From a virus, in IMG/VR virus record IMGVR_UViG_3300020054_000606, positions 1-25,168 of that record: 25,168 nucleotides of DNA, one strand, 5' to 3'. A program made the translations under genes and the position numbers. The notes beneath the pieces are model-generated. The model saw nothing but the letters and a program-made list of their open reading frames with translations. It did no database searches and had not been told where the DNA came from. Below are positions 1-25,168 of this stretch, piece after piece. Positions within the stretch are counted from its first letter, which is position 1. Each line of letters opens with the position of its first letter.

Positions 1-156
1 TTAGCCGTCCCATCTAGTTGGACTACGTTCCCCGCCAAGGTGCCCACGTCCTCAGCTGCCGCTGTCCCTAAGGTGGGCGTCCCTGTGAGGTCTGAGTAGG
101 CGCCTGTGGTCGCTACTGTGGCGAGCGTTGGCGTTCCTGTGACCTCAGAGTAAGCC
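1..156. repeat. Left copy of a 726-base-spaced direct repeat in the tail fibre gene
   Basis: This stretch aligns colinearly with 727-882, with scattered substitutions. The coded block is SDLTGTPTLGTAAAEDVG followed by TLAGNVVQLDGTAK, against SDLSGTPTLGTASAEDVG and TSAGNVVQLDGTAK in the right copy. The 726-base offset equals 242 codons, so the frame is kept. This copy is cut by the window edge. Confidence 0.75.
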
Positions 157-1343
157 ACCGCTCCTGACTCCCAATCGCCTGAGGTGGAGTTGTACTTGAT
201 CACGTTGGTATTGCTTGGAGCTGCCGCGCTCACGTCTCCAATGTCATCAAGAGCCGCGACGCTCGCGCTGACTGTGCTGTTCTCCCACTCGCCTGACGTG
301 CCGTTATAGACCAGCGCCTCACCATTTGATGGGCTCGAGATGCTCACACCATTAAAACTCTCAAGCCTAGTCGCTGTAATCTCTTGTAGGGAGCTCGCCC
401 CAACCCAAACAAATGATCGCGCCTCAGATACCTCAACGGTGAAGCTTGTCACAGAGGAGCCAGAGAGCAGACGTACAGTAGGGCAGTTGATCACTGCTTG
501 ACCTGTAATCTGAGAATTAAAGAAACTGACGACACCACCAATTGCCGCGCTAGTGGCAGAAGGTAGTGTGATCGGGTTAGATGAGCCAGCTAAGGCTATA
601 TCATAGTGCTGTCTGCGGTTGTCAGTGATCTGTGTGAGCGTAGCCCCAAGGGTAGTAATCTGCGTCTTATAAAACAGAGTTCCGTTTGGCAGATTGGTGA
701 GCTGTGAGCCGTCAACCGCTGGGAGCTTAGCCGTTCCATCAAGCTGGACCACATTCCCCGCGCTTGTCCCTACGTCCTCAGCTGAGGCTGTCCCCAAGGT
801 GGGCGTCCCACTCAGGTCAGAGTAGGCGCCTGTAGTCGCCACAGTTGCGAGCGTTGGTGTCCCACTCAGGTCAGAGTAGGCGCCTGTGCTCGCCACAGTC
901 GCGAGCCCTGAGATGTCAGCTGTTGAGAGGGTGACTGCGCCTGTACGCCCCGCCACGCTCGTCACGCTGTCGGTGTTGTCCACCTTGTCAATCTTGGCAG
1001 GGTCAAGGGTGCCACCCATGTCAGCGTTGATGAGGAGGTGGTCACCCACCGCCCATGTCTGCCCTTGGTAGGTTCCCGCCACGCTGATGATATACAGGTC
1101 ACCCTTGGTGGCGTTGCTCAGGTCAGCAGGTGAGGAGGCGTCAAAAGTGCCTTGATAGGTCACGCCACCAACTACAGCGGCGTCTACCACGCTCTTGGTC
1201 TTAGCTGGGGTCATCGCTGTGAGGTCATTGGTTCCCGCTGTGGCCTCTGCTGAGGTTGCAATCCTGATCTTCCCTGAGACTGTCTCAGTTGCGTCAGGTA
1301 CTGAAGCGGCGCCCGCTGATGGAGGAAGGAATAGAACAGACAT
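1..1343 (-). CDS. Tail fibre / receptor-binding protein, N-terminal part (runs off the left edge)
   Basis: I translated the minus strand by hand from the ATG at 1343 and found an open frame of 447 codons with no stop to the left edge; the C-terminus lies outside the window. The start follows TAAGGAG, whose TAA is the stop of the upstream gene. Near residues 115-135 comes SVAGRTGAVTLSTADISGL, a hallmark of phage tail fibre and side-fibre proteins. It is followed by repeats of LATVATTGAYSDLSGTPTL and by copies of a motif ending in a Y-N-x-T-S-G-x-W-E pattern (for example KYNSTSGDWE), also typical of fibres. The low-complexity repeats rich in Ala, Ser, Thr and Gly suggest an extended trimeric beta-structured shaft. 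Its place at the end of the tail module fits a distal adhesin. The receptor cannot be inferred. Confidence 0.85.
   Translation of the reverse strand, partial: MSVLFLPPSAGAASVPDATETVSGKIRIATSAEATAGTNDLTAMTPAKTKSVVDAAVVGGVTYQGTFDASSPADLSNATKGDLYIISVAGTYQGQTWAVGDHLLINADMGGTLDPAKIDKVDNTDSVTSVAGRTGAVTLSTADISGLATVASTGAYSDLSGTPTLATVATTGAYSDLSGTPTLGTASAEDVGTSAGNVVQLDGTAKLPAVDGSQLTNLPNGTLFYKTQITTLGATLTQITDNRRQHYDIALAGSSNPITLPSATSAAIGGVVSFFNSQITGQAVINCPTVRLLSGSSVTSFTVEVSEARSFVWVGASSLQEITATRLESFNGVSISSPSNGEALVYNGTSGEWENSTVSASVAALDDIGDVSAAAPSNTNVIKYNSTSGDWESGAVAYSEVTGTPTLATVATTGAYSDLTGTPTLGTAAAEDVGTLAGNVVQLDGTA
727..882. repeat. Right copy of the 726-base-spaced direct repeat in the tail fibre gene
   Basis: This is the partner of 1-156. 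Both copies contain an internal 54-base (18-residue) unit encoding TVATTGAYSDLSGTPTLA-like sequence. The right copy leads into the LPAVDGSQLTNLPNGTL segment, which suggests that the same segment follows the left copy beyond the window. Confidence 0.75.
805..887. repeat. 54-base tandem repeat in the tail fibre gene
   Basis: A 29-base string at 805-833 recurs identically at 859-887, a period of 54 bases or 18 codons. The unit encodes LATVA(S/T)TGAYSDLSGTPT. The same period is seen with divergence near 78 and 132. The units are shaft repeats of the fibre and a likely site of repeat expansion or contraction. Confidence 0.8.
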
Positions 1344-1354
1344 GATGGAGCTCC

Positions 1355-1726
1355 TTAGATAGCGCTAAAGCCAGCGATGACACGGACTGTGTCAGCGGCG
1401 TCATTCTTCTTGTATGCGATGGTGAGGACTGACGTCCTCAAGGTGCCAAGGTCATCTGAGAAGATTTGACCCACAGCGATCTCATTGGTGGTGGCGTCCC
1501 CTGCACCTGTGCGCGCTCGATACTTGATGAACATCACATCAGAGCCCTCATTGGTGAAGCCAATCCACTCAAAGGCTAGACCTGAAGCACAAGCGCTCCC
1601 TGTGGTGACGTCAATGAAGTCAGCTGAGGTGAGGTCATTCCAATCTGTGTTGGAGACGCCTGAGAGGTCGATTGAGCCACGAATGGAGCCGCTAATAATG
1701 GGCTCAGTCACTTTGAGTCTAGCCAT
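1355..1726 (-). CDS. Small beta-rich virion-associated protein of unknown function
   Basis: This 123-residue protein is preceded by GAGGATTAAATC, giving a fair ribosome binding site, and its TAA stop forms part of the Shine-Dalgarno sequence of the tail fibre gene. I do not recognise a family. The sequence alternates hydrophobic and polar residues through most of its length (for example SDVMFIKYRARTG and RTSVLTIAYKKND), suggesting a compact beta-sandwich. It has no signal peptide, no membrane segment and one Cys pair (SACAS). Its position between a cell-wall hydrolase and the tail fibre suggests a minor tail-tip protein, a fibre-attachment protein or a decoration protein. That role is inferred from context only. 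Confidence 0.75.
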   Translation of the reverse strand: MARLKVTEPIISGSIRGSIDLSGVSNTDWNDLTSADFIDVTTGSACASGLAFEWIGFTNEGSDVMFIKYRARTGAGDATTNEIAVGQIFSDDLGTLRTSVLTIAYKKNDAADTVRVIAGFSAI

Positions 1727-1729
1727 GAT

Positions 1730-2443
1730 TTAATCCTCGAAATCTTCTGAGAGTAGGCGGTAAATGTGAGCCACGCTATCCATTGAGCGCTGACGCTTGA
1801 TGACACCCTCAATCCTGCCCTCTGGCCCCTCACCGTGGGCGTTCCCCTCATAGGTGTCGAACAGTCCCAAGTCATCAGGTGATGACACTACTAGGACAAT
1901 GTGATTCCCCTGAACAGGTGAATGGTCATCTGAGGTGAACACAGTCACAATATCTCCAGGCTGTGGCTGTTCCCCATCCCTACACCTTGAGGTCTTACCC
2001 CATGAGCTCCACATCCTGTAGCAGCTTGGAAAGATCTTTTGACGGATTGAGGGGAGCACAGACCGCCCATAAGCAAAGGCAGCGAACGCCCCACACCATG
2101 AGAACTGACCATTCTTGGTGTAGTCAGCCTCCCAGCTCCACCCAATCCCCTCTGAGCTCTTGATGTAAGTGTTTATCCTCTGCCAATCACCGCCATAGTT
2201 TGGCTCTGTGACGTTACGCTCCCACTCTGCCTGTGCTCTATCGAGCGCCTCACGGCTCTGAGGTGAAGCGTAGACTGTGCGCTCAGGGCGTGAGTCTACC
2301 TCAAGCGCCTTGAGGTCTAACCCCATTTGAGAGATAGCGCGGTGGAGACGCCTAAGCTCATGCTCATAGCTCTCCTTGATGTCAGCCACCATGAGCTTGA
2401 GCTCTTTATTTTCCGTCTCTAGTTGGGCCTTGGTTTTGCTCAT
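1730..2443 (-). CDS. CHAP-like cysteine peptidase/amidase (cell-wall hydrolase) with N-terminal coiled coil
   Basis: This 237-residue protein probably cleaves peptidoglycan, acting either during DNA entry as a tail-associated lysin or at lysis as an endolysin. Residues 1-50 are heptad-like and charged (KAQLETENKELKLMVADIKE), indicating a coiled coil. The catalytic domain spans about 85-232. It contains the FSWCGAFAAFAY motif with Cys117 as the likely nucleophile, the QPGDIVTVF strand, NHIVLVV with His181, and YEGNAHG with Asn201 or Glu199 as the third residue. This order of Cys, PGD, His and Asn/Glu is that of CHAP and related NlpC/P60 domains. No signal peptide is seen. The start abuts the stop of the upstream tail gene (TAAATG). 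The neighbouring tip and fibre genes favour a virion enzyme, but no other endolysin is visible in this window. Confidence 0.75.
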   Translation of the reverse strand: MSKTKAQLETENKELKLMVADIKESYEHELRRLHRAISQMGLDLKALEVDSRPERTVYASPQSREALDRAQAEWERNVTEPNYGGDWQRINTYIKSSEGIGWSWEADYTKNGQFSWCGAFAAFAYGRSVLPSIRQKIFPSCYRMWSSWGKTSRCRDGEQPQPGDIVTVFTSDDHSPVQGNHIVLVVSSPDDLGLFDTYEGNAHGEGPEGRIEGVIKRQRSMDSVAHIYRLLSEDFED

Positions 2444-5400
2444 TTAGCTGTACCTTTGCGCTTCTGTATTTGAGCCTAACACAGGCGGGCTAGTGTCGCT
2501 AGCTAGATAAGCGTCAGCCTTATGGTGTGTTGAGGCGCTTGTGTAGATAGTGGGCTCAAGGGTTCCACCTGTGACTGTGACCCCATGAGACGCCGTGAAG
2601 GTGATCACGTTCCCCGATATGCTGTCAATAGTTAGCCCTGTGATGGCGTTGTCATGGTCCCCCCTTGGTAGGTAGTCCACCACATCACCCGCTTGGAAGA
2701 AGCTCACATCTCTTGATGTGGTCCCATAGCTGAAGTTGGCCACCTCTAAGCTAGTGGCTGACCTGATGACTGTGACATCTGCTGAGGCGTTCCATGCTAC
2801 AGGCTTGGTCCCTGTATGGATGATCTCAATCTGTGCGCCCTCACCCATGAGCTCTTGGTGGATAGATTGAATCATTCCCACCCCATTGGTGACGCCCCAC
2901 TCATCCCCATAGCCTTTGAGGAGAGGTGAGCTCACGTCAACATAGGCGCCCACATCCAGGAGGATGCTTTGACCTGTACCAATCGAGCCACGCCACAGCC
3001 TCAGAGGATTGCTCAGGAGGTTCCATTGACGAGCGACCACAGGGAGGAAGTAGCCAAGCGTGTCACCAAGGGAGCTCCCCAAGTCCCTGTCAGTCAACCC
3101 ATACAGGTCAAGGCTAGTCCGTGAGCGCTCGCCACCATAGCGGTTGATCGCCTCCTGATTATTGAGGATGACCTCAGACCCAAAGCGCTCCTCTTCTGTA
3201 GACCATTGGAACCTCACCACAGTCTGGGTCACTACGTCCTCATAGATTGACCAAGTGGGTGGCTGATCTTGATGCCAATCACCCGCCGCTATAGTGGCCA
3301 CCGCCTCAGCTGAGCGCTCAGCGCCGATAGGCTGAAGGGTGAGCTTAGAGCGCCCATTAAGGTCACGCTTCATTATCAATGCACAGCTCATGGCCTTGAG
3401 CATGGAGTCAATCACGTCACGGATGGCCACCCCATCACCTGAGATGGCTCCTGAGAAGGTAAAGGCGCTTGTTCCATCATAGGTGAGGAAGCTGGCCTCA
3501 TCTATCTCTGTGGAGGGGATAGCAAGGCCAATGCTGTAGACGTCATAAGTCCCAAGCTTGGAGTCACCTCCACCGCTCTCAAGGAGCTTGAGGATGATCT
3601 CACCAGGGCGCTCCTTATCGAACAGCGCCCCGCCATAAATCTCAGCGCGCTCAGCGTCAGGCCAATCACCAAAGGAGCTGACCAAGTCCCAATCTTGAGC
3701 AGGGTCAAGGTGGATGATGTAGCCTACTGTGGAGCTGTCATAGGTCGCCGTGGTTTGGTGGGTGGCCTTGAGCCATTGATAGCGAACCTCCTCAGCGCGG
3801 CGGTCTACATACTTGACTTGGATGTCATAGCTCTCACCCGCTGTGGCGCTCGCTGGCAAGCCAAGCCCACTCTCTACCAAGATGGTGAGCTCACGCCATT
3901 GATAGTATCCAAGGGCAATCCCCTTGATGGGATAGCTTTTAGAGCGCTGTGTGCTGTCATCAGCACAGGCCAAGGTTCTAGTCACCACTCTGCGGGTGGT
4001 CCCTGTCCTATGGTCTGAGCTAAATCTGTTCTCAGAGTCAGGCTTCCTAATGTCGAGAGGGTACCAGAGGCGGTAGCGTGTCCACAGAGGAGGACGTGGG
4101 CCAGCTGAGTCCCAATATCGAGCGCGAGGCTCAATATCAGTCAAGCTCCCTTGGCTCAGGATAACTCTTGGTCTGAGCCCATGAGGATCATCATTGGGTG
4201 AGACTGTGATCATCCCATCAGCGCTGAGCTGCCACCTAGCCCATGAGCCATCATATCCTGTTACATATTCAGACTCATTTAAGAGCCCATCAATCACAGC
4301 ATCAGGCCACGCCTTGACCTCATTATCACCAATCTCAAAGCGCTTGACCTCAGCCTCAGAGTTAGTCCTCACACGGATATAGGTGCTAGTTCCTGATGTG
4401 TTGTAGGTGGTATAGGTGGCGTCATAATTCCAAAAGGAACCGCTCCCGCTTGTCAGATAAAAGACCTGTTCTGTGCCACCCTCATAATTGCCCTCAAGCC
4501 TTGGATAGCGTGGGTGGTTCCCATCTGTGTCTGGGTCTACACCCTTTGGCCCTGCCAGCCAAAACAAGTCAAGGTCATCAGGTGAGCCGTCAAATATCTC
4601 AAGAGAGGGAGGGACTGTGGTTGGGTCAATGGTGGCGCGCTCAATATAGTAATCGACCCCACCATCCTTGAGACTCACAGCCCACTCCATGTAGCTCCCC
4701 TCACTCCCATTATAATAGTGGAAGCCTTGAAGGAGGTGGGTGGTGTTGCGCCCCCTCTCTGTGATCGGCCCATCTAAGAGGGCGATGATAGGCGTCAGGC
4801 TTAGGGTGACTGTGCCACCCTCCTCAACCACAGGTGAGGAATCAAGGAAGCCATTGACCACTTGGGTGAAGTCAGACAGGCCACCATCAGGGAGCTCCTG
4901 AGCTACCCAGAGAGAAGCGCGCCGACCTCTAAAAGTGGTGATGGCTGTGGCCACCTCAGGGACATTGGTCCCACCCTGAGTGATGAGGTGGGCTTGACGT
5001 TGTGAGCGACCCACAGCGCGCTGATCAAACGTGAGGCGGTCACCGCCAGCTATAGGGGTGACCCCTGTCACCTTGATCGTCTCAGCGCCTATGTGAAACA
5101 GCGCGGGATAGGTAACGCCTGATACTGTGGTGTCAATGTCCACAGTCCCTGAGTCTGTGGCGTATAGAATCTCTGAGGTGACTTGAGCCCTGAAGGGGGC
5201 TGACGCTCGAGCGCCACACCTTCCAAAGATAGTGGCGGGATCATTGACGCCACCCCTCAGCCTGTCGCTTGCCAGGGTGACTGTGAGCGCTCCATAGGTG
5301 GCCACCCCTCCTGAGGGGTCAAGCTGTGAGCTGTAAGCGCCTACGCTAACAATGGCCTCCACGTCCTCATAGGCTATCCCCACAGCGATGGTCCCTGAGA

Positions 5401-5503
5401 AGTTGGCGTCTGTAGGGTCAAAGCCTCCTGAGGTGTAGCGCACAGGAAGCCCCGCCACCTCTAAGACAAACACCCGCCGCGCTCGATCATCCGTGATACT
5501 CAT
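2444..5503 (-). CDS. Large tail tip / hub protein
   Basis: This 1019-residue protein is the largest in the window. Its ATG overlaps the upstream TAA by one base (TAATG) behind an AGGAGG site. The N-terminal 250 residues (VFVLEVAGLPVRYTSGGFD, then a beta-rich stretch with DRLTFDQRAVGRSQRQAH) look like the start of tail hub proteins that bind the tube end. The middle contains many Tyr/Trp-rich beta segments. The C-terminus (about 920-1019, with FQAGDVVDYLPRGD and ISGNVITFTASHG) resembles small beta domains common at the ends of phage tip proteins. Size, order after the tape measure, and position before the lysin and fibre support a gpJ- or Tal-like central tip protein. I see no convincing protease or lysozyme motif. 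The exact family assignment is uncertain. Confidence 0.7.
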   Translation of the reverse strand: MSITDDRARRVFVLEVAGLPVRYTSGGFDPTDANFSGTIAVGIAYEDVEAIVSVGAYSSQLDPSGGVATYGALTVTLASDRLRGGVNDPATIFGRCGARASAPFRAQVTSEILYATDSGTVDIDTTVSGVTYPALFHIGAETIKVTGVTPIAGGDRLTFDQRAVGRSQRQAHLITQGGTNVPEVATAITTFRGRRASLWVAQELPDGGLSDFTQVVNGFLDSSPVVEEGGTVTLSLTPIIALLDGPITERGRNTTHLLQGFHYYNGSEGSYMEWAVSLKDGGVDYYIERATIDPTTVPPSLEIFDGSPDDLDLFWLAGPKGVDPDTDGNHPRYPRLEGNYEGGTEQVFYLTSGSGSFWNYDATYTTYNTSGTSTYIRVRTNSEAEVKRFEIGDNEVKAWPDAVIDGLLNESEYVTGYDGSWARWQLSADGMITVSPNDDPHGLRPRVILSQGSLTDIEPRARYWDSAGPRPPLWTRYRLWYPLDIRKPDSENRFSSDHRTGTTRRVVTRTLACADDSTQRSKSYPIKGIALGYYQWRELTILVESGLGLPASATAGESYDIQVKYVDRRAEEVRYQWLKATHQTTATYDSSTVGYIIHLDPAQDWDLVSSFGDWPDAERAEIYGGALFDKERPGEIILKLLESGGGDSKLGTYDVYSIGLAIPSTEIDEASFLTYDGTSAFTFSGAISGDGVAIRDVIDSMLKAMSCALIMKRDLNGRSKLTLQPIGAERSAEAVATIAAGDWHQDQPPTWSIYEDVVTQTVVRFQWSTEEERFGSEVILNNQEAINRYGGERSRTSLDLYGLTDRDLGSSLGDTLGYFLPVVARQWNLLSNPLRLWRGSIGTGQSILLDVGAYVDVSSPLLKGYGDEWGVTNGVGMIQSIHQELMGEGAQIEIIHTGTKPVAWNASADVTVIRSATSLEVANFSYGTTSRDVSFFQAGDVVDYLPRGDHDNAITGLTIDSISGNVITFTASHGVTVTGGTLEPTIYTSASTHHKADAYLASDTSPPVLGSNTEAQRYS

Positions 5504-6153
5504 TAGGCCTCCTGGTAGATGTCAAACAAGTGGACCGCATAAATGATGACCTCCTCAGCTGTCACCCTGACAGCGAGCTCATCACCTCGATTGGCTGGCG
5601 GTATGTAGAGAGGTCGCGGGAAGGTGGGAGCGCTCAACCCTCCACTTGGGAAGGTGTAGAGGCGTGAGCCTGTGTTGACCCTGTTGACCCCTGTCAATTC
5701 TGAGCGCTCAGCAATTTGGATTTGATTGGGATAGGTGAAGATACACCCCTCATCAATCTTACTCCCAATAGAACCCCCGCTTATCTCGTAGAGCTCAACA
5801 AGGATGTTGGGACCATTTAAGGCATCAGGGTTAATGTGTGACGCTCCATAGATAATCTCAACCCCAATCCACTCTGAGGTGGGGAGGCTAAAATAGAAGA
5901 AGTCAAAGTCCTCAGTCTGGCCTTTAGTTGGTCCAAGGACTGACCCTCTATAGATCGCTGCCTTCTTATATGTCGTAAATTGTGAATAAAATGTTGAGTG
6001 CCCCACATGATAGAATCCCGCTGACCTAAACTTGACTTGATTTAGATTCTTCAAGCTCATAGCCATCTGAGCTACAGGGGCTCCCATTGTAATCACACCA
6101 TTATGACAAGCTTGAACTGAGGGGAGAGGTTGAAAATTAGTAGGTGTTGCCAT
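5503..6153 (-). CDS. Minor tail-tip protein, unknown family
   Basis: This 216-residue protein starts after GGGGAGTGTGAGAC and overlaps the next gene by one base. I do not recognise it. The sequence is beta-rich with many aromatic residues (FYHVGHSTFYSQFTTYKK, DFDFFYFSLP) and a Pro-rich segment near 175-190 (PTFPRPLYIPPANRG). It has no transmembrane segment or coiled coil and only two Cys. Lying between tape-measure-proximal genes and the large hub gene, it is most likely a baseplate or tip component, perhaps a carbohydrate-binding or hub-completing protein. That is an inference from position. Confidence 0.65.
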   Translation of the reverse strand: MATPTNFQPLPSVQACHNGVITMGAPVAQMAMSLKNLNQVKFRSAGFYHVGHSTFYSQFTTYKKAAIYRGSVLGPTKGQTEDFDFFYFSLPTSEWIGVEIIYGASHINPDALNGPNILVELYEISGGSIGSKIDEGCIFTYPNQIQIAERSELTGVNRVNTGSRLYTFPSGGLSAPTFPRPLYIPPANRGDELAVRVTAEEVIIYAVHLFDIYQEA

Positions 6154-6156
6154 GTC

Positions 6157-7236
6157 TCACACTCCCCAAATGCAGAGGCCTTGAATGTATGGGCGAGGAG
6201 GAGAGCCAGGGACGCGAAAGTCAACAAGGTTGCTCCAATTCTCTTCAGCGTTATCCAACCCTGCTCTATACACACTCAGGTTATAGAGCTGACTCATTTC
6301 CTCATCAGGATCAGGCCTAGCTGTGATGCTGTGGGCGCTCCATCCATTAGCGGTCGCTGTGATCTCTTGACCCATAATCACAAAGGTCACTGAGGGATAG
6401 GTGGCGCTAATGTTGACCATCTTAATCCACACCTTGATGGTGTAGTCATTCCCGCTCTCAAAGGCCTCATAGGGTACATACACAGGGCTAAATAAGACCT
6501 CAACATCTCCAACGCCCAAATAAATAGCGGGCGCTGCGTCTGAGGCTGAGGTGGGAGCGTTTAGCAGATTATCAACCCCGCTCCATGTGGTGTAGACCAT
6601 AGGACGCTGTCTAAGCGTCTCAACGTTCTCAAGCATGTCCACACCCCATCGAGCGCTGAGCGGGTAATCATTCCCCACCCTGTTGAGCCCAAAGGGTGTA
6701 AAGGCGTTTGAGTCAGCATCAAGCTTGACCCCCGCGCTGAGTGGTGACGCCTTAGCCACCCAATGAGCGGCCAGCGTTCTTATCTCATGGTGGTTGGGTG
6801 TCCCTGTGGTGTGCTTCACCTCAATTGATAGCGTGGCATAGTTGGCTGTGGGTGTAGAGGTCACAGTCAACGTCTGCTCGATGATGTGTGGGCCAGCTCC
6901 TGTTGAGAGCGTCTCAGCGGTGTAGACGTCTGAGCCAATGGTCAGCGTTGACCTTATGCCCCCTGGTCCTAAGGCTATCAGGTGAAGGTGTAGCTCATAG
7001 TGGTCAAGCGTGATTACAGGGATGACATATTCAACCATTGGCTGATAGGTGGTTCCCTGTTGATTGAATTGACCCTCAGCCCACGCTTGGCTCAAGACAT
7101 TGTGAGTCCCACCATGAGCATATAGATAATTCGCTGTGTCACTCATAGCTGTGACAGCCCCCTCACCTATGACCTGACCCGCCACCACGGTCACCTCATC
7201 AGCGAGCGTGGGAGGTGTTGTGAAGCTGTTACTCAT
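6157..7236 (-). CDS. Tail-tip structural protein, unknown family
   Basis: This 359-residue protein overlaps the upstream gene by four bases (ATGA), indicating translational coupling. I do not recognise a domain. Residues 1-200 and 215-359 both read as beta-sandwich sequence, for example HYELHLHLIALGPGGIRSTL and NDYTIKVWIKMVNISATYP, the second resembling carbohydrate-binding-like jelly rolls. There is no signal peptide. The protein could be a baseplate upper protein or a carbohydrate-binding tip protein. Function is inferred from its place between the tape measure and the large hub gene. Confidence 0.65.
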   Translation of the reverse strand: MSNSFTTPPTLADEVTVVAGQVIGEGAVTAMSDTANYLYAHGGTHNVLSQAWAEGQFNQQGTTYQPMVEYVIPVITLDHYELHLHLIALGPGGIRSTLTIGSDVYTAETLSTGAGPHIIEQTLTVTSTPTANYATLSIEVKHTTGTPNHHEIRTLAAHWVAKASPLSAGVKLDADSNAFTPFGLNRVGNDYPLSARWGVDMLENVETLRQRPMVYTTWSGVDNLLNAPTSASDAAPAIYLGVGDVEVLFSPVYVPYEAFESGNDYTIKVWIKMVNISATYPSVTFVIMGQEITATANGWSAHSITARPDPDEEMSQLYNLSVYRAGLDNAEENWSNLVDFRVPGSPPRPYIQGLCIWGV

Positions 7237-8453
7237 AAGTGCTCCAATCTCAGGCTGACAGGTACACGCCTTTTCAGTGAGCCAAAGGCGAGGTCATAGG
7301 AGGCGGTCACAATCGAGCACCTGAGCCGCCCTTGGTCACCATTGTCCTCAGATGTATAGATGAGGTCATAGGGCTCCTGTGTGAAGCTGATCAAAGCTGA
7401 CCTAAGCGAGCGCCTAGAATCACCCCACCCTTGGTAGAAGTTGACCCGCTCACCATTGGAGGCATATGGGACAAAGCTATCAGTGAAGTGGCGGTACAGG
7501 TCACGGACATCTAGCAAGGCGTCGAGGTCAAAGCTCAGCGCGCTTGTGGTGTAGGTGCCAATGAGGTTCGAGGTGTAGCCCCCGCCAATCTTACGGCGCG
7601 CTTGGGTCACACTCTCCACGCTGTAGTGGTGATCTTGGAAGGGTCTTGAGGGGAGGAGCGCCCCAGGCATGGGATTAGATGCCACGATACGCGCCACATA
7701 GTCTGTGGCTGTTGAGCCCATAGCCTCAGCGTCCTCACGGCCATTGAATCCAAGGCGATCTCTGAAGCTAGTATCAAGCCAGCCGAAAAGCCCTGTGCTC
7801 ATGTACCACACCTCAACGTGTCCCTCATCGTTGAGAATCCACCTAATCTCTTGACCCGCTTGATCCCTGATGAGCTCCTCAAGACAATCTGTGGGCGCTA
7901 GATCATCCACGTCACCTGAGCCACGCTCTCTCAAGGTGGTCACTACGTCCTGAGAGGGCCATGGCCTGTTTTCAGCTGACCTGAAGGCGTCAAAGCTAGT
8001 CCCTAACAGATTGTCAAACTGATAGCGCTCACCACTATAGACGCCGCGCGTCCAATCCGCTGAGGCGGTCACGCTAAAATTAGCCCCATCCACCACAGCT
8101 GTAGAGGTGCCAAGCCCTAAGACATCAGCATCAAGGGGGGTCACTCTAAAAAGAGCGTCTGAGGTGATCTTGATTCTATCGTCCTCTGTGAGCTCCACAG
8201 ACCAGGTGGTGTTAAAGGTGGCTAATGTCCCCAAAGCCTCCTCAAGCGTCCCCATAGCGTCTGAGGGTGTGGTGTCTCCCACGCCACGCCCATTGAGGAA
8301 GAAGAGCCCGTCCTCATACACTCCCCCTCCTGTGGCGTATGAAGGAAGGCTGACGTCTGTGGCGTTGTAGCGTACCACGTCAACCCCTGCCCATTGGCGA
8401 GCATCAAAGGCAGCCAAGAGGCCGAAGTTGGGAGCGGGTGTGTTATATGGCAT
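7233..8453 (-). CDS. Tail protein directly after the tape measure, candidate distal-tail protein
   Basis: This 406-residue protein begins behind GAGGTGAACCC, a good ribosome binding site, four bases after the tape-measure stop. Siphoviruses usually encode their distal tail (Dit-like) or minor tail protein here, which is the main reason for the call. The sequence mixes beta strands with Arg/Asp-rich segments (DLYRHFTDSFVPYASNGERVNF, RRSLRSALISF). I see no diagnostic motif. Trp- and Tyr-rich stretches around 205-225 (EIRWILNDEGHVEVWYMS) look like part of a compact barrel. It could equally be the first of several baseplate proteins with no counterpart in model phages. Confidence 0.6.
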   Translation of the reverse strand: MPYNTPAPNFGLLAAFDARQWAGVDVVRYNATDVSLPSYATGGGVYEDGLFFLNGRGVGDTTPSDAMGTLEEALGTLATFNTTWSVELTEDDRIKITSDALFRVTPLDADVLGLGTSTAVVDGANFSVTASADWTRGVYSGERYQFDNLLGTSFDAFRSAENRPWPSQDVVTTLRERGSGDVDDLAPTDCLEELIRDQAGQEIRWILNDEGHVEVWYMSTGLFGWLDTSFRDRLGFNGREDAEAMGSTATDYVARIVASNPMPGALLPSRPFQDHHYSVESVTQARRKIGGGYTSNLIGTYTTSALSFDLDALLDVRDLYRHFTDSFVPYASNGERVNFYQGWGDSRRSLRSALISFTQEPYDLIYTSEDNGDQGRLRCSIVTASYDLAFGSLKRRVPVSLRLEHL

Positions 8454-8457
8454 GGGT

Positions 8458-10434
8458 TCACCTCATCCTCTGTGCAAAGCGCGCCATCCCTCTGGGGTTG
8501 CGGTTGTAGGTTTGAACAATGTCATTGACCATGGCTCGACGCGCCGCCTCTTGGGTGTCATATATCACAGCGCCACCGAAGTTGATATTGACCACTGTTG
8601 ATGAAGTCTCAGCCTGTTCACGCTGTGGAGCGCTCGCCACCTGTGGAGCTCCTGAAGGTGAGGCGGTTGTCCCACCACCTCCACCGCCACCACCTACACC
8701 AAGCGCACCCGCGCCAGCTCTAGCAGCCACCGCCGCCGCTGTGAAGATGCCAGCGCTCTTGGCGTGAGCCGCCGCCGCCGCTGGGTTGATAAAGAGGGCG
8801 GCCAAAGCCTTAGCGCCTTCCATGAGCGCCCTCACCCCTGACTCAATGGCGAGCCCCTTTAAGACCTCACCCGCCGCTTTCTTGAATCCCTCACCAAACA
8901 GGAGGGCTGACACACCCGCCTCAGCCAAGCCCTCTCCATAGTGCTCAATGGTAGCGCCCACCATATCAAGTAGCTCCTTCTGAGCTGCTATCTCAGCCTC
9001 AAGCGCCTTCCTCCTCGCCTCAGCCTCACGCTCAAGCGAGCGCTGACGCTCAGCGTCCATTCTCTCCATTCGGGCGAACTCTTTAGCCTCAGCCTGGTCC
9101 ATGATGGTATTGACCTCTAGCTGATACTGCTTTTGGACAATCGCCCGCTTCATGGCGTCATCCTTGGCAAGCTCAAGCCCTGTCTCATAACGCTCACGCG
9201 CTAGGGCTAGAAGCTCATCATCCCCCTCCTTAGTGAGCTTGATCTTGAGCTGATTGAGCTGGCTCTGTAGGAGGGTCTGACGTGTCTGCTCAGCTTGAGC
9301 CGCGCGGGCTCTAGCCTTGCTCATCTCCTCGAGGCGCTTGCGCTCAGCCTCGCTCGCCTTTTTGTCAGCCTCAGCGAATTGACGCCTCGCCTTGGCTGAT
9401 GACGCTCGACCTATAACATCAGCCTGATTGAGCTTTTGGATAGCTTGGGTCTGCTCATCAATGGTCTTGATGAGCTCAGCGCGCTCCATATCCTCAGCGC
9501 GCCTCGCCACCTTGGAAGCGTCAAGACTGATCTGCTCTTTAGTAAAGGCGAGCACTAAGGCGTCACGGCTGTATATCTCCTCTTGGGCGATTTGTAAGGT
9601 CTTTAATCTTTCAGCGTTTTCTTTGACCTTGGCTTTAAGGTTATCCGTGGTGTTTTCCTCAAGCTCCTTCTCTTGCTTTGACGCCTTGGCGATAAGCTCA
9701 AGGTTCTGCTGTAGTGGACCCTGAAGGGCTTTGAGACGCTTATTGAGAGCGCCTTGAGCCTTATCACGCTCCATCTCAGCCGTGGTCAATCGCCTACGCG
9801 CCGCCAAGCCCTCCTCAGATAACTTTAAGCCCTTAGCCTCTAGCTTATTGAGCTCATCTTGAGCCTTGCCAACAGCGTCAAGTGACTCAGTGTAGGCCTC
9901 CATTTGTGGGCGGCTCTTTTCCACCTGCTTCTGTAGGAGCTCCTTGGCTACCTGAGACTGTAGCGTGACCTGAGTGAACTTGAGGAGGGCGCTAGTAGTT
10001 GGGATCACCCCACCCTCAGCGAGCGCTTCAAGCTTTGAGGTGAGGTCAGCTGAAGCGGCGGCCATAGCCTCCTGGCGGTCCTCAGCCTCCTTAGCTGCTC
10101 CGCTTAGCTGTCTAAAACCTTCATATAGACCCGCCACCGCTGTGGTGACCAAGCCAATAGGCCCAGCCAAGCTGAGGAAGCTAGCAGCTCCACCTTGACC
10201 CAAAGCGCCCACAGCGCCCTTGAGTGACTTGACCGCCTCAACGCTTGAGCCCACAGCGTCAGACATGGTTGACAGCCCCTCACCAATCTGAGCGCTGCTC
10301 TTGTCCATGATCTTGGTGACACCCTTGAAGCCCTCGCCCACATCCTTGGCGCCCCCCTTCAGTTTATCTAGCTGTTTGGTGACGTCCTTTTCACCTTTGA
10401 GCTCAACCTCGATTTGGATTGTATTCTCAGCCAT
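8458..10434 (-). CDS. Tail tape measure protein
   Basis: The product is 658 residues long, with its start placed at the ATG preceded by AGGAGGCCCAAC, an ideal ribosome binding site; an upstream GTG at 10461 lacks one. It shows the usual tape-measure plan: an N-terminal helical part, a hydrophobic segment around 75-110 (SFLSLAGPIGLVTTAVAGLY), a very long charged coiled coil from about 110 to 500 rich in Ala, Lys, Glu, Arg and Gln, and a C-terminal Ala/Gly-rich hydrophobic region (AALFINPAAAAAHAK) followed by a run of eight Gly. Such proteins set tail length and exit ahead of DNA during infection. At roughly 1.5 angstrom per residue, the rule used for siphoviruses, the tail would be near 100 nm, which is an estimate. 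The gene overlaps the chaperone frame by eight bases. Confidence 0.9.
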   Translation of the reverse strand: MAENTIQIEVELKGEKDVTKQLDKLKGGAKDVGEGFKGVTKIMDKSSAQIGEGLSTMSDAVGSSVEAVKSLKGAVGALGQGGAASFLSLAGPIGLVTTAVAGLYEGFRQLSGAAKEAEDRQEAMAAASADLTSKLEALAEGGVIPTTSALLKFTQVTLQSQVAKELLQKQVEKSRPQMEAYTESLDAVGKAQDELNKLEAKGLKLSEEGLAARRRLTTAEMERDKAQGALNKRLKALQGPLQQNLELIAKASKQEKELEENTTDNLKAKVKENAERLKTLQIAQEEIYSRDALVLAFTKEQISLDASKVARRAEDMERAELIKTIDEQTQAIQKLNQADVIGRASSAKARRQFAEADKKASEAERKRLEEMSKARARAAQAEQTRQTLLQSQLNQLKIKLTKEGDDELLALARERYETGLELAKDDAMKRAIVQKQYQLEVNTIMDQAEAKEFARMERMDAERQRSLEREAEARRKALEAEIAAQKELLDMVGATIEHYGEGLAEAGVSALLFGEGFKKAAGEVLKGLAIESGVRALMEGAKALAALFINPAAAAAHAKSAGIFTAAAVAARAGAGALGVGGGGGGGGTTASPSGAPQVASAPQREQAETSSTVVNINFGGAVIYDTQEAARRAMVNDIVQTYNRNPRGMARFAQRMR

Positions 10435-10852
10435 GTTGGGCCTCCTGTAGAGCTTGCTCACGCTGCCTGAGTGCTAGCTCCTCTGAGTTGTAGTGTAGCA
10501 CGTCAAGCGCCTCGATTATTGCACAGGTGGGACGCGGATAGCTAGATGCTATCGAGCTGAGCCCTTGCCTGTGTCTGTGATAGACCTCAATGATTGAGGC
10601 CATTCTGTTCTGATCAGCGATGGGACATGACCTGACCTCAAGGTCAGCAAAGCCCCCGCCACAGTTTGGCGCGACACGATAACCAGGGACAAACAAGCCC
10701 CGCTCATCACGCTGAGCGAGGGGAAGCCCCTCCTTAAATGGCCCGCCACAATTCCCACGCTGACGCCTCAACGCAGGGCGCGCCCTGCATTGGTCACAGC
10801 TCCACCCGCGCCCCCCGCTGTTGGCAAGCCATACAGAGGACGCGAGCGCTAT
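10427..10852 (-). CDS. T domain of tail assembly chaperone, made as a G-T fusion by -1 frameshifting
   Basis: This frame adds 141 residues to the upstream chaperone after a -1 slip at GGGAAAA. I translated across the junction: after the slip the frame continues IALASSVWLANSGGRGWSCD and runs without a stop to 10427, giving a fusion of about 309 residues. There is no good start codon or Shine-Dalgarno sequence for independent translation; the only one near the frame start is TTG at 10771. The extension is rich in Cys: WSCDQC, GNCGG, PNCGGG, RSCP and RPTC, suggesting a metal-binding fold. Its later part, an Ile-x-x-Tyr helix followed by YPRPTCAIIEALDVL, resembles the T domains of other phages. 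G-T proteins coat the tape measure and recruit tail tube subunits. The end overlaps the tape measure start by eight bases. Confidence 0.85.
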   Translation of the reverse strand: MALASSVWLANSGGRGWSCDQCRARPALRRQRGNCGGPFKEGLPLAQRDERGLFVPGYRVAPNCGGGFADLEVRSCPIADQNRMASIIEVYHRHRQGLSSIASSYPRPTCAIIEALDVLHYNSEELALRQREQALQEAQHG

Positions 10853-10858
10853 TTTCCC
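10807..10858 (-). promoter_or_regulatory. Programmed -1 ribosomal frameshift signal (slippery heptamer plus hairpin)
   Basis: Read on the minus strand, the G frame ends CGG GGA AAA TAG. The heptamer G GGA AAA (10858 to 10852) is a canonical X XXY YYZ slippery site, nearly the same as lambda's GGGAAAG in its G-T gene. Seven bases after it begins a potential stem: CGCGTCCTC (10844 to 10836) can pair, with some G-T pairs, to GGGGGGCGCG (down to 10807). TGT/ACA pairs extend the stem inside and the loop is small. Spacing and stability fit a stimulatory structure. The in-frame stop directly after the heptamer adds pausing. Confidence 0.85.
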
Positions 10859-11355
10859 CGCTGACCTAAGAGGCTCATCCGTTGAATGTGTTGCACTAGC
10901 TCAGAGATGACCTGAAGCCTATGAGCCTCAGGCTTGATCAGATCAAGCTTCCCCTCAGCTGGCTCACCATCAATGCTGATGAGCGCAACCTTGACCATCT
11001 CCACAAACACCTTATTGAGATAGCTTTGATATGAAGCGAGCGCCTCACGCTCATCCTCTTGGAGCTCATGATGCCATCTCGCCTTAGCCCTCTCCTCATC
11101 AGGAGCCTCAAGCCATAAGAGACGCCCAAGCTCAGAGCGGGTGTAAGCGCCCGCCTTGACCTCAGCTGTCTCCCTGTCGCTAGGTGAGAGCGCCTTGAGA
11201 GTGAACACAGTAGCGCCCTCGCTCCCTCCAAGGTCTGAAGGTTCACCGCTCAAAATGTAGGCGCTCACCTGCTCAGGAGTAGCCTCCACAGCAGGGTCAC
11301 AAGTTACCACCACGTCAAGGGTGAGGTCAGAGTCTGGGAGGAAAGAGAGCGCCAT
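10849..11355 (-). CDS. Tail assembly chaperone G
   Basis: This 168-residue protein lies between the tail tube gene and the tape measure, as expected for the G chaperone. It is acidic and mostly helical in its second half (APDEERAKARWHHELQEDEREALASYQSYLNKVFVEMVK), with a beta-like start, which is the usual organisation. The last residues, LLGQRGK, are encoded over the slippery site GGGAAAA just before the TAG stop, so a fraction of ribosomes should make the longer G-T fusion. G is normally made in excess over G-T, and both are absent from the mature virion. The ATG at 11355 is preceded by AAAGG nine bases upstream. Confidence 0.85.
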   Translation of the reverse strand: MALSFLPDSDLTLDVVVTCDPAVEATPEQVSAYILSGEPSDLGGSEGATVFTLKALSPSDRETAEVKAGAYTRSELGRLLWLEAPDEERAKARWHHELQEDEREALASYQSYLNKVFVEMVKVALISIDGEPAEGKLDLIKPEAHRLQVISELVQHIQRMSLLGQRGK

Positions 11356-11360
11356 GTGTT

Positions 11361-12662
11361 TTAACCTTTGCCTAATGCAAGCCTAAAGGGACTATTCCAA
11401 GCCTCATATGAGCTGTCATCAATGTCACCGCCAAAGCGTGAAGCCTTGTAGGTGAGTTGCTGTCTGACGATGTCATTTCCGCTTGGGTCATATTTGGAGG
11501 GGTCCACAGTAAGGTAAGCCGCAGGGATTTGGAAGGCTCCACCCTGACCATTAGCCAATGGACCAAAGCCCACTAACACCTGACGAAGCGTTCTATTAAA
11601 GAAGTCATTATTGATGGTGGTGTTGACGTTGCTCAAGGTGAGCGTGAGCTCCACGTCAACATCAGTCACCTCCATGTCACTCATGGCCAGGATGCTGTTA
11701 GAGTGACCCTTTGGCGTGAGGGTGTTGGTGACTGTGAGGGTGAAGTCATCCACATCAAGAGCGATACGTCCCAGAGTGTCACCTGTTGAGGCGTCAGTCA
11801 GGGAGGTGGGTGACCCGCTTGAGATGACAGCATAAGAGCCACGGAAGAAGCAGGGCGCTCCGCTGTTATAACTTGGCTCGACAGGTCCAACCGCTGAAGC
11901 ATGGTCATCTTGAATGAGCGCCGCTTGATAGGTGAGGTCAGCCATAACACGCCCATTGTCTAGGCTCAGAGTCATGCTCTCCAAACGACATCCATAAGCG
12001 TATGAGCGGAAGTTGACCCCATCCACACGGAAGCTGAGGGAGTAGCGCGTTGTACCCAGCTCAGTGGTCTGCTGTGGCGCGTACCATGTTTGAAGGAGCT
12101 GAGCGGTGGGCGTCCCTGTAAAGCCTGAGCTAAAGGCAGGGCTTACAGTCACATCACCCGCCACGTCTGTATCAGTTACAGCGCTATACTCAGCGCGCCC
12201 ATTGATGTCTACACCAATCAAGCCACCTGCGATGTAGTTTGAGCCTGTGGTGGGTGTGAACGTGTTGACGTCAGAGATGGCGGTGATTGAGTCTGTCCCT
12301 GAGGAGCTGTAAGCAGACTTGAACCCACCAGCTAGGAGCTTGCCTAGGTAGTTAGTCTCATAATTGGTGAGGGAGCTCCCCACAGTGGTGAGGTCAAGCC
12401 TGAGGGTGACTTGACCAGTGCGACGTCGAACACGGGAACCGCTTGCCCATACTGTGTCTGGCTCAGGAGCGTAGCCAAAGGTACCATCCCTTGCATCGTT
12501 GCGCTCGCTGACCACAGGGTCACCATAGACAATGATTGGGTCACGCTCACATGGGATTGAGGTGAAGGAGAGGCCACTGTTATCAGGGAGGCCTGTGGTT
12601 GAGCTGAGTGAGCCAAAGGAGCTCTCAACAGCCACGCTTAAACTTCTGTGGGTCACGCTCAT
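11361..12662 (-). CDS. Major tail tube protein
   Basis: This 433-residue protein begins at an ATGA overlap with the tail terminator gene behind GGAGG. It is beta-rich, with abundant Thr, Ser and Gly and alternating strands (QVTLRLDLTTVGSS, RYSLSFRVDGVNFRS, DVDVELTLTLSNVNTTINNDFF), as in tube proteins of siphoviruses. It lies directly upstream of the G/G-T chaperones and the tape measure, the standard place. It is longer than minimal tube proteins (about 150-250 residues), so it probably carries an inserted or C-terminal extra beta domain. No sheath gene accompanies it, which argues for a non-contractile tail. Confidence 0.8.
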   Translation of the reverse strand: MSVTHRSLSVAVESSFGSLSSTTGLPDNSGLSFTSIPCERDPIIVYGDPVVSERNDARDGTFGYAPEPDTVWASGSRVRRRTGQVTLRLDLTTVGSSLTNYETNYLGKLLAGGFKSAYSSSGTDSITAISDVNTFTPTTGSNYIAGGLIGVDINGRAEYSAVTDTDVAGDVTVSPAFSSGFTGTPTAQLLQTWYAPQQTTELGTTRYSLSFRVDGVNFRSYAYGCRLESMTLSLDNGRVMADLTYQAALIQDDHASAVGPVEPSYNSGAPCFFRGSYAVISSGSPTSLTDASTGDTLGRIALDVDDFTLTVTNTLTPKGHSNSILAMSDMEVTDVDVELTLTLSNVNTTINNDFFNRTLRQVLVGFGPLANGQGGAFQIPAAYLTVDPSKYDPSGNDIVRQQLTYKASRFGGDIDDSSYEAWNSPFRLALGKG

Positions 12663-13120
12663 AGCGCCTCCAAATAAAGCAGGTCAAAGGGGAAGGTTAA
12701 GACCAAGGCCATGACCTCAGAGGTGGGGTCAAGGATTGGCTCTGTGGTTGGCTCACCAGGAATCAATGAGACGATACCTGTAGAGCTGAGATTATACTGT
12801 GGGCCTTTGAGGGTGACCATGAGTGAGGCGGCGTCCTCAGCTATCATCCTCTCCATAAAGTGGAGCTCACCAATATCATAGCGCACCCTCAGGTTAACTG
12901 TGGCGCGCCTACGTCCACTGATGCCAGCCTCACCATCATCAATAGCGAACGTCTCAAGCCTGAGCTCGAAGAAGCGCGTGGTGTGCTGATGAGCCTCAAG
13001 CGGTCCCACACGCCCTGAGCTGTTAATACTCACAAAGCCATGGTGAGAATCAGTCTTGGGGAGGGTGGCCTCTATTTGGCCTTCTAGATAATCGAGCGCT
13101 GAATAGATGCCTTGGCTCAT
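12659..13120 (-). CDS. Tail terminator / tail completion protein candidate
   Basis: This 153-residue protein overlaps its upstream and downstream neighbours by four bases each, and is preceded by GGGGGAG. It has an N-terminal helix (IYSALDYLEGQIEATLP) and then beta strands with an alpha/beta pattern: RFFELRLETFAIDD, ATVNLRVRYDIGE and VMALVLTFPFDLLYL. Length, fold pattern and position immediately before the tail tube gene match tail terminators of the lambda gpU or HK97 gp10-11 region, which cap the tube and join it to the head. I see no motif that proves this. Confidence 0.6.
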   Translation of the reverse strand: MSQGIYSALDYLEGQIEATLPKTDSHHGFVSINSSGRVGPLEAHQHTTRFFELRLETFAIDDGEAGISGRRRATVNLRVRYDIGELHFMERMIAEDAASLMVTLKGPQYNLSSTGIVSLIPGEPTTEPILDPTSEVMALVLTFPFDLLYLEAL

Positions 13121-13632
13121 TTGCTCCCCCTCTTGATCTTCTTTGTGATCTCAGCTTGTACCGCTGAGACTAGCACATTGACATCTCTTGGAGATAGACC
13201 AAGGAATTCACGCTGAGCGTTGACCTTGTAGCCATAGCCTCTGACCTCCTGAGTGAGGCCAATGATGAAGAAGCTGTCTGTGGCCTGAAGTACCATGAGG
13301 TTATTGAGAAGCGCCCCGCTAAGGGTGAGGTCCACTAGGGCGCTCGAGCCCACAAAGTGCTCTCTGCTCTCACTCTTATACTCTCTATAACCACCCTCAT
13401 AATAGACTGAGCGACCTGAGCGCGACACCCTCCCACCCTTTGGCTTTAGCCTTGCCCCTCTGTATGGAACATAGATGGGGTTGGTTGAGTAAGGCGCAAA
13501 GGGTCTACCATTAGCATCCACCCCCCTAGTGGTCCTCAGCTTGATGGCCGCCAAGGTATTCTGCGCCAAGCGCGCGCTATCCTTAGCAGTCCACAGCGAG
13601 GTGGGAAGGTTGAGCCTGACCTTGGCGGTCAT
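13117..13632 (-). CDS. HK97 gp10-like / Mu gpG-like neck or tail completion protein
   Basis: This 171-residue basic protein carries GVDANGRPFAPYSTNPIYV near residues 37-55. The D-x-x-G-x-P-F-A-P motif is the signature of small morphogenesis proteins such as Mu gpG and HK97 gp10. A Lys/Arg- and Tyr-rich loop follows (RLKPKGGRVSRSGRSVYYEGG), then LSGALLNNLMV and a C-terminal part ending in KKIKRGSK. These proteins act at the head-tail junction. Its position between a connector candidate and a terminator candidate agrees. The start follows GAGGCACTAAC; the end overlaps the next gene by four bases. Confidence 0.75.
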   Translation of the reverse strand: MTAKVRLNLPTSLWTAKDSARLAQNTLAAIKLRTTRGVDANGRPFAPYSTNPIYVPYRGARLKPKGGRVSRSGRSVYYEGGYREYKSESREHFVGSSALVDLTLSGALLNNLMVLQATDSFFIIGLTQEVRGYGYKVNAQREFLGLSPRDVNVLVSAVQAEITKKIKRGSK

Positions 13633-13633
13633 G

Positions 13634-14581
13634 TTAGTGCCTCATCCCACGAGTAGGGACAAAGGTTGAGTCATAGGCTGTCTTGGAGTAGGAGCTCCAT
13701 GAGGCTCTGAGGTCGCGCGCGCTCCCTCCCTTCTTAGCCACATCTAGCTCAGTATCATCTACCACGTTGTCACCATCGCGGTCTAAGGCCAATGACCTGA
13801 GGCTGATGTCCATGAGCTCCTGACAGCGCTGTCTCATTAGGTTGGCGTTATCAAGTTGATTCACCATCTCATACACCCGCGCCGCTGTGCAGTAGGCGTG
13901 AGCGTTGAGGAATGAGCCAGCATTAAAGACCTCATCCTCTGTGACCTCTGGCTCATCCTTGAGATGATCACGGACCACCAAGACCACCTCAGCCAATGCC
14001 GCCTCAATCTGAGTCTCAAATGAGCTTTGACGGCGTGGGAGCATGTCAGCGAGTTGAGGGAATTGACCCACGAGCTCATCATGGCTCAGTCCTGTATCAA
14101 ATGGGCGTGGTGTGACCTTTAGAAGCCCCTTCTCAAGCTTGGTCTGTGTCTGCTGTCCCATGTCGAGCGTATAGCTAACTTGGATGGGATAATAGCCTGA
14201 GGTGTTGGTGATGACTGAGGGGATGGTCCCATAGTGCATCCCAAAGACAAGATCAGCCGTCTCACTCATGTCTACCTCACGCGGTAGAGGCTCAGCAAGA
14301 ATGGCAGTAGTCCCCACCATCCTCACCACAGTCACGCTGTAGATGCTGTCACCATCAGTCACAAGGTAAGCCTTGAGCTGATCAGCTTGGAGCGCTGTGG
14401 CTTGGCTGTTGACTGTGAGCGTTCGCCTATCGTTGGCGATAGCTGAGACTGTGGCATTGGCGCGTGTCTGAGTGAGGGTGACAGGCGTGGAGCTCCCCAC
14501 AGTCATCACAGCTGACCCGCTTAGAGGACCAGGCGCTACCCACTCATAAACTCTAGTTTGACCTGTGACCGTCTTAATCAT
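13634..14581 (-). CDS. Head-tail connector candidate with a C-terminal EF-hand-type calcium loop
   Basis: This 315-residue protein starts at an ATGA overlap behind GGAGG. Residues 1-155 are beta-rich (AVMTVGSSTPVTLTQTRANATV). Residues 160-262 are helical (FETQIEAALAEVVLVVRDHL, FLNAHAYCTAARVYEMVNQL), similar in pattern to the helical bundle of HK97 gp6-type adaptors. Residues 267-278 read DRDGDNVVDDTE, which fits the 12-residue EF-hand loop with acidic ligands at positions 1, 3, 5 and 9 and Glu at 12. The C-terminus is basic and aromatic. Position after the minor head gene and before the gp10-like gene supports a neck role. Family assignment is inferred; the loop is seen directly. Confidence 0.65.
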   Translation of the reverse strand: MIKTVTGQTRVYEWVAPGPLSGSAVMTVGSSTPVTLTQTRANATVSAIANDRRTLTVNSQATALQADQLKAYLVTDGDSIYSVTVVRMVGTTAILAEPLPREVDMSETADLVFGMHYGTIPSVITNTSGYYPIQVSYTLDMGQQTQTKLEKGLLKVTPRPFDTGLSHDELVGQFPQLADMLPRRQSSFETQIEAALAEVVLVVRDHLKDEPEVTEDEVFNAGSFLNAHAYCTAARVYEMVNQLDNANLMRQRCQELMDISLRSLALDRDGDNVVDDTELDVAKKGGSARDLRASWSSYSKTAYDSTFVPTRGMRH

Positions 14582-15489
14582 CTAGCGCCTCCTGCGTTTG
14601 CTTTGGCTATATCCTGAGCCGTGGCCTTCTGAAGCCCCGCCGCTTCCATGAAGGTATCTGTGATGGGTGACCAGCTGTGTCTACAATTATAACCGCCACC
14701 GCTAATCTTAACAGGCATGCCCTGCCCATTGTCTAGCTTCCTCATCTGCTTCTCATCTACCACCTTGTTAATAAGGGGGCGACAGAAGGAGCGGGTGATG
14801 CCATCGCGCGGGCCTGTGTAGAGGTAGAGGTCTAGGTCATACGCTTCAGCCGCTTTAGCTGTGACTGTGCGCCCATAGTTATTGAGCTGAGTCCTAGCCT
14901 GTGTCAGCTGTGTCCCTGTGCTCTGCTCAAGGCGCTGATTCAATGCGTCAATGGCTTGGCTCATGGGAACATTTACAGTCATGCCTTGGAGAGCGCTCCT
15001 CACAGCTGTGAGGGTGTCAGGAAGGATGACATCTTGAAAGACCTGATCAGCGGTTGCAATCTGCAAGGCTTCAAGGTCAGGAACGTCAGAGGCGCTCGCC
15101 CCTGAGATAATCACTTGGAGGGTGTCAATCGCCACCTCAGTGATTGCTTCTTGTGCTGTGATAAAGTCCTCAACCGCCAACCCCATCCCGCTCCTGAGTA
15201 TGAAGTCAAGGAGCTGGTCCCTTGGTAGGGCTAGGAGCTGGTCAGCTGAGGTGAGCTCAACGGCGGTCTGTAGGTTGGCCACCGTCTCACGCTGAGCCCG
15301 CTTCAAGTCGCGCTTGAATTGGTCCTCAGCCTTGATCAGAGCCTCAAGGCTCTTGATCTTCGCTTTGACGATCTGCCCATATGGTCCCTTTAAATCACGA
15401 AGCTGAGCCTTCAGGTCATCGAGCGCCTTTTGATCAGCGCTCGGACCTTCAGCCAATGCTACATGAGAGCGACCACATGAGCAGACCAC
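14578..15489 (-). CDS. Mu gpF / SPP1 gp7-like minor head protein
   Basis: The 303-residue product starts at GTG with AGAGGG just upstream. The C-terminal domain carries the family signature: YTGPRDGITRSFCRPLINKV with Cys236, then GGGYNCRHSWSPIT with Cys269, Arg270 and His271, matching the D-x-x-T-R-x-x-C and N-C-R-x-x-W pattern of phage head morphogenesis proteins. Residues 17-75 form a charged helix, likely a coiled coil. The N-terminus, VCSCGRSH, has two Cys and a His that could bind metal together with another group. In Mu and SPP1 this protein is a minor component near the portal. Here it follows the capsid gene instead of the portal gene, an unusual order. Confidence 0.8.
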   Translation of the reverse strand: MVCSCGRSHVALAEGPSADQKALDDLKAQLRDLKGPYGQIVKAKIKSLEALIKAEDQFKRDLKRAQRETVANLQTAVELTSADQLLALPRDQLLDFILRSGMGLAVEDFITAQEAITEVAIDTLQVIISGASASDVPDLEALQIATADQVFQDVILPDTLTAVRSALQGMTVNVPMSQAIDALNQRLEQSTGTQLTQARTQLNNYGRTVTAKAAEAYDLDLYLYTGPRDGITRSFCRPLINKVVDEKQMRKLDNGQGMPVKISGGGYNCRHSWSPITDTFMEAAGLQKATAQDIAKANAGGAR

Positions 15490-15498
15490 GCCACCCTC

Positions 15499-16500
15499 TT
15501 AGAGGCAGTCCGTGAGGACGAAGCCAAGGTCACCATCAACGACCTTGAAGAGGTGGCTCATGTCAGCCCAAACGTTGCGCGCGGTGAGGTCAAGCTTGTC
15601 GTACTGACCCGCCTTCATCGCCTCGAACTCAAGGTTGACTGCGGCCACAGGCATCATGCGAACACCATTACGGCTCTGGATGCTGTCTGAGCCGTGGAGG
15701 ATACCCATGAAGATGCTGTCACCTGTCCAGATGTAGCTCTCTGAGCTTGCAGCGCCAGGTACAGCGGTGTCACGACGAGCTGCGCCAACGTGAATGTTGG
15801 GGATACCAAGGATGTCACGGAGGACAGAGATCACAGCCTCATCAGAGAGGAGGAGTGAGCCACCGCCAGCCACACCCTGTGAGCTGTCACCAAAGTAGCC
15901 ACGAAGCTCACCTGAGCGAGCAAGGCTACGGAAGACCTCACGACCCAAGACGAGTGTGTCAGCGTTGAGGCCGTGAGCGTTCTCAAAGACTGTGTCCTTG
16001 AGCTGATGGAGGTAGCTCAGAGGCTCAGCACCTGCAACGTCAAACTTGCCACCGAACTGAGCGGTTGAGGTTGCGGTGTTGAAGTTGGAGCCGTCAAAGA
16101 GGACGTCAGCGGCGCGCTTCTCTTTAGCGAGCTTCATGACGCGCGCGACCTTCTTGACAATGCGCGCCTCCTCAGAACCTGGGTACTGAGAATCAACAAT
16201 GTCCTCCATCGCGATGGAGTCCTCGGCGCTGTAGATGTCACACTTGTAGGTGAGGCTTGAGCGATCAAAGCCACCAATGCGTGAGCGTGAAGCACCAGGA
16301 GCTCGCTCGAGGTCAAGCCCTGCACCCGCGCCCATGAAGTTGCGGCTGTTCTCAAGGAGCAGAGTTCCTGAGCGCTGTGGAACCTTGACGTTCTCACAGA
16401 CCTTATCAGCGATGAGTTGGCTGTCTGAAGGGACCGCCTCAGCAACCAGGCTAGAGAGAATCTCGTCAACAGGGTGGATATTACGATATGAAGAAGCCAT
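15499..16500 (-). CDS. Major capsid protein
   Basis: This 333-residue protein follows the decoration-like gene and has the strongest ribosome binding site in the window, as expected for the most abundant virion protein. The sequence contains capsid-like features: an N-terminal extended segment, an early loop rich in Gly and Arg (LERAPGASRSRIGGFD), a long helix-rich region (EEARIVKKVARVMKLAKEKRAADVL, with FDGSNF after it), and a domain with TLVLGREVFRSLARSGELRG, LRDILGIPNIHVG and SYIWTGDSIFMGIL that resembles the P- and A-domains of HK97-fold capsids. The HK97 fold is inferred from length, layout and gene order. Confidence 0.85.
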   Translation of the reverse strand: MASSYRNIHPVDEILSSLVAEAVPSDSQLIADKVCENVKVPQRSGTLLLENSRNFMGAGAGLDLERAPGASRSRIGGFDRSSLTYKCDIYSAEDSIAMEDIVDSQYPGSEEARIVKKVARVMKLAKEKRAADVLFDGSNFNTATSTAQFGGKFDVAGAEPLSYLHQLKDTVFENAHGLNADTLVLGREVFRSLARSGELRGYFGDSSQGVAGGGSLLLSDEAVISVLRDILGIPNIHVGAARRDTAVPGAASSESYIWTGDSIFMGILHGSDSIQSRNGVRMMPVAAVNLEFEAMKAGQYDKLDLTARNVWADMSHLFKVVDGDLGFVLTDCL

Positions 16501-16503
16501 TTA

Positions 16504-16514
16504 GATCACCTCCT
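16504..16514 (-). promoter_or_regulatory. Extended Shine-Dalgarno sequence of the major capsid gene
   Basis: Read on the minus strand this is AGGAGGTGATC, complementary over 11 bases to the conserved 3' end of bacterial 16S rRNA (GATCACCTCCT). The ATG lies eight bases beyond GGAGG. No other start in the window has so long a match, in keeping with high capsid expression. Confidence 0.9.
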
Positions 16515-16516
16515 AA

Positions 16517-16894
16517 TTAAGCGAGCGGTGCAAGGCCACGCTGGAAGCAAATGATGATCTGCTCATTAGCTGAGGCGCTGGTCTGGTTGATGTTGGGGAG
16601 CGTGAAGCCCACAGGATAGTGGGTTGACACAGCGGCCTGAACCTCACCATCAGTGGTGACAGAGAGGACAGTGTTGGAGGTGAGGGTGAGGCTGCCATTG
16701 GCGATGACACGAGTCTCACCAAAGATGACAACGTCAACAGGGTCACCTGCCTCAGCGCCACGCTGAGCCACGCCAATGATAGTGTTGGCGGTTGGGTCGG
16801 TTGCAATTGCGACCTTGCCAGCGCTGTCAATCGCGACAAGCGCGAACTCTGTGACAGCTGAGGCACAGATAAAGGACTTAATGATCTGGTTCAT
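16517..16894 (-). CDS. Head decoration / capsid-stabilising protein (DUF2190-like)
   Basis: This 125-residue protein lies between the protease/scaffold gene and the capsid gene, the place of decoration proteins such as lambda gpD. The pattern is an early strand with a hydrophobic pair, DSAGKVAIATDPTANTIIGVAQRGAEAGDPVDVVIFG, then TRVIANGSLTLTSNTVLSVTTDGEV. It matches DUF2190-type decoration proteins, in which a 'Gly-x-Val ... G-V-A-x-x-G-A-x-A-G-D-x-V-x-V' core precedes a short second barrel. It is small, beta-rich and without a membrane segment or signal. I am confident of the position and less certain of the family. Confidence 0.7.
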   Translation of the reverse strand: MNQIIKSFICASAVTEFALVAIDSAGKVAIATDPTANTIIGVAQRGAEAGDPVDVVIFGETRVIANGSLTLTSNTVLSVTTDGEVQAAVSTHYPVGFTLPNINQTSASANEQIIICFQRGLAPLA

Positions 16895-16906
16895 AGTGAT
16901 AACTCC

Positions 16907-17566
16907 TTAGCTGAACACAGAGTTGTATTGATCGGGGTTTTGCTCACGGAACAAGTTGAGAGCCTCTGAGAAGTTGAGCCCCTTCTCAGTAGCGAGCGCC
17001 TTGACCTTCTCAGCGAGGGTGGCCTTGTTGAGCTCCTCACCTGATGCGCCATGGCCAATCTCATTGAGAGGGACTGCGCTTGAAGCTGGGCGCTCGCTGA
17101 ACATGGTCCAAAACTCAGGCATGGTCTCACGGACGTCCCAAGCGCGCTGAGCTGCACCTTCCTCAGCTGGGCTGACCTTGCCCTCACGGAGAAGGGCGCT
17201 GACAGCCTCACGGCGCTCAACGTCACGCTTCTCAGCCTCGATGACCTCAAGGCGCTCTGAGAGTTTGGTGTTCTGAGCGCGTAGCGCCATGACCTCAGCG
17301 AGGAGGTTTGGCTCAGCCTTCTCAGAGAGCGTGGCTGGCTCGCTCATCTTCTTGGCCTTGTCGTCCTCAGACTTCTCAGCCATCTCCTCAGGCTTGTCAT
17401 CCTCAGAGGGCTTCTCAGCCATCTCCTCAGACTCATACTCGCCAGCTAGGGAAGCCTCAGCCTCCTCTGTGAGGTCTTTCATTTTCTGCTCTAGCTCTTT
17501 GACCATCGCGTCCTTAGCGGCGAGCGCGGCCTTGAGCTCATCTACGGACATGTTTTCAAAGTCCAT
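16907..17566 (-). CDS. Nested scaffold protein from an internal start in the protease gene
   Basis: An in-frame ATG at 17566 is preceded by AGGAGCAACTA, as good a ribosome binding site as those of the separate genes. Translation from it would give a 219-residue scaffold identical to the C-terminal part of the protease. It starts MDFENMSVDELKAALAAK, then has a Glu/Lys-rich coiled coil, an acidic repeat region and a helical C-terminus ending in a Gln/Asn/Tyr-rich tail (NPDQYNSVFS), probably the capsid-binding end. Lambda C/Nu3 and Mu I/Z have the same nested design. The internal start is strongly supported by the sequence but not proven. Confidence 0.75.
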   Translation of the reverse strand: MDFENMSVDELKAALAAKDAMVKELEQKMKDLTEEAEASLAGEYESEEMAEKPSEDDKPEEMAEKSEDDKAKKMSEPATLSEKAEPNLLAEVMALRAQNTKLSERLEVIEAEKRDVERREAVSALLREGKVSPAEEGAAQRAWDVRETMPEFWTMFSERPASSAVPLNEIGHGASGEELNKATLAEKVKALATEKGLNFSEALNLFREQNPDQYNSVFS

Positions 17567-18856
17567 TAGTTGCTCCTGTTCGCTTAAAGTGACCCGATCA
17601 ATCTTTGAATGAGACTGAGCAGGGCGGGGGGTTAGGGTGACAGCGAGGAGCTGGGCGTCACCCACCTTCTCACCACCATCACGAGTGAAGATTTCACCAT
17701 GTAGGTATTCGGGGGAGCTCCAAAGAACTCCACCAGCATCTTGAACTACCTTTAAACCGCGCTCATTATAAGCGGGGATGGCGTAGAGCCCATCTTCTCT
17801 GAGCTCGAGCTCAACGATCATCCCAAGGGCGTTCCCGCTCTCAGGTGGCGCGGGCGTCCCACCTTGGAAGGGTGAGGTGGCATGTTGCCAATCAATGATG
17901 ACAGGGTCAGCGTCACGGCGCTCACGATAGACCCTGACCATCTCCTCAAGGAGCTCCTTAGAGATTGGAGCGCCAATGGACTCACCACTCATCCGTGAGC
18001 TCACTTGACCCAGCGCCAAGGTCTTAAAGGGCTTACCAATGGTCAGACCCTCAGGGACATCATAAGAGGGAACAGCGCTAAGCTGTACAGCCTCGCCATA
18101 AGCCCTCAAGGTTGCTTTCTTATCTGCGGCGTTCATTTGGTTCACCACCTTTCGCGCCCATGAATAGCCAGCGTCTCCACCCCATCCGTCCCACGCTTGG
18201 CGCCCCTTGCCATAGCTCTCCCAAGTAGAGCCCTCCTTGTCGATCTCATGGCGGGTGAAGTAAGCCAGCATGCGCCTGACTGTTTCAGGGCTGAGGTTCT
18301 TACCTGCTATGAGGTCACGAGCGCGGGCTATGCCTACAGGGGTCATCCCCCTTTGGCTCTGTGGCTTCTGTGCTCGCCTCCTAAGCGCGCGCTCAGCTGC
18401 CTTCTTAGCTCCCTCAGGTGGCTTGAAGTCAATGTGACTATACTTCTGAGGTGCCATGAGCTCAGCCTTAGCCTCAGTCTTTTGAGGGTGGCCACCAGGT
18501 AGTAAGTCAAGGTCACCTGTGTAAGCTTCCTTGCGTTGACCTGTACCCACTAGCTTGAGGAAGGCTTTGACCCTGCCATATGCCCATTGATTCCTAGTCA
18601 TCCCTGGGCGATGGCTAACACTAAAAGCACCCGCGCCACGCCTGAACACAGCTTTGAGTGAGCCTAGGTCAACCTTTTTAGACTTGGCTTTGTAGCGGTC
18701 ATTGTGCTTGTCCACCATGCCCTGAAGCGCGCGCGCCACGCTCTCACTGATCTCAATCCCGCCACGCTTGCCTGAGGCTGAGCCCTTAGGGTTGGTCTTA
18801 GAGCCTTTGATCTGATCACGCTTAGGCGCTGGCGTTTGGGCTTTGGTCCTAGCCAT
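16907..18856 (-). CDS. Multidomain prohead maturation protease with C-terminal scaffold
   Basis: The product is 649 residues, from an ATG behind AGGAGGCGTAAGC; it overlaps the portal gene by eight bases. Four parts can be seen. A basic N-terminus is followed at about 68-120 by VFRRGAGAFSVSHRPGMTRN to DLDLLP, a domain found in phage proteins (DUF5872-like). At about 170-246 lies GMTPVGIARARDLIAGKNLS through WGGDAGYSWARKVV, another domain common in phage head proteases. At about 262-415 is a Mu gpI-type protease with DWQHA at 322-326 and WSSPEY around 379-384. From 431 on is an acidic coiled-coil scaffold. The protease matures the prohead and digests the scaffold. Fusion of two accessory domains to protease and scaffold is notable. 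Confidence 0.85.
   Translation of the reverse strand: MARTKAQTPAPKRDQIKGSKTNPKGSASGKRGGIEISESVARALQGMVDKHNDRYKAKSKKVDLGSLKAVFRRGAGAFSVSHRPGMTRNQWAYGRVKAFLKLVGTGQRKEAYTGDLDLLPGGHPQKTEAKAELMAPQKYSHIDFKPPEGAKKAAERALRRRAQKPQSQRGMTPVGIARARDLIAGKNLSPETVRRMLAYFTRHEIDKEGSTWESYGKGRQAWDGWGGDAGYSWARKVVNQMNAADKKATLRAYGEAVQLSAVPSYDVPEGLTIGKPFKTLALGQVSSRMSGESIGAPISKELLEEMVRVYRERRDADPVIIDWQHATSPFQGGTPAPPESGNALGMIVELELREDGLYAIPAYNERGLKVVQDAGGVLWSSPEYLHGEIFTRDGGEKVGDAQLLAVTLTPRPAQSHSKIDRVTLSEQEQLMDFENMSVDELKAALAAKDAMVKELEQKMKDLTEEAEASLAGEYESEEMAEKPSEDDKPEEMAEKSEDDKAKKMSEPATLSEKAEPNLLAEVMALRAQNTKLSERLEVIEAEKRDVERREAVSALLREGKVSPAEEGAAQRAWDVRETMPEFWTMFSERPASSAVPLNEIGHGASGEELNKATLAEKVKALATEKGLNFSEALNLFREQNPDQYNSVFS
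17372..17430. repeat. 39-base tandem repeat in the scaffold coding region
   Basis: A 20-base string at 17372-17391 recurs identically at 17411-17430, an offset of 39 bases or 13 codons. It encodes acidic repeats of EEMAEKPSEDDKP type, a flexible charged linker in the scaffold. Confidence 0.8.
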
Positions 18857-20276
18857 GCTTACGCCTCCTAATGGCGGCCTCAGCGAGCGCAGCCACGCCA
18901 CCACCTGAGCTAGCGGCGCTGACGGTTCTCTCTAGCGCAGATCGCTGTGCTTCCTCTGGTAGATCGCCAGCTCCTAGACGCTCCCTTATGGCGCGCTCTA
19001 GTTCGTTGTCGGGCGTGAGAAGCCCTGAGGTGACTAGCTGTGGAAGCATGGCTAAAGACTCTGCCAAGTCGTCTGTGTCTAGTCCTGTGTGGACTAGCCT
19101 TGGAAGCTTGGAGGGGTCTACAGGTCCATAATTCCATCGAATCAACCTTCCTATGGTTCCACCACCACGACGGTCCACGCCGCTAATAGCAGAGGCCACA
19201 ACATCACAGAGATTGATAGCAGCTCGCCTGAATACACTTAGATGCACCTCACCCACTGAGCGCGCTCCTGTGTCAGTTATGCCTAGGTTGGCGAACTGAG
19301 CCAGGAAGGCTTGGCTGATTTGGTTGTCACACTCACGGATGATGTCCAATGGACCCTGAGCATATAGGTTAGGCGTGGCGGCGTATTGGTCAAAGCTCAC
19401 CACAGGGTTATCAATGAGGTAGCTCTGCTCAGCTGCAAGGAACGCCTGAGCTTGAGCCTCTGCCTCATCAATCATGGCGTTGATGTCTGAGTCAGTCAGG
19501 CCTTGGAGCTCCGCCACCGACCTGTCCACCTTGACTCTTGGTGTGGGGACCGCCCAGCGGTCGACGCCAACACACATGAGGTTTGACACCTTCTGTTTGG
19601 TACGCCACCACCACCACACAGGGCGCAACATACCAGAGCCCTCAAAGTTAGAGCCTGTACGGTTGAGGGTGAGGAGAAGGAGCTTGTTAGCTGGGATAGG
19701 CTCAGGAACCTTACCCACGCCCACCACATGCTGAAGCACTCCGTCAAGCTGTTGGTTGTCACGGCTCAACCACCTCAAGTGAGCGCTTGGCTCACGGTCA
19801 GCGTAGAGGTCAAGCCAGACTTTGACCTTGCCCTCATAGTCAGGTCCAACCTTGTAGACCTCCTCAGCGTAGCGATAACCAAGGGGGACAAACTCAAGGA
19901 GATAGCTGAGCTGTTCCTCAAAGCTTTGGCTCATCTGCCCAGCGTAGCCATCAAGCCCAAACGCCTCATTACCAAAGCGGGCGAGCTCATCACAGACAGC
20001 GTCACCTTCCATGGCAGACTCAAAGCGCCAGGTTGCACTGAGGAGAGTTTGGCGTAGCATATGCCATGAGCGCCTGACCACAGGGTCAGTCCTCAGCATA
20101 TCCTCAGCCTCCCTCACCCAATTGAGCCCTGTGAGTGAGGCGTTGCGCTCATAGCCTGAGATCATCCCACCACTGAGCTGTGTTCCTGTGATACCTCTCA
20201 CAGAAAAGCGAGGGTGGAGCGCTCGCATATGGCGAGGCGCTTCCTCTTGGTCAGCTTGGTAGTCTAGCTTTCTCAT
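18849..20276 (-). CDS. Portal protein, DUF935 (Mu gp29-like) family
   Basis: This 475-residue protein follows the small gene after a 35-base gap; its ATG is preceded by AGAGGCTTC. Residues 50-85 (TGLNWVREAEDMLRTDPVVRRSW, then TLLSATWRFE) match the start of DUF935 portals, in which a tested 'D-P-x-V' helix precedes the 'x-x-W' strand. Residues 315-350 (ECDNQISQAFLAQFANLGI, then ARSVGEVH) match the family's 'D-x-x-I-S-x-x-L ... G-S-x-A-x-x-x-x-H' region in the stem and clip part. A run of four Trp at 221-224 is unusual. The portal forms the dodecameric DNA gate of the capsid and docks the terminase. Its place next to the protease gene is standard. Confidence 0.85.
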   Translation of the reverse strand: MRKLDYQADQEEAPRHMRALHPRFSVRGITGTQLSGGMISGYERNASLTGLNWVREAEDMLRTDPVVRRSWHMLRQTLLSATWRFESAMEGDAVCDELARFGNEAFGLDGYAGQMSQSFEEQLSYLLEFVPLGYRYAEEVYKVGPDYEGKVKVWLDLYADREPSAHLRWLSRDNQQLDGVLQHVVGVGKVPEPIPANKLLLLTLNRTGSNFEGSGMLRPVWWWWRTKQKVSNLMCVGVDRWAVPTPRVKVDRSVAELQGLTDSDINAMIDEAEAQAQAFLAAEQSYLIDNPVVSFDQYAATPNLYAQGPLDIIRECDNQISQAFLAQFANLGITDTGARSVGEVHLSVFRRAAINLCDVVASAISGVDRRGGGTIGRLIRWNYGPVDPSKLPRLVHTGLDTDDLAESLAMLPQLVTSGLLTPDNELERAIRERLGAGDLPEEAQRSALERTVSAASSGGGVAALAEAAIRRRKHG

Positions 20277-20311
20277 GAAGCCTCTGAGATGTCAGGCGGT
20301 TCTATCCTCCA

Positions 20312-20539
20312 TCAATCGTCGAGCTTCTCCATCACGTCAGCTTTAGTGTCAGCATAAAGCGCTGAGTTGTCAAGCCTTGTCTGTGGCCATGCACCTTGAG
20401 CTTTAAAGATGCTCAAGTCAATCTCACCTTGGTCTGTGCATGTGGCCTTGTATCGCCCCATGTAGAGGTGGGGCTTGTCAGTCTCTACCCAAGTGAAACA
20501 CCGCTCACAGTAAATATATTTCTCTAAATAGGAAGTCAC
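20312..20539 (-). CDS. Small Cys-containing protein of unknown function
   Basis: This 75-residue protein can only start at GTG 20539, because a stop precedes it by two codons in frame. It contains a CERC pair near residues 11-14 and one further Cys at about 34, which could be a partial zinc site, and has an acidic C-terminus (YADTKADVMEKLDD). I do not recognise it. The AGGA before its GTG is only two bases away, too close for efficient independent initiation, so it may depend on coupling to the DUF3310 gene just upstream. The start lies inside a 23-base palindrome. Confidence 0.6.
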   Translation of the reverse strand: MTSYLEKYIYCERCFTWVETDKPHLYMGRYKATCTDQGEIDLSIFKAQGAWPQTRLDNSALYADTKADVMEKLDD

Positions 20540-20548
20540 TTCCTATTT
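20526..20548. repeat. 23-base palindrome around a start codon (possible operator or translational hairpin)
   Basis: AAATAGGAAGT, one central base, and ACTTCCTATTT form a perfect inverted repeat with 11-base arms. It covers the last sense codon and stop of the DUF3310 gene and the GTG start of the next gene. As RNA it could fold into a 9-bp stem with loop GTGAC, holding the start codon in the loop and the AGGA in the stem. Confidence 0.85.
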
Positions 20549-20839
20549 GTCCTCATATCGGCTGAGCTCCCTAGTCAGGTACCACAGCGCCTTCTGCAAG
20601 TCCTCACGCGCATCACCCTTATGGCCAGCGCGCGCCACATACTTGACCACGTTACCCAAACAGAAGCCAAGACCCCAAGCCTCCACAGCGTCAATGACCT
20701 CTACTCCACTCTGAGCGTGGTAGTGAGATGGATGATCAACGGCGCTGAGCTCCTCATCAGCTGTCAGGTCTACTCTACTGAGGAGGTCAGTGTGGTATAG
20801 GACGTGATCTTCTGGCTCTAAGCATGGATGCTCAGCCAT
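20543..20839 (-). CDS. DUF3310 family protein
   Basis: The product is 98 residues from the ATG at 20839, which overlaps the upstream gene by eight bases. The domain is clear: VDHPSHYHAQSGVEVIDAVE at 34-53, then FCLGNVVKYVARAGHKGDARE near 59-79 and KALWYLTREL. DUF3310 proteins are common in phages and are sometimes annotated as nucleotide kinases, though they have no P-loop, and their function is not established. The pattern His-Pro-x-His-Tyr, Asp-50 and the Lys/Arg-rich helix resembles MazG-like metal-binding helices, so a nucleotide-related role is possible. It is unusual to find it between terminase and portal. Confidence 0.85.
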   Translation of the reverse strand: MAEHPCLEPEDHVLYHTDLLSRVDLTADEELSAVDHPSHYHAQSGVEVIDAVEAWGLGFCLGNVVKYVARAGHKGDAREDLQKALWYLTRELSRYEDK

Positions 20840-21071
20840 TGTTGATCTGCTTTCTAAGAGCCTCAACTTGGCCCTCAAGTTTGAGGAGCTCATCATGGTA
20901 GTCATCCAATCTCCCAATGATGTCCTCCTGCTCTTGGCGCTCGAGGTCAAAGCGCTTGTTGACGAACGTCCAAAGCATATACATGAGGCCCACAGTAACA
21001 ACAGCCACAAGGTTGCTGGGGTCTAAGACCTTCTCAATGAGGCTAGGTGGAAGGGCGGTAGGGTCAGCCAT
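20832..21071 (-). CDS. Membrane-anchored coiled-coil protein (DUF2730-like)
   Basis: This 79-residue protein has a single hydrophobic segment at about residues 20-37 (NLVAVVTVGLMYMLWTFV) followed by Lys/Arg and a heptad-patterned coiled coil (RQEQEDIIGRLDDYHDELL, KLEGQVEALRKQ). Small proteins with this layout, including DUF2730, occur in Mu-like phages next to lysis and terminase genes; their role is not established. It might help lysis or anchor something at the inner membrane. I see no second membrane segment or signal peptidase site, so a classical two-pass holin is unlikely. The start overlaps the terminase stop by one base (TAATG). Confidence 0.7.
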   Translation of the reverse strand: MADPTALPPSLIEKVLDPSNLVAVVTVGLMYMLWTFVNKRFDLERQEQEDIIGRLDDYHDELLKLEGQVEALRKQINNG

Positions 21072-22456
21072 TAGAAGCTCCTTGAGTTGGTAGAGATGCC
21101 AACCTTTCTATCTCTGCTAGGTCGGCGCCTTGGAGTATACGCTGAGCGCTGCACAGCGTCAGCCCAATAATGGAAGATGCAATCATAACGCAGAGCGTCA
21201 AGAGGGTCCTCACGCCCATCCTTCTTAGGTTGCTCTTTAGAATCCCACGCATAGCTGAGGAGCGCCTTCCTTAAACTGTTACCTATAGCGCGCTCGCCCT
21301 TGTCCCAGACCTCCTTGGTGATGAGGTAGCGGTTGCGAGCAAAGGCGCGCTTGAGTCGTTGGACCCCATTGAGGATGTCCACCCTCACAGGGTCTGTGGT
21401 GTGTCTCAGAGTCATTCCAAGGCCACCCGCTCCCACCTCCTTTGACATCTCACGGAAGGCTGAGCGCCCTGTGTGGTCTGATCTAGCCTTGCCTGCTTTG
21501 TCAGCCACTCCACTATCAAGCCATATCCGTGGCCCAGGGGCTGAGGCTTTATCTGAGCGAGGCCACGCCACCCTAAGAATCATCTCACACAGCTGAGCTA
21601 TGGTGACCTCCTGTGGGTTGATCTCATGAGCGATGATTGACGCCTCACGCTCCTCATCAAACACAATGATCAGAACGCTTGGCTTTCTGAAGCCCCAATC
21701 TATAGCCACGCGCGCGGTCATCTCCTCACGATAGGTGAAGTCATCTATCACATGACGTGAGCTGTCGAACTCTTGATAGACCAAGCCTGAGGGAGGCTTA
21801 GGCTTATTCATCACCATGGCCTCACGCTCATCCTCAGGGAGAAGCTTGGTAGCTTCAAACCACTCAGCGCTGAGGTTGTTTTGGTTTACATAGGAGGTGA
21901 AGAGGAGGGGATGGATGCCAGCTGACTCAGCCATCTGACACCACCAAGCGTCAGCCACAGGCAGGCCTACCAAGATGAGGGTGGGTGTTGGCCCTGACCT
22001 CAAGCGCCCCAAAGCCTTATGAGCTACCTCAGCGCCAAGGGTCTGACACTCATCAATGAGCGCCACGCCTGAGGTGACATTGATTCCCTCAAGGGGATTA
22101 TGTGAGGCGTCCCTTGTCCCTGGTCGATAGTAGGAGCGACAGAGGACCGCTGAGCCTGTGTGGTTGTCAGTCCATTTGTGAAGGGTGTGGTTGTAGGTCC
22201 ACCCTCTTGGAGCTAGCCACTTTTCGATCTCAGGCATTAGCACAGAGTTATAGCGTGGCGTGGTGTCTGTGATGAGGAGGGAGGTGGTCCCTGGTCGAAT
22301 CTTAGCCACAAACCACAGGGCGAAAATCAAGGAGCTCGTCTTACCTGAGCCCCATCCACAGCGCGCCGCGATGATCTTATCCTTACGCCTGATTCCCCTG
22401 ATGATCTCACGTTGGAGGTCATTGAGGATAAAGTCTTTGGATGCTTCCTCACTCAT
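21071..22456 (-). CDS. terL: Terminase large subunit
   Basis: This 461-residue protein is the packaging motor and nuclease. The ATPase domain shows a Walker A at 34-41 (GWGSGKTS), with Lys39 and Thr40; Walker B VALIDE at 131-136 with catalytic Glu136; and a likely coupling motif LVGLP near 162-166. The nuclease domain has the expected acidic triad: Asp253 in AIDWGFRKPS, Asp314 in WLDSGVADK and Asp417 in REDPLDALRYD. The basic C-terminus (TPRRRPSRDRK) may contact the portal or DNA. The start follows AGGAGCTCCC, and the upstream stop TAG lies inside that site. Length is normal and no key residue is missing. Confidence 0.95.
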   Translation of the reverse strand: MSEEASKDFILNDLQREIIRGIRRKDKIIAARCGWGSGKTSSLIFALWFVAKIRPGTTSLLITDTTPRYNSVLMPEIEKWLAPRGWTYNHTLHKWTDNHTGSAVLCRSYYRPGTRDASHNPLEGINVTSGVALIDECQTLGAEVAHKALGRLRSGPTPTLILVGLPVADAWWCQMAESAGIHPLLFTSYVNQNNLSAEWFEATKLLPEDEREAMVMNKPKPPSGLVYQEFDSSRHVIDDFTYREEMTARVAIDWGFRKPSVLIIVFDEEREASIIAHEINPQEVTIAQLCEMILRVAWPRSDKASAPGPRIWLDSGVADKAGKARSDHTGRSAFREMSKEVGAGGLGMTLRHTTDPVRVDILNGVQRLKRAFARNRYLITKEVWDKGERAIGNSLRKALLSYAWDSKEQPKKDGREDPLDALRYDCIFHYWADAVQRSAYTPRRRPSRDRKVGISTNSRSF

Positions 22457-22464
22457 GGGAGCTC

Positions 22465-23403
22465 CTAGCTCTCTTCAATTAACTTAATCAGCTCGGCTTG
22501 GTTGATTCTGAGCTTTAGCTTATGCGCTCGCTTGGTGTAGCCCCTTATCACGCCAAGCTCTGCCAGCTCCCTCAGAGCACACCTGACTGTGGTCATGCCC
22601 ACACCCTCCTCAAGCCAAGGCTCAATCTGACTGAGGAAAGTGGTTGGCTCATAAGGCCACTCAAGCACACAGTTGAGCACAGCCTTCTGAGCTTTGGTGA
22701 GCCCTGATGTCCTGATGAGCTCGATAAGCTGACCGCTGGTCATCTCAACCTGAGGAGGGAGAGCGGGCTGAGGAGGGGTGACAGGCTGAGGCTGGCTGAC
22801 CTTCTTAGGTAAGCTCACCACGCTGAAGAAGTCATAGGGGTTGACCATGCCTGACATCGCGCGGTCGAGCTCAGCCAAGGAACTCCAGAACCCGCGCCCC
22901 ATAGGGGTGTGCATCCCTCCTGTGTCCCTTCCCCATACCATGAACACGCTAAAGGGCTGAGAGTGGTGGAGAGTAGTGCTCTGTGGTGGCGCTCGATAGA
23001 TGCCAAGGGCTACCACCCACAGGGCGTCAGCGCTTTGAGCTGCCTGTTGGAGCTCAAGGAGGCGTGAGCCCATCCCCTCTAAGACCTGACCCATGACGTC
23101 ATAGGGCTTTGAGACGTCCTCAAGCTTGACGTAGCGGGTCTTGACCTCGAGCGCCGCCACCACCTCAGCGTCACGCTTGGCTAAGATGAGGTCGCAATAC
23201 TTACCAGGGTCAGGCCATTGAGGGTGATGAGCCTCAAGCGGGTGAGGTGTTTCATGGAAGTTACCCCACCGCGCGCTCTCAATGATGCTGATGAGTAAGC
23301 CCTGAAACCTGTTATGGATTCGCGTGGTGGCTGTTTTCATGTCCTGCTCAGTCCAAGCTGGGGCTAAGACAGGGCGGTTGATTTTAAGAGGGTGGTGTGT
23401 CAT
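22465..23403 (-). CDS. PD-(D/E)XK nuclease-like domain fused to a winged-helix DNA-binding domain
   Basis: This 312-residue protein lies between the two terminase genes. Residues 20-135 look like a PD-(D/E)XK nuclease: a helix with Glu42 (RFQGLLISIIESARWG), then PDPGKYCDLIL with Asp71, then AALEVKTRY with Glu86 and Lys88, which gives the D...E-x-K core, followed by a helix containing GQVLEGMGSRLLELQQ. A linker rich in Pro and Gln follows (SQPQPVTPPQPALPPQ, 203-218). Residues 222-303 look like a winged helix: LTKAQKAVLNCVLEWPYE, a recognition-helix candidate MTTVRCALRELAELGVI, then a basic wing (RGYTKRAHKLKLRI). I know no named family with this pairing. The ATG follows AAGGACAGAT. A site-specific nuclease acting in packaging or host DNA breakdown is possible, as is an autoregulator. 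Confidence 0.8.
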   Translation of the reverse strand: MTHHPLKINRPVLAPAWTEQDMKTATTRIHNRFQGLLISIIESARWGNFHETPHPLEAHHPQWPDPGKYCDLILAKRDAEVVAALEVKTRYVKLEDVSKPYDVMGQVLEGMGSRLLELQQAAQSADALWVVALGIYRAPPQSTTLHHSQPFSVFMVWGRDTGGMHTPMGRGFWSSLAELDRAMSGMVNPYDFFSVVSLPKKVSQPQPVTPPQPALPPQVEMTSGQLIELIRTSGLTKAQKAVLNCVLEWPYEPTTFLSQIEPWLEEGVGMTTVRCALRELAELGVIRGYTKRAHKLKLRINQAELIKLIEES

Positions 23404-23425
23404 ATCTGTCCTTGGCTGCTTGTAG

Positions 23426-23478
23426 CCTTCCCCATGTGGAGCTCCTTGAAGGTGTGGACATGTGAAGCATGGGGAAGG
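23426..23478. repeat. Inverted repeat with 11-base arms between terS and the nuclease-wHTH gene
   Basis: CCTTCCCCATG at 23426-23436 and CATGGGGAAGG at 23468-23478 are exact inverse copies separated by 31 bases. The spacer holds GGAGCTCC, CCTTGAAGG and ACATGT, all short palindromes. The repeat fills most of the 84-base gap, the longest noncoding stretch in this packaging region. The read-out strand has no T-run after the stem, so it is not a typical intrinsic terminator. A packaging site or operator is possible. Confidence 0.85.
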
Positions 23479-23487
23479 GTGTGAGCT

Positions 23488-23961
23488 TTAATCTTCGTCT
23501 GAGTCTATGATCTCATTAGTCTGCTCAATCATAGCGATGACCTCAGGAATCCCATCAGCCTTCTTAGCTGTGATCTCTACTTCCTTCTTATCACCATACT
23601 CCTGAGGGAATCGGCGAGCCATCATCCAAGAGATGGCGCGCCAATCCTTATCATCACTCTGTGAGATAGCCTGCATCATGTGGACCTCCATGGTCCCAAG
23701 GCCCTCATTCTTAGCTTCCTCTACAAGGCTCCTGATCTCTGGCTCCTTATCCATCCACTCATAGAGTGATGATATTGGGAAGCGAGATGAGCCACAGGCG
23801 CCTCTGATTGATTGACCATCTCTAAGGCGCTCAATGAGCTCTATGAATCTAGGGTCCTCATGCGCGCGCGCGTTAATGTTCCGTGTCTCCTTATTAAGAG
23901 CCTCAACGTCACCCGCCTCACGCGCCGCTAAACCCTTCAGATCATCTGCTGTTTTACTCAT
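23488..23961 (-). CDS. terS: Terminase small subunit
   Basis: This 157-residue protein has the features of HTH-type small terminases. Residues 38-80 (FIELIERLRDGQSIRGACG, then FPISSLYEWMDKEPEIRSLV) form the DNA-binding helix-turn-helix. Residues 107-131 (WRAISWMMARRFPQEYGDKK) are the conserved 'W-x-x-x-R-x-F-P-x-x-Y-G' hinge, and an acidic C-terminus follows (EIIDSDED), probably the large-subunit contact. It marks viral DNA for packaging. The ATG overlaps the end of the sigma gene by eight bases (ATGAGTAA), so both are probably translated together. It is separated from terL by the nuclease-wHTH gene and not adjacent to it as usual. Confidence 0.85.
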   Translation of the reverse strand: MSKTADDLKGLAAREAGDVEALNKETRNINARAHEDPRFIELIERLRDGQSIRGACGSSRFPISSLYEWMDKEPEIRSLVEEAKNEGLGTMEVHMMQAISQSDDKDWRAISWMMARRFPQEYGDKKEVEITAKKADGIPEVIAMIEQTNEIIDSDED

Positions 23962-24481
23962 CTAGGTAGTCCCTGAGCTTTGCTCTCATTCGCCTCATCC
24001 CAGCGTGGATGGTGTTGTAATTTATACCATGCTCTCTGGCTGTGTCCCTTATCCTGAGATTAGAGTGATTCAACAGGTGATTCATGGCCACAGTCTCAAG
24101 TGGGCTCTTGGCTAGGCCCATGAGGTGAGCTTTGTCCATCTCGTGAATCCACTCAGCCTCTTGGTTGCGCCTGTCGCTCCATAGTGTTGAGCGCTCATTG
24201 ATGTGAGCCAAGGCGGTGGTCTGTAGGTTGCCTCTGTGCTTTGAGCCTCTGAGGTGATTTAGAGCGCGCCGCTTCATTGTGCTCATGATGGCTGCGTCGA
24301 AGTCCTTATCAAGCCTGATGAGCTGATAGCCTCGATCTAACATATAGATGCAAGTCTCAGAGTAGACCTCTTCAGCGTCCCATATCTCAAGGTTGTAGTT
24401 GCGCTCTACAAAGCTGACCAAATAGTCACGCATGGCTACTAGGCGGTCACCCATCAATCTCTGTCTTTCAATCTCATCCAT
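23954..24481 (-). CDS. Small sigma-70-like (ECF-type) factor
   Basis: The product is 175 residues, from the ATG at 24481 behind GAGAGGACTAACTTG. The N-terminal half (about 15-85: YLVSFVERNYNLEIWDAEEV, then DAAIMSTMKRRALNHLRGSK) follows sigma region 2, with the 'D-A-E-E-V-x-x-E' core-binding helix and a basic promoter-melting helix. The C-terminal half (about 118-172) follows region 4, with the helix-turn-helix RIRDTAREHGINYNTIHAGM and MRRMRAKLRDYL. Such factors redirect host RNA polymerase to phage promoters. Its position just before terS suggests control of the packaging and virion genes. It could also be an anti-sigma-like or HTH regulator that only resembles region 4, but both regions being present argues for a sigma factor. 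Confidence 0.8.
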   Translation of the reverse strand: MDEIERQRLMGDRLVAMRDYLVSFVERNYNLEIWDAEEVYSETCIYMLDRGYQLIRLDKDFDAAIMSTMKRRALNHLRGSKHRGNLQTTALAHINERSTLWSDRRNQEAEWIHEMDKAHLMGLAKSPLETVAMNHLLNHSNLRIRDTAREHGINYNTIHAGMRRMRAKLRDYLDE

Positions 24482-24516
24482 CAAGTTAGTCCTCTCCCCT
24501 AGGGAGCTCCATCAAT

Positions 24517-24891
24517 TCAAGGCCATGAGCTCCCATCAGGTGACCAGGTGGCTGGTCCTTGGTTGCTTATGGCGTTGCGCTCGCTCGATTGCTTAGAGCT
24601 GACAAATTGCCAAGTGTCGACCACCACGTCAACGTCTAGCTGTTTAACGCCATTCTTTTCCCATGTGTTGGTCTTGAGCTTGCCTGTGATGGCGAGCGTG
24701 TCACCCTTCTTCACATGGTTGAGGATAGCCTCAGCGGTGCGCCTGAAGGCCACACAATTAAACCATTGGGTGTCCTTTTCCCCGCCCTTCTTTCGTGAGT
24801 CCACAGCCAAGCTAAACTTAGCTATTCCACCATCAGCCCCGCGCGCCTCTGGGTCCCTGCCAACGTTGCCAATCAAAATGATATGGTTCAT
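24517..24891 (-). CDS. ssb: Single-stranded DNA-binding protein
   Basis: The 124-residue product starts at MNHIILIGNVGRDPEARG, the conserved N-terminus of bacterial-type SSB; the ATG at 24891 has GGAGAGACT before it. The OB fold continues with IAKFSLAVDS, TQWFNCVAFRRTAEAIL and GDTLAITGKLKTNTWEKNG, with the conserved Trp43 and Trp76-like aromatic positions for stacking on DNA. The C-terminus ends WSPDGSSWP and lacks the acidic D-D-x-I-P-F tip with which bacterial SSB recruits repair proteins. It may therefore act only on phage DNA. It is the first gene of the leftward block and probably serves replication or recombination. Confidence 0.9.
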   Translation of the reverse strand: MNHIILIGNVGRDPEARGADGGIAKFSLAVDSRKKGGEKDTQWFNCVAFRRTAEAILNHVKKGDTLAITGKLKTNTWEKNGVKQLDVDVVVDTWQFVSSKQSSERNAISNQGPATWSPDGSSWP

Positions 24892-24982
24892 AGTCTCTCC
24901 ATCAATGGGGTTAGTGAGGAGCAGAGAGGAGGCAATATGGCCACCCTCAAGCCCTCGGTCCCTTAACACATGAGAGGCTTAC
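24892..24982. promoter_or_regulatory. Divergent intergenic region between ssb and thyX, probably with two promoters
   Basis: These 91 bases separate the leftward ssb start from the rightward thyX start, so promoters for both directions must lie here or within the flanking genes. I do not see a convincing -35/-10 pair of the housekeeping type on either strand. The region contains the ribosome binding sites of both genes. The absence of clear sigma-70 boxes would fit promoters for a phage sigma factor, but this is inference. Confidence 0.5.
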
Positions 24983-25168
24983 ATGATGGAGAATCATAAA
25001 TCAACAGGTGGAGGTGGCGTGACATTGGTTGACGTGATGGGTGACCCCCTGAGCGTGGTCAATGCGGCGCGCGTGAGCCTTGGCAAGCGCTCAAAGGAGA
25101 TGGATGAAAAGGACTGGAAGCTGATTCACTATCTGTGGATTCATGAGCACACGTCTCCTTTTAGGCAT
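24983..25168 (+). CDS. thyX: Flavin-dependent thymidylate synthase, N-terminal part (runs off the right edge)
   Basis: The first 62 codons are present. The ATG is preceded by GAGAGG; a second ATG follows directly. After a short Gly-rich lead, the protein reads TLVDVMGDPLSVVNAARVSL then GKRSKEMDEKDWKLIHYL and HEHTSPFRH, the typical start of ThyX: the V-x-A-A-R-V-S motif, and H-x-T-S-P-F-x-H, part of the FAD/dUMP-binding face. ThyX makes dTMP from dUMP with tetrahydrofolate and NADPH. The catalytic RHR motif lies beyond the edge. It is the only rightward gene in the window and likely opens an early, nucleotide-metabolism operon. Confidence 0.9.
   Translation, partial: MMENHKSTGGGGVTLVDVMGDPLSVVNAARVSLGKRSKEMDEKDWKLIHYLWIHEHTSPFRH

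Follow-up and report, generated by a model that had tools for sequence, protein, structure and literature searches.

Gene Order at the Terminase Locus

The window, i.e. the whole stretch of viral DNA that was analyzed (25,168 bp), contains a gene for a 312-residue protein between the genes for the small and the large terminase subunits. This arrangement had been proposed in a first-pass annotation made from the sequence alone, and it was verified that the open reading frame spans exactly positions 22465-23403 on the minus strand and that both neighbors are matched by profiles. In the window 8 bp separate the stop codon of the nuclease-like gene from terL. The features of the locus are as follows:

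23488..23961, minus strand: terS, Sf6-type small terminase (PF20901, E 1.8e-9; phrog_1482, E 1.4e-12)
23404..23487, minus strand: gap between terS and the nuclease gene, 84 bp, with a perfect 11-bp inverted repeat
22465..23403, minus strand: predicted PD-(D/E)XK - winged-helix protein (P0001), 312 aa, complete open reading frame, 79 IMG/VR relatives
21071..22456, minus strand: terL, large terminase (phrog_2, E 1.5e-13; alignment A3)
18849-20276: Mu-type portal (PF06074), downstream of terL
15499-16500: major head protein (phrog_1005), downstream of terL

Because the portal and the head protein genes follow downstream of the terminase genes, the region is the packaging and head module of a tailed phage. 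The record has no end repeat, while two related records circularize at 38,922 and 39,501 bp through an overlap of 127 bp between their ends, and the window therefore probably covers only part of a genome. An SSB gene (24517-24969, minus strand) and, on the opposite strand, the start of a ThyX gene (24983-25168, plus strand) lie upstream of the terminase genes. The motif GAGCTC occurs 53 times in the window, compared to about seven occurrences expected from the base composition.

The family of the 312-residue protein is undescribed in the libraries searched, i.e. no believable match was obtained in Pfam, PHROGs, NCBIfam, PADLOC or PDB sequences. A sub-threshold Pfam match to the FAM234 beta-propeller (E 0.003) was set aside, as it lies far under the cut-off of that family. 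All 79 relatives are in IMG/VR; a tblastn search of 50,697 phage records and a genome contig scan yielded none, and the same two collections yielded no relatives of TerL. A restriction-modification system was also considered and discarded, since a methyltransferase is absent among the window proteins that were scanned, which represent part of the open reading frames.

A Predicted PD-(D/E)XK Core

The N-terminal part of the protein had been proposed to be a nuclease core with four candidate catalytic residues, which are encoded at the following positions:

22810..23370, minus strand: nuclease-like core, residues 12-198 (conserved residues, AF2, Foldseek BFVD)
23278-23280, minus strand: Glu42, invariant in 37 homologues
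23191-23193, minus strand: Asp71, invariant in 37 homologues
23146-23148, minus strand: Glu86, invariant in 37 homologues
23140-23142, minus strand: Lys88, invariant in 37 homologues

Conservation was read from an alignment of 37 homologues (of the 79 relatives), the distant members of which are 38-44% identical. Each of the four residues was found to be invariant. In total, 44 of the 312 positions are invariant in this alignment, and by simple arithmetic the chance that all four named residues are among them is about 3.5e-4. Glu42 is not universally conserved: in a distantly related sister family that occupies the same locus (L266, L268, L229 and L233; hhalign 96%, E 2e-9) Asp71 and Glu86-x-Lys88 are retained, but Glu42 is replaced by Lys.

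Structure prediction with AF2 gave a pLDDT of 79.6 for the full-length protein, and a pLDDT of 88.2 and a pTM of 0.87 for the N-terminal domain alone. The predicted elements are α1 (residues 19-43), β1 (56-59), β2 (72-76), β3 (81-91), α2 (100-124) and β4 (128-136). Their order, αβββαβ, is the canonical core topology of the PD-(D/E)XK superfamily, and the predicted fold extends over residues 19-192, in agreement with the proposed nuclease domain. Members of this superfamily have a conserved Asp at β2 and a (D/E)xK motif in β3; according to the model and the alignment, Asp71 is located at the entry to β2 and Glu86 and Lys88 lie within β3. Judged from this topology, Asp71, Glu86 and Lys88 would meet in one site.

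A Foldseek comparison of the core with BFVD revealed an unnamed protein as the best match (E 8e-8, TMq 0.65), and weaker matches included herpesvirus UL24, a phage RecU (A0A1L2JY30), a RecU-type protein (A0A8S5MI41), YqaJ and a lipothrixvirus (archaeal-virus) nuclease. All matches in the PDB were weak (E > 0.03, TM about 0.2-0.35), including RecU (5fdk, rank 2), EcoRV, HincII and SPARDA, and a search with the full-length model returned nothing informative for the nuclease half. The likeness to RecU, UL24 and other viral PD-(D/E)XK proteins is thus one of the predicted core fold; no sequence similarity to the 312-residue protein was found and the genomic setting differs. We know of no winged-helix fusion for RecU, UL24 or other viral PD-(D/E)XK proteins. 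Taken together, the model and the motif support the assignment to the PD-(D/E)XK nucleases well, and catalysis is predicted.

Exchange of the C-Terminal Module

The Pro/Gln linker and the C-terminal winged helix of the first-pass annotation were both borne out by the AF2 model:

22750..22818, minus strand: disordered Pro/Gln-rich linker, residues 196-218 (pLDDT < 50), where the exchanged module begins
22468..22740, minus strand: C-terminal winged helix, residues 222-312 (AF2, Foldseek), exchanged between relatives

The winged-helix fold was predicted for residues 223-311, with Foldseek probabilities of 0.84-0.94 to winged helices of MarR, TubR, SSV1 F-93 and the H1 type. When the window was compared with the loci L011 and L012, the DNA identity was about 78-98% up to codon 200, dropped to 37-57% in codons 201-300, and recovered at the gene end into terL. 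At codon 200 itself, the identity to L011/L012 falls from 92-97% to about 40%. The exchanged segment is exactly the linker plus the winged helix. The ω values of the winged helix were 0.06-0.48, the highest of which stem from the swapped pairs, in which synonymous sites are almost saturated. In one further locus (L008:2414-3349) the nuclease gene has an internal stop in the linker/winged-helix region, which is either a natural truncation or an assembly error.

The small terminase is also mosaic. Its ends are conserved, and the DNA-binding core is exchanged among phages with near-identical TerL (window 23488-23961; L002:2751-3239; L070:3570-4076); the breakpoints are sharp for both the winged-helix and the TerS-core exchanges. 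A coupling of the winged-helix type to the TerS type was considered and rejected: L002 has TerL and both domains of the nuclease as in the window, but a different TerS core between the conserved ends. The two exchanges are independent, and therefore the winged helix and TerS need not read one and the same site.

Position and Inheritance With TerL

Related loci were divided into a close set of 44 non-redundant loci (TerL at least 79% identical) and a distant set of 66 loci (TerL less than 75% identical). In 43 of the 44 close loci the nuclease gene is located between terS and terL, and the order is terS, an optional GIY-YIG gene, the nuclease gene, and terL. The sole exception is L209, where only a short TerL piece was matched and an A4-type protein occupies that position. 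Retention of the gene in related phages, which had been named as a check on the first-pass annotation, was thereby confirmed for the close relatives. An empty site was found in none of the 44 close loci, and gene-free terS-terL junctions occur in more distant relatives only: terS and terL are directly adjacent in 43 of the 66 distant loci. The other distant loci carry different genes in the interval, several of which encode a D...ExK signature or remotely resemble the core.

In trees of 21 representatives, 11 of 18 splits are common to the nuclease core and TerL, and the core has no well-supported conflict with the TerL tree, compared to five such conflicts for TerS and two for the winged helix. 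Co-inheritance of core and TerL was also seen in a Mantel test (r 0.67; 0 of 999 permutations). The ω values of 0.03-0.10 for the core, next to 0.03-0.08 for TerL, indicated strong purifying selection on the core. Because of the fixed position, the tree congruence and the low ω, the core behaves within this clade as a stable TerL partner, and not as a mobile gene. The distance from the nuclease stop to the terL start ranges from about -49 to +10 bp across the loci, which is consistent with co-expression of the two genes.

A patchy distribution was found for another gene in the interval, which is present in 13 of the 44 close loci between terS and the nuclease gene (L002:3217-3996, L003:3523-4530, L030:799-1809, L065:2290-3111). 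It encodes tandem TerS-like helix-turn-helices and a GIY-YIG (T5orf172/MUG113) domain. Its product is probably a homing endonuclease directed against terS, and in some pairs the TerS core differs where this gene is present.

In other branches the position of the nuclease gene is held by remote relatives or by different DxnExK proteins. Besides the L266 family these include the L198/L203 family (hhalign 27%, E 7e-4) and the A4, L086 and L087 proteins, which reached scores of 27-29, compared to at most 18.5 in unrelated controls. Proteins with D...ExK that are unrelated or very remote were seen at this position where TerL is about 78% identical (L093:3904-4995, L086:3021-3620, L087:3224-4990). 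In two distant relatives the interval encodes an HNH nuclease that carries a helix-turn-helix at its N terminus (L267:2554-3336, with a Pfam match, and L280:146-937). Distant relatives also encode GHKL (HATPase_c_3) proteins about 640-660 aa long at or near their terminase genes (L191:801-2732, L204:1103-3037, L260:3929-5875, G004 about 1953-2186), and in L204 the GHKL gene directly adjoins a PD-(D/E)XK-like gene. A GHKL ATPase as a constant partner was dismissed, as it is present in three of 17 records and the nuclease in just one of those.

The Gap Upstream of the Nuclease Gene

The palindromic gap had been suggested as the site at which the protein acts. The palindrome itself is present: the 84-bp gap contains a perfect 11-bp inverted repeat with arms at 23426-23436 and 23468-23478, and the closest relatives retain it with one compensatory paired change (T-A to C-G). 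The RNA fold of the window gap is weakly better than that of shuffled sequences (z -1.75). As a general cleavage target the gap was rejected, because the repeat is absent from L060, L065, L070 and L080, in which merely 19-27 bp separate terS and the nuclease gene, and because L009 and L011 have nearly the same gap sequence and different winged helices. In other subgroups strong hairpins with unrelated sequences take the place of the repeat shortly before the nuclease gene (L033:3960-4031, L034:4029-4099, L054:3960-4089, L064:3890-4026; z -3.7 to -4.7). The inverted repeat may be an RNA element or an operator. The sequence AGGAGCTCC in the gap was also discarded as a special site; it occurs 10 times in the window versus 0.55 times expected, and thus reflects a genome-wide bias. 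No target site of the nuclease was found.

Discussion

A second nuclease next to the terminase has a precedent in phage HK97, in which the HNH protein gp74 promotes cos cleavage together with TerL (PMC9410871). What both share is an additional small nuclease whose gene neighbors the terminase genes (PMC9410871, PMC10448857), here in 43 of 44 close loci. In contrast to gp74, the 312-residue protein has no HNH Pfam match, and its predicted fold is PD-(D/E)XK instead of HNH/ββα-metal. Furthermore, the gp74 gene is located next to cos, upstream of both terminase genes and not between terS and terL, and cleavage has been shown for gp74, whereas cutting is deduced here from the predicted fold and the motif. 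The statement of the first-pass annotation that no system with this layout had been described is thus fair for this protein, but not for nucleases beside terminase genes, as HNH proteins like gp74 and T5orf172 homing endonucleases had already been described there (PMC10448857, PMC9410871). The arrangement is stable within a sizeable uncultured phage clade and, as a kind, is a variant of terminase-allied nucleases.

The domain order is the same as in a protein from a different setting. TnsA of Tn7 has an N-terminal restriction-enzyme-like nuclease and a C-terminal winged helix, and it partners an ATPase and a DNA-binding protein. No sequence match to TnsA was found in Pfam, NCBIfam or PDB sequences, and TnsA acts in transposition, whereas the setting here is packaging and no transposase was seen among the proteins scanned.

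We consider it about 45% probable that the protein is an accessory packaging nuclease partnered with TerL, which would be analogous to, and not homologous with, HK97 gp74. The N-terminal core would be recruited by the terminase and would introduce nicks or cuts into the concatemer of its own phage, the C-terminal winged helix would supply DNA recognition and be replaceable by another one, and the protein would bind TerL or TerS. The working mode would resemble that of gp74, i.e. a second nuclease that aids cutting by TerL, but with a different fold. This reading is based on the fixed position, the co-inheritance of core and TerL, the purifying selection, the invariant residues and the gp74 precedent, and also on the remote relatives or different DxnExK proteins that hold the same position in other branches. 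The strongest point against it is that many distant relatives have no gene at all between terS and terL. In addition, TerL retains an intact-looking nuclease domain (alignment A3; motif reading), the winged-helix type and the TerS type do not change together, and no target site was found. The earlier suggestion of a site-specific cutter or a regulator of packaging initiation survives in part. A nuclease-like core and a winged helix are combined in one chain, which is stable in the cassette and co-inherited with TerL, but the palindromic gap is not supported as its site, and an obligatory role in initiation is weakened by the 43 of 66 distant relatives with adjacent terS and terL, which show that a TerL of this kind can do without a nuclease at that position.

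The main rival is a domesticated homing or interference nuclease, which would cut the DNA of competing phages at a site set by the winged helix, favor its own lineage, and in this clade be stable and no longer moving. It owes this rank to the fact that the interval attracts nuclease genes (GIY-YIG/T5orf172, HNH with helix-turn-helix in L267, and several PD-(D/E)XK-like families) and that T5orf172 homing genes are most often located near terminase genes (PMC10448857). Homing endonucleases of the T5orf172/GIY-YIG, HNH and PD-(D/E)XK types in the vicinity of terminase genes also share with the present protein the combination of a nuclease with a DNA-reading module and the mosaic domains, and exchange of the reading domain would suit changing targets. 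In addition, the core weakly matches SPARDA DREN in Foldseek, which is reported to resemble the PD-(D/E)XK homing endonuclease I-Ssp6803I (PMC12205087). However, selfish homing genes are usually patchy and incongruent with their neighbors, and the patchy gene here is the GIY-YIG gene, whereas the nuclease has a fixed place, lacks an empty-site relative among the 44 close loci, and has a core that is congruent with TerL and under strong purifying selection. We regard this alternative as somewhat unlikely, and a role as packaging helper and a homing origin are not mutually exclusive (PMC10448857).

The two other alternatives are less probable. A structure-specific nuclease of the RecU or T7 endonuclease I type might trim branched or concatemeric DNA for the motor, with the winged helix binding non-specifically or at junctions. 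RecU proteins indeed rank high in the Foldseek searches of both PDB and BFVD, and co-inheritance with TerL would fit, but the PDB matches are weak, a sequence match to RecU is missing, and a junction resolver needs no exchangeable sequence reader, so that this explanation appears improbable. The protein could also be catalytically silent or have a secondary function, and regulate the terminase operon by binding the inverted repeat in front of its gene. The presence of a winged helix, and of a repeat or hairpin just upstream in several subgroups, would suit such a regulator. This alternative is nevertheless highly improbable, as Asp71 and Glu86-x-Lys88 are invariant also in the family with Lys instead of Glu42, the gap sequence and the winged-helix type do not change together, and several subgroups have no room for a repeat.

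The accessory nucleases described for phage packaging are HNH proteins. If the present protein is a fixed packaging helper with a PD-(D/E)XK core and a winged helix, the HNH role could be filled by another nuclease fold. It is tempting to speculate further, although it is rather unlikely, that it is a third terminase subunit, in which the nuclease is co-inherited with TerL and the winged-helix reader is exchangeable like the DNA-binding core of TerS. If true, the phage could switch to cutting and packaging other DNA with the same motor, e.g. to escape satellites or competitors that copy the packaging site. The natural swaps of reader domains are ready-made pairs for asking which protein sets the packaging specificity, and this would help to decide which terminase-linked nuclease genes serve packaging and which are homing genes, a question raised before (PMC10448857).

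Follow-up and report, generated by a model that had tools for sequence, protein, structure and literature searches.

An inverted repeat in the packaging region of an uncultured phage is probably (roughly 70%) a one-way intrinsic terminator, which acts on the + strand and faces against the packaging operon. The repeat lies in a noncoding gap of the window, that is, the whole stretch of 25,168 nt analysed here (IMG/VR record IMGVR_UViG_3300020054_000606, positions 1 to 25,168). The hairpin, its strand, its conservation without conservation of sequence and its U-tract emerge from the comparison of sequences among relatives, and a previously unexplained repeat of an uncultured phage thus becomes a testable regulatory element.

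The gap and its bordering genes

The genes around the gap are all encoded on the - strand, in the order ssb, a sigma-like gene, TerS, a 312-aa protein, TerL, a DUF3310 gene and a Mu-type portal. Three of them have the following coordinates and assignments:

23488-23961, - strand: terminase small subunit (TerS), Sf6 type (PF20901, E 1.8e-9; phrog_1482)
22465-23403, - strand: 312-aa protein, called the nuclease for convenience; D71...E86-x-K88, PD-(D/E)xK-like by motif only, with an exchangeable C-terminal domain
21071-22456, - strand: terminase large subunit (TerL) (phrog_2, E 1.5e-13)

The 312-aa protein has no match in Pfam or PHROG; the invariant residues D71 and E86-x-K88 point to a PD-(D/E)xK nuclease. 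Matches of its C-terminal part to HTH regulators are weak and non-significant (E 0.16). Protein searches with TerS, the nuclease or TerL returned no cultured relatives, and the portal has distant matches in actinophages only (about 25% identity).

The gap itself spans 84 nt (23404-23487) between the ORFs of TerS and the nuclease, as had been described. The original prediction called it the only sizeable gap of the cassette. It is indeed the largest in the run from ssb through the sigma-like gene, TerS and the nuclease to TerL, but a gap of 60 nt follows TerL and another of 77 nt is found elsewhere in the window. In addition, the ssb ORF as listed (24517-24969) has a GTG start, whereas relatives use an ATG which matches position 24891. 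A start at 24891 would leave ~90 noncoding nt before thyX, and thus the gap of the hairpin would not be the sole noncoding stretch.

Architecture and folding of the hairpin

The predicted inverted repeat was recovered exactly: its arms of 11 bp each, CCTTCCCCATG (23426-23436) and CATGGGGAAGG (23468-23478), are perfectly complementary and are separated by 31 nt, within which the three small palindromes that had been reported are present (GGAGCTCC, ACATGT and the odd palindrome CCTTGAAGG). The window contains 16 inverted pairs of at least 10 nt with a spacing of up to 60 nt, and the mRNA-strand fold of the gap has a z of -1.8. In a single sequence alone the repeat is modestly unusual; the comparative data put it far beyond chance. 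On the + strand, folding, the same fold in all alleles of the clade and the pair counts define a longer structure:

23418-23486, + strand, antisense to the packaging operon: hairpin
23418-23424/23480-23486, + strand: outer stem of 7 bp with three G·U pairs (GCUUGUA/UGUGAGC)
23425/23479, + strand: 1x1 mismatch between the outer and inner stems
23426-23437/23467-23478, + strand: inner stem of 12 bp, which takes in the reported 11-mer
23487-23495, + strand: T-rich tail TTTAATCTT, the terminator U-tract, which abuts the stem and overlaps the TerS stop codon

The + strand hairpin of the window reaches -33.9 kcal/mol (z -3.9; none of 200 shuffles as good), and its 19 bp with one mismatch make the stable, G+C-rich stem that characterizes an intrinsic terminator. 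The mRNA (sense) strand also folds in the window, at -24 kcal/mol. Among nine representatives, the antisense folds show z values from -2.6 to -7.6 and the antisense energy is lower than the sense energy in all nine; for instance, L121 has -32.4 against -12.6. An energy-only terminator scan of the 25-kb window ranks the site fifth and is too noisy to pick out any site, so the case rests on comparison. Rfam models gave no match in the window at the gathering score.

Conservation among relatives

Close relatives were retrieved from IMG/VR with TerS and the nuclease, and searches with patterns of the element led to contigs of the same type. An alignment built from divergent nucleases yielded 79 loci, which were collapsed to 31 distinct upstream regions. 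In 28 of these 31, a strand-neutral stem search located a hairpin 16-57 nt ahead of the same nuclease gene; the remaining three (L092, L100 and L135) have a weak hairpin or none. In L135, upstream of position 2501, a hairpin of the L134 type has lost its 5′ arm and kept the 3′ arm, either through a recent deletion or because the contig is chimeric.

The hairpin sequences are unrelated between subfamilies and amount to about nine, the window and its closest relatives being non-independent samples. The element is always placed directly upstream of the nuclease start. Between the element and TerS, many relatives carry a GIY-YIG-type gene and others a 41-codon ORF or nothing, which indicates that the element tracks the nuclease start and not TerS. 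A look for the same inverted repeat beside terS in relatives had been suggested as a check. The shape of the hairpin is kept, the arm sequence varies, and it is the nuclease start that the element follows. In distant relatives devoid of an inserted gene, the stem search detected a different hairpin, which overlaps the 3′ end of TerS.

A mobile or repeated element was rejected as an explanation, since the pattern occurs once per contig and its tighter version matches only this locus in viral contigs. A looser version gave one chance match in viral contigs (L031), and the sole match in a bacterial genome (L058) is a chance combination of a Shine-Dalgarno sequence and an ATG.

Direction of the wobble pairs

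The strand on which the structure works was read from the changes in its stems. In the first alleles compared, the arms showed two-sided changes (T-A to C-G, A-T to G-C), and all one-sided changes produced A·C on the gene strand and G·U on the opposite one. With a search score that gives G·U on either strand equal weight, the one-sided changes in the best stems of the 31 regions amount to 70 G·U on the antisense strand and none on the sense strand. Related alleles share changes, so that the 70 do not equal 70 events; about nine unrelated hairpin sequences agree in the direction. Control stems from the same loci show no such bias (89 antisense against 103 sense G·U), and therefore compositional skew was ruled out as the source of the bias.

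Within the alignment of the window clade, the antisense strand pairs in 149 of 152 stem cells, with 40 G·U and no A·C, and the sense strand in 109. The inner stem has two-sided changes at five of its 12 pairs and its covariation (0.421) exceeds both that of shuffled alignments (0.284, reached by none of 500 shuffles) and that of slid controls. The outer stem likewise varies through compensation and wobble within the clade.

The structure thus appears to work on the antisense strand and to be broken on the mRNA strand, so that the operon can be read through. The simplest reading of this asymmetry is that termination is needed one way and is to be avoided the other way. The direction of such a terminator can be read from the wobble pairs alone; the element is retained among phages with nucleases of only about 40% identity, and the wobble test is reusable on other phage gaps.

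The T-rich tail

The repeat had been said to lack the T-run of an intrinsic terminator. This is correct for the gene strand, which has no T-run and carries mismatches in the stem, and for the immediate surroundings of the 11-mer; it does not hold for the + strand, where the extended stem (23418-23486) is followed by TTTAATCTT. In detail, the eight bases after the 11-mer are not T-rich, and a tail scored there falls at the 73rd percentile. Most of these bases form the 3′ half of the 7-bp outer stem, with UUUAAUCUU directly after. When scored after the extended stem, the tail of the window (2.97) is at the 99.5th percentile of the antisense-strand background from loci of the same clade.

Similar values (96.6-99.6th percentile) were obtained after the folded stem in seven of nine alleles from the window clade or L121. 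In 13 representatives the post-stem tail averages 2.72 compared with 1.43 for the background, a value reached in none of 100,000 resamples. In L022 and L084 the fold takes up the T-rich tail, and the scores are ordinary. L131, L134, L137 and L144 present a textbook hairpin with a T-run, which directly follows the antisense hairpin as TAGTTTTAGG in L131, TTGTTTTAGG in L134 and TTTCTTTTTG in L144; the U-tract is stronger in L134 and L144 than in the window.

On this comparison, an RNA antisense to the nuclease gene would form a long stem with few gaps, ahead of a U-tract, and would end between the nuclease and TerS. In the packaging mRNA, A·C mismatches would take the place of the G·U pairs of the antisense RNA; with these mismatches and no U-tract, the operon should be read through.

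As in known intrinsic terminators, a G+C-rich hairpin leads directly into a T-rich stretch, the sequence is free to change and the loop varies in length (4-31 nt). Unlike them, this element points against its own operon, its one-sided wobbles keep its strength in one direction only and the T-tract of the window is modest (TTTAATCTT). Directionality of terminators is described as mattering for antisense transcription in a synthetic system in E. coli (PMC4731013); compared with that system, the present element is natural and is kept across a phage clade.

A putative antisense promoter and a predicted short RNA

Two further features are proposed on the + strand:

23378-23406, + strand: putative antisense promoter; -35 TTGATT (23378-23383), N17, extended -10 TGT-CATATC (23398-23406); overlaps the nuclease start codon
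23412-23495, + strand: predicted short antisense RNA of about 80 nt, with a short 5′ tail, the hairpin and a U-rich end, from the geometry of promoter and terminator

A sigma70-like sequence, TTGATY-17-(TGn)CATNNN, overlaps the nuclease start with exact spacing in 30 of the 31 distinct regions, two of which lack the TG; only L121 is without it. The median promoter score is 5.3 at nuclease starts and -0.1 at 140 other gene starts of the same loci, 6% of which score above the nuclease median.

The codons were inspected because the promoter-like sequence sits in homologous coding sequence. Codon 8 of the nuclease (Ile) is ATC in 20 of 21 sequences, while the codons of Ile-29 and Ile-41 vary; ATCAA is retained where Lys has replaced Asn-9; and the third base of codon 2 is A in every one of the 21, whether the residue is T, P, A, K or R. 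This constraint at the codon level supports a promoter. A preference for A at the start codon could explain part of it, and part of the conservation may be translational, since the sequence lies in conserved coding sequence near a start codon. Elsewhere in the nuclease gene no synonymous constraint is seen, and a strong antisense promoter deeper in this gene was rejected for that reason.

The terminator most plausibly serves, with odds a little short of even, to end a short antisense RNA from the promoter overlapping the nuclease start codon. Such an RNA, of about 60-100 nt, would pair with the leader of the nuclease mRNA just upstream of its Shine-Dalgarno sequence and could dampen translation of the nuclease, as RNAII of plasmid pMV158 does for repB. 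The start that we infer (about 23412) would place the 5′ end of the RNA at about the Shine-Dalgarno sequence and leave the start codon uncovered. If real, this RNA would show how these phages restrain a nuclease encoded between the terminase genes. A literature search returned nothing relevant on antisense RNA at terminase genes.

RNAII, whose single hairpin lies between a tail of 17 nt and a U-rich end of 8 nt and which inhibits repB translation (PMC4485353), is the closest RNA described. It shares with the predicted RNA one hairpin flanked by a single-stranded 5′ tail and a U-rich 3′ end, as well as an antisense position and an action against the translation of one gene. The predicted RNA differs in its longer stem (up to 22 bp), in a 5′ tail that is short in the window (about 6 nt) and in its target, which would be a nuclease of the phage.

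A terminator facing the same way may also function with no dedicated RNA, by halting stray antisense transcription from the structural genes and so shielding the TerS, sigma and ssb genes. We regard this as possible rather than likely. It accounts just as well for the hairpin, the strand bias and the U-tract; furthermore, all genes left of the site are on the - strand, both in the window and in a 38.9-kb relative (G001), so any + strand RNA there would be antisense. However, it leaves unexplained the promoter-like sequence at a fixed distance from the nuclease start and gives no account of why almost all of the clade has the hairpin at the same gene start.

The loop palindrome

23438-23445, no strand assigned: loop palindrome GGAGCTCC, identical to the core of AGGAGCTCC at the TerL ribosome-binding site (22458-22465)

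The loop palindrome GGAGCTCC is found in the window clade and in L121, precisely the subfamilies in which TerL uses AGGAGCTCC as its ribosome-binding site. Likewise, the loop sequence GGAGCUCC and a matching TerL ribosome-binding site AGGAGCUCC co-occur in these two and were seen in no other subfamily. The loop could pair with the TerL ribosome-binding site; since the subfamilies share ancestry at the locus, the match is a lead and not a test. It is doubtful that a dedicated, structured antisense RNA of ~60-100 nt is part of the packaging cassette throughout the clade and acts on the nuclease in cis and, in the window clade, also on TerL via the loop.

GGAGCTCC is also the most frequent 8-base palindrome of the window (14 copies, e.g., at 22458, 23438 and 1347), and the same applies to L154. 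Two of its copies in the window act as ribosome-binding sites, for TerL and for a gene starting at 1343 on the - strand.

Other explanations of the repeat

The original prediction offered a cos/pac site, an operator or an RNA hairpin between the genes. The last of these stands as far as the hairpin is concerned, which lies, however, on the strand opposite to the genes and resembles a terminator.

A hairpin of the sense mRNA, acting as a leader structure, as an RNase site or in the control of an 11-codon leader ORF (MGKATSSQGQI) with its Shine-Dalgarno AGGAG in the loop, is quite improbable. The mRNA strand of the window does fold and AGGAGCTCC is a usable Shine-Dalgarno sequence, but the one-sided changes without exception disrupt the stem on the sense strand (0 against 70), and covariation on the sense strand is refuted by the wobble direction. 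The leader peptide from AGGAGCTCCACATG was rejected as not conserved: L002, L003 and L022 have GCG in place of its ATG, and L047 lacks the ORF.

A hairpin in single-stranded DNA of the + strand, for instance a site of priming or nicking, would also be expected to show wobbles biased to one strand, since such DNA accommodates G·T more readily than A·C. Up to eight G·T in 22 pairs (L102) would make a poor stem in DNA, and the T-tail would be left without explanation; this possibility is very improbable.

A cos or pac site, bound by TerS and marking the genome end, would suit the position beside terS, and contigs L007, L042 and L045 begin or end near the junction, although at differing positions and in a setting where variable regions also break assemblies. 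Both this site and an operator are disfavored because DNA-binding domains of TerS and C-termini of the nuclease are swapped while the element stays the same. TerS is modular (window 23488-23961; L012, L014, L022), with a DNA-binding half of two types, 47-49% identity overall and a C-terminal segment, KKEVEITAKKADGIPEVIAMIEQTN, identical across both. A near-identical element accompanies both types; the TerS proteins of L014 and the window are 49% identical, and their hairpin regions differ by one base. Moreover, the arms change across the clade with complementarity kept, contrary to a fixed protein-binding site, and a site in duplex DNA does not predict wobbles biased to one strand. Some families have almost no gap, and in them the hairpin reaches into TerS codons. 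Finally, G001 (38.9 kb, 127-nt end repeat) opens inside structural genes; this opening fits a circular map and does not locate the virion ends. A genome-end site is thus a very slim prospect.

An operator for the nuclease's own C-terminal (wHTH) domain, in spite of its dyad symmetry and place beside that gene, is barely credible, since this domain is replaced by an unrelated one in L022 (1543-2487) and L023 (3001-3942), the first 200 residues being nearly identical, yet their element still matches that of L082 or L078, and since the sequence is not conserved and the wobbles fall on one strand only.

Additional elements of the cassette

An accessory slot is located between TerS and the hairpin. 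It holds TerS-like (PF20901) HTH repeats joined to a GIY-YIG-related T5orf172/MUG113 domain, or this domain alone, in L004 (3473-4480), L012 (3242-3628), L014 (2133-2912), L047 (1507-2517) and L071 (1724-2605), and it is empty in the window. The hairpin was rejected as the homing target of this GIY-YIG-like gene, because L014 has the gene, the window does not, and their elements are almost alike.

A second, strong hairpin is present in the thyX-ssb intergenic region of L102, L103, L110, L145, L100, L086 and L125, just before ssb and ~1450-1600 nt upstream of the nuclease start. Its wobbles are on the sense strand and its tail is T-rich in some cases. It is possibly a promoter-proximal attenuator of the ssb-to-TerL operon.
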